From an uncultured Candidatus Peregrinibacteria bacterium (GTDB lineage Bacteria > Patescibacteriota > Gracilibacteria > Peribacterales > Peribacteraceae), in contig CALMES010000075.1 in NCBI GenBank assembly GCA_937863435.1, positions 1-42,028 of the forward strand: a stretch of 42,028 bases of DNA. The letters are read 5' to 3'. The first letter of the stretch is position 1. Every line of letters begins with the position of its first letter. Below the pieces are notes generated by a model that saw only the letters and a program-made list of their open reading frames with translations, made no database searches and was not told the origin of the DNA. Below, piece after piece: positions 1 to 42,028 of the stretch. A program made the position numbers and the translations under genes.

Positions 1-1213
1 AGATATCGATACGATAGAGCTTGCCTAAATACACAACTTCACTCATGAGTAAAAAGAACAGTTGGCCCAGGTGATATTCATCCAGGCGCTGGAGCGAGAT
101 GGTGACATGCGGACGTTTGGCAGACGTGAGTGCCTGGCTCGTTCCTTCGTAACAGGCGTCGAGCAGCTGACCGAAATTTTTGCCGGCGATGTAACCAAAC
201 GGTCCGGGCACATTTTTAGGCACTTCGTAGCGCTGCTTATCGATTTCGCGCACGAACAGGTGCCACGATTTGCGCGGTCCAGCCATCCACTGCTGCAGCA
301 GCGAATGCTGATCCTGCGTACCGATTGCAGCTTGCGGAATAGGGTTATTGCCTTCGGTCTTGCCGAGACTTTCGGCAAGCAGTTGCTGTTCCCAGCGGGC
401 AAGCGACTGCAGTCTGTCACCGTAGGGCATAATGACGCGAATGGGATAGTTGCGGCGTGTATCGAGCAGGAACTGCACGGCGGCCAGCGAGGCGGCCGGG
501 TTTTTGGTGAGGGTCGTTTCCTGACAGTGCGTATCCATTTCTTTGGCGCCGCGACAGAAGGCGTTGATGTCGCCGTTCAGCAGCGCCAGACTGAGCAGTC
601 CAACTGGCGTAAAAATGGAGTAGCGTCCGCCGACATTCGGAGGAATGGGGAGAATCGTCATCTTGTGATCCATCGCGAAGCTGTGAAGGAGGCCGTCTTT
701 TGGATCGGTGATGGCGACAACGCGGCTGCCCGGGTGGATTTTGACAACCTCGCGCACTTTCTCGAACAGGGCGAAAAACGCACTCATTGTTTCCAGCGTG
801 CCGCCGGATTTGCTGACAACGACAATCAGCGCTGTTTTCCAATCGATATGCGCGGCATGCAGAGCCAGCGTGTGCGGATCGATGGTATCAATAATGACAA
901 ATTCGGGAGTGGATGGTGTCTCAAATACTTCCTGGATCACTTTTGGTCCCAGGCCCGATCCACCGATACCGATCCAGACAACGGTTTTGATACCGTCGGC
1001 TTTGGCGCGTTTGGCAACGTCCTGGACCTGCTTGATGGCGTCTTTGTCGTACGGATTCATGGACCAGCCGTGTTCGCCTTTTTCGCGTTCAGTCAGCCAA
1101 TCTTCTGTGTAGCGGCGGATGAGGGAACGGATGGTTGAAAACTCGGTATCAGGAATGCCGTAACTGGGCGTGATAACTTTGGCGAGAGTGCCTTTGATAT
1201 CGACGGTAAGCAT
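1..1213 (-). CDS. pgi: Glucose-6-phosphate isomerase, 3' end cut by window edge
   Basis: Interconverts glucose-6-phosphate and fructose-6-phosphate in the cytoplasm (glycolysis and sugar-nucleotide supply). The minus frame read from ATG at 1213 is open to base 1 without a stop (about 404 codons). Visible family marks are the sugar-phosphate site VWIGIGGSGLGPK, the SIS-type stretch VVVSKSGGTLETMSAF, and the region with GGRYSIFTPVGL. The C-terminus lies outside the window. The start has no Shine-Dalgarno; it is preceded by a pyrimidine run ending in CCT before ATG. It lies 47 nt downstream of ruvA on the same strand. A bifunctional phosphoglucose/phosphomannose isomerase is less likely given the sequence of the GGSGLG and GGRYS motifs. 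Confidence 0.93.
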   Translation of the reverse strand, partial: MLTVDIKGTLAKVITPSYGIPDTEFSTIRSLIRRYTEDWLTEREKGEHGWSMNPYDKDAIKQVQDVAKRAKADGIKTVVWIGIGGSGLGPKVIQEVFETPSTPEFVIIDTIDPHTLALHAAHIDWKTALIVVVSKSGGTLETMSAFFALFEKVREVVKIHPGSRVVAITDPKDGLLHSFAMDHKMTILPIPPNVGGRYSIFTPVGLLSLALLNGDINAFCRGAKEMDTHCQETTLTKNPAASLAAVQFLLDTRRNYPIRVIMPYGDRLQSLARWEQQLLAESLGKTEGNNPIPQAAIGTQDQHSLLQQWMAGPRKSWHLFVREIDKQRYEVPKNVPGPFGYIAGKNFGQLLDACYEGTSQALTSAKRPHVTISLQRLDEYHLGQLFFLLMSEVVYLGKLYRIDI

Positions 1214-1260
1214 AGGACAAGGAGAGAAGGAGTCTGGGCACGCACAGCGTGTTTGATGAT

Positions 1261-1875
1261 CTACGACGTACGGACGGCGGAAACCTTGCGGTTTGTGGCA
1301 AGAGAGCGCAGTGCCGCAGTCACGCGGTCTTCGGTGCGTGCATGGTCACCGGATACGGCTTGCAAGGCTTTCAGAGCCAAGTTTTGGTCATACCCAAGAG
1401 ACAGCAGTGCAGCCAGTGCGTCGCGATCGATTGCTTCATTTTTCTCCTCGGTGTTTGTGCTCGTGAGTGAATCCGGATGCTTTTCGTAGATGGACTTCAG
1501 TTCGAGGAGGAGCTTTTCGGCCTTTTTCGCACCGACTCCTTTTACTTGGGCCAATATACTTGCATCCTGCATGGCGATTGCCTGCATCAGTAAATTGCGA
1601 GAGATAGAACACAGCTCGAGCGCCAGTTTCGGCCCGATGCCAGACAAGCTGATGAATTGCATAAACAAGCTGCGATCCTGCTCGGTTAAGAAGCCGAAGA
1701 GATCCAGTCGATCCTCGCGCACATACGTGTGGACGATGATTTTCTGTTCCTGTCCCTCCGCTACCGCTTCCCATACAGGAAGAGGGACAGTCAGCAAGTA
1801 ACCAACGCCGTGAACATCGACCGAAATCTGCGGGGGAGTGAGGCGGTGAACAGTGCCGCGGAGTGAATGAATCAT
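1261..1875 (-). CDS. ruvA: Holliday junction branch migration protein RuvA
   Basis: RuvA binds four-way DNA junctions and loads the RuvB motor. The protein has 204 aa, normal for the family. Domain I (about 1-65) includes VDVHGVGYLLTVP. The two helix-hairpin-helix motifs are LSGIGPKLALEL and VKGVGAKKAEKLLLEL (about 70-125). After a charged linker, the C-terminal RuvB-contact domain is DALAALLSLGYDQNLALKAL. I take ATG 1875 as the start because MIHSLRGTV is the usual N-terminus; a TATCAT box sits 8 nt upstream. An upstream in-frame ATG at 1902 would add 9 unmatched residues. No ruvB or ruvC is next to it. Confidence 0.95.
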   Translation of the reverse strand: MIHSLRGTVHRLTPPQISVDVHGVGYLLTVPLPVWEAVAEGQEQKIIVHTYVREDRLDLFGFLTEQDRSLFMQFISLSGIGPKLALELCSISRNLLMQAIAMQDASILAQVKGVGAKKAEKLLLELKSIYEKHPDSLTSTNTEEKNEAIDRDALAALLSLGYDQNLALKALQAVSGDHARTEDRVTAALRSLATNRKVSAVRTS

Positions 1876-1883
1876 GGGAAGTG

Positions 1884-1889
1884 ATGATA
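1884..1889 (-). promoter_or_regulatory. Putative -10 box of ruvA (TATCAT, 8 nt before ATG)
   Basis: TATCAT on the minus strand, then CACTTCCC, then ATG. The spacing predicts transcription starting at or 1-2 nt before the start codon, so an almost leaderless mRNA. Inferred from spacing only. Confidence 0.5.
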
Positions 1890-2084
1890 GCAAAAAAGTC
1901 ACCTGTCTACTGTATATCTTTCTTTACATTTCTTGCGCGCGACTCGGTTAGCATTGGCTTATGAAAGGCGACGCGCCCGGGAACGAGACGTTCTTTTTGT
2001 GGGAGAAATGATTGTGGATGCGCGTTCATCAATTATCAGCCACCTCTCAACGTATGACGGCTTCTATTAAAGGCGAAAATGTGG

Positions 2085-2090
2085 TACAAT
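2085..2090 (+). promoter_or_regulatory. Putative -10 box of the M23 peptidase gene (TACAAT)
   Basis: TACAAT lies 14 nt before ATG 2105. With a start site 6-7 nt downstream, the leader would be about 7 nt, too short for a Shine-Dalgarno sequence; none is visible. Confidence 0.45.
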
Positions 2091-2104
2091 ATGAGGATTT
2101 CTCT

Positions 2105-3913
2105 ATGCGTTTTCGTTTTCCTTCCTCCCGCTGGCTTGCCGCTCTGCTGATTGCGCTCAGCGTGCCCGGACTCACGTCGTCACAGGTAGTGCCGACAGAT
2201 GCGGAATTTACCGAAGCGAAAACAGTATTTGACGGCATGTTGCACAAGGCCGCCGAGAGCAGCGAGCGCAAGGCTCAGCTTGAACGCGAACTTGCCGCCT
2301 ACACCACGACGGTGAAGGAGGTGCAGGATGCGATCCAGAAAACAGCGCAGGAACGAAAGCAGGTCCGGTCGGAAATTGCGCAGCGAAAAGATCTGGTTGC
2401 CGTATTGGAGAAGCAGATTGCTTCTATCCAGACAACCAAGAGCTTTTACTCCTCCATTCAGAAAGAGCAGAAGGCCGAGCTGGTAACGTTCGTGCGTTAC
2501 GTGGCGACGCGCCAGATGGAAATGGCGGATACCGGTCCGGTAGTGGGTGGCTCCATCATCCGCCAGATGCTGCGCGGATCACTCGGGGACATCATCGAAC
2601 AGGACTTGGGTCGTCAGGCGCTCTTGACCGCGCGTCGGCAGTTTCTTTCCGAGCTGTCGGTATATATGACGGAAAACGATACGGCTCTTGCACGTCTGCA
2701 GGACATGGAAAATCAGATCAATACCGAAATCCGGTCTTTGCAGGCGACGTACGATACCCTGCAGCAGAAATCCGAAGAGGCCCAGGCGGTAGCGGATGAG
2801 AGCTGGAAGCAGAAGACGCTCACTGAACAGGAGTTGCAGGAGGTGCAGAATGAAACAAGTGAGGTGAACAACGAGCTGCTGGCTATGCAAAGCAGTCTGC
2901 TTGCTATTCATACCCAGCTGAAAGAGGCGAAGCTCAAGCAGTTATCCGCTGAGATGGCGGAACTGGAGCGACAGAAGAAGGATCTAACAGACAAAAAACA
3001 GCTTCTGCAGGCAAAAGAGGCGAGACTCACGGCGTTGGACGATGATCAGCTGCATGCATTAAGTGAAGCTATGGCGAAGCGCAATACGGACAAAAATCAG
3101 TACAAGCGCGTTGCTGATATGGAGCTGAAGATCACTCAGAAGGAAGCGGAATACGCCCAGAAATCACAGGCGCTCAAAGCATTCACCGGCAGTGTGATGG
3201 ATGTGGAGAGTGTTCGTAGCCGCGCGGCCAGCGAGTCCGAAGTGAGCGGTATTCTGTCGGAGCTCAGTCGTATGCGCGACACGCTTGCATTGCTGCAGCA
3301 GGGCGTGCCTTTTGACAGTGCGCAGAACTACATCCGCAAAAAACAATTGTGGACTATCGCCGAAGAGCAGCTGAAGACGGTGCGCGACGATCTTGTTGCC
3401 ACCACGGCGGATCTGGCAAAGCTGGCTGCCAAGATGAGCGACACGCAGGCATCGATAGACGGAGTCAGAGATGACTCATTTACATTGCAGGCGTTGCATG
3501 CCAGCGATTTTATGTGGCCGCTGCGCGGGTATATTACAGCGGGCTATTATGATTCGGCGTACCAGAAAGTGTTCCACGTTCCGCATCGTGCGATTGATAT
3601 CGCGACGCCGCAGGGATCAGCCGTGCACGCAACCGCCGACGGTATTGTTTTCCACGTCAAGCTCGGCGGTGCCAAAGGCTATACCTATGTTCTCATCGGT
3701 CACAGAAACGGCTACGCCAGTTTGTACGGCCATCTCTCCAAAGTGCTGGTCAAAAACGGCGACATTATCGCCCAGGGACAAATCATCGGCCTGTCGGGTG
3801 GCAGACCGGGAACAGACGGAGCCGGCCCCATGACCACCGGTTCACATTTGCATTTTGAAATGACCAAGAACGGCGAACATTTCGATCCGCGCACGGTGTT
3901 ACCGCAGAAGTAG
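2105..3913 (+). CDS. Secreted coiled-coil M23 (LytM-type) peptidase
   Basis: 602 aa. The N-terminus is a signal peptide (hydrophobic LAALLIALSVPGLT, about 10-24). Residues about 35-430 are long Glu/Gln/Lys/Ala-rich coiled coils, as in EnvC/NlpD-type murein hydrolase activators. The C-terminal 130 residues are an M23 domain with all ligands: HRAID (H-x3-D), YGHLS and HLHFE (H-x-H), so unlike EnvC it looks catalytically competent. The likely role is peptidoglycan crosslink hydrolysis in cell separation or envelope remodelling. ATG 2105 is chosen because it starts the signal peptide, fits the CTATG context and follows TACAAT. The longer frame from 2012 adds an unlikely N-terminal extension. Confidence 0.9.
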   Translation: MRFRFPSSRWLAALLIALSVPGLTSSQVVPTDAEFTEAKTVFDGMLHKAAESSERKAQLERELAAYTTTVKEVQDAIQKTAQERKQVRSEIAQRKDLVAVLEKQIASIQTTKSFYSSIQKEQKAELVTFVRYVATRQMEMADTGPVVGGSIIRQMLRGSLGDIIEQDLGRQALLTARRQFLSELSVYMTENDTALARLQDMENQINTEIRSLQATYDTLQQKSEEAQAVADESWKQKTLTEQELQEVQNETSEVNNELLAMQSSLLAIHTQLKEAKLKQLSAEMAELERQKKDLTDKKQLLQAKEARLTALDDDQLHALSEAMAKRNTDKNQYKRVADMELKITQKEAEYAQKSQALKAFTGSVMDVESVRSRAASESEVSGILSELSRMRDTLALLQQGVPFDSAQNYIRKKQLWTIAEEQLKTVRDDLVATTADLAKLAAKMSDTQASIDGVRDDSFTLQALHASDFMWPLRGYITAGYYDSAYQKVFHVPHRAIDIATPQGSAVHATADGIVFHVKLGGAKGYTYVLIGHRNGYASLYGHLSKVLVKNGDIIAQGQIIGLSGGRPGTDGAGPMTTGSHLHFEMTKNGEHFDPRTVLPQK

Positions 3914-3920
3914 GGTGTAC

Positions 3921-4109
3921 TTAGACGCTGGAATCCAGGTTGTAACCCCAGTTTATGGGATTATCCTTCGGATCTTCCGGTGTTGTTGCGCTCGTGAATA
4001 GTGATCGAATGAGCGCATATATTTCTCTGGTTATCGATCCTTTCTGTGCATTATTTTCTGGACTGAGGGGCGTGTGTACACTTGCTGTCGGACTATTGAG
4101 AGTTTTCAT
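3921..4109 (-). CDS. Possible small hypothetical protein (62 aa)
   Basis: An open frame of 62 codons between the convergent M23 peptidase gene (stop 3913) and rsmI (stop 4162). The product starts MKTLNSPTASVHTPL and ends with a polar segment containing EDPKDNPINWGYNL. It has no membrane segment or known motif. No Shine-Dalgarno and no convincing -10 box are visible, though it could be read from rsmI transcription. It is listed because the composition looks protein-like and no other feature explains the 240-nt gap. I do not recognise a family. Confidence 0.35.
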   Translation of the reverse strand: MKTLNSPTASVHTPLSPENNAQKGSITREIYALIRSLFTSATTPEDPKDNPINWGYNLDSSV

Positions 4110-4161
4110 AATTTCAAATGTTGCTCACGCGCAAGCATTTCGTCAACTATTTATGACTCTC

Positions 4162-4836
4162 TTAAGAGTTTCCCTCAAGTACAAGCACAAACTCTCCCTT
4201 CACTGTCAGTTTCTTTGCCATCTCTTCCAGCTCTCCGATCGTTGTAGCGATAATTTCCTCATGCAGTTTTGTGAGTTCGCGAGCGATGACAATGCGGCGT
4301 GTGGGTTGATCGGCAAGGATGTGTGCAAACTCAGACAGCGTCTTCAAAATCCGATGCGGCGATTCGTAGAACACAATTGTTTTCTCTTCGCTGATGAGGG
4401 ATTTGAGCAATGTCTGCCGGCCTTTTTTGATGGGCAAAAAGCCCAGGTACGAGAAGGTGTGGATGGGAAGTCCGCTGGCGCTTAAGGCAGCGAGAAATGC
4501 TGATGGGCCCGGAATCACTTCCAAGGGCAAGTTCGCTTCGCGTACCTTGGAGACGAGTGCGTAACCCGGGTCCGAAATACACGGTGTGCCGGCGTCGGAT
4601 ACCAGGCACAGGTGCTGACCGGCTTCCAGGCTGCGCAGAATATGATCGACTTTGCCACTGCCGGAGTAGCCATGCAGCGAGATGAGTTGTTTTTTGGGCA
4701 GACTTAAAAGTTGCAAAAGATGACCGGCTACCCGCGTATCCTCACACACAATCCCATCGCATTTTTTGAGTGTCTCGAGCGCGCGCAGTGTAATGTCACC
4801 GAGATTGCCGATGGGTGTGGAGACAATTGATAACAT
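4162..4836 (-). CDS. rsmI: 16S rRNA (cytidine-1402-2'-O)-methyltransferase RsmI
   Basis: SAM-dependent methylation of the ribose of C1402 in the ribosomal P site. The 224-aa protein is a tetrapyrrole-methylase-fold enzyme with the RsmI signatures VSTPIGNLGDIT at the N-terminus, CEDTRV, the SAM-site loop VSDAGTPCISDPGY, IPGPSA and FYESPHR. It is shorter than E. coli RsmI (about 286 aa) because the small C-terminal extension is missing, which is common in reduced genomes. ATG 4836 is preceded by CCCCCT with no Shine-Dalgarno. The sequence just upstream is a GACTCAGA word repeat (4841-4864). Confidence 0.95.
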   Translation of the reverse strand: MLSIVSTPIGNLGDITLRALETLKKCDGIVCEDTRVAGHLLQLLSLPKKQLISLHGYSGSGKVDHILRSLEAGQHLCLVSDAGTPCISDPGYALVSKVREANLPLEVIPGPSAFLAALSASGLPIHTFSYLGFLPIKKGRQTLLKSLISEEKTIVFYESPHRILKTLSEFAHILADQPTRRIVIARELTKLHEEIIATTIGELEEMAKKLTVKGEFVLVLEGNS

Positions 4837-4840
4837 AGGG

Positions 4841-4864
4841 GGACTCAGAAGACTCAGAGGAAAG
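4841..4864. repeat. GACTCAGA word repeat, copy 1
   Basis: Two tandem GACTCAGA words (GGACTCAGAAGACTCAGA) directly before the rsmI start. The same words recur at 13784-13817, nearly 9 kb away. Confidence 0.6.
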
Positions 4865-4921
4865 ATGGAAATATTTTAAAAAAAACCAAAAGAAGCATAG
4901 CAGAGTTATTCCTCCTAAAGG

Positions 4922-4941
4922 GAGCGGCATGCTTGCCGCGG
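4922..4941 (+). repeat. REP-like palindrome, divergent copy
   Basis: GAGCGGCATGCTTGCCGCGG. It has the same layout as the elements at 8984, 17621 and 27108 (GAGCGG, small loop, CCGCGG) but lacks the 5' CCA flank. It lies in the rsmI/PEP-CTERM intergenic gap. Confidence 0.5.
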
Positions 4942-5030
4942 ATTGCAGGTCATACATTTCTTTATGAGAACCAGCTCCAGAACATCGTGTTCTGAAGCCG
5001 GTTGGGTGGTCTTTCGGTTGTTTTTCCGTG

Positions 5031-5651
5031 TCAACGTCGGTTGCGTCTTGTTGTCATGAAGGCGAGGGCGATGCTGCCGAGAGCGGCGGCGATGATAGTT
5101 GACGGCTCAGGGGTGGGACGGATGTCAGCGCTATAAATAGCGATGTACGTTCCGTCATTGCCATGAACATATTGATTGTTGAAGAATGTTCCCGTAGTTG
5201 TTCCGGGCAGCGTTGGACCATGGCCAGTGCTCAGTGCTCCGCCCCCATATGGCGAGGGGGCAATGATAAACACCTGGAAGAAGCTCCCTGTCAATGGTGT
5301 GTCGAGGATGGCTAGAGCGTTGTTCGTTTGCCTTGCAGGCAAATGGAATATCGCTGTTGCGTCGCCGACATCGGTGACAGGGTTGTGTCCCTCCGAGGTG
5401 AAAACTTTGGCAATGAACTGGCCAATGGGATCCGCCGAGAATCCTCCTCCATGGATCTCAACAGCGCTGATTGTATCAGCGCCTGACAGGGTGAACGTGG
5501 CGTAAGGCGCCTGAGTACTGGCAATTGTGACGCCGAAAAACGGCATCGGTCCGTCTGACGGTCTGGGCGTTGTTGACATCACAAGCCCCGCCCACGCGGA
5601 GCTTGGAATGAGCGTGATGAGAAGCATTGCAGCCGGGATGATTTTCTTCAT
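5031..5651 (-). CDS. PEP-CTERM domain secreted protein
   Basis: 206 aa. The signal peptide is MKKIIPAAMLLITLIPSSAWA. A Gly/Thr/Ser-rich extracellular region of about 150 residues follows. The C-terminus is a textbook PEP-CTERM sorting signal: PTPEPST, a hydrophobic helix IIAAALGSIALAF and the basic tail TTRRNRR. In known systems such proteins are cut and exported by an exosortase and end up in exopolysaccharide. ATG 5651 is decided by a real Shine-Dalgarno (AGAGGA, 7 nt upstream), which almost no other gene here has. The body has no family I recognise, and no exosortase gene is in the window. Acquisition from a Gram-negative donor is plausible. Confidence 0.85.
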   Translation of the reverse strand: MKKIIPAAMLLITLIPSSAWAGLVMSTTPRPSDGPMPFFGVTIASTQAPYATFTLSGADTISAVEIHGGGFSADPIGQFIAKVFTSEGHNPVTDVGDATAIFHLPARQTNNALAILDTPLTGSFFQVFIIAPSPYGGGALSTGHGPTLPGTTTGTFFNNQYVHGNDGTYIAIYSADIRPTPEPSTIIAAALGSIALAFMTTRRNRR

Positions 5652-5658
5652 GGCTGTT

Positions 5659-5664
5659 TCCTCT
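5659..5664 (-). promoter_or_regulatory. Shine-Dalgarno of the PEP-CTERM gene (AGAGGA)
   Basis: AGAGGA 7 nt before ATG 5651. Unusual here: neighbouring genes start without any purine-rich ribosome binding site. Confidence 0.7.
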
Positions 5665-5993
5665 GAGTTGTCGGATGTGAAAAGACCACCTGTTTTTCGT
5701 CTTAAGCTTCTGCTTCGTGCAGAATGCTCGCAACGGCGAGCAGGACGAAAAGCATAGGCTGCAGTATCCAATGTCTAGTTTACTTTGCAAGTCAAGTTAT
5801 GTTGACATTCACAGCACTTTCTGTCGAAGGAAAAATGAACATTGGATACCGGGCGGGGCGTTTTGACAGTACATGTTTTGCGAACCAATTTTGTATCCAA
5901 GACAGTGGCGCCGGATCCTTTGCTTTTTGAGTGTCTGTGGTAGACTCTTTTATGGAAAACAGACTTCTTTGTTGATTCATTCTTCCTTTGTCT

Positions 5994-8537
5994 ATGGCGA
6001 AAAAATCTGAGAATAACGAGCAGCAAGCTGCAAATCTCCTCAATAATATCGGCTCCATTCTTCCGCGTCCGATTGTCACTGAAATGGAAGAAAGCTACTT
6101 AGACTACGCCATGAGCGTCATCGTCTCACGCGCTCTGCCTGACGCGCGCGATGGTTTAAAACCCGTCCATCGCCGCATTCTGTACGCCATGAACGAGCTG
6201 GGACTGCGTTCCAGTGCCAAGTTCCGCAAATGTGCCGCGGTCGTCGGAGACGTCATGGGTAAGTACCATCCGCATGGAGACTCCGCCATTTACGAAGCAC
6301 TCGTGCGTATGGCGCAGGACTTCTCCATGCGCTACCCGATCATCTTCGGACAGGGAAATTTCGGAAGTATCGATGGCGACAATGCGGCTGCCATGCGTTA
6401 TACCGAAGCAAAAATGCAGCGTGTCACGGACGAAATGCTTAAGGATATCGAAAAAAACACTGTTGAATTCCGTCCGAACTACGACGGTTCCAAGAAGGAG
6501 CCGTCGGTATTGCCGTCGCGCATTCCGAACCTGCTTTTAAACGGCACGGTGGGTATTGCCGTCGGTATGGCGACAAACATCCCGCCACACAATCTGCGGG
6601 AACTTGTGGATGCCATTTTGCATTTGGCGGATCATCCGCAGGCGACGGTGGAGGATCTGCTGAAGTTCGTGAAAGGCCCCGATTTCCCGACAGCCGGTTT
6701 TGTCTACGACAAAGAGGCGCTGAAACAAGCATATCTCACGGGTCGTGGGTCGGTTGCCATCCGCGGCAAAGCCGAAATAGAGGAGGGGACCGGTAATCGT
6801 CAGATCATCCGCATCAGCGAATTGCCGTATCAGGTCAACAAATCGGCCATGATCGAGAAGATGGCCGAACTGGTCAACGACAAGATCATCGTCGGTATTT
6901 CCGATATCCGCGACGAATCTGATCGTGATGGTATCCGCATTATCATTGAACTCAAGAAAGACAGCTATCCGCAGAAAATCCTCAACCAGCTCTACAAGCA
7001 CACGGACTTGCAGACGAGCTTTGGCTACAACTGTATCGCGCTTGCCGACGGTATTCAGCCAAAACTCTTGAACCTGCAGGAATTCCTTCAGATCTTCATC
7101 AACCACCGTCGCGTGATTATCACGCGCTCGGTGTCGTTTGACCGCGATCGCGCCAAGGAGCGTGCGCATATCCTGGAAGGTCTTACTATTGCGCTGGATA
7201 ATATTGATGAAGTCATCTCCACCATCCGTGACAGTGAGACAAAGGAAGAGGCGAAGGTGAATCTCATGAAGAAATTCAAGTTGTCCGATCTGCAGTCCGA
7301 TGCGATTTTGCAGATGCAGCTGCAGCGTCTGGCCGGTCTTGAGCGCAAGAAAATCGAGCAGGAGCTCAAGGAAATCAAGGCGTTCATCAAGGAATGCGAT
7401 GCGATTCTGGCTGATCCGAAGAAAGTGGATGCCATTATGGTAAAGGAGCTTACGGAAATCCGGGAAAAGTACGGAGACGACCGTCGTACGGTCATTGTGC
7501 CGCACGCCATCGGTCAGCTTTCTGCCAAAGACACGATTCCGGATGCTCCGATGATTGTGGCTCTCACAACGCAGGGCTACGTGAAGCGCTTAAGCCCAGC
7601 CCAGTTCCGAGCCCAAAATCGCGGAGGTAAGGGAATCAAGGGTATGACGACCAAGGAGGAGGACGAGATTTTGAGCTTGCTGTCGGCCAACAACCACGAT
7701 GATCTGCTGTATTTCACCAACACCGGTCGCGTGTTCCAGCTGCCGGTCTACGAGTTGCCGCAGGCCAGTCGTATCGCCAAAGGCCAGGCGATTGTGAACC
7801 TGCTGCAGTTGCAACCAGGCGAGAAGGTGGCGGCAGTCCTGAAGGCCAAGCTGGAAGGCAAGAAGCATCTGTTCATGACAACACTTCAAGGAACGGTGAA
7901 GCGCTGCGATCTCACAGACTTCCAGAATATCCGTCGCAGCGGTCTCATTGCCCAGAAAATTCCGGATGGCGATGAGCTCAAGTGGGTGGTTGCGACGACC
8001 GGAAACGACGAAATCTTCATTCTCAGTAAGAAGGGCAAGGCTATCCGTTTCCATGAAAACGAAGTGCGCTCCATGGGCCGTGCCGCTGCCGGCGTGCGTG
8101 GCATTCGTCTCGGATCCGACGATCGTGTGGTCGAGGCGGCTGCTATTTCGACACCTGATACAAGCGAGTTGCTGGTGGTTATGGAAAACGGTCTTGGCAA
8201 GTCCAGCCTCGTTTCCCTCTATCGCTTGCAGGGTCGTGGTGGCAGCGGCGTAAAAGCCGCCCAGCTCACGGCAAAAACCGGCGATATTGTCGGCGGGTAT
8301 GTCCGTCAGCCCAATGAAGACGCCGATCTCATCTGTATCAGCAAGCAGGGCCAGGCTATCCGCATGCGTCTTTCGGATATCCCTTCACGCGGTCGGGCAA
8401 CGCAGGGCGTCATTATCATGCGCCTTGATGACGGCGATAAAGTGGCTTCCATGAGCGTTGTCATGCACGATACAGGAGAGGCTGTCGCAGGCGAAGAAGC
8501 GGCAGGCGAGCCGGAGTTGTTTAAAGAAGAGAAATAA
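5994..8537 (+). CDS. gyrA: DNA gyrase subunit A
   Basis: 847 aa. Subunit of the type II topoisomerase that negatively supercoils DNA. The breakage-reunion domain has the quinolone-determining region [12 protein letters not shown] (Ser as in wild-type E. coli position 83, Glu at position 87) and the catalytic Tyr in [10 protein letters not shown]. The C-terminal pinwheel domain carries a GyrA-box variant QNRGGKG (usual QRRGGKG), which favours GyrA over ParC. The tail is acidic. ATG 5994 is preferred over a TTG two codons upstream because of the CTATG context. No gyrB is adjacent. A perfect hairpin terminator follows. Confidence 0.96.
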
Positions 8538-8540
8538 GCA

Positions 8541-8583
8541 GTATGCAAGTATTCTGAATTCTGCATTCAGAATACTTGCATAC
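8541..8583 (+). terminator. Terminator of gyrA, perfect 19-bp stem
   Basis: GTATGCAAGTATTCTGAAT (8541-8559) is exactly reverse-complementary to 8565-8583, with the loop TCTGC and then TTTTCTGT. The stem has low GC and is built of TACTTGCATAC/ATTCTGAAT words like those at 24914 and 28887. Confidence 0.75.
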
Positions 8584-8638
8584 TTTTCTGTGTCAAAATG
8601 ACGAATCCGATCCACTTGCCAATTACTTCCTGTATCCG

Positions 8639-8644
8639 TACAAT
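8639..8644 (+). promoter_or_regulatory. Putative -10 box of rpmE (TACAAT, 9 nt before ATG)
   Basis: TACAAT then CTCCCAGCT then ATG 8654. Predicts a 2-3 nt leader or none; no Shine-Dalgarno. Confidence 0.55.
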
Positions 8645-8653
8645 CTCCCAGCT

Positions 8654-8911
8654 ATGAAGAAAGGTATCCACCCAACAATGCACGCCGACGCTACCACAAC
8701 CTGCACATCCTGCAGCTCTGTGTACGCTATTCCATCCACTGTTAAGTCGCAGCAGGTGGAAATCTGCAGCAACTGTCACCCGGTTTACACCGGTGAAACA
8801 CGCGGTATTATGGCTTCGACTCGCGTCGATCGCTTCCGCAAGGTGCAGGCTCTGTCCAAGGAAAAGCAGGAGAAAGAGGAGATCGTGAAGGCAAAGAAAA
8901 AGAAGGCGTAA
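8654..8911 (+). CDS. rpmE: 50S ribosomal protein L31
   Basis: 85 aa, starting MKKGIHPTMH as in bacterial L31, with the zinc-binding cysteines of the C+ form in CTSC and ICSNCHPVYTG. A Lys/Glu-rich C-terminal tail of about 20 residues extends beyond the usual 66-70 aa. L31 bridges the 30S head and the 50S central protuberance. ATG 8654 is set by homology, the CTATG context and the TACAAT box. A strong terminator follows 20 nt after the stop. Confidence 0.95.
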   Translation: MKKGIHPTMHADATTTCTSCSSVYAIPSTVKSQQVEICSNCHPVYTGETRGIMASTRVDRFRKVQALSKEKQEKEEIVKAKKKKA

Positions 8912-8930
8912 ATATTAATCAGCAATTCAA

Positions 8931-8956
8931 AAGCCACTCGGAAGGGTGGTTTTTTG
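8931..8956 (+). terminator. Rho-independent terminator of rpmE
   Basis: 9-bp stem AAGCCACTC / GGGTGGTTT with the loop GGAA, followed by TTTTG and a T-rich run. Confidence 0.85.
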
Positions 8957-8983
8957 TTTTATTCACGTAATTATCTAACATCT

Positions 8984-9008
8984 CCAGAGCGGCCGTTCCC
9001 GGCCGCGG
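8984..9008 (+). repeat. REP-like palindrome, CCAGAGCGG family
   Basis: CCAGAGCGGCC, spacer, GGCCGCGG. The stem GCGGCC/GGCCGC is flanked by CCAGA and GG. An inverted half-copy (CGCTCTGG) lies at 9092-9099, so the pair may form a two-ended element in the rpmE-hrcA gap. Confidence 0.65.
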
Positions 9009-9120
9009 CGGATAAGGATTATGGCAGATGATTATAACGAGATTGCGAGTGCACCGTCCGAACGGCTGCGTTCATCCGGGCGGGGAGCAATCGCTCTGGA
9101 GGAGTAAAATTCATAGTACT

Positions 9121-9150
9121 AAGGACATTCTTGTCCTTTATTGCTATAAT
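9121..9150 (+). promoter_or_regulatory. hrcA promoter with overlapping inverted repeat
   Basis: The -35-like AGGACA (9122-9127) is separated by 17 nt from TATAAT (9145-9150); ATG follows 6 nt later, so the mRNA is predicted leaderless. AAGGACA (9121-9127) and TGTCCTT (9132-9138) form a 7-bp inverted repeat over the -35, a candidate operator. It does not match CIRCE (TTAGCACTC-N9-GAGTGCTAA). Confidence 0.6.
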
Positions 9151-9156
9151 TCTCCC

Positions 9157-9867
9157 ATGAACTCCCGCCAAGCGAAGCTTCTGCAGGCTATTATCGATCA
9201 GTTTATCCAGACAGCTCTTCCTGTTGGATCAAAAAAACTGCTCGAATCCGCCGAATTCTCGGTTTCTTCGGCCACCATTCGCAATGAGATGATGTTTCTG
9301 GAGGAAGAAGGCTATCTAGAGCAGCCGCATATTTCGGCCGGGCGTATTCCGACAGTCAAAGGCTACCGCACGTACGTGCAGGAATTCATGCAGCCGACGG
9401 ATTACCAGAAGGCGGTCCGCACCAAATTCGATACGCTCAAAGAACAGTATTTTCAGGAGAAAGACCGCGAGCGTGTCTACGAAGCAGTGGCGCTTCTGTC
9501 TCACATGATCCAGAACGTCAGTTTTGCAACAGTTCCACACCGTTCCGAAATCTACTATTTAGGGCTTGCTCATGCCATGCGTCAGCCGGAATTTCTGGCC
9601 GATCCGCGTTTTGTCAGTGGTGTTGTGGAGGTATTGGAAGAGAAACTGAGTGCGTTGCTGTCCAGAGTCGAAATCGATGGCAAGATTCGCTATTACATCG
9701 GTCAGAAAGATCTCTGTAGCGAGTTTACCAGCTGCAGTCTGATGGTTACCGAGTACCGTGTGCGCGATCAGCGCGGCGTTATCGGTATTCTCGGTCCGGT
9801 ACGCATGGATTATGGCTACAATACGGTCGCTTTGGATATGGTGGCGGATATGGTGCGGCATGGCTGA
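9157..9867 (+). CDS. hrcA: Heat-inducible transcription repressor HrcA, short form
   Basis: 236 aa against about 340 for typical HrcA. The winged-helix DNA-binding domain is complete: the N-terminus MNSRQAKLLQAIIDQFIQ, then SSATIRNEMMFLEEEGYLEQP and HISAGRIPTVKGYRTYV. The C-terminal end of the GAF-like domain is also recognisable in QRGVIGILGPVRMDYGYN. About 100 residues in between are missing, covering the inserted dimerisation segment. The normal role is repression of groE/dnaK operons at CIRCE sites with GroEL as partner. No chaperone gene is adjacent. Start at ATG 9157, 6 nt after TATAAT. Confidence 0.85.
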   Translation: MNSRQAKLLQAIIDQFIQTALPVGSKKLLESAEFSVSSATIRNEMMFLEEEGYLEQPHISAGRIPTVKGYRTYVQEFMQPTDYQKAVRTKFDTLKEQYFQEKDRERVYEAVALLSHMIQNVSFATVPHRSEIYYLGLAHAMRQPEFLADPRFVSGVVEVLEEKLSALLSRVEIDGKIRYYIGQKDLCSEFTSCSLMVTEYRVRDQRGVIGILGPVRMDYGYNTVALDMVADMVRHG

Positions 9868-9898
9868 GGAGAGCTGAGATCAAGATCTGTTATTGCTT

Positions 9899-10036
9899 AG
9901 TCGAGACGCGCCGGTGAGTACGAGATGCATCCGAGACGCTTTGGAGTGGATTGAGCTTCAGTCGAGACGCGCCGGACTGTTTCTTGATAAAGATATGATC
10001 TAGATTGATCCATTATATGATCGAGTTCGGCGCGTC
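9899..10036. repeat. Helically spaced GAGACGC repeats and an inverted copy
   Basis: GAGACGC starts at 9903, 9933 and 9964, spaced 30 and 31 bp. The first and third lie in identical 15-mers (GTCGAGACGCGCCGG). An inverted core CGGCGCGTC is at 10028-10036. All lie between hrcA and the VirD4-like gene. Confidence 0.55.
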
Positions 10037-10148
10037 TTTACGGCGGGATGATGACATATCGTATTGATTGATTATTAGCTTCGATCCTCTGGTTCTTCTG
10101 CATCTTCTGGTTCGTCTGTTTCCTCTCTGCTACAGTATCTACCATTCT

Positions 10149-12947
10149 ATGATCGACGCTTCGAAAAGCCTGCTTCTGCGCATCCGCCCCTCGCTTCCTG
10201 ACCCCGATGATAAATCCAAGGTCAGTCGCGGGCCTATTATGATGGAATCGGCAATTTCGGCGCTGCATTACCTCACAGGCGATCAGGCGGAGATCAATTT
10301 CGAGCTGGGCTACTACAACAGTAAAATCAGTTTCTATGTCCGCAGCAACAAGGCCGTTTCCGGTCTCATTGAAAGCCAGCTCTATGCCCAGTATCCGGAT
10401 ATCGATATTGAGCCGGTTGGCAATGATATTTTTACCGCCGGAGAAGGGGAGGTCGTTGTCTATACCGATCTGCGCCTGACAGACCCGGAAGTCTATCCCA
10501 TCAAGCGTCATCCGCAGTTTGATGACATGTTGGCGCGCCAGAACATCGATACGATGGCAGGTATTACTTCCACACTGGTCCGCTATCCGGAAATCGGTAT
10601 GCGCGGCCATATTCAGGTGTCTTTCGAGCCGATAGAAGGAAAATACCGCAAACGCGTACGCAAGTTTTTACCACTTCTTACGCGTGGTCTTGCCAAAAAA
10701 TCGACGTGGTATGCCAAAGTCTTTACCTCCGTGCACCTTGCACGCGGCTGGCGCTGGTGGGCGTATTTGCCGCTGAATATTCTGATGGGCGGTTTCCGAG
10801 CATGGTTCTCGTTTGTCCCGTCGGCTGGCGACCTGCTCAGCGAATCGATGAGTGCAAAAAATGATGCCGAAGATTCACACGTTGACAGTGAATTTTCGAT
10901 GGTCGGGAAAAGATCGCATGAGCGCGAAGACAGTGTCGCGGGTATTGCTGACAAGATTAACCGACTGCTCTTTGGCGCCAACGTGCGCCTCAGTGTGATT
11001 GCCAAGGCAGGATCCGTTGAGGCTGCCACCCATAAGTTGCAGGAAATGGTCAGTAGCTTCCGCCAGTTCTCGCTCCCTCAAAGTAACGGTTTTAAGATGG
11101 CAAAAATTGAAACAGCCGCGCAAATTCCTATGGGCATCAAGTTGCGTCCGTACGTCTTGTCTGTTGAAGAATTGGCAACACTCTGGCATTTCCCGAATGC
11201 GCTTGTTAAAACACCGAACATCGATTGGGTGACGAGCAAGAAGCTCGAACCACCAGTCGAATTGCCGCTCATCGAAAACGAAAAGGAATTGACCGTTCTG
11301 GGAGAAGCCGTCTTCCGTGGTGGTCGCCATCGCTTTGGCATTCGCCCCGATGATCGTCGGCGCCACATGTACATCATCGGAAAGACCGGTATGGGCAAGT
11401 CGACCATTTTGGAGAACATGATCTTTTCAGACATCCAGAGCGGCAAAGGAGTAGCTGTCATTGATCCGCACGGAGACTTGGTTGAGGCGTGTCTTCGCTA
11501 CATTCCGGCTAGTCGCAGTAACGATGTCATTCTGTTTGATCCGGCCGATAAAATGTATCCGCTGTCGTTTAACATGCTCCATTGCACGAACCCGGATCAG
11601 GTCGAACTTATTGCATCCGGCATGATGGCCGTGTTTACCAAGCTGTGGCCCGATGTCTGGAGTGGACGCATGGAAAACATTCTGCGCAATGCGCTGCTGG
11701 CGCTCATTGAAACGCAGGGAAACTCCATGCTCGGCATTCTGCGCATGTTCACAGACGATGCATACCGCAAGAAAGTGGTTGATCACACAACGAACCACGT
11801 GGTGAAAAGCTTCTGGGAAGATGAATATGCAGCGTGGTCAGAAAAGTACAGAACAGAGGCAATCGCCGCTATCCAAAACAAAATCGGCCAGCTGCTCTCG
11901 GTACCGCTCATCCGCAATATCGTCGGGCAAACAACCAATAAGCTCAATGTTCGCGAGGCGATGGATACCGGCAAAATTATTCTGGTCAACTTGAGCAAAG
12001 GAAACCTGGGAGAAGACAACTCGGCGTTCCTGGGTTCCATGCTTGTGACCAAATTCCAGCTGGATGCCATGAGCAGAGCCGATATTCCCGAGAAAGAGCG
12101 CAAAGATTTCTTCCTGTACGTGGATGAGTTTCAGAACTTCGCTACCGAATCCTTCGCGACTATTCTGTCCGAAGCGCGTAAGTATCGCTTGAGCTTAACT
12201 CTCGCCAATCAGTACATTGGTCAGCTGCTGATTGGAGATAAAAGCACGGTGCTGCAGGATGCGATTTTCGGAAACGTCGGGTCCATGGTCAGCTTCCAGG
12301 TTGGTTCCGATGATGCTGAAGTTCTGGCTATGCAGCTGGAAGAGATGGTACAGCCCAAAGACATTCTCAGTCTGCCCAAGTATCACGCCTACATGCGCCT
12401 GATGATCAACGGCATGGCCAGCAAGCCGTTCTCCGTTTCTACACTTGCTCCGCCAAAGTTTGAGCAGGATGCCGGTCGCGTCGAAAAAATCCGTGCACTA
12501 TCGCGCGAACGCTATACCGAAGGGCGTGCGGAAGTCGAAGATAAAATCAGCAAGTGGATGGCCAGTGCCAAAGAGGGGAGAGTGGCAGTAGTGAAAGTCG
12601 AAAAGCAGAAAGAGAAGGAAAAAGAGGAGATGGAAAAAGCGCGCAAGAAGGGCATGAAACTGGCCGATTACCGTGCTTGGCGCGACCGCGAAATGTGGAT
12701 TAACGATTTTAATATGATCCGTAAGAAGGAATTCTTGGGCGAAGCAATCAGTGCTGATGAGAAAGCCAAAATGAAAGAACTGAGCGAGAAGCTGGAGAAA
12801 ACCGGTGGCATTCCGCCGCCGAGCAAGGCGATGATGGATATGAAGGACAAGAAAGAGGGGAAGACTGGGGAAAGTGCGAAGAGCCAGATTGCGAAACCCG
12901 AAACAAATTCCAAGATACAAGATACAAATAGCAAAAAATCTCAGTGA
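10149..12947 (+). CDS. VirD4/TraG-like ATPase (TraM-recognition type)
   Basis: 932 aa. The N-terminal about 400 residues are mixed alpha/beta with a short hydrophobic stretch (WWAYLPLNILMGGF). The ATPase core has Walker A GKTGMGKST (about 410-418) and Walker B FFLYVDEFQNF (about 653). A coupling-protein-like stretch ILSEARKYRLSLTLANQY follows. The last 130 residues are a Lys/Glu-rich coiled coil. Such proteins couple DNA to type IV secretion, but CPR genomes often carry a lone chromosomal copy of unknown role; no relaxase or other T4SS gene is here. ATG 10149 fits the CTATG context. A TTG at 10068 would add a hydrophobic N-terminal segment (LVLLHLLVRLFPL) and cannot be excluded. Confidence 0.8.
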   Translation: MIDASKSLLLRIRPSLPDPDDKSKVSRGPIMMESAISALHYLTGDQAEINFELGYYNSKISFYVRSNKAVSGLIESQLYAQYPDIDIEPVGNDIFTAGEGEVVVYTDLRLTDPEVYPIKRHPQFDDMLARQNIDTMAGITSTLVRYPEIGMRGHIQVSFEPIEGKYRKRVRKFLPLLTRGLAKKSTWYAKVFTSVHLARGWRWWAYLPLNILMGGFRAWFSFVPSAGDLLSESMSAKNDAEDSHVDSEFSMVGKRSHEREDSVAGIADKINRLLFGANVRLSVIAKAGSVEAATHKLQEMVSSFRQFSLPQSNGFKMAKIETAAQIPMGIKLRPYVLSVEELATLWHFPNALVKTPNIDWVTSKKLEPPVELPLIENEKELTVLGEAVFRGGRHRFGIRPDDRRRHMYIIGKTGMGKSTILENMIFSDIQSGKGVAVIDPHGDLVEACLRYIPASRSNDVILFDPADKMYPLSFNMLHCTNPDQVELIASGMMAVFTKLWPDVWSGRMENILRNALLALIETQGNSMLGILRMFTDDAYRKKVVDHTTNHVVKSFWEDEYAAWSEKYRTEAIAAIQNKIGQLLSVPLIRNIVGQTTNKLNVREAMDTGKIILVNLSKGNLGEDNSAFLGSMLVTKFQLDAMSRADIPEKERKDFFLYVDEFQNFATESFATILSEARKYRLSLTLANQYIGQLLIGDKSTVLQDAIFGNVGSMVSFQVGSDDAEVLAMQLEEMVQPKDILSLPKYHAYMRLMINGMASKPFSVSTLAPPKFEQDAGRVEKIRALSRERYTEGRAEVEDKISKWMASAKEGRVAVVKVEKQKEKEKEEMEKARKKGMKLADYRAWRDREMWINDFNMIRKKEFLGEAISADEKAKMKELSEKLEKTGGIPPPSKAMMDMKDKKEGKTGESAKSQIAKPETNSKIQDTNSKKSQ
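12911..12939. repeat. AGATACAA word repeat inside the 3' end of the ATPase gene
   Basis: CAAGATACAAGATACAAAT followed by AGCAAAAAA. It encodes the last residues of the ATPase. Almost the same string occurs in reverse complement at 24871-24900. Confidence 0.55.
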
Positions 12948-13006
12948 TCAATAATTAATTGATTTGCAATCAAAATATTCCGCAGACCCAAAGGATTCCA
13001 CTAGGG

Positions 13007-13131
13007 ACCGGGACGTCGCGTCCCGGTAGTCATGGTTCGACTGCGCTCACCATGACACTCGCTTGGCATGTCTTTGCGTATCATCCTAAGCGTAGTCGTG
13101 TGTCATCCTGAGCGTAGCCGAAGGGGACACA
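13007..13131. repeat. Cluster of REP-like palindromes
   Basis: Three hairpins and one degenerate copy in 125 bp: ACCGGGACG/CGTCCCGGT (13007-13027); GTCATGGT/ACCATGAC enclosing TTCGACTGCGCTC (13029-13056); a degenerate AAGCGTAGTCG (about 13087-13098); and TGTGTC/GACACA enclosing TGAGCGTAGCCGAAGG (13099-13131). The last three share the core TTCGNCTNCGCTCA in either orientation. Confidence 0.65.
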
Positions 13132-13134
13132 CAA

Positions 13135-13158
13135 CAAAAAAGACCCTTGCAGGTCTTT
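13135..13158 (-). terminator. Terminator of the candidate minus-strand RNA
   Basis: On the minus strand, AAAGACC and GGTCTTT form a 7-bp stem around TGCAAG, followed by a T run (13140-13136). No protein gene on this strand ends just upstream of it. Confidence 0.75.
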
Positions 13159-13434
13159 GTTTGTGTTTCCGCTATCGGTACGGTGCCGTGAGGCGTGGTA
13201 CTGAGCGGATGTTTGTATTTGGATGAGGGGTCCGATTCTCTGCCTTGCTTTGGGCGCTTGTTTCTCCTCGTGTCCGGGCGAGGTCCCCGTGCCAGGTTGC
13301 TGAAAGGCTTTGCAGCCAGTAGAACCATGGGGAGTTGGGTTGGGATACACTCGCCTCATCAACCTCGGATGAAGCCAGCGATATCGCAGAGCAGAGAGAA
13401 GGGTAACCACAGTTACTACGAACGTTACTATGCC
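13137..13434 (-). ncRNA. Candidate structured RNA of unknown class (about 300 nt)
   Basis: The minus strand has TACAAT at 13444-13439, then about 300 nt without a credible reading frame, then a strong terminator (13158-13135). Local hairpins are visible: GTAAC/GTTAC (plus 13403-13416), CCTCATC/GATGAAG (13354-13374), GCTG/CAGC (13299-13316) and CCTCG/CGAGG (13266-13283). I searched it by eye for RNase P (GAGGAAAGTCC, ACAGAA), tmRNA (tRNA-like ends, tag) and SRP RNA signatures and found none. The 148-codon frame on this strand has protein-unlike composition. The ends are estimates. Confidence 0.4.
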
Positions 13435-13783
13435 CAGTATTGTACAAATATATTTGTAGGATGAGTGCCCGGGAGGAACGAGCGCAGTAGATAGTCGAGC
13501 AGACGAGCCGAAGCCTGTGTGCCGTTTTACGTGTGAGTACCCTTCTCTTTACTTCGTGGTGGTGTAAATGGAGCAAATGTTTGTTTGTGAGGTCTGTGTG
13601 CACGACTTGTCGAAACAAATCACTGCATCATAATCACGGAACCCACTCAGAGCAAGTAACAGGGCTGGAGCGGAGTGTGCAAATGTAGTGATCATATTAT
13701 TTGTACAGTAAAATATACTTTCAAAATGGCTTCTATAAGCGCACAGACTATTCAGTGTACAAATTATGTGACTATCTAAAAAA

Positions 13784-13817
13784 GGACTCAAAAGACTCAG
13801 AAGATTCAAAAGACTCA
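13784..13817. repeat. GACTCA word repeat, copy 2
   Basis: Four imperfect units of the type RGAYTCARA, beginning GGACTCAAAAGACTCAGA. This matches the words at 4841-4864. Confidence 0.6.
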
Positions 13818-13856
13818 CCCTGCTTCGTCAGCTGCGGCTGACTACGGTGGGCAGGG
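13818..13856. repeat. Nested palindrome CCCTGC...GCAGGG
   Basis: Outer arms CCCTGC and GCAGGG and inner arms GTCAGC and GCTGAC around TGCG. It resembles a REP element or a GC-rich terminator stem without a T run. Confidence 0.5.
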
Positions 13857-13904
13857 AAGGATTCGTCATAAATGATTCATTCATAATTGTAAGTAGATAT
13901 TGAT

Positions 13905-14066
13905 TTATCCTACTTCCGTATCGCAGCAGGTTTGGCAGAGGGTTCCGCAAGCTGCGCAGAAGTATTTGAGTCGTTTTTCTACGAGCGTGCCGCCACAAAT
14001 ATGGCAAACGTCACAGGAATGTTTGGGAGAATTGTGCGGTGGAGGAGTTGGCTGTGCAGTCGTCAT
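13905..14066 (-). CDS. Small double zinc-ribbon protein (53 aa)
   Basis: A short protein whose second half is packed with cysteine pairs: CDVCHICGG, CAACGTLCQTCC. This suggests one or two zinc knuckles. The N-terminus is Pro/Thr/His-rich (TTAQPTPPPHNSPKH). ATG 14066 is chosen because a TAGACT box lies 10 nt upstream and the longer frame from 14141 adds residues without support. It is divergent from the SLH/Calx-beta gene (start 14156). The function is unknown; small CPR zinc ribbons may bind nucleic acid or protein. Confidence 0.6.
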   Translation of the reverse strand: MTTAQPTPPPHNSPKHSCDVCHICGGTLVEKRLKYFCAACGTLCQTCCDTEVG

Positions 14067-14155
14067 TGCAGTATTCAGTCTACCTGTTTTTTGGAATAGG
14101 CATTGAATATTTCCTCTCTTTTTCCCATAATGCGTACTCACTTTCCCATTTTTCT

Positions 14156-15673
14156 ATGAAGTCTTTGCGCGCACATATCTCCAGATCATTGGTCGTTGTC
14201 TTTATTCTCGGCATTCTTATCGGAACGGTTGTAACTGGTGGCGTGAATGCAGCGATTAAAGGCTCGGCAAAATTCGTCGACGTTCCATACGGGGCTTTCT
14301 ACGATGATGCGGTGGGGGAGCTGTCGGATGTCGGTATTATCCGCGGTACGGATGCGACGCACTTTTCACCGAACAAGCCGGCTACACGTGGCGAGATAGC
14401 AGTTTTACTGAAACGTTTGCGTGATGACATGCGCGGCATCAGTCAGGTTCCGGATATCCCGCCGCCACTCTTGTCGTCTTCCTCCAGTGTGCCGTCGGTG
14501 CGCTCATCGAGCTCCCGCTCCAGCTCTTCTTCGTCTTCCAGTTCCAGCAAATCGTCTTCTGTCTCTTCGTCTTCGTCGAGCAGTGTTGGCTCGATTCCGG
14601 TTACGTCCGCAGGCGGGATCCGTTTCACGACGCCGTATTACACTATTGATAAAAACGGTGGCACCATGAGTGTGACTGTCGTACGCATAGGCGCGAATCA
14701 GGGGACTTCCACCGTCCGCTATTCCATGAGCGGCGGTACTGCCATTGCAGGCAAGGATTTTACGCCAAGCAGCGACGTACTGACATTTACCGGCAAAGAA
14801 ACCAGTAAAGTGATTCATATTCCAGTTTTCAACAACACCACTGCGGCCGGCAACCCTATCATCAATCTTTCGCTCAGCAATGTTACTGGCGGCGCCACGC
14901 TCCTCGAGCCTTCCAAGGCAACGGTGACTATTTTGTATAACAGCTCAGCCAGCTCTTCATCTGCTGCCGCCGGACCGGTCATCCCTCTCAATACAGTGGG
15001 TGTGTTTAACTTTAGTGCCAGCCAGTATGGTGCAGTAGAAAACATCCCGACTCTTACGGTGACAGTAACGCGCATGGAAGGGTCCAACGGGATTGCGACT
15101 GTCAGTTATGCCAGCACGGACGGAACGGCAAAAGCCGGCGCGGATTATGGTTCGGTCAACGGTTCGTTGAGCTTTGCAGCCGGCGAGACGAGCAAAACAT
15201 TCCAGCTGTCGGTCATGAATAATTCCTCAATAGACGGAAACCGCAAATTTACCATTACCCTCTCCAATCCGTCGGGTGGGGCCGCATTGGGATCGGTGAA
15301 GACGGCAGAGGTAAACGTTATTGATGACGAGACGAATACGTTTGGATCCGGCTCATTCAGGTTTTCAAGCAACGCGTTTACTGTCAATCGTACAGCGCAA
15401 AACAACGGAATAGTGTACGTGACGCGCATCAACGGCATTGCGGCCTCGTCGGTAACAGTCGGCACGAACGGCGGCAGCGCTTTGCCTGGATCCGACTACG
15501 ATACGATATCCGGAGTGCTGAACTTTGCTCCCGGCGAGATCACCAAACCGTTTTTCATTCCTATTCATAACAGCAGTACGCTTGGCTCCCGCACGGTAAA
15601 CGTCATGCTGTCCGCACCTCTCAACGGAGCCACGCTGGTCGATCCGACCATTACGCAGCTGACGATTCAGTAG
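14156..15673 (+). CDS. SLH and Calx-beta repeat surface protein
   Basis: 505 aa, exported. The signal peptide or anchor is SLVVVFILGILIGTVVTGG (about 11-29). One SLH-type domain follows (about 37-88; FVDVPYGAFYDDAVGEL, GIIRGTDATHFSPNKPATRGE). Next is a low-complexity Ser linker of about 50 residues. Three Calx-beta repeats follow, each with the DY/DF-...-GETSK signature: GKDFTPSSDVLTFTGKETSK, GADYGSVNGSLSFAAGETSK and GSDYDTISGVLNFAPGEITK. SLH domains attach proteins to the cell wall and Calx-beta repeats bind calcium or form stalks. ATG 14156 is set by the signal peptide and the CTATG context. Confidence 0.88.
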   Translation: MKSLRAHISRSLVVVFILGILIGTVVTGGVNAAIKGSAKFVDVPYGAFYDDAVGELSDVGIIRGTDATHFSPNKPATRGEIAVLLKRLRDDMRGISQVPDIPPPLLSSSSSVPSVRSSSSRSSSSSSSSSSKSSSVSSSSSSSVGSIPVTSAGGIRFTTPYYTIDKNGGTMSVTVVRIGANQGTSTVRYSMSGGTAIAGKDFTPSSDVLTFTGKETSKVIHIPVFNNTTAAGNPIINLSLSNVTGGATLLEPSKATVTILYNSSASSSSAAAGPVIPLNTVGVFNFSASQYGAVENIPTLTVTVTRMEGSNGIATVSYASTDGTAKAGADYGSVNGSLSFAAGETSKTFQLSVMNNSSIDGNRKFTITLSNPSGGAALGSVKTAEVNVIDDETNTFGSGSFRFSSNAFTVNRTAQNNGIVYVTRINGIAASSVTVGTNGGSALPGSDYDTISGVLNFAPGEITKPFFIPIHNSSTLGSRTVNVMLSAPLNGATLVDPTITQLTIQ

Positions 15674-15693
15674 ACACTCATCGAGCTTCAATA

Positions 15694-15726
15694 AAAAAAA
15701 CACTGCCACCGTGGCAGTGTTTTTTG
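15694..15726. terminator. Bidirectional terminator between the SLH/Calx-beta gene and udpK
   Basis: A near-perfect palindrome (ACACTGCC / GGCAGTGT) with A runs on the left and T runs on the right. It serves both the plus-strand gene ending at 15673 and the minus-strand gene ending at 15770. Confidence 0.88.
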
Positions 15727-15769
15727 TTTCATAAAGCAAAGAAACGGCTCATCGACGCTCTCGGATGCG

Positions 15770-16159
15770 TTAACGCAGATGACGAACGGCGAGTGGCAGG
15801 AAGATCGACAGAATGACAAGCACGTTCACGCACAGGCAGACGAGCGACGCCGCCGAGGCGACGTCCTTTGTCAGCTTCAGCCCTCTGTGATGACCGTTGG
15901 CATTGGTATCAATTTTGCGCCAGAGCTCATCGCAGGTATCAACCAGGCGCTCAAGAGCCGTATTAATCAGCTCCACTGCCGTAAAGAGTCCGCCGCAGAC
16001 AATCAGCAGCAGCCATTGTAGAAGCGAAATTCCTTCGATATCACCCAGAATGAGGATTACCAGATACGTGCCGAGAAACAGGCGCAGGTTCCGCTCTGTT
16101 GCGAGCGCATGCTGCAAACCGTGCAGTGCGTGACGAAGGCTTTGGTGCGCGCGTTTCAT
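15770..16159 (-). CDS. Undecaprenol/diacylglycerol kinase (DgkA family)
   Basis: 129 aa with three membrane helices (LFLGTYLVILILGD, LLQWLLLIVCGGLFTAVELI, LVCLCVNVLVILSIFLPLAV). The family motif ELINTALERLVDTC is followed by KLTKDVASAASLV, which supplies the catalytic Glu and the metal/nucleotide site. In Gram-positive-type cells this family mostly phosphorylates undecaprenol to feed cell-wall lipid carrier; the diacylglycerol kinase activity of E. coli DgkA is the alternative. It starts 5 nt after the glyA stop, so it is in one operon with it. Confidence 0.88.
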   Translation of the reverse strand: MKRAHQSLRHALHGLQHALATERNLRLFLGTYLVILILGDIEGISLLQWLLLIVCGGLFTAVELINTALERLVDTCDELWRKIDTNANGHHRGLKLTKDVASAASLVCLCVNVLVILSIFLPLAVRHLR

Positions 16160-16164
16160 ACAGG

Positions 16165-17430
16165 TTAGTTTGTAATGCCCGGAACCGGGAATTTGCGGCA
16201 GAATTCCATGACATCCTGATGAAGTTTGGCGATAGCCGCAGCGTCAGCGCGCTTTTCAATGGCCTGAAGCATGAAATTGCCGAGGATTTCCATTTCCGGT
16301 TCCTTCATACCACGGGTCGTGATAGCGGGAGTGCCAAGACGGATGCCGGATGGATCCATCGGCTTGCGTGTGTCATTGGCGATCATGTTTTTGTTGAGCG
16401 TTATGCCAATTGAATCGAACAGATGCTCGACCTCACCACCACCCAGGTTCCACGATTTCACACAGTCGATGAGCATCATGTGGTTATCCGTACCGTTAGT
16501 AATCAGCTTGGCGCCGTGGTCCATGAAGTGCTTGGCCAGAAACTTGCTGTTGACAATCACTTGCTTGGCATACGTCTGGAATTCGGGCTTGAGCGCTTCG
16601 CCAAAGGCAACAGCTTTAGCGGCAACCATCTGCATGATCGGTCCGCCCTGAAAGCCGGGGAATACCGACTTATCAATCTTCTTGCCCAGCTCCTCTTCGC
16701 GACACATGATCATGCCGCCGCGCGGCCCGCGAAGTGTTTTGTGAGTGGTGGTCGTAATCACATCAAATCCGTCATCGAACGGATTGCGCAGAGCCTTGCC
16801 GGCAATAAGACCCGCAATGTGCGCCATGTCTGCAACCGTGTAGGCGCCGACTTCCTTGGCAATCGCTTTCATTTTGGCGTAGTCCAACTCGCGCGGATAG
16901 GCCGAGAAACCGGCCAGAATAATCTTAGGCTTCTCCTTCTTGGCGACTTCCAGCATTTCATCGTAGTCGATGACACCGGTCTCCACGTCTTTCATCTTGT
17001 AGCGGACGAATTTGAAAATCTTGGTGATGTACGTCACAGGATGGCCGTGTGTCAGGTGTCCGCCATGGCTTAAATCCATTCCCATAATCGTGTCGCCTGG
17101 CTCGAGCAGGGCAAAATACAGAGCCACGTTGGCCGGTGCACCGGCATGCGGTTGAACGTTGGCATGACCTGCATTGAACAGCTGCTTGGCGCGGTTGATC
17201 GCCAGTGTCTCCACGTTATCCGTAAATTCCTGGCCGCCGTAGTAGCGGCGGTTTGGGTAGCCTTCGCTATATTTATTGTTGAACACCGTGCCCATTGTTT
17301 CCAACACCGCAGGGGAGACATAGTTTTCGGATGCAATGAGCTCCACACCTTCTGTCTGACGCTTCATTTCGCCCATAACAGCTTTAAAAACATCCGGGTC
17401 CTGAGATTCAAGGGCAGGGAAGGAAGGCAT
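16165..17430 (-). CDS. glyA: Serine hydroxymethyltransferase
   Basis: 421 aa, full length. PLP enzyme that converts serine plus THF to glycine plus 5,10-methylene-THF. The PLP lysine is in TTTTHKTLRGPRGG. Other marks are the N-terminal ELIASENYVSPAVLE, the EGYPNRRYYGG substrate loop, NVQPHAGAPAN and DMAHIAGLIAG. It is first gene of an operon with the udpK-like gene. The upstream sequence is pyrimidine-rich (CTTCTTTCCCCACC) without a Shine-Dalgarno. The PLP genes pdxS/pdxT lie 6-8 kb away and the folate gene fthC lies just upstream. Confidence 0.97.
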   Translation of the reverse strand: MPSFPALESQDPDVFKAVMGEMKRQTEGVELIASENYVSPAVLETMGTVFNNKYSEGYPNRRYYGGQEFTDNVETLAINRAKQLFNAGHANVQPHAGAPANVALYFALLEPGDTIMGMDLSHGGHLTHGHPVTYITKIFKFVRYKMKDVETGVIDYDEMLEVAKKEKPKIILAGFSAYPRELDYAKMKAIAKEVGAYTVADMAHIAGLIAGKALRNPFDDGFDVITTTTHKTLRGPRGGMIMCREEELGKKIDKSVFPGFQGGPIMQMVAAKAVAFGEALKPEFQTYAKQVIVNSKFLAKHFMDHGAKLITNGTDNHMMLIDCVKSWNLGGGEVEHLFDSIGITLNKNMIANDTRKPMDPSGIRLGTPAITTRGMKEPEMEILGNFMLQAIEKRADAAAIAKLHQDVMEFCRKFPVPGITN

Positions 17431-17620
17431 GCAATGGTGGGGAAAGAAGTGTCTACAGAGTAGCGCAATTGACGATTGAGCAAAATTGAAATTATGCTCA
17501 CTTTATTGGTTCAAAGAATCATGTGCGCAAGCGAGGTCGTCAGGATGTGTGGCATCATCTATGGCATCGTAAATGATGCATTGTCGCTTTGATCAGGACA
17601 CCGTGTGCAATCAAATATCG

Positions 17621-17644
17621 CCGCGGCCAGAATGGCCGCTCTGG
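17621..17644 (-). repeat. REP-like palindrome, CCAGAGCGG family, inverted
   Basis: Read on the minus strand: CCAGAGCGGCC, ATTCT, GGCCGCGG. Same flanks as the copies at 8984 and 27108, with a different loop. It lies between fthC and glyA. Confidence 0.65.
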
Positions 17645-17660
17645 AGACTGTAGGTTTTAT

Positions 17661-18232
17661 TTATCGAACATTGATCAATCCGCGATCCGTCACCACGCCA
17701 TCCACCTTTTCATCGTGCGGTTCTACTGGCAAATCCGAAACAAGCTGACATTCAAAACAGATGCCGATGTAACGAGTAGCCGGGTTGATTGTCCGCTGCC
17801 CATGGATCCAGTGATCGTAGCCGCCATTCCCACGGCCCATGCGCAGGCCTTCGCGCGTAAAGGCGCGGCCGGGCGTGATCACCAGATCAATCTTTACGCG
17901 ATCGTACACAGGCGTCGATGTTGGTGGTTCCATCAGATTCGTGATCGGATTTTTCGTGGCTTCCTCGATCGATTTCACAGCGCGAAAGACGAGTGCATTA
18001 TTCTCGATTGCAGGCAGCAAGACGGTGTGACCCTTTTCGAGTGCTGAATGCAGAAACGGCACAATGTCTGGTTCATCGGCAAATGGCACGTAGCCGGTAA
18101 TCGTCATATGTTCGCGTGTGAGCAACTTCTCCAATGTGCGGCACATAATGCGGCTTTCGGTTTCGCGTTGCTTAGCAGAAACGTGTGAGAGGCGTTCTTT
18201 TATGGCCCGGCGGAGTTCGATTTTTGCTTCCA

Positions 18233-18233
<1 letters not shown>
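17661..18233 (-). CDS. 5-formyltetrahydrofolate cyclo-ligase
   Basis: 190 aa. ATP-dependent conversion of 5-formyl-THF (an SHMT by-product and inhibitor) to 5,10-methenyl-THF. The family site is PGRAFTREGLRMGRGNGGYD (usual PG-AFD--G-RLGRG-GYYD). Other marks are an N-terminal basic helix KIELRRAIKERL and the GYVPFADEPDI stretch. The ATG shares its A with the TAA stop of dnaX, so translation is probably coupled. It is placed next to glyA, which fits folate recycling. The symbol fthC/ygfA is used for homologues. Confidence 0.9.
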
Positions 18234-19732
<1,499 letters not shown>

Positions 19733-19742
19733 AGGGGTCAGT

Positions 19743-19748
19743 AGTATA
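19743..19748 (-). promoter_or_regulatory. Putative -10 box of dnaX (TATACT)
   Basis: TATACT then ACTGACCCCT then ATG 19732. Predicts a leader of 3-4 nt at most. Confidence 0.55.
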
Positions 19749-19881
19749 GCATCTTTTCATCATGAATCACGACGGATGAGTGAGGAGAAAGTACATCACA
19801 TTTCAGGTGGTTAGGACATTCATTAAATATCTTTAATATTCCTGTGTTATACTTCCCCTGTTATTTCCTCTTTATCACTTC

Positions 19882-20493
19882 ATGAAACCTTCAACACTCT
19901 CTCTCCTTCTTATTGCGACAGCGACAGTTTTCGCAGCCTGCAGCCCTGTCGATACAACCGGTCTTTCAGCCCAGTCGTCTCGCACGCCAACCGGTAATCC
20001 CGATGGTCTCGTGACAGTGACAGAATACGGCGATTTCCAGTGTCCTGCTTGTAAATCCGCCTACACCATCATCACACAGCCGCTTTTGGAAAAGTACGGC
20101 AAACAGATTCGTTTTGAATTCAAACATTTCCCGCTGCAGACACTGCACGAATACGCCATGGAAGCCGCTCAAGCCAGTGAATGTGCCGCCGATCAGGGCA
20201 AGTTCTGGGAATTTATGGATCTGAATTACAAAAATCAGGAGAAGCTGAGCTCGACACAGTTGCGGACATGGGCAGGCGAATTGCAGCTTGATACGGCATT
20301 GTTCGATCGTTGCGTGCGTTCTGGTATTAAAAAAACGACTGTGAATGCGGACTATACCGCGGGCGAAAAGGCGGGTGTCGATTCCACTCCCACCTATTTT
20401 GTGAATGAGACCAAGATTCCGGCCAACGATCTCACTGCGATCAGCGCGGCGATTGAAGAGGCACTGAAACAGCGGGCTACGACACGGCTCTAA
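19882..20493 (+). CDS. DsbA-like thioredoxin-fold lipoprotein
   Basis: 203 aa. The signal peptide ends in a lipobox (VFAAC, Cys 20), so it is probably a membrane-anchored lipoprotein. The DsbA-type fold has the active site YGDFQCPACKS (CPAC) and the cis-Pro loop DSTPTYFVN. The helical insertion contains KHFPLQTLHEYAMEAAQAS, typical of the DsbA/Frc-like group. The likely job is disulfide formation in exported proteins. ATG 19882 is set by the signal peptide; TATACT lies about 29 nt upstream and the leader is pyrimidine-rich. Confidence 0.88.
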   Translation: MKPSTLSLLLIATATVFAACSPVDTTGLSAQSSRTPTGNPDGLVTVTEYGDFQCPACKSAYTIITQPLLEKYGKQIRFEFKHFPLQTLHEYAMEAAQASECAADQGKFWEFMDLNYKNQEKLSSTQLRTWAGELQLDTALFDRCVRSGIKKTTVNADYTAGEKAGVDSTPTYFVNETKIPANDLTAISAAIEEALKQRATTRL

Positions 20494-20547
20494 GAAAATC
20501 GGTTATCGGCGGACTATTGTTCGTTTCAAGCATACGCAATTGGACAG

Positions 20548-20571
20548 GCGGGAAGGCATTCATCTTCCCGC
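20548..20571. terminator. Hairpin between convergent lipoprotein genes
   Basis: GCGGGAAG and CTTCCCGC form an 8-bp stem around GCATTCAT, followed by TTGGTTCTTGT. The T run is weak, but the position between two convergent genes (stops 20493 and 20635) fits a shared terminator. Confidence 0.55.
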
Positions 20572-20634
20572 TTGGTTCTTGTCGTTAGCCGTTCATGCTT
20601 ATGCAATAAGCGGCAGCCTGATCATGGCTACGCT

Positions 20635-21231
20635 TTACTGCGCCTGTTCCAGCCCCGCCTGTTTGCTGAGCTGAGAGAACGAATAGCTGCGTTTAAGAAC
20701 AGTGTCCCATAGTACAACAGTGCGGTAACTCTCTGGTTTTGTATTGCCTGGAAGTGTGTATTGCTGGGCTCCATAGGCCGACTGAATTTCTCCCAAATCG
20801 ATTGCTGTTTTGTCCGGGAAGGTGACATCGCGCGGATCGACGGCGTTTGTGAGGTATACGTGGAGGTTCAGTCCTGGCTTTGTTTCGAAATCAGACGAAA
20901 AATAGAGTGTCTTCTCAAGAAGCAAAGCGTATCCCTGCACGCCTTCTTTTATACCGATGAATAATCCCATCAGTCCGTTTTGCTGTAACTGACGCGCATT
21001 CGTACTGATGGTCTTGGCCTCATCGATCTTTTTTTCAATCAGATCTTTCATGCCGGGCTGCTGCGTAACCGGATCTTTACTGATGAACAAGTTCGCCAGC
21101 GTGTCAGCTTGCATATCGCCGTAGCGGGAGGCAACGAGCGGATTGCGGTTTTCCTGTGCAATAGACGTAGACGACGTGCAGCCGCTGAGACTGGCGGCAA
21201 GAATGAAGGTAAGCAGAAGACGAAGAGTCAT
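20635..21231 (-). CDS. DM13-domain lipoprotein
   Basis: 198 aa. The signal peptide has the lipobox LSGC (Cys 18). Residues about 90-190 match the DM13 domain: LYFSSDFETKPGLNLHVYLT, then IDLGEIQSAYGAQQYTLPG and a final YRTVVLWDTVLKRSYSFSQL. DM13 domains are extracellular and proposed to be redox-active through a conserved Cys late in the domain; here that place holds Trp (VVLWDTV). A TATAAT box is at 21256-21261, with a 24-nt pyrimidine-rich leader. It is convergent with the DsbA-like lipoprotein. Confidence 0.8.
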   Translation of the reverse strand: MTLRLLLTFILAASLSGCTSSTSIAQENRNPLVASRYGDMQADTLANLFISKDPVTQQPGMKDLIEKKIDEAKTISTNARQLQQNGLMGLFIGIKEGVQGYALLLEKTLYFSSDFETKPGLNLHVYLTNAVDPRDVTFPDKTAIDLGEIQSAYGAQQYTLPGNTKPESYRTVVLWDTVLKRSYSFSQLSKQAGLEQAQ

Positions 21232-21275
21232 AGGAAAAATGAGTAAATCGACATGATTATAGCGTATGTGTCAAA

Positions 21276-23102
21276 TTAGTTCTGTATGACCGGTGGTCCG
21301 GAGGTTGTTTTGATAAACGGAACAGGCGGCAAACCAAGTCCGCCGTACATAAGACCAGCCTTTTCCATTGTCTTGGCAGCTGCACGCAAAGCAGTCAGTT
21401 CACTAATGAATTTCTTATTCCATTCGGATGTTTTTGGCTTGCCGTCGTCATTGGCACAGATGTTAAGCCAGTACAAACGTTTCGGCGGTTGTTCGTTTTC
21501 CATAAACTCGGCAAGCTTCTGCGTTGCTGATGCGTCTTTCACATCCAGATGCAGGTTTGTTGGCTTGTTCCTTGCATGCTCTTTCTTGCGAACATAGTTG
21601 GCGTGCGCGGTTGTTCCATCCAGATTGTCTTCGCGACCGATGTCCAGGCCTCGATCGCCACGCCACTTGGTTCGAATTCTATTTTCTTTGCTGGCACCTT
21701 TGCGTAATTTTTCATTATCCAGATAGCCACGGTTCTCGCACCAGGTGCGATTGTAGATTCCCCAGCGTAGCTGATGAATATTGCGATTGGCATGAGACGA
21801 ACGCAGCAGGCGCTCAACCATGGGGCGCATGCTGGTATCCATATTTTTCACAGTATTGTTCATGGTCTGGTAGGCAACCATCGCTTCTTCCATAGGACTT
21901 TTCTTTTCCTTTGAACCCGGTGCGCCCTTCTTGTCTTTGCGCATGCGTTTTAAGTAATTTTTCATTGAATCAAAATTGGATTTCTCGCTGTCACTCATGG
22001 TTTCCCGGGTTACTTCGGCCTGCTTTATTTTTTCGGATGCGCCTTTCCAGTCTTTCATGTCCAGCAAATGACGGATCGTGAGGAACAGGGGATTCTCCTT
22101 GCGGATGTCGTTTGCTCCCACCAATCGTAAATCCATTTCCTTTACGTAGGCCAAGCGCTCTTTGTACGTCATTTTGGTAAATGCGGCGCGCGGAATAAGG
22201 TTCATGCCACGCACGCGCACTTTGCCGCGCTTTTGGATCTTGCTGACAATGGCATCGTATTTACTAAGGACTTGGTAGCGTTGACGAATGTCGTTGTGAA
22301 TACCGTTATTTAAATATTCTTCTATTTCTTTGCGAGATTTTACTCCATCAAAAATACGTTTTAAGAGTGAGCCAACACGGTCTGCGCTAATAGCTCCATC
22401 TTTTACCGGCCCAGCAAGAATCTGTTTTGCGCGCTTGTGCAAATCCTCATTACCGGTTTCTTTTGAATTTAATGCAGCCTTTGCGCGCGCAACTAAATTT
22501 TTTCTTTTATCGTAATGCATGTTCAAAAACTCTTCTTTATTCTGCATTTTTTGCAATTCAGGATCCATTTTTAGAATATTTTTAAAACGAGGATCTTTTG
22601 TTAGTTCTTCACGTTCTTTCGCTACCTTAATCCATCGATCGACAAAGCTACTCATCTCTCCTGTAATCCATCTCAGTTTTGTTTCAAAGGAAGATTCAGA
22701 ACTGCTTTTTGCTGATGTGTCATAGAATCGATCCATCCATCTTTTTTTGGAGGCTTCAGACATATAGGGAGCGGCTCTACGCATTTCGGCGATGAATTTT
22801 CCATGCAATATCTCACCTTTTTCCACAACTTTTAAACCGCTTTTATTAATAAAATCTTCGCGCCAGTAAATACTTTTTTGATTTTCTTTATCGTCAGTTA
22901 GCTCAAGGTTGGTGAGCCAACTAAGAGTTTCCTTTGTGGAAGATTTATCGCCGAATCCAGTTGCATCCATGATGCTGCGATATCGTCCTTTAAAGGCAAG
23001 AATTGCTTGATATCTTTGTCTCATGCGAGCTTCTTCTGCTGGATTTTTTGTATCAGCTGAATTTATTGATTGCTGTGCCCGGTCAAGTGTTTCAGTGGCC
23101 AT
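21276..23102 (-). CDS. Hypothetical 608-aa helical basic protein
   Basis: I do not recognise a family. The protein is rich in Lys, Arg, Glu and Met with few hydrophobic runs, no signal peptide and no membrane segment, so it is probably cytoplasmic and mostly helical. It has a basic segment near 390-410 (MRKDKKGAPGSKEKKS) and a more ordered C-terminus (KRLYWLNICANDDG; PPVPFIKTT). The first two thirds (genomic 22200-23100) are noticeably more AT-rich than the rest and than the neighbours. ATG 23102 is chosen for the CTATG context and TATACT 13 nt upstream; the frame could open earlier at 23159. It is divergent from dcd. Confidence 0.75.
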   Translation of the reverse strand: MATETLDRAQQSINSADTKNPAEEARMRQRYQAILAFKGRYRSIMDATGFGDKSSTKETLSWLTNLELTDDKENQKSIYWREDFINKSGLKVVEKGEILHGKFIAEMRRAAPYMSEASKKRWMDRFYDTSAKSSSESSFETKLRWITGEMSSFVDRWIKVAKEREELTKDPRFKNILKMDPELQKMQNKEEFLNMHYDKRKNLVARAKAALNSKETGNEDLHKRAKQILAGPVKDGAISADRVGSLLKRIFDGVKSRKEIEEYLNNGIHNDIRQRYQVLSKYDAIVSKIQKRGKVRVRGMNLIPRAAFTKMTYKERLAYVKEMDLRLVGANDIRKENPLFLTIRHLLDMKDWKGASEKIKQAEVTRETMSDSEKSNFDSMKNYLKRMRKDKKGAPGSKEKKSPMEEAMVAYQTMNNTVKNMDTSMRPMVERLLRSSHANRNIHQLRWGIYNRTWCENRGYLDNEKLRKGASKENRIRTKWRGDRGLDIGREDNLDGTTAHANYVRKKEHARNKPTNLHLDVKDASATQKLAEFMENEQPPKRLYWLNICANDDGKPKTSEWNKKFISELTALRAAAKTMEKAGLMYGGLGLPPVPFIKTTSGPPVIQN

Positions 23103-23115
23103 AGAAAGGAAAGCA

Positions 23116-23121
23116 AGTATA
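23116..23121 (-). promoter_or_regulatory. Putative -10 box of the 608-aa gene (TATACT)
   Basis: TATACT, then 13 nt (TGCTTTCCTTTCT), then ATG 23102. Confidence 0.5.
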
Positions 23122-23191
23122 CAACGGATTGAAAATGGGCGCGAAGAAAAGGGTTGCAATTTTGGGGTTCTGAGGTGACTATAGTTTGTGT

Positions 23192-23197
23192 TACACT
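23192..23197 (+). promoter_or_regulatory. Putative -10 box of dcd (TACACT)
   Basis: TACACT, then CCTCTTCCT, then ATG 23207. Predicted leader of 2-3 nt; no Shine-Dalgarno. Confidence 0.5.
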
Positions 23198-23206
23198 CCT
23201 CTTCCT

Positions 23207-23791
23207 ATGATCCTCTCCGATCGCGACATTAAGGCTGTCATCAAATCCGGCCGCGTGAAAATTTCTTCGAGTCACGAAGAGCTCTTTCAGCATATTCATG
23301 CCAGCAGCATGGACTTGCGATTGGGTAATATTTTCAAGGTCTACGAGCACAGCAAGTGCGCATTGCTCGACCCGAAGAACCCTCAGTCGTTTGCCAACAA
23401 CATGCGTGTGATCGATGTCGCCGATGGCGATCCATTTATCATCCAGCCAGGAGAGTTCGTACTTGGTGTCACGCAGGAAACAGTGAGCATTCCAGATGAC
23501 CTGGTTGTTCGCGTGGAAGGCCGCAGCTCACTCGGGCGCCTGGGCATCATCATTCACTCTACTGCCGGATTCGTCGATCCGGGCTTTAGTGGCACCATTA
23601 CCCTTGAAATCAGTAACCTCAACCGTCTGCCGATTGCGCTGTATCCTGGCATGCGTGTCTGTCAGATTGCTTTCGAGACCATGTCGTCTCCGGCCGAAAT
23701 GCCGTATAACCTCAAGCCGTTTAGCAAGTATCAGAACCAGGTATTGCCAGAAGAGAGCAGGTTGAGTATCGATCCGGAATTTGCCAAGTAA
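23207..23791 (+). CDS. dcd: dCTP deaminase
   Basis: 194 aa, the length of E. coli Dcd. Deaminates dCTP to dUTP for dTMP synthesis. The N-terminus MILSDRDIKAVIKSG is typical. The active-site region has VEGRSSLGRLG, then HSTAGFVDPGFSGTITLEIS with the catalytic Glu, and the C-terminal FSKYQNQ nucleotide lid. Some relatives are bifunctional dCTP deaminase/dUTPases; the sequence alone does not settle that. An upstream in-frame ATG (23186) overlaps the -10 box, so 23207 is preferred. Confidence 0.94.
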   Translation: MILSDRDIKAVIKSGRVKISSSHEELFQHIHASSMDLRLGNIFKVYEHSKCALLDPKNPQSFANNMRVIDVADGDPFIIQPGEFVLGVTQETVSIPDDLVVRVEGRSSLGRLGIIIHSTAGFVDPGFSGTITLEISNLNRLPIALYPGMRVCQIAFETMSSPAEMPYNLKPFSKYQNQVLPEESRLSIDPEFAK

Positions 23792-23879
23792 ATTGTGGCG
23801 TTGTTCGTTTGCACCTTTGTAGCGGATTGTCCTACTATGGCCGCCGTCCGTGCATCTTTAATCATGTAACTCTTTCCTC

Positions 23880-24752
23880 ATGAAAGCTCATCACTCTACC
23901 GGTCTGGATCTGGCGAAAATGCTCAAAGGCGGTGTCATTATGGATGTGGTCAACGCCGAGCAGGCCAAGATTGCAGAAGATGCAGGTGCGTGCGCTGTAA
24001 TGGCGCTCGAGCGTGTGCCATCGGACATTCGTGCCCAGGGCGGAGTGGCTCGTATGAGCGATCCGGCTTTGATTGTCGGCATTCAGAAAGCTGTTTCTAT
24101 TCCAGTCATGGCCAAAGTGCGCATCGGTCACACCATGGAAGCGCGTATTCTGGAAGCACTGAAAGTCGACTTCATCGATGAGAGCGAAGTACTCACGCCA
24201 GCCGATCCATTCGACCACGTCGATAAGCGCGAATTCAAGGTGCCGTTTGTGTGCGGAGCAACCAATTTAGGCGAGGCGCTTCGTCGCATAAACGAAGGGG
24301 CAGTGATGATCCGTACGAAAGGGGAGGCGGGAACCGGCAACGTGATCGAAGCGGTGCGTCACCTCAAAATGATCAACAGCGAGATGATCGCACTCCTTAA
24401 AATGTCACCGGCAAAACTTGGTGAATACGCAAAAGCGCAGCGTGTACCATTGGCGTTGGTAAAACAAGTCCGCGAGGCACAGCGCCTGCCCGTTGTCACG
24501 TTCGTGGCCGGTGGCATAGCTACTCCTGCCGATGCTGCCCTCATGATGTCGATGGGAAGCGAAGGAGTGTTCGTCGGTTCAGGAATTTTCAAAGCCAAAG
24601 ATCCCAAAAAAATGGCCAAGGCGATTGTGGAAGCAACTGTGCACTACAAAGATCCGGCGTACGTTGCCAAAATCTCCACCGGTCTTGGAGACGCCATGGC
24701 AGGGCTCGAAATCGGCATGCTGCCAACCAAAATGCAGGAGAGAGGCTGGTAG
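23880..24752 (+). CDS. pdxS: Pyridoxal 5'-phosphate synthase lyase subunit PdxS
   Basis: 290 aa. Makes PLP from ribose-5-phosphate, glyceraldehyde-3-phosphate and ammonia supplied by PdxT. The phosphate-site and catalytic residues are present: [11 protein letters not shown], Lys79 in MAKVRIGH, and Lys147 in [13 protein letters not shown]. The [13 protein letters not shown] and [10 protein letters not shown] phosphate loops follow. It is expected to form a dodecamer. The start lies in a pyrimidine-rich leader (CTCTTTCCTC). It is followed after a 200-nt gap by pdxT and a degenerate pdxT copy. Confidence 0.97.
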
Positions 24753-24870
24753 CGTCGAGGGTTTGGGCTAGGGATGGGGTTTGGTAATTAAAATGATACG
24801 TCAGTATGTTTTTGGTTACTGGTTTTTAGTTTTTCGTTCCTTGTTTCGGATTTAGTATTTGGTTCTTCGA

Positions 24871-24900
24871 TTTTTTTGTCATTTGTATCTTGTTTCTTAG
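24871..24900. repeat. AGATACAA word repeat, inverted copy
   Basis: Reverse complement contains AAACAAGATACAAATGACAA, close to the string at 12911-12939. The surrounding 24800-24900 is a run of similar T-rich words (TTTAGTATTTGGTTCTTCG type). Confidence 0.5.
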
Positions 24901-24913
24901 TATTTATAAGATT

Positions 24914-24954
24914 GAATTCTGTATTCTCCATACTGAATTCAGTATACTTCGTAC
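24914..24954. repeat. ATTCTG/CATACT word repeat containing the pdxT promoter
   Basis: A string of the words GAATTCTGTATTC, CCATACTGAATTC and AGTATACTTCGTAC. Related strings form the gyrA terminator (8541-8583) and the leader of the oxidoreductase gene (28887-28921). Confidence 0.5.
24943..24948 (+). promoter_or_regulatory. -10 box of pdxT (TATACT, 6 nt before ATG)
   Basis: TATACT then TCGTAC then ATG 24955. This places the predicted transcription start on the A of ATG, giving a leaderless mRNA. Confidence 0.65.
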
Positions 24955-25539
24955 ATGATCATAGGAGTACTCGCATTCCAGGGTGACTTTGCAGAACATA
25001 TCGAGATCTTAACGCGCCTGAAAATCGATTGTATGGAAGTGCGTAACACCCAAGATCTCAAGCTCGTTCAAGGCCTTATAATTCCCGGTGGCGAAAGTAC
25101 GGTGATGGCGAAGTTTTTGGAATCGACCGGTGTCGGTAAAGAAATACAACGCCGTGTGCGCGCCAAAAATCATCCGCTCATTGTCTACGGAACATGTGCG
25201 GGTGCCATACTGCTAGCCAAAGAGGCGACAGGCAAAAATGCGCCAGATACATTGGGACTTTTGGATATCACCATCGAACGCAATGCCTATGGCGCCCAAA
25301 TCTATAGCTTCGAAACAAAATTACTCATTCAAGGAATCAAGCTTCCCATGACTGTCTCATTCATTCGCGCGCCGAAAATTGTGCGGGTGGGCAAGGGAAT
25401 CGAGATTCTGGCGATGTACGAAAAGTCGCCGGTACTGGTACGAAAGGGCAATGTGATGGCGGGAACCTTTCATCCGGAAGTGCGGTCGCAGACGGCTATT
25501 CATGAATTGTTTATTGAGATTGTGAAAACACTGTCTTAA
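24955..25539 (+). CDS. pdxT: Pyridoxal 5'-phosphate synthase glutaminase subunit PdxT
   Basis: 194 aa, normal length. Hydrolyses glutamine and channels ammonia to PdxS. The triad is intact: Cys81 in YGTCAGAILLA, His173 and Glu175 in GTFHPEV. The GGES oxyanion motif (IIPGGESTVM), the RNAYGAQ loop and FIRAP are also present. The start is fixed by the usual MIIGVLAFQGDF N-terminus and the TATACT box 6 nt before it. It is followed after 15 nt by its degenerate paralogue. Confidence 0.97.
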   Translation: MIIGVLAFQGDFAEHIEILTRLKIDCMEVRNTQDLKLVQGLIIPGGESTVMAKFLESTGVGKEIQRRVRAKNHPLIVYGTCAGAILLAKEATGKNAPDTLGLLDITIERNAYGAQIYSFETKLLIQGIKLPMTVSFIRAPKIVRVGKGIEILAMYEKSPVLVRKGNVMAGTFHPEVRSQTAIHELFIEIVKTLS

Positions 25540-25542
25540 TTT

Positions 25543-25548
25543 TATACT
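25543..25548 (+). promoter_or_regulatory. -10 box of the pdxT paralogue (TATACT, 6 nt before ATG)
   Basis: TATACT then TTGAAT then ATG 25555. The spacing is the same as for pdxT, so the copy seems to have its own leaderless promoter. Confidence 0.65.
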
Positions 25549-25554
25549 TTGAAT

Positions 25555-26151
25555 ATGATTATTGGTGTACTGGCAATTCAGAAAGGGTATGCAAAACACA
25601 TTAAGATGCTAAGTCGCCAAGGGTTTTTCTGTATCAAAATCAAGCATCGGGGAGATTTGGCCAATGTACAGGGTCTTGTTATACCGCACGGAAATCTTTC
25701 GACACTACTGTATCGTTTGCATGCTTTGGGCTTTGCTGATGAAATTGCCAGACGGGCGAAGCACAAGAAGCATCCGTTAGTATTATTTGGTCTTGGCTCG
25801 GGTGCGGCAGTACTTGCAAAGAAACTAATTACTGCAAGCGAGTATAAGTCGCTGGGAATTGTCGATATGGTTGTAACTGAAGGGCTATCTGCTCGATTAA
25901 AGCCCATTCAAAAAGATGTACATATCGATGGCATCATGGCTCCGATGCTTGTCACACTCTGGCCAAGTCTTGCAATCACTAGCGCAGGAAAGCATGTCGA
26001 AACTATTGCTCTCTATCAACAAAAGGAAATTGTCGGCGTGCGTAGTGATACGGTGTTTGCGACTCTTTTTGATCCTGTTGATGCATTCAACTTGCACGTG
26101 CTGTTTGGTATGACGGTTGCGATGAAAACGGATTTGGCTGATTATCTGTAG
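25555..26151 (+). CDS. PdxT-like pseudoenzyme (glutaminase triad lost)
   Basis: 198 aa and alignable to PdxT over its full length from MIIGVLAIQKGYAKHI. Every catalytic element is changed: GGES is HGNL, the nucleophile region YGTCAG is FGLGSG (Cys to Gly), RNAYGAQ is EGLSARL, FIRAP is TLWPS, and TFHPEV is TLFDPVD. The frame is intact and has its own -10 box, so this is not an obvious pseudogene. The fold is probably kept while glutamine hydrolysis is lost. Possible roles are a non-catalytic cap on PdxS, a regulator of PdxT docking, or a new binding function. An alternative TTG at 25549 would overlap the -10 box. Confidence 0.85.
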   Translation: MIIGVLAIQKGYAKHIKMLSRQGFFCIKIKHRGDLANVQGLVIPHGNLSTLLYRLHALGFADEIARRAKHKKHPLVLFGLGSGAAVLAKKLITASEYKSLGIVDMVVTEGLSARLKPIQKDVHIDGIMAPMLVTLWPSLAITSAGKHVETIALYQQKEIVGVRSDTVFATLFDPVDAFNLHVLFGMTVAMKTDLADYL

Positions 26152-26157
26152 CGACTA

Positions 26158-27048
26158 TTACACAAAATTCTGCATCAGCTCAGTCACATCGTGAATCTCC
26201 ACTTCTTCCACCGGTGTGGTTTTTTTATCCATGCGCGGCGTTAAGCGTTCATAGAAATTGGGCACGTCTTCCCGGCGATAGAGAATGCCGGTGGAAATAC
26301 GCTTGGTTGTATCGACGGCAAGCGCTCGGGCTTTGGCAAAATCGGATGGATCGTGGCCTTCCTCTTCCACTTTGTAGCAGCGCTCCAGAAGTGTTTCGTG
26401 TGTGGCGAAGTGATTGTACGTCGGACATTCCTGCAGCACGTCCACAAAGGCAAAGCCGCGGTGTGTCATGGCGGCTTTCATGATGCCCGTAAGTTGTTTG
26501 ATATCGCCGGCAAACGCACGGGCGACAAAGGTGGGTTCGAGCGAGAAAATGAAATCCATCGAGTTGATGGTGTGCTCCGGAATACCGTTTGGCGAGGCGT
26601 TCATCGGCTGATTCTGTGGTGTGAGCGAACTGGCCTGACCGGTTGTCAGTCCGTAATTGCCGTTATTATGGAGAACAAACACGATGGGATAATGGCTGCG
26701 TACAGCGTGCACTAAGTGGCCGATTCCTTCCGAAAAACTGGCGCCATCGCCACCGAAAGCAATCACGGGCAAGCGCGGATTGGCGAGCTTTGCCCCAGCG
26801 GCAAATGGGAGAACACGTCCATGAAGGCCATGGAAGCGATAACCCATCAGTTTATCCGATCCATTGCCATGACAACCGACGTCGTAGCACAGCAGTACCT
26901 GCCACGGATGCAGGCCCATTTCCGTGAGCGATTTCTTGATACTTGTCCAAATGCCGTAGTTACCGCAGCCATCGCACCACGTACAGCGGTTGGCGCTGTA
27001 GTATTCTTTCATTTGAACCGGCTGCGATGCATCGAGAGGGATGGGCAT
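26158..27048 (-). CDS. 2-oxoacid:acceptor oxidoreductase, beta (TPP) subunit
   Basis: 296 aa. Binds thiamine diphosphate for oxidative decarboxylation of a 2-oxoacid (2-oxoglutarate, pyruvate or a related acid). The N-terminal cysteine cluster CTWCDGCGNYG fits a [4Fe-4S] site. The TPP motif begins GGDGASFSEGIGH and ends with VLHNNGNYGLTTGQ. LQECPTYNHF is typical of KorB-like subunits. ATG 27048 (MPIPLDASQP) is chosen; the frame runs up to 27138, but that extension reads through a REP palindrome. It is the last gene of the flavodoxin/gamma-alpha/beta operon. Confidence 0.92.
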   Translation of the reverse strand: MPIPLDASQPVQMKEYYSANRCTWCDGCGNYGIWTSIKKSLTEMGLHPWQVLLCYDVGCHGNGSDKLMGYRFHGLHGRVLPFAAGAKLANPRLPVIAFGGDGASFSEGIGHLVHAVRSHYPIVFVLHNNGNYGLTTGQASSLTPQNQPMNASPNGIPEHTINSMDFIFSLEPTFVARAFAGDIKQLTGIMKAAMTHRGFAFVDVLQECPTYNHFATHETLLERCYKVEEEGHDPSDFAKARALAVDTTKRISTGILYRREDVPNFYERLTPRMDKKTTPVEEVEIHDVTELMQNFV

Positions 27049-27107
27049 ATGACGAGGGTTGGGGTTAGGACTGTGGGATGAGGACTTTGGATTCAATAAC
27101 GACATCA

Positions 27108-27132
27108 CCAGAGCGGGCGTTCGCGCCCGCGG
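27108..27132 (+). repeat. REP-like palindrome, CCAGAGCGG family
   Basis: CCAGAGCGGGCG, TT, CGCGCCCGCGG. Compared with the copy at 8984, both stem arms are changed in a compensating way (GCGGGCG/CGCCCGC). It lies in the 86-nt gap inside the oxidoreductase operon. Confidence 0.65.
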
Positions 27133-27134
27133 TT

Positions 27135-28886
27135 TCATTGTAAAATTCCTTTCAGTTTTTCGGTCAATTCATCGATAAAGAAGGGGCGGCCGTCATATTT
27201 CAAAATTTTATGATTCACCTGTAATCCTGTTTCCTGACGTATCAGCATGCCGAGTTGGCCCTGGTAGTTTCCTTCGATCAGCACGCTCATCTTTGCCTGC
27301 TTCATCAGCTTTTCAAGAAGATCCGTTTTCAGTGGCCACAGATAGGTAAAGTGGAGATAGCCGATTTTGAGTTTGGCGAAAGCGTCATCTTCCAGTGCGT
27401 CGAGTATCGGGCCCTTGGTTGAACCCCAGCCAATCAGCAGAATATCTGGTTTCTTGGCGCCGTACAGAATGGGCTCGGGCAATTCTTCCTTGAGCGCAGC
27501 CAGCTTCCTCATACGCTTGTCGAGCTGCGCAATGGCGTTCGGACCACTTTCATCCACACTCCCGTCACCACTGTGTTCGTCGCCTTGGGCGTTGTACGTT
27601 GCGGCAGCGGAGCCAGGCAGCCAACGCGGGGAAATGCCGTCTTTTGCTGTCACATCGAAGCGGTCAGACGATTTGAGGGCAGCCAGCTCTTTAGCATCTG
27701 TTACCAAATGCCCGCGGTTGATTTTGGCTTTCTTCTGATCAAACGGTTCTTGTGTAAAGAGTGCTTCGGCAATCTGTTTGTCGGTTAAGACAATGACGCT
27801 TATCTGAAACTCTTCGGCAATGTTGAAGGCATCATTCATCAAATCAAAAGAATCCTGACTGTCACTCACGCCAATGATGCAGCGGGCGAATTCGCCGTGT
27901 GCGGTATGGATCGCCATCAGAAGATCGCCCTGGCCAGTCCAGGTCGGCAAACCCGTTGCGGGTCCAGGTCTCTGAGCCAACACGAAGACAGTCGGATTTT
28001 CGATGATGGCGTTGAGCGACAGTGTTTCGCTCATCAGGTCAAACCCGCCGCCCGATGTTGCAGTGAGTGCGCGGGTGCCCATATGCATGGCGCCCGAGAC
28101 CATTTGTGCAGCTGTTATTTCATCTTCCGCCTGCTTTATTACCATGCCGGTTTTGTTCTGAATGGCCGCAATGTACGAGAGCAGGGGAGAGCTCGGAGTC
28201 ATCGGATACCCCGCATACAGACGCACGCCCGCATGCACAGCACCTAGTCCCATGGCTTCGGAGCCTGTAATCAGCAAATGATCCTGCCACTTCTTGGCAG
28301 GTTTTGGCAGCGTGAAAGTACAGTCTTTTGCCTCTCGTTCACGGAAGGCAAATCCTTCCTCGATGCACTTCATGTTCAGCTCCAGCAAATCTTTCTTCTT
28401 GGCAAACTTCTCGCCAACCATTGTCTTAAGCGGCTCCATTTCCTGGCCGAGCATCGACCAGACGCAGGCAGTGAGTATCACGTTTGCGAGGATTGCTTTG
28501 GCACTCAGCCGCGTCAAAATTTCCTCAATCGGCAAATAGATGAAGTGCAGATTGTTCGCTTTGATAATGGCATTATCTGCGTCAGTAAATTTCCAATTCG
28601 GTGTTGAGTGAATAAAGACCCCGTTCGGTTTGAGTTCGGGAATGTTGTGCTCAAATCCATGATGATTGAATGCAATGACAATGTTCACTTTGGTTTCCGA
28701 GCTGCGGATTTCCTCGTTACTGATGTCGAGCTGATAGCTGGCATGCCCGCCCTTGATGAGCGACGGATATTCGCGATAGCCAAACACGCAGTAGCCGCTG
28801 CGCTTGAGTGCTTTTGCCACAATTTCCCCAACCGAATTGATTCCCTGTCCGGAGGAGCCGACGATTTTCAGAGAGACACGGGACAA
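27135..28886 (-). CDS. 2-oxoacid:acceptor oxidoreductase, gamma-alpha fusion
   Basis: 583 aa. The N-terminal about 180 residues are the gamma domain (KIVGSSGQGINSVGEIVAKA, YREYPSLIKGGHASYQ). From about 205 on, the alpha domain has the TPP-partner stretch AGYPMTPSSPLLSYIA, EDEITAAQMVSGA and ATSGGGFDLMSE. The C-terminal domain is swivel-like. The fusion order gamma-alpha is typical of KorA-type enzymes. The frame starts at TTG 28886, since an in-frame stop lies 15 nt upstream. The leader is a CATACT/AATACT word string. Confidence 0.9.
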   Translation of the reverse strand: MSRVSLKIVGSSGQGINSVGEIVAKALKRSGYCVFGYREYPSLIKGGHASYQLDISNEEIRSSETKVNIVIAFNHHGFEHNIPELKPNGVFIHSTPNWKFTDADNAIIKANNLHFIYLPIEEILTRLSAKAILANVILTACVWSMLGQEMEPLKTMVGEKFAKKKDLLELNMKCIEEGFAFREREAKDCTFTLPKPAKKWQDHLLITGSEAMGLGAVHAGVRLYAGYPMTPSSPLLSYIAAIQNKTGMVIKQAEDEITAAQMVSGAMHMGTRALTATSGGGFDLMSETLSLNAIIENPTVFVLAQRPGPATGLPTWTGQGDLLMAIHTAHGEFARCIIGVSDSQDSFDLMNDAFNIAEEFQISVIVLTDKQIAEALFTQEPFDQKKAKINRGHLVTDAKELAALKSSDRFDVTAKDGISPRWLPGSAAATYNAQGDEHSGDGSVDESGPNAIAQLDKRMRKLAALKEELPEPILYGAKKPDILLIGWGSTKGPILDALEDDAFAKLKIGYLHFTYLWPLKTDLLEKLMKQAKMSVLIEGNYQGQLGMLIRQETGLQVNHKILKYDGRPFFIDELTEKLKGILQ

Positions 28887-28921
28887 ATGAGTATGGAGTA
28901 TTCAGTATGAAGTATGCAGAA
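28887..28921. repeat. CATACT/AATACT word repeat before the oxidoreductase gene
   Basis: On the minus strand the words AATTCTGCATAC, TTCATACTGAATAC and TCCATACTCAT follow each other. This is the same vocabulary as 24914-24954 and the gyrA terminator. It may supply the -10 element of the downstream gene. Confidence 0.5.
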
Positions 28922-29410
28922 TTATTGATGCGTTGGGAGGGGCAGTTTGTCGATTTGTGCGAGGAGAGCCTCGCTCCAGCGGGTTACTTTTTCTTCCTGG
29001 TCGTACGGATCGTTAATGATTTTAAGCGGTGGCAGAAACAGATTGGCATTATGATTTTTCAGAAAATCCGTCAAGTGATCCACTGCCTTACAGGTAAAGA
29101 AATAGCGTTCATCGCCGAGACCGATTGCAGTTGCCGGCTTGCCGCCTAAATCAATCGTTTTTACTCTGTTGATGAGTAGATCGAACATAAACGGGCTCAG
29201 TTGCCCTTCGCTGTTACCGGTATTCCAGGAGCCACAGGCAAGAATGAGGATATCGCCTGCCAGCAAATCGGCTTCCGTCGTTTTCTCGGCGCGTTGCTTC
29301 ACCACACGTAAATCGCGGCTGTTCTTTTGCAGCCAGTCGATGAGCGTATCAACCACAAACTCGGTATGGCCAGTCGATGAACTGTATACAATATAGGCAG
29401 ACCTCAGCAT
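28922..29410 (-). CDS. Flavodoxin
   Basis: 162 aa, a normal short-chain flavodoxin. The FMN phosphate loop is SSSTGHTEFV near the N-terminus. The isoalloxazine loops are GSWNTGNSEGQLSP and GLGDERYFFTCKAVD. It carries electrons at low potential. It is first in the operon with the gamma-alpha and beta oxidoreductase genes (gap 35 nt), so it is the likely electron acceptor in place of ferredoxin. TACAAT lies 7 nt before ATG 29410. Confidence 0.92.
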   Translation of the reverse strand: MLRSAYIVYSSSTGHTEFVVDTLIDWLQKNSRDLRVVKQRAEKTTEADLLAGDILILACGSWNTGNSEGQLSPFMFDLLINRVKTIDLGGKPATAIGLGDERYFFTCKAVDHLTDFLKNHNANLFLPPLKIINDPYDQEEKVTRWSEALLAQIDKLPLPTHQ

Positions 29411-29417
29411 GGGTCTT

Positions 29418-29423
29418 ATTGTA
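29418..29423 (-). promoter_or_regulatory. -10 box of the flavodoxin operon (TACAAT)
   Basis: TACAAT, then AAGACCC (7 nt), then ATG. Predicts a leaderless operon mRNA. Confidence 0.6.
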
Positions 29424-29505
29424 GTGGGGAAAGGGTAGGTCTGTATATATTGTTTGTTGATGTTTCTGTGCGTATGATATCGGCCTTGGGAGATTAGAGT
29501 TATCC

Positions 29506-29582
29506 GGGCAATTAGCTCAGCTGGTTAGAGCGTTCGATTCACATTCGAAAGGTCACAAGTTCGAATCTTGTATTGCCCACCA
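29506..29582 (+). tRNA. tRNA-Val (anticodon CAC)
   Basis: 77 nt including an encoded CCA. Acceptor GGGCAAT/ATTGCCC, D-arm GCTC-AGCTGGTTA-GAGC, anticodon stem TTCGA/TCGAA with the loop TTCACAT (anticodon CAC), T-arm ACAAG-TTCGAAT-CTTGT, discriminator A. TAGAGT just upstream (about 29496-29501) could be the -10 box. The protease gene on the other strand ends 3 nt beyond the CCA. Confidence 0.97.
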
Positions 29583-29585
29583 TGA

Positions 29586-29987
29586 TTACTTGTCGACATA
29601 TATTTTTCGCTTTGGTGCATCTAGTGTAATTTTAAGCTCACCAAGACATTGATATTGTCCTAGTAAAATGACTTCTTGTCTTGGTGCGAAATAAACAATC
29701 CCTTTCCATATAATTGGTCTAAATCCACTATGTTCAAGAGTGTATTCAATTTTTTTCTTCGAAGGAATTGCAGTGAATTTACCTCCTCCTGCGCTGCCAA
29801 CAGGAATGGCATTATCTGTATCAAGTTCTACGTTCAAAATAGAATTTACTTCCATTGGAAGCAATGTCATTTCTGCACCCGTATCGATAAGGGCATGACC
29901 AATTGGGAAGCCATTAAGCGAAATAGGTAATGTTGGAATGTGTATAATCCCAAAGTCACATTCTTTTTTTGTATATTCAAATTGCAT
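29586..29987 (-). CDS. Retropepsin-like aspartic protease
   Basis: 133 aa. Single-domain clan AA protease with the catalytic HALIDTGAEMTLLP near residue 35 and the C-terminal strand pattern LLGQYQCLGELKITLDAP, as in gag-type proteases; it would work as a homodimer. ATG 29987 has the CTATG context and lies inside the 3' end of the 58-aa gene (11-nt overlap), so translation is likely coupled. The cassette is AT-rich compared with its neighbours and abuts tRNA-Val. It has no signal peptide, so it is probably cytoplasmic. The substrate is unknown. Confidence 0.85.
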   Translation of the reverse strand: MQFEYTKKECDFGIIHIPTLPISLNGFPIGHALIDTGAEMTLLPMEVNSILNVELDTDNAIPVGSAGGGKFTAIPSKKKIEYTLEHSGFRPIIWKGIVYFAPRQEVILLGQYQCLGELKITLDAPKRKIYVDK

Positions 29988-30153
29988 AGAAGCCCGCAAA
30001 ATTACCGCGTGGAACTTTATCGAATCGAATGGTCGCCTTGTCCTCACGTTTATCAATTTTTGTAACAAGAGTTTCCAGTTTTAGAGAGCTAGCTATTACT
30101 TTTCCACTCTTGCTCGCTACCCATTTGCCTGCATTTTTCTTCGAAAAAACCAT
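29977..30153 (-). CDS. Small DUF5678-like protein (58 aa), partner of the protease
   Basis: 58 codons from ATG 30153 to TGA 29977. The product starts MVFSKKNAGKWVASKSGKV, then IASSLKLETLVTKIDK, and ends with FDKVPRGNFAGFYAI. The W-V-A-x-x-x-G-K-V-I-A start and the KVPRG end resemble the DUF5678 family from memory; this is not confirmed. TAAAAT lies 6 nt before the ATG, which has the CTATG context. It overlaps the protease gene by 11 nt, which suggests a two-gene module. Confidence 0.75.
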   Translation of the reverse strand: MVFSKKNAGKWVASKSGKVIASSLKLETLVTKIDKREDKATIRFDKVPRGNFAGFYAI

Positions 30154-30159
30154 AGAAGT

Positions 30160-30165
30160 ATTTTA
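30160..30165 (-). promoter_or_regulatory. -10 box of the protease cassette (TAAAAT, 6 nt before ATG)
   Basis: TAAAAT, then ACTTCT, then ATG 30153. Same 6-nt spacing as hrcA, pdxT and the pdxT paralogue. Confidence 0.55.
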
Positions 30166-30296
30166 CTGAGGCTTTTGTATCGCGCAATAGAGGATTCGAT
30201 TATTTTGCTTAAACAAAAAGCTTGCCTGGCGAAGTGCTTGGTGTAAAGACGGACATTGCCTTGAATCCTAGATCGTCCACCATTCTTCGTTTGTAT

Positions 30297-30860
30297 TCAG
30301 CTAGGTCGCACTACCGCTTCCTTTTGCAGTCTCGATCGCTCACGCAAATGCATCAATTCCGTATGAATTTTGGAAATCCGCGGGACAAAATGTAGCCTCA
30401 ATTCGGTATCTTGCGACTCCAGCACGATCGTGCCGTAGCCAAACAGGCTTTGCAGCGGGCCATGCTGCCATTTACGTATGTCCTGGAACGTCCAGATGTC
30501 CAGGCTCTGATGATCATCCACACTGAAGAGTGTTTTCTTCACTTTATGTACCTTCTTATCAGTCACAATAATGACGTTTAAGAAGTACATGTAGAAGCGC
30601 ATCAGAAATTCCCACTGAAGAATGGTGAAGAAGAACATGAGGGCAAACAGCATGCTGTGGCGCAGTCCGGCGTCGGCGACTGTGAGTCGGAACAGGGAAA
30701 TATAGGTAATGATCGCAAGTAAAAGAGACAGCAGAATCATGCGGAAAAACGGCCACAAGAGCCGCATCCAATGCTGGCGGAAATAGAACTGGAACATTTC
30801 TCCCGGGTCTTTACCCTGAAATGTCACAGCCGACAGATCATCAGTTGAATGTATCACCAT
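30297..30860 (-). CDS. Membrane protein with bacterial PH-like domain
   Basis: 187 aa. Two membrane helices (LLWPFFRMILLSLLLAIITY and MLFALMFFFTILQWEFLM, about 32-90) are followed by a PH-type domain: NVIIVTDKKVHKVKKTLFS, DIWTFQDIRKW, then LFGYGTIVLES. This is the YdbS/bPH2 pattern, common in CPR genomes and of unknown role. ATG 30860 is chosen because it overlaps the end of the upstream 75-aa gene by 7 nt. The longer frame to 31016 reads through that gene. Confidence 0.8.
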   Translation of the reverse strand: MVIHSTDDLSAVTFQGKDPGEMFQFYFRQHWMRLLWPFFRMILLSLLLAIITYISLFRLTVADAGLRHSMLFALMFFFTILQWEFLMRFYMYFLNVIIVTDKKVHKVKKTLFSVDDHQSLDIWTFQDIRKWQHGPLQSLFGYGTIVLESQDTELRLHFVPRISKIHTELMHLRERSRLQKEAVVRPS

Positions 30861-31081
30861 GTAAAGAGTGCGAGGAGTGCAAAAATACTGATCAAGCCAA
30901 GAGTGTGAAAAAGTGCGACCAGGCGCATTTTTTGGAACGTGAAAAACCGGAAGAAGGACTGATCGGCGTAGCGGGGGAACACAAGGCCCTGGATGCGCGA
31001 CCGAAACAGTCGCCACAGCAGGTATTCAACTCCCGCGATGAGTATGCCGACAGTGCCGATCGAGAGAAAAAGAGAAGACAT
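30854..31081 (-). CDS. Small membrane protein (75 aa)
   Basis: Two predicted membrane helices (LFLSIGTVGILIAGVEYLLW near the N-terminus and LVALFHTLGLISIFALLALF near the C-terminus) joined by a basic/aromatic loop. I do not recognise a family. GATAAT lies 14 nt before ATG 31081. Its 3' end overlaps the start of the PH-domain gene by 7 nt, so the two are probably co-translated and may form one complex. It is divergent from the DUF305 gene. Confidence 0.65.
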   Translation of the reverse strand: MSSLFLSIGTVGILIAGVEYLLWRLFRSRIQGLVFPRYADQSFFRFFTFQKMRLVALFHTLGLISIFALLALFTW

Positions 31082-31180
31082 GAGCAGGATCTGCCATTAT
31101 CGTCGATTTGGACTATATGGTCAAATATTTCGCTTTCTTATGCCAAAATATATAAATCATATGCAAGCCGGGAAAAAGAG

Positions 31181-31186
31181 TATAAT
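31181..31186 (+). promoter_or_regulatory. -10 box of the DUF305 gene (TATAAT)
   Basis: TATAAT with ATG 31211 24 nt further; the leader CTTCCCTCCTTTTCT is pyrimidine-rich. Confidence 0.6.
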
Positions 31187-31210
31187 CGTGGCATTCTTCC
31201 CTCCTTTTCT

Positions 31211-31801
31211 ATGATGAACTCTGTCCATTCCATCGTCTGGCCCGGATACTTTTTGTTTACGGCGCTCCACGTTGTCGGCATGCTCGCTGCAACCATCGGC
31301 TTTATCTTTTTAATTGTCTGGGCGGTTAAAAAACTGCATCTCGATCAGCTGAAGCGCTGGGGAATCGGATTGCTGATTGTCGGTTTGCTTGTGTGCGGCA
31401 TCACGCTCCTTGGTATTTCCCATGCAGTAGTACGATTCGATGATGGGCGCATGCAGCAGGCGGAAAGGGGCTGGCGTATGATGACTGAAGGTGTCGAGAG
31501 CCCCTTGCCGGTCGAGCGAAAAGAGCGAATGATGATGAACGATCATAGCGATACTTCGATGACCATGAATCAAATGGTTGCCGATTTAAGCGGCAAGACA
31601 GGCAATGATTTCGACAAGGCTTTTCTTGCCGAAATGATCATGCACCATCAGGGTGCAATTGATATGGCAAAAGCTGCGCAAGTTTCGTCTGGTCATGCGG
31701 AGCTGAAAGCAATGGCCAATGCCATTATTGCTGCTCAGCAAAAGGAAATAGATACTATGAAGCAGTGGCAGCAGAGCTGGGGATTTGTTCAGGGAAATTA
31801 G
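31211..31801 (+). CDS. Membrane-anchored DUF305 protein
   Basis: 196 aa. Two N-terminal membrane helices (FTALHVVGMLAATIGFIFLI and IGLLIVGLLVCGITLLGIS). A Met/His-containing linker (MMMNDHSDTSMTMNQM) leads to a DUF305 domain with the signature FLAEMIMHHQGAIDMAKAA and a C-terminal QQKEIDTMKQWQ helix. DUF305 proteins are ferritin-like four-helix bundles often linked to copper or other metals; the His pair and the Met-rich linker fit that, but the function is inferred. ATG 31211 has the CTATG context; the frame continues far upstream only by chance. Confidence 0.85.
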   Translation: MMNSVHSIVWPGYFLFTALHVVGMLAATIGFIFLIVWAVKKLHLDQLKRWGIGLLIVGLLVCGITLLGISHAVVRFDDGRMQQAERGWRMMTEGVESPLPVERKERMMMNDHSDTSMTMNQMVADLSGKTGNDFDKAFLAEMIMHHQGAIDMAKAAQVSSGHAELKAMANAIIAAQQKEIDTMKQWQQSWGFVQGN

Positions 31802-31820
31802 GGAATGCAAAAGTTGGGTC

Positions 31821-31895
31821 AGAAAAGAAGAGAGAACGTAGAACGTTGAATATATTCTTCTACGTTCCACGTTCTCAGTTCTACGTTCTTCTTTT
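31821..31895. repeat. ACGTTC word palindrome
   Basis: GAGAACGTAGAACGT on the left pairs with ACGTTCCACGTTCTC on the right (one mismatch) around GAATATATTC. A second outer pairing uses AGAAAAGAAG and CTTCTTTT. It is built from repeats of TACGTTC/ACGTTCT. It lies after the DUF305 stop and may also terminate transcription. Confidence 0.6.
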
Positions 31896-31969
31896 GCTTG
31901 CAATCAACTGTAACCTTTTTCTGATGCGCGACGTAGTGGTCTATAGTTCTCTTGTTCCCCCTTTCTTGT

Positions 31970-34480
31970 ATGCCTTCTTCTCGTTTGCGCCTTGGCGCAG
32001 TTCCCGTTCTGACGGCTCTTGTCGTCTCGCTTTTTCCCGCAGTCTCGGCGCACGCCGCACTCTCGCCGGCACTCACGACTCTCCAGAAAAAAGGAGTCAT
32101 CACCGGTTACGCCGATGGTTCGCTTGGCGAAAAACGACTCGTGAGCCGCGCGGAATTTTTGAAAATGGTTCTTACGGCGCAAGTTGCCAAGACAGGTAGT
32201 TCCGCCGCCGATTGTTTTACGGATGTTCACAAAGCAGATTGGTTTAGTCCGTACGTCTGCTACGCAAAGTCACAGGGTTTCATTGGTGGCTACGCCGATG
32301 GAAGTTTTAAGCCGAATCAGACTGTCTCGTTTGCGGAGGCAGGCAAGATTTTATCGCTTGCCTACAAGCAAAATCCGCAGGCGCAAACATCGGATTGGTA
32401 CGAGCCGTACGCACGTTCTCTCGAGGCATCCAAGGCAATCCCTACCAATATCAATAAGCTCGATATGCCACTCACGCGCGCCGATACGGCCGAAATGCTG
32501 TGGCGTGTGAGTGAAGGCAAAACGGATCAGCCGTCCAAAGGCTACTTAAACGTGAAGTACCCGGACGTCAAAATCAATCTCGCATCCGATACAGTTGTGC
32601 ATCCCACTTCCTGTAAAGACTTACAGGCGTTTATTCAGGAATCATCGCAGAATACGACGAGTGTGGATTATTTCTACCGAGGCGGGGGCATGATGCTGCA
32701 GGAAGGGGTTGCAGCCCCTATGGCGAAAGATGCTGTCAGCAATTCCACCGCTGCCGGCTTGGCTGATCATTCCACCACAAACGTGCAGGTAGAGGGTGTG
32801 GATGAAGCCGATATCGTCAAAACTGATGGCAAATATATGTACATTGTCGATCGCCAGGGCGGTCGCCAGATTCGCATTGTGTCTGTCGGTGCCGATGGAA
32901 GCATGTCACTCGCTTCCACTATCGATTCCTCTGTCGATCAATTCAATCCAACAGAGCTGTACATTCAGGGGAATACGCTTATTGCCATCGGCTCGCTGTG
33001 GTCGCCGGTGATCTACAACACTCAGTCGGTTGGGATCCAGAGCAAGATGATTGCGCCAGGCGAACTATATCCGGGTGGCAGTCAGAAATTGCAGGTGCGT
33101 TTGTACGACGTATCGAATCACACCAAGCCTGTCCTGTCTCGTACGCTGTCCTTCGATGGTCGCGAAGTATCGTCTCGCATGATTGGCGGCAAAGTGTATC
33201 TGGTTCTCAATCAATCTCTGCGCTGGTGGGGCGGCCCTATCCGTCCGCTGTCGTCGTCGCAGGATAATTCGCAGCTTCCTCAGTACAGCGACAGTGCGCT
33301 CAAGATTACTGATAAGCCACTTGTCACTTGTGGTGACGTGGTCATTATCCCGCACGTTCCGTCGCCTCAGTATTTAACAGTTCTCGCTATTCCGACCGAT
33401 TCACCAACAGCAACAGTAGGGAAGGAAGTTGTTCTTGGCGATGCCCAGAGCATCTACATGTCGCTCCAGAACCTGTACGTTGCTGCACCGCTGTATCGTT
33501 ACAGTTGGGATGGCTCAGGCCAGGGAAGCACCACGACCAACTTGTATCGCTTTGCGCTGACCGATGATGGTATTGCCTTAAAGGCGCAAGGTTCTGTTCC
33601 TGGTCGTATTCTCAACCAGTTTTCGATGGATGAAAGCAACAACATGTTCCGCATCGCTACCACGACTGATTCCCAGTGGACGCCCACAGCAGAGACAGAT
33701 TCCAGCAACAGTTTGTATGTCCTGAGTCAATCGCTCGAACGTGTCGGCACGCTTGAAAATATCGCCAAAGGCGAGAAAATCTACTCGGTGCGTTTCATGG
33801 GCGAACGTGCATATATGGTCACGTTCCAGACCGTCGATCCGCTCTTTGTCATCGATCTGGCCGACAGCCGTCATCCCAAAATTCTCGGTGAACTCAAGAT
33901 CCCAGGCTACAGCGATTACCTGCATCCGTATGACGCAACGCACCTCATCGGCTTTGGCAAAGAGGTCGATCCATCTATCGATGCCGATAAAGTGCATACG
34001 AACAATGCCGTGTATTACACCGCTATTCTGGGCATGAAAATCTCGTTATTCGATGTCTCGGACGTTTCGCACCCCAAAGAAATGTTCAAGGAAGTGATTG
34101 GAGATAGAGGCACCGACAGTCCGGTTCTTACAGACCATAAAGCATTGCTGTTTGAAAAAGACAAAGGCCTGCTCAGCTTCCCGGTGACTGTCTACAAGAA
34201 GACGACAAATTCAACCAGTACGGATCCAGTGCCAGTCTTCCAGGGGGCGTATGTCTACAATGTCAGTTTGGACAAAGGCTTTACGCTGCAGGGAACTGTT
34301 TCTCATGCCAAGCCCATTACGACAACTGATCCGAATATGTGGCAGCCGTTTAGCAGTGTCGTTGAACGTATCGTGCGTATTGGCACCAACTTGTTCACCT
34401 TGTCATCGGATCAAATCCAGAGCCATACACTCAGTGGCCTTACATCCGTTGGCACCCTCCCTATTTCGACAAGCAAATAG
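31970..34480 (+). CDS. Secreted SLH and C-terminal beta-propeller protein
   Basis: 836 aa. The signal peptide is PVLTALVVSLFPAVSAHAA. Three SLH domains follow (about 30-190): GVITGYADGSLGEKRLVSRA, FTDVHKADWFSPYVCYAKS with GFIGGYADGSFKPNQTVSFA, and a degenerate third (DWYEPYARSLEASKAIPT). The rest (about 255-836) is the beta-propeller family marked by VQVEGVDEADIVKTDGKYMY. It is likely anchored to the envelope polymer through its SLH part. ATG 31970 (pyrimidine-rich leader, TATAGT 22 nt upstream) is preferred over TTG 31952. Confidence 0.9.
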   Translation: MPSSRLRLGAVPVLTALVVSLFPAVSAHAALSPALTTLQKKGVITGYADGSLGEKRLVSRAEFLKMVLTAQVAKTGSSAADCFTDVHKADWFSPYVCYAKSQGFIGGYADGSFKPNQTVSFAEAGKILSLAYKQNPQAQTSDWYEPYARSLEASKAIPTNINKLDMPLTRADTAEMLWRVSEGKTDQPSKGYLNVKYPDVKINLASDTVVHPTSCKDLQAFIQESSQNTTSVDYFYRGGGMMLQEGVAAPMAKDAVSNSTAAGLADHSTTNVQVEGVDEADIVKTDGKYMYIVDRQGGRQIRIVSVGADGSMSLASTIDSSVDQFNPTELYIQGNTLIAIGSLWSPVIYNTQSVGIQSKMIAPGELYPGGSQKLQVRLYDVSNHTKPVLSRTLSFDGREVSSRMIGGKVYLVLNQSLRWWGGPIRPLSSSQDNSQLPQYSDSALKITDKPLVTCGDVVIIPHVPSPQYLTVLAIPTDSPTATVGKEVVLGDAQSIYMSLQNLYVAAPLYRYSWDGSGQGSTTTNLYRFALTDDGIALKAQGSVPGRILNQFSMDESNNMFRIATTTDSQWTPTAETDSSNSLYVLSQSLERVGTLENIAKGEKIYSVRFMGERAYMVTFQTVDPLFVIDLADSRHPKILGELKIPGYSDYLHPYDATHLIGFGKEVDPSIDADKVHTNNAVYYTAILGMKISLFDVSDVSHPKEMFKEVIGDRGTDSPVLTDHKALLFEKDKGLLSFPVTVYKKTTNSTSTDPVPVFQGAYVYNVSLDKGFTLQGTVSHAKPITTTDPNMWQPFSSVVERIVRIGTNLFTLSSDQIQSHTLSGLTSVGTLPISTSK

Positions 34481-34492
34481 GCGAAAATCGTG

Positions 34493-34498
34493 TATAGT
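34493..34498 (+). promoter_or_regulatory. -10 box of the pseudouridine synthase gene (TATAGT)
   Basis: TATAGT, then AGGCCTCT (8 nt), then ATG 34507. Confidence 0.55.
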
Positions 34499-34506
34499 AG
34501 GCCTCT

Positions 34507-35166
34507 ATGGCCATCCGCAAAGAACGAATTTTGTACGAAGACGACACTCTCCTCGCAGTCACCAAACTGGGCGGGGAGCTTGTCGTGGCCGGCAAAGGCC
34601 GCATGGACAAATTGCCACTCCTCAACTTTCTGAAAGACGATTATCCGGGCATTTCGCCGCTCCACCGCCTGGATTTCGAGACATCGGGTGTCATTGTCTT
34701 CGCCAAGCGAAAGGGGATTGTGGAGAAAGTCATCGACTCGCGGTTCGATGGCTGGCGTAAGATCTATCTGGCCTTGGCGCTCGATCCATTCGAGAAGCCA
34801 AAAGGCGTGATCGATTCGCCGCTTCCCGCTCGCAGCGGCAACGGCACAGTCGATTGTCAGACAAAGTATGTGGTGAAGGAAACATTCAAGGGGTGCTGTC
34901 TTGTGGAAGCTGAAATCGAACGTGGTCAGTTCCATCAGATCCGCCGGCATTTTGCATCCATCAAACATCCGCTGCTGCTCGATGAAGTCTACGGCAACAA
35001 AGCGCTCAATCGCTTGTTTACGAAAGAATTCAAATACTCACGTTTTTTCCTCCATGCGTCCAAAGTGATTTTCCCGCATCCGCTTACCGGCGCCATGCTC
35101 ACTATCGAATCACCAATGCCGAGGCAGTTTGCCGATGTGCTGGATCAGCTGAGAAAACGGAAGTAA
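34507..35166 (+). CDS. RluA-family pseudouridine synthase
   Basis: 219 aa. Isomerises uridine in rRNA or tRNA. The catalytic Asp is in LHRLDFETSGVIVFAK. The following WRKIYLALA corresponds to the family K-x-Y-x-A motif, and the C-terminal part holds EIERGQFHQIRRHFASI with HPLLLDEVYG. The N-terminus is short and lacks an S4 domain, so it is RluA/RluC-like in type but the target base cannot be told. It is convergent with the kinase gene, with only 8 nt between the stops. Confidence 0.88.
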   Translation: MAIRKERILYEDDTLLAVTKLGGELVVAGKGRMDKLPLLNFLKDDYPGISPLHRLDFETSGVIVFAKRKGIVEKVIDSRFDGWRKIYLALALDPFEKPKGVIDSPLPARSGNGTVDCQTKYVVKETFKGCCLVEAEIERGQFHQIRRHFASIKHPLLLDEVYGNKALNRLFTKEFKYSRFFLHASKVIFPHPLTGAMLTIESPMPRQFADVLDQLRKRK

Positions 35167-35174
35167 TCGATGCA

Positions 35175-36245
35175 TCATGCAACGCCGGCCAGATCTTTCT
35201 TCGTGGTATTCAGCGGAATCCGGACCTCAAAACACGTGCCTTTTTTCGGTTCACTGATGCAGGAAATAGACCATCCTCGCACATCGGCAATTGTTTTTGC
35301 CAGATATAGTCCCAAACCCGACCCGTCCGGATGGTATGTTTTTGCCTGATGGCCGCGGTAAAATTTTTCGAACATTTTTTTCTGATCGCGCAGTGAAATG
35401 CCGATTCCGTCATCACTGCAACGGACGACACAGTGACTGCCCGTTTTCAGGAGGACCAATAAAATATCTCCTGCATTCGCATCGGTATATTGCGCGGCAT
35501 TGATGATGATGCGCTGCAGCAGCTGATAGACGATTTTTTTATTCTCATGAATCATCAGCGAGCTGCCGTGATAGTCCAAATGGTAGTGTCTGGCAGGAAA
35601 ACTTTCTTTTATTTCATTGATAATTTGTTGTAGAAGCCCGAAGATGCAAAAATCAGAATCCGGCTGTCGGTGGGCATGCAGAACATTGGAGATGGCAAGA
35701 AGATCGTCCGTCAGCATGTCGAGTGCTTTCTCACTGCTATAATGACGCTGCAAATCCGACAGCTCTTTTTGTGACAAACTTGTTTTTTCGAATAGCCATT
35801 TGAGCGGCCATTGGATTTTTATGTGTTCGGGAACATGGTCCTGCGCAGCCTGGAGAAGCTGCTCCCGGCGCATCTGTTCGTCGACATTTAATTCTATTCC
35901 GATGAAATATTCAGCTTCATTTCGGGAATCCAGAATGGGAATAATGTGGACTTCCTGCCAGTAATACGTGTTATCGCGCCGGCGGTTGCGCATTTCGCCG
36001 ATAAACGTTTCCTTATGATCCCGCAGCGTTTCCCACATTTCCGTATAAAACTCTTTTGACATGTGCCCTCCCCACAAATCGCCCGGCTTGCGGCCGATCA
36101 TCTCTTTCCGGGAGTAACCCGTATGTTTTTCGGCGCCGGCGTTGGCATACAGAATAACTCCTTTTTTGTCGGTTATCACAACGTGTTCGTTTGATCGGTC
36201 AAAACCCTTCAGAAGACCTTGTAATTCGGTTGAAAGTGAGGACAT
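35175..36245 (-). CDS. PAS-domain histidine kinase with altered H-box
   Basis: 356 aa, soluble. A PAS/PAC sensor lies at about 14-125 (VVITDKKGVILYANAGAEKH, WQEVHIIPILD). The dimerisation region is at about 140-200. The C-terminal ATPase domain has the N box INAAQYTDAN, G1 DDGIGI, F box FEKFYR and G2 GSGLGLYLA. The H-box is changed: where HE[LI]KNPL is expected, residues 142-148 read IKIQWPL, with a His just before (His141). It may use a shifted His, or bind ATP without autophosphorylating in the usual way. There is no response regulator next to it. ATG 36245 has the CTATG context. Confidence 0.85.
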   Translation of the reverse strand: MSSLSTELQGLLKGFDRSNEHVVITDKKGVILYANAGAEKHTGYSRKEMIGRKPGDLWGGHMSKEFYTEMWETLRDHKETFIGEMRNRRRDNTYYWQEVHIIPILDSRNEAEYFIGIELNVDEQMRREQLLQAAQDHVPEHIKIQWPLKWLFEKTSLSQKELSDLQRHYSSEKALDMLTDDLLAISNVLHAHRQPDSDFCIFGLLQQIINEIKESFPARHYHLDYHGSSLMIHENKKIVYQLLQRIIINAAQYTDANAGDILLVLLKTGSHCVVRCSDDGIGISLRDQKKMFEKFYRGHQAKTYHPDGSGLGLYLAKTIADVRGWSISCISEPKKGTCFEVRIPLNTTKKDLAGVA

Positions 36246-36395
36246 AGGACAGCAGTAAGAATATCTGTCAGTGTAGAATGTTCAGATAGCAGCATCAATT
36301 GCTTCCCTGCAACTGACATGTACAAGTATATAAATTGTCACCTGCAGTCATAATTTGAAGTATATTCGTCGATCATCAGCGGCCTATTTCTGTTC

Positions 36396-38228
36396 TTATA
36401 CACTGACGCCGTAGCGGCTGTTGGTAGCGGTTCGTAAGGCGGTGAGTTTCGTAAGCGAGCGGGAGGTTTTGGAGAAATTGCAGGAACCGATGGTGCCGGT
36501 ATCATGCGCTGCGGAACGATAAGCGCTATTGGTCGGCCTATAACCGGTTTTTAGATACGGCAGAAGGCTGGAGAGTGTGAGTGCGGGATTGGCAGCAATA
36601 TATGCAACGGCATCGGCCTCTTTGCCCGCATTTGTGGATGAGCCAGAACCCTGTGTAACTGCCCAGGAAGCAAGTGTGCGTGTAGAGTCTGAAAATACGG
36701 GATTCTGTCCGTCCAGATCGTGCACACCAGGCGTGGTGCTCCATTTGGCGGCATACCCCCGACCTTCATTCGTAAATCCCGATGTACCGGATGTTGTTTT
36801 TATAAGATAGCCTGCATTGTAATCTGTAGTGGCGGGAGTCATAAGATCCTGCGTCGATGAGCTATCGACGTTGTACGCCTTATATCCTGTTGAGGCTGTG
36901 CCATAAAACAAATTGGATTTGACTGATGCGTAACGGTTGGGTGATTCAACGGACGTATACAGGTGCCCGATTTCCAATCCGGTTTGCCCCTCAACATTGA
37001 TAGTGTTGTGTTCAATATACAATGCCAGTCCAGGCGTCACAGAACCGTTTCCGGTAAACAATGCTCCGCTGTTACTTCCTCCGCCATTTGGCAATATCAG
37101 ATTGCGGCGACAATATAGAGTGAATGTAGCAGTCGTGGTCCCTCCGACTAAAAACACGTTGCCAGCAGTATTGGTCCCGTTGAAATAGGCAACGTTGTCC
37201 GTCCAGTTATAGGTAGTGTTGGCTGGCGGATTTGAAATGGAAGAGAGAAAATGAGGATTACTGCCGGACGGACTGTCCCAAAAAAGAAAGCAATTTGTCA
37301 CGCTGCCGGCGATAGCAATATTGTCGTATGTCTGTCTGATAAAGCAGTTTTTCATCGCCGTCCAGTTTTTAGTGCTTGTAACCAAAAGTCCATTGCCAAA
37401 GTAACAACTGTCAAATGTCATTCCGTGTGAGGTAATGATTTTTATCATTTTGTCAAAGGAGACGCGAGTGAAGGCGCGTGTTCCGGTTGTCTGGTCCGAT
37501 CCTGAGCTTGTGGTAAGTGGCCAGGAGGTCGATTCGTTGGTGCGCGAAGATGCAATAGCCACATCGGTCATGGAAAAAGACGGGACACCGTGCGTGAAGG
37601 GGGCGTTTATCTGGCCGCAGCTTGTGAAGGTGCAATTAGTGAGCGAGGATGTCAGCTGACGGTTATCCAGCAAAATATTCAATGCATTGTGACTGCTGTC
37701 TCCTATATTCGTAAAGTCGCAGTAGGTCGCCTGTATGCAGCCTTCTCCGCCGTTTGATGCATTGTTGTGATACGCATTGCGCGTTCCGTCTCCCGCAGAA
37801 GAAATGGAGCAGTGCGATCCTGATGTGCCATTGATACGCCAGCCGCGTGCATCTCCGGGAGACTGTCCGCCGTCGTAGCTGCTTGCGATCTTGATGGAGT
37901 AGTTGATGGTGCCGCTTGCGCCTGTTGCATCAAAAACGATGGCAGTGCCCGCATTCATCGTAACACCTGCCGCATGGCTTTGCGTGTCACTCAGCTGGCC
38001 TTTTACCGTTAGTGTTCCGGTGGAAAGAATGAGCCGTGCGGATGTGCTGCCATTGCCGATTGTCAAAACAGCCACATCAGTTGCCGGACTATTGCCGACG
38101 GTGCGGCTGCCATCCATGGTAACGGTATGACTTATCGTTACCGTGTCTCCATCTCCTGGTACGGTTCCGCCAGTCCACGTGGATGTGGATGACCAGTTGC
38201 CGTTTTGTGCAGATGTAATTGCAGCCAT
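36396..38228 (-). CDS. Beta-helix-like protein with G8-type N-terminus
   Basis: 610 aa, rich in Ser, Thr, Asn and Gly. The N-terminus MAAITSAQNGNWSSTSTW and then GDGDTVTISHTVTMDG resembles the G8-like opening of some adhesins and phage tail proteins. The middle (about 120-480) has repeating short strands as in right-handed beta-helices (NCFIRQTYDNIAIAGSVTNC, LYIEHNTINVEGQTGLEIG). There is no signal peptide or membrane anchor, which is odd for an adhesin and fits a phage-derived or otherwise exported protein. TACAAT lies 13 nt before ATG 38228; an ATG three codons upstream (38237) is possible. Confidence 0.7.
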   Translation of the reverse strand: MAAITSAQNGNWSSTSTWTGGTVPGDGDTVTISHTVTMDGSRTVGNSPATDVAVLTIGNGSTSARLILSTGTLTVKGQLSDTQSHAAGVTMNAGTAIVFDATGASGTINYSIKIASSYDGGQSPGDARGWRINGTSGSHCSISSAGDGTRNAYHNNASNGGEGCIQATYCDFTNIGDSSHNALNILLDNRQLTSSLTNCTFTSCGQINAPFTHGVPSFSMTDVAIASSRTNESTSWPLTTSSGSDQTTGTRAFTRVSFDKMIKIITSHGMTFDSCYFGNGLLVTSTKNWTAMKNCFIRQTYDNIAIAGSVTNCFLFWDSPSGSNPHFLSSISNPPANTTYNWTDNVAYFNGTNTAGNVFLVGGTTTATFTLYCRRNLILPNGGGSNSGALFTGNGSVTPGLALYIEHNTINVEGQTGLEIGHLYTSVESPNRYASVKSNLFYGTASTGYKAYNVDSSSTQDLMTPATTDYNAGYLIKTTSGTSGFTNEGRGYAAKWSTTPGVHDLDGQNPVFSDSTRTLASWAVTQGSGSSTNAGKEADAVAYIAANPALTLSSLLPYLKTGYRPTNSAYRSAAHDTGTIGSCNFSKTSRSLTKLTALRTATNSRYGVSV

Positions 38229-38374
38229 AAAATACATGTCGATTGTACTGAGAATTTTGCTTTTTTATCAATGCTCGGACTCGAAAATCAATGGCATCTT
38301 TTCAAATGCAGTATATTGTCTTACTTTTAGAAGTATTGTACGACGAACTTTGCAGCCTCCTGCTTTTCAGTTTC

Positions 38375-38399
38375 AAAAAAGAGCCCTTGCGGGCTCTTT
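38375..38399 (-). terminator. Terminator after the histone-fold gene
   Basis: On the minus strand: AAAGAGCCC, GCAA, GGGCTCTTTTTT. It lies 20 nt after the stop at 38420. Confidence 0.88.
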
Positions 38400-38419
38400 A
38401 AGAATCGAAGATCGATTGA

Positions 38420-38590
38420 TTAACAGTCGCAAGCGTAGACAGTCTGGCGCTTGTTTTCCTTAGCGCGCCATACAGCTTTCTTGAGAGCTTCCTCGACCAT
38501 TTTGTCGAGAGCCTCTGTCAGATCGCCGCCCGTGCGCATATCCATTTTGCTGAGCATTTCTTTTACGCGTGCTGTTACTGTGTAACTCAT
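38420..38590 (-). CDS. Bacterial histone-fold protein (DUF1931-like), 56 aa
   Basis: A very small protein with the shape of a single histone fold: a short first helix (VTARVKEMLSKM), then GGDLTEALDKMVEEALKKAV as the long central helix, WRAKENKRQTVY as loop 2 and a short end ACDC. Bacterial and archaeal singlet histones have the same order and the R-x-T-V loop followed by a D near the end. The usual last helix is cut short and ends with two Cys. ATG 38590 has the CTATG context; TATTAT lies 17 nt upstream. It is followed by its own terminator, so it is transcribed alone. Confidence 0.75.
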   Translation of the reverse strand: MSYTVTARVKEMLSKMDMRTGGDLTEALDKMVEEALKKAVWRAKENKRQTVYACDC

Positions 38591-38707
38591 AGTAAAAAGA
38601 GAAGAAAATAATACAGCTGATTGTAGAGGGTCGCAGGGGCATAGACAATCATTCCTGCAATGCTTTAGTGGACTAGTTTCAACATTCATCGAGTAGCTAT
38701 GTTTGCG

Positions 38708-38742
38708 CAAAATGTACAATTGAGAATGTAAAATGTACAATG
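38708..38742. repeat. ATGTACAAT word repeat upstream of trpS
   Basis: Two copies of AAAATGTACAAT separated by TGAGAATGT. A related inverted word (ATTCATTGTACAT) is at 38773-38785. The TACAAT words could act as -10 boxes in both directions. Confidence 0.5.
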
Positions 38743-38800
38743 ACCTCTGAAAAATTGGCTTTGTTGTAAATTATTCATTGTACATCGTCCATTCATTTCT

Positions 38801-39778
38801 ATGCGCTCACTCTCGGGACTTCAGCCGTCGGGCCAGCTCCATCTTGGTAATTATTTTGGTTCTCTCAAACCAAATCTGGAAATGGCAAACCAGGCCGATG
38901 AGAGCTTTCTGTTTGTCGCCGATCTGCATGCCCTGACGACAGTGCAGGATGCAGAGCAGTTGCGTTCGCTGCGGCGCGATATTGTTCTGGATTATCTGGC
39001 ATGCGGCTTCGATCCTGGCAAATCGACCATTTTTTTCCAGTCCGATGTTCCCGCTCATGCAGAATTGATGTGGCTTCTGATGACGGTGACACCAATGGGA
39101 TTATTGAAAAGAGCCGTAAGCTATAAAGATAAAACGGATGGAAAATCAGAAGAGGAAATGGCCGTAAACGTTGGTTTGTTTACTTATCCAGTACTAATGG
39201 CGGCGGATATTCTTCTTTATGATATTGATATTGTTCCGGTCGGGCAGGATCAGCAGCAGCACTTAGAAATCACACGTGATATTGCAATGAAATTTAATCG
39301 AACTTTTAGTCATACATTTACTATCCCCGAAGCACGCATTCGTAAAGATGTTGCAATAGTACCCGGTGTCGACGGCCGCAAGATGAGCAAGAGCTATGCA
39401 AATACCATTCCGCTTTTTGGCGATGAAAAGATGATCAAAAAAACGATTATGGGCATTCAGACCGATTCAAAAGAAGTGGCCGAACCGAAAGATCCAGACA
39501 GTTCGTTCGTGTTTCAGATTCATAAGCTCTTCCTTTCGGCATCAGAGCAGAAAGTACTGGCAGACAAGTATCGCGCCGGGGGACTCGGATATGGAGATGC
39601 CAAGAAGATGCTGCTTGAAACCTACATGGACTATTTTTCAGTGCTTCGGGCACGGCGGGCAAGTCTGGAAGCGGACCCGAAAAAACTGGATACCATCTTG
39701 AAAGACGGGGCAAAAAAGGCCAATGCGTATGCAGAGAAAACACTGCAACGCGTCAAAAAAGCCGTCGGATTAGTATAG
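38801..39778 (+). CDS. trpS: Tryptophan--tRNA ligase
   Basis: 325 aa, normal length. Class I synthetase with the HIGH-type motif PSGQLHLGNYFG at the N-terminus and KMSKSYANTIPL as the KMSKS loop. The tryptophan site stretch is LLYDIDIVPVGQDQQQHLE. ATG 38801 starts MRSLSGLQPSG and has the CTATG context; no Shine-Dalgarno. It is followed by an unrelated secreted protein. Confidence 0.97.
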   Translation: MRSLSGLQPSGQLHLGNYFGSLKPNLEMANQADESFLFVADLHALTTVQDAEQLRSLRRDIVLDYLACGFDPGKSTIFFQSDVPAHAELMWLLMTVTPMGLLKRAVSYKDKTDGKSEEEMAVNVGLFTYPVLMAADILLYDIDIVPVGQDQQQHLEITRDIAMKFNRTFSHTFTIPEARIRKDVAIVPGVDGRKMSKSYANTIPLFGDEKMIKKTIMGIQTDSKEVAEPKDPDSSFVFQIHKLFLSASEQKVLADKYRAGGLGYGDAKKMLLETYMDYFSVLRARRASLEADPKKLDTILKDGAKKANAYAEKTLQRVKKAVGLV

Positions 39779-39822
39779 TTGCTTTTTGGCTGATTTATGC
39801 GGTTAATACAGCTAAAAAATGC

Positions 39823-39828
39823 TATAAT
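39823..39828 (+). promoter_or_regulatory. -10 box of the Ser-rich secreted protein gene (TATAAT)
   Basis: TATAAT 26 nt before ATG 39855. Confidence 0.55.
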
Positions 39829-39854
39829 GGATGTGTTTCATACCAATATTTTCT

Positions 39855-40391
39855 ATGCTTCATAAACAAGTTCACCCGGGCATCGCATTGATAGCGATTG
39901 CTTCGATGGTTTCATTGTTCGCGCTTGTGACTGTTACCACTGTCCAGGCTTCGTCCGAGAGCACGCGCGGCAGCGATGCCCAAATACTGCATCCGGCTGC
40001 TGAATCGGAGGCGGCTTTCCGCCTTCGCATGCGCGCAGTGCAGGCAAAAGCGCAGGCTGGCTCCGCTCGGTCTGTTGTCAGTTCCTCATCCGTGTCCTCT
40101 CTGCCCCCTTGCAATCCTGCACCTGTAGCCAGCAGCGTCTCATCTGTTTCGTCGTCTGGCATTTCGACTGTCGCAGATCTGACATTGTCGCAGCTGGATA
40201 CCCTGCGTCAGCAAATCCGTTCGCGCGTGTGTCCTGTGCATGGGGATCCGGGCTACATCGCCATTTGCCAGAAGCTTCTCACAACCGAACTCAAGCGCAA
40301 TCCACGGCCGGATGCCACCGGACTGGTCAACCCGAATCAGGCACGGGCGAATATGCTCAGGAGTCAGTCGTCGAGCGTATCTGTTCAGTAG
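39855..40391 (+). CDS. Ser-rich secreted hypothetical protein
   Basis: 178 aa. The hydrophobic N-terminus ALIAIASMVSLFALVTVTTV ends in VQAS, a possible signal peptidase site. A charged segment (about 45-75) is followed by a Ser/Val linker (VVSSSSVSSLPP ... SSVSSVSSSG). A compact part with two cysteines (RVCPVHGDPGYIAICQK) and a Ser-rich tail complete it. I do not recognise a family; the linker style matches the SLH/Calx-beta protein of this window. ATG 39855 has the CTATG context. Confidence 0.7.
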   Translation: MLHKQVHPGIALIAIASMVSLFALVTVTTVQASSESTRGSDAQILHPAAESEAAFRLRMRAVQAKAQAGSARSVVSSSSVSSLPPCNPAPVASSVSSVSSSGISTVADLTLSQLDTLRQQIRSRVCPVHGDPGYIAICQKLLTTELKRNPRPDATGLVNPNQARANMLRSQSSSVSVQ

Positions 40392-40532
40392 TTACAACAC
40401 CTGCACACTCTCTTCCCCTGATCCTTCGCCGATCAGGGGATCTTTATAGTGCTCCTCTCCCGGATCCGCTTCCTGCGGTTCCATTTTTCCGGTATTCGTG
40501 TCGTCTTCGTCATCTGTATCAGTGTCGTTCAT
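40392..40532 (-). CDS. Possible small acidic protein (46 aa)
   Basis: Starts MNDTDTDDEDDTNTGKME, then EADPGEEHYKDPLIGEG. It is strongly acidic, with no hydrophobic segment and no known family. The start has the CTATG context and a pyrimidine leader (TTCTTCCCCCTTTTTT), as in accepted genes. Its stop touches the stop of the convergent Ser-rich gene (40391/40392), and its last codons contain the hairpin at 40415-40439. Confidence 0.45.
   Translation of the reverse strand: MNDTDTDDEDDTNTGKMEPQEADPGEEHYKDPLIGEGSGEESVQVL
40415..40445. terminator. Hairpin terminator after the Ser-rich gene
   Basis: CCCCTGATC (40415-40423) and GATCAGGGG (40431-40439) form a 9-bp stem, followed by ATCTTTATAG. Confidence 0.65.
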
Positions 40533-40696
40533 AGAAAAAAGGGGGAAGAAATATGTGTATCCAGACGCAGCATCCCCGTCACACTTTCCTGAAGGGATAT
40601 TTTTGCCTGCCAATTGATGAGATGCAACGCGCTTATCAGCGGGATTGGCCGGAGTGTAAAACAGCTGTTTGCTCTGTACAAACAGTCAGAATTACC

Positions 40697-40702
40697 TACA
40701 AT
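40697..40702 (+). promoter_or_regulatory. -10 box of tRNA-Gly (TACAAT)
   Basis: TACAAT ends 10 nt before the first base of the tRNA. Confidence 0.6.
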
Positions 40703-40712
40703 TTCCCTCGCT

Positions 40713-40787
40713 GCGGGCGTCGTATAGTGGTTATTACCCCAGTTTTCCAAACTGGTGATGACGGTTCGATTCCGTTCGCCCGCTCCA
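40713..40787 (+). tRNA. tRNA-Gly (anticodon TCC)
   Basis: 75 nt with an encoded CCA. Acceptor GCGGGCG/CGCCCGC, anticodon stem CCAGT/ACTGG with the loop TTTCCAA (anticodon TCC), T-arm with GGTTCGATTCC, discriminator T. The last A is also the first base of the hairpin at 40787-40807. Confidence 0.96.
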
Positions 40788-40872
40788 TCCTACGCGAAGC
40801 GTAGGATGCCGTCCGTAGCTTTTGAACTTTGTCTCGTCATTCTCTTCCGAAATCGCCTCGCTACGGATGGCA
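40787..40872. repeat. Palindromic flank between tRNA-Gly and the GIY-YIG gene
   Basis: ATCCTACGC, gaa, GCGTAGGAT (40787-40807), followed by TGCCGTCCGTAGC (40807-40819), which pairs with one mismatch to GCTACGGATGGCA (40860-40872). The CGTAGGA word recurs at 40885-40891, where it forms the Shine-Dalgarno of the GIY-YIG gene. Confidence 0.65.
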
Positions 40873-40887
40873 GGCCATCAAAAGCGT

Positions 40888-40894
40888 AGGAGGG
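40888..40894 (+). promoter_or_regulatory. Shine-Dalgarno of the GIY-YIG gene (AGGAGGG)
   Basis: AGGAGGG with a 9-nt spacer before ATG 40904. One of only two clear Shine-Dalgarno sites in the window. Confidence 0.7.
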
Positions 40895-40903
40895 CTTCAT
40901 CGT

Positions 40904-41164
40904 ATGCGTTGGTTTGTCTATATTCTCGGCAATGAAAGGGGTAAAAATTATATTGGCTATACCGGCGACTTAAATGCCCGTCTTCTAGAGCATAATGAAG
41001 GTTCGGTGAAAGCTACGAAAGCATTGCGTCCGTGGCGTATTGAGTAGTTTTGTTGTTTTCGAGAAAAGAATGCAGCTATTGCATTTGAGAAATACCTAAA
41101 ATCTGGTTCAGGCAGCGCTTTTCGATTGAAGCATTTTGTATCTCGAAATATTGAAAAATCATGA
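40904..41164 (+). pseudogene. GIY-YIG endonuclease family gene interrupted by TAG
   Basis: The frame starts MRWFVYILGNERGKNYIGYT and continues with RLLEHNEGSVKATKALRPW, a typical small GIY-YIG (UvrC N-terminal-like) domain. After WRIE an in-frame TAG (41045-41047) stops it at 47 codons. The same frame then goes on with FREKNAAIAFEKYLKSGSG to a TGA at 41162, exactly the conserved end of the family. One base change is enough to explain it. The gene has a Shine-Dalgarno and palindromic flanks and sits next to a tRNA, so it looks like a mobile unit. Readthrough or a sequencing error remain possible. Confidence 0.85.
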
Positions 41165-41221
41165 ATAACAGTGCTATATCGAAACGCATTTCTTAGTTCT
41201 GCTTGGGCAAAAAGCTCGATT

Positions 41222-41800
41222 TTATTTCGTGGTTTTCTGAGTCATGGTCAGTAAATCATTGATGCCTACATGGCATTGTGCACTGAATGCTTGCAGAAAA
41301 TTATGATGCGGAATCGCAATATGCCCCGCTTCGACTTTGGATACATACTGTTTGGTAACGTTTGAGCCTATCTGTTGGGCAAGGTCATCTTGTGTCCAGC
41401 CTTGCCGCTTCCTAAAGGTCCGCACGTACTGCGCAAAAAGAGATGCGTTTTCCGGCACTTTCATGCGCCTGCCACGACCGCCTTGGATAAGCACAGTATT
41501 CATATCAGTGTCAGGAGCCACTGGCCTGCGTTGCAATGCTAGATTTGTAATCGTATTCAGCGCTTCGTCGGAAAGTTCTGGAACCGAAAGGATATGAGAG
41601 ATGGTTTTGCGGATAGCTGCATCGATGTCTGAAATGCGGCTAGCTGCATGTGTCAGACCTTCCATTCTCTTCGGATCAGAATCGAGAATGGCTTTTATGG
41701 CTGACAGTCGCTCTTGAAGAATACGGATTGTTGTCTGCAGTGAATCGGTCGAAACTTTTTCTGGTAACCGATGTTCATGTGAAATTTCTGTAGTTTCCAT
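41222..41800 (-). CDS. XRE-family transcriptional regulator
   Basis: 192 aa. The C-terminal HTH domain lies at about 125-185: VRTFRKRQGWTQDDLAQQIG, TKQYVSKVEAGHIAIP. The N-terminal 110 residues are helical (IRILQERLSAIKAILDSDPK, ISDIDAAIRKTISHIL) and may sense or dimerise. A basic patch (GGRGRRMKVP) precedes the HTH. ATG 41800 (METTEISHEH) is preferred over TTG 41821. It is divergent from the TrmB-type gene, with 89 nt between them; it may control that promoter. Confidence 0.82.
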   Translation of the reverse strand: METTEISHEHRLPEKVSTDSLQTTIRILQERLSAIKAILDSDPKRMEGLTHAASRISDIDAAIRKTISHILSVPELSDEALNTITNLALQRRPVAPDTDMNTVLIQGGRGRRMKVPENASLFAQYVRTFRKRQGWTQDDLAQQIGSNVTKQYVSKVEAGHIAIPHHNFLQAFSAQCHVGINDLLTMTQKTTK

Positions 41801-41855
41801 AATGACGGATAAGATAAACAAATAAGAAAGTCTCCAATCATATGGAAAAAGATGT

Positions 41856-41861
41856 TATAAT
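41856..41861 (+). promoter_or_regulatory. -10 box of the TrmB-type gene (TATAAT)
   Basis: TATAAT 28 nt before ATG 41890, in the gap to the divergent XRE gene. Confidence 0.5.
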
Positions 41862-41889
41862 AAATAGTGTCGTCTTCTCCCGACAGCAT

Positions 41890-42028
41890 ATGGAGCACAT
41901 TCTTCTCGAGCTCGGCCTGGATAAGGATCAGGCGAGAATCTATCTTCATTTATTGGAGGCACGGCCCATGAGTGCGGGTAATATGGCCAAAATTCTGGGG
42001 ATTAAGCGTACGACATTGTATGGCATTT
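41890..42028 (+). CDS. TrmB-type HTH regulator, cut by window edge
   Basis: 46 codons are visible. MEHILLELGLDKDQARIYLH, then LLEARPMSAGNMAKILGIKR and TTLYGI, match the winged helix of the TrmB family, known from sugar regulation in archaea and frequent in CPR genomes. The rest lies outside the window. Confidence 0.8.
   Translation, partial: MEHILLELGLDKDQARIYLHLLEARPMSAGNMAKILGIKRTTLYGI

Follow-up and report, generated by a model that had tools for sequence, protein, structure and literature searches.

Organization of the pdxS-pdxT locus

What can a PdxT protein be retained for once the residues for glutamine hydrolysis are gone? As a channelled enzyme, PLP synthase has entered the textbooks, with PdxT regarded as its catalytic ammonia supplier. 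The question is raised by the window, the whole 42,028-nt stretch analysed, which is contig C75 in a 2.14 Mb assembly of an uncultured Candidatus Peregrinibacteria bacterium. On the forward strand, a canonical pdxS (23880..24752, 290 aa; TIGR00343 447.9 bits, NF003215 472 bits) is followed by an intact pdxT (24955..25539, 194 aa), in which Cys81, His173, Glu175, GGES, RNAYG and FIRAP are all present. Behind it on the same strand lies a second pdxT-like frame (25555..26151, 198 aa) that begins at ATG, has no internal stops and encodes a paralogue with a predicted PdxT fold and every glutaminase motif replaced. The opposite-strand genes downstream resemble, by eye, subunits of 2-oxoacid:ferredoxin oxidoreductase. 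The identical order, dcd-pdxS-pdxT-second pdxT-oxidoreductase with the last gene on the minus strand, was found in MAG JAGOTD010000003.1 of a Candidatus Peribacteraceae bacterium (contig of 272,656 bases), the sole other member of the genus among the genomes searched. Considering that the same gene occupies the same place in this sister species, its presence is not due to chance.

In either species, TATACT precedes the ATG of each pdxT copy by exactly 6 nt (24943..24948 for pdxT and 25543..25548 for the second copy in the window). From the pdxT stop to the ATG of the second copy, the distance is 15 nt in one species and 77 nt in the other, with the spacing of TATACT unchanged. A possible -35 element of the second copy, TTGTGA, lies within the 3' end of pdxT (25520..25525, forward strand), 17 nt from the TATACT box, and the sister species has TTGGGA, also at 17 nt; both were identified by eye. 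The TATACT box marks a predicted leaderless-type promoter. In the window, several genes are preceded by a TATA-like -10 box at a distance of 6-10 nt from the ATG, a spacing like that of leaderless transcription, for example before 19732 (minus strand), 23207 and 34507. A special control by TATACT shared between the two copies was considered and rejected, since other local genes carry such boxes.

Loss of the glutaminase motifs

With Pfam SNO (PF01174, curated cut-off 27 bits), exactly two places were matched on the whole assembly, 24967-25524 (156 bits) and 25567-26079 (46 bits). The protein of the second copy passes this cut-off at 46.5 bits and that of the sister species at 39.8 bits. The second copy is below the PdxT equivalog TIGR03800, with 73.8 against a cut-off of 105.55 bits, whereas the live neighbour reaches 190.7 bits. 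Within the genome, the two copies share 35% identity over 175 aa (E 9e-36).

Comparing the live PdxT with the second copy, we found the substitutions G45H, E47N, S48L, T80L, C81G, A82S, R109E, N110G, H173D and E175V. FIRAP is changed to LWPSL and RNAYGAQ is likewise replaced. The oxyanion/glutamine motif PGGES reads PHGNL and PHGNV in the two second copies, and that of the sister species exhibits the same losses (PGGE to PHGN, TCAG to LGSG, FH to FD). The Cys-His-Glu triad, present in 31/31 other class members, is gone in both species (C81G, H173D, and E175V/F or a gap, depending on the alignment). The initial annotation, which described a full-length PdxT-like frame with changes in GGES, the nucleophile Cys, RNAYGAQ, FIRAP and HPE, was therefore right in every detail. 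Judging from these residues, the second copy is almost certainly dead as a glutaminase, and we infer that it would be unable to hydrolyse glutamine via the known mechanism.

Among sites at least 90% conserved in the live PdxTs of the class, 10/43 are kept in both dead copies, compared with 22/53 among sites 60-90% conserved. From this difference, the catalytic face was specifically abandoned while structural residues were retained; structural-looking residues still present are G4, L6, H15, L41, P44, G46, G83 and I142. The residues lost are catalytic or PdxS-contacting.

Predicted fold and docking on PdxS

AlphaFold2, given the two dead and three live sequences, modelled the dead copy with a pLDDT of 85.5 and a pTM of 0.86. 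The solved structures nearest to the model are PdxT chains, the best being that of B. subtilis PdxT in complex with PdxS (2nv2, VIA Z 29.3). When the dead pair was modelled alone as a control, the model was poor (pLDDT 44.8). As the good model depends on live PdxTs in the alignment, the fold assignment rests on homology, and the dead copy very probably adopts the PdxT (class-I glutaminase, flavodoxin-like) fold.

The main rival to a re-purposed binding or regulatory protein, the reading we prefer, is that the dead copy still docks on PdxS without catalysis; it would take PdxT sites and either lower the glutamine-driven flux or stabilise the dodecamer in a PDX1.2-like manner. The gene adjoins pdxS-pdxT in both species, and its predicted fold is closest to PdxS-bound PdxT chains (2nv2, 4wxy). 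Inactive H-to-N PdxT mutants lead to fuller decoration of PdxS (PMC8313854, PMC11237949), and PdxT binding to PdxS is sub-stoichiometric (PMC11237949, PMC11708016), so that free PdxS sites exist. The contact residues of the dead copies, however, speak against such docking. In S. aureus, PdxS-PdxT contacts include E14, E47 and E112 of PdxT (PMC11237949), a numbering that we verified against the sequence of PdxT from S. aureus. E14 is K/Q in the dead pair, opposite an unchanged Lys of PdxS, E47 is N/N and E112 is Q/D, whereas in the other class members Glu occupies position 14 in 30/31 and position 47 in 31/31. The β6-β7 loop of PdxT packs against the N-terminal helix of PdxS (PMC8313854). The corresponding stretch (residues 101-120), where the RNAYGAQ loop drifts, is the least conserved part of the dead pair, with 25% identity compared with 95% in the live pair. 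A compensating change in PdxS of the genus was not found, 1 of 164 family-conserved sites being changed. Taken together, the lost E14 and E47 contacts, the drifting loop and the unaltered PdxS are evidence against canonical docking, and the earlier proposal that a dead PdxT may occupy PdxS sites is unsupported on the same grounds. As judged from the sequences, the dead copy is probably not canonically docked on PdxS, and it may dock in a changed mode; a PdxS-docked, non-catalytic partner analogous to PDX1.2 is doubtful.

Residues at the old active site

At 40 positions both dead copies are identical to each other yet unlike the live copy. These include K10, G11, H45, N47, L80, G81, S82, S138, L139 and D173 around the old active site, which might hint at a new pocket there, and much of the C-terminal helix. 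The same new residue is present at 12 of the 24 motif sites lost in both dead copies and at 20/59 sites elsewhere, which is not a significant enrichment (p 0.22, n=2 dead sequences).

The next rival is that the dead copy is a new enzyme, in which the flavodoxin-like fold would carry a new active site built from K10, H45, N47, S82 and D173. Both dead copies share these five residues, which are placed on loops of the former active site. That the superfamily is able to host new active sites is illustrated by S51 peptidases and DJ-1/PfpI proteins. However, the nucleophile position is Gly and the Ser sits one residue off the elbow. In a Pfam scan of the dead copy, SNO was the sole family above cut-off, and the Peptidase_S51 cut-off was not reached (12.1 vs 23.9 bits). 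Considering also that the enrichment of shared residues is not significant, a new enzyme seems distinctly improbable.

Maintenance of the reading frame

The dead copy of the sister species is an open frame of 198 aa with 47% identity to that in the window. Between the two species, the live PdxT is 88% identical, and most neighbours are 85-98% and a few 68-73% identical. In a codon model of the dead pair, omega = 1 was rejected (2dlnL 69), with a profile optimum of ~0.15. Because dS of the pair is saturated, we also fixed it at 1.0-1.4, the value of neighbouring genes; omega was then 0.51-0.35, which still beats omega = 1 by a 2dlnL of 31-47. The omega of live pdxT is 0.08. Identities of the dead pair at codon positions 1, 2 and 3 are 0.60, 0.68 and 0.40, respectively. 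In neutral simulations to the observed 56% nucleotide identity, a mean of 4.8 stops per copy was acquired and 0/300 runs remained stop-free.

A decaying pseudogene still open by chance would fit the very fast evolution of the dead copy in trees (2.8-3.1 changes per site on the stem and 0.9-1.7 at the tips, vs 0.06-0.08 for live PdxT tips), as well as its confinement to this genus within the family genomes searched. On the other hand, two species whose copies share 47% identity keep the frame open, omega = 1 is rejected, neutral simulations always acquired stops and the promoter box is kept; on the sister genome, omega and the simulations we rejected this reading, which is very improbable. An assembly or binning artefact, for which one might cite the 168 contigs and 5.4% contamination of the assembly, is refuted by the identical gene order on the long contig of another MAG, and its probability is practically nil.

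The initial annotation had named relatives and dN/dS as checks on the second copy. The sister species carries both copies, the dead one without frameshifts, and a dN/dS of 1 is rejected; the concern that relatives might lack the gene applies to the other genera of the family and not to the sister. With its catalytic residues lost and its frame under purifying selection, the dead copy is very probably a pseudoenzyme, and we are highly confident that it is a real, maintained gene. The open frames, omega, the simulations and the same promoter box across differing spacers suggest that it is very likely expressed and used.

Distribution and origin

Using the dead-copy protein as query, a second PdxT was not detected in the other 72 of 74 Peribacteraceae genomes searched. 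In a collection of genome contigs and in the family and class genomes, no orthologue was found besides that of the sister, and none was found in viral contigs. Matches in phage and plasmid records were 25-32% identical to the dead copy, and the annotated ones are named PdxT. When a profile of the dead pair was compared with a phylum sample, the other matches scored 50-140 bits, as live PdxTs do, and no further match reached the level of the dead pair. Weak SNO matches (20-38 bits) in relatives were rejected as PdxT copies; those inspected were HisH- or PurQ-like.

In trees, the dead pair groups with the live PdxT of the genus with a support of 85/79, or 88/48 without long rows. This placement, not strongly supported and on a long branch, is consistent with, and does not prove, a genus-level tandem duplicate. 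In the scenario we propose, pdxT would have been duplicated in tandem on the stem leading to this genus of Peribacteraceae, after which the second copy would have lost glutaminase activity, changed rapidly and then been retained as an expressed, folded protein.

Diverged PdxT-like genes elsewhere in the class

In a class-level relative, G056, the only PdxT is dead (GGDN, TGSS, YPE; L029 1492-2046, minus strand, corresponding to G056:C13:56972-57523). On the same contig, ~16 kb away, lies a degenerate 215-aa PdxS-like protein (SOR_SNZ 37 bits; L065 2213-2860, minus strand), in which, by eye, VMAK seems to have its catalytic Lys replaced and IMDV its Asp. G056 is a second case, apparently independent, in which subunits of PLP synthase have lost their active sites. 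From the same order, G046, read with genetic code 25 (TGA = Gly), has a weakly PdxT-like frame of 198 aa between grpE-like and pilus-like genes (L104 579-1175, plus strand); it is 30% identical to the dead PdxT of G056, with FGTSS, GQSCEF and SPE replacing the motifs. Two longer plus-strand proteins, of 388 aa in G023 (L073 4796-5962) and 595 aa in G022 (L067 284-2071), have a diverged, fusion-like PdxT domain at the C-terminus, where PGGW replaces PGGES and the elbow Cys is retained. The N-terminal part of the G023 protein is PdxS-like by eye. Ordinary PdxS and PdxT are both present in G022 and both missing from G023. Judging from these sequences, PdxT has probably decayed or been re-used more than once in this class. 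Two records filed as viral, IMGVR_UViG_3300038738_000024 (L074) and OR844998.1 (L107), contain ordinary bacterial pdxS-pdxT loci, and the former also has dacA- and serS-like genes; given these loci, both records are probably host DNA.

Proposed function

Taken all together, a case slightly better than even can be made from the sequences that the dead copy is a retained pseudo-glutaminase with the PdxT fold, re-purposed as a likely non-catalytic binding or regulatory protein. Taken on its own, a regulatory or binding role is favoured over a new enzyme. In the proposed mechanism of this re-purposed protein, canonical docking on the N-terminal helix of PdxS would be weakened or lost. The old active-site cavity would be rebuilt by residues common to both dead copies (K10-G11, H45-G46-N47, L80-G81-S82-G83, S138-L139-A140 and D173) and, together with the conserved C-terminal helix, would bind another ligand or partner. 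Such a non-catalytic regulator could plausibly still be linked to PLP or glutamine status, because the dead copy follows pdxS-pdxT and has a leaderless-type promoter to itself; the conserved adjacency fits a PdxS-linked role equally well. More tentatively, and with less than even confidence, the free-standing, genus-specific dead PdxT would sense a metabolite in its rebuilt cavity and regulate vitamin-B6 synthesis, either by a non-canonical PdxS/PdxT contact or elsewhere, as the first glutaminase-side pseudoenzyme of PLP synthase.

Comparison with known systems

Like PdxT (Pdx2, YaaE, SNO), the dead copy has full-length homology, the predicted fold and an operon-type position behind pdxS; unlike PdxT, it is devoid of the Cys-His-Glu triad, the oxyanion/glutamine motif, RNAYGxQ, FIRAP and the conserved PdxS contacts. 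In vertebrate CPS1, whose glutaminase domain has no Cys, and in herpesvirus vGATs, a catalytically dead class-I glutaminase domain serves to regulate another GATase or synthase. There too the class-I GATase fold outlives the loss of the nucleophile; those proteins are fused domains or viral and belong to other subfamilies, whereas the dead copy is a free-standing tandem PdxT. A comparative study of PLP genes describes genomes in which PdxT or PdxS stands alone (PMC9997740), and we found no dead PdxT paralogue described there. In the open-access literature searched we found no description of a dead PdxT, in agreement with the initial annotation, which knew of no such partner.

A pseudoenzyme of PLP synthase is already known on the synthase side. 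The plant PDX1.2, a paralogue of the synthase subunit PDX1, co-assembles with PDX1.3 (PMC6829848). As with PDX1.2, an active subunit of PLP synthase is accompanied by a retained non-catalytic paralogue; in contrast to the plant protein, the dead PdxT belongs to a bacterium and to the glutaminase side. What is new is a probable pseudoenzyme on the PdxT side. A PdxT maintained without its chemistry raises the question of what the PdxT fold can do beyond glutamine hydrolysis. It is an odd gene to retain in a small candidate-phylum genome, one that can be tested with recombinant proteins, and it presents a natural counterpart to PDX1.2.
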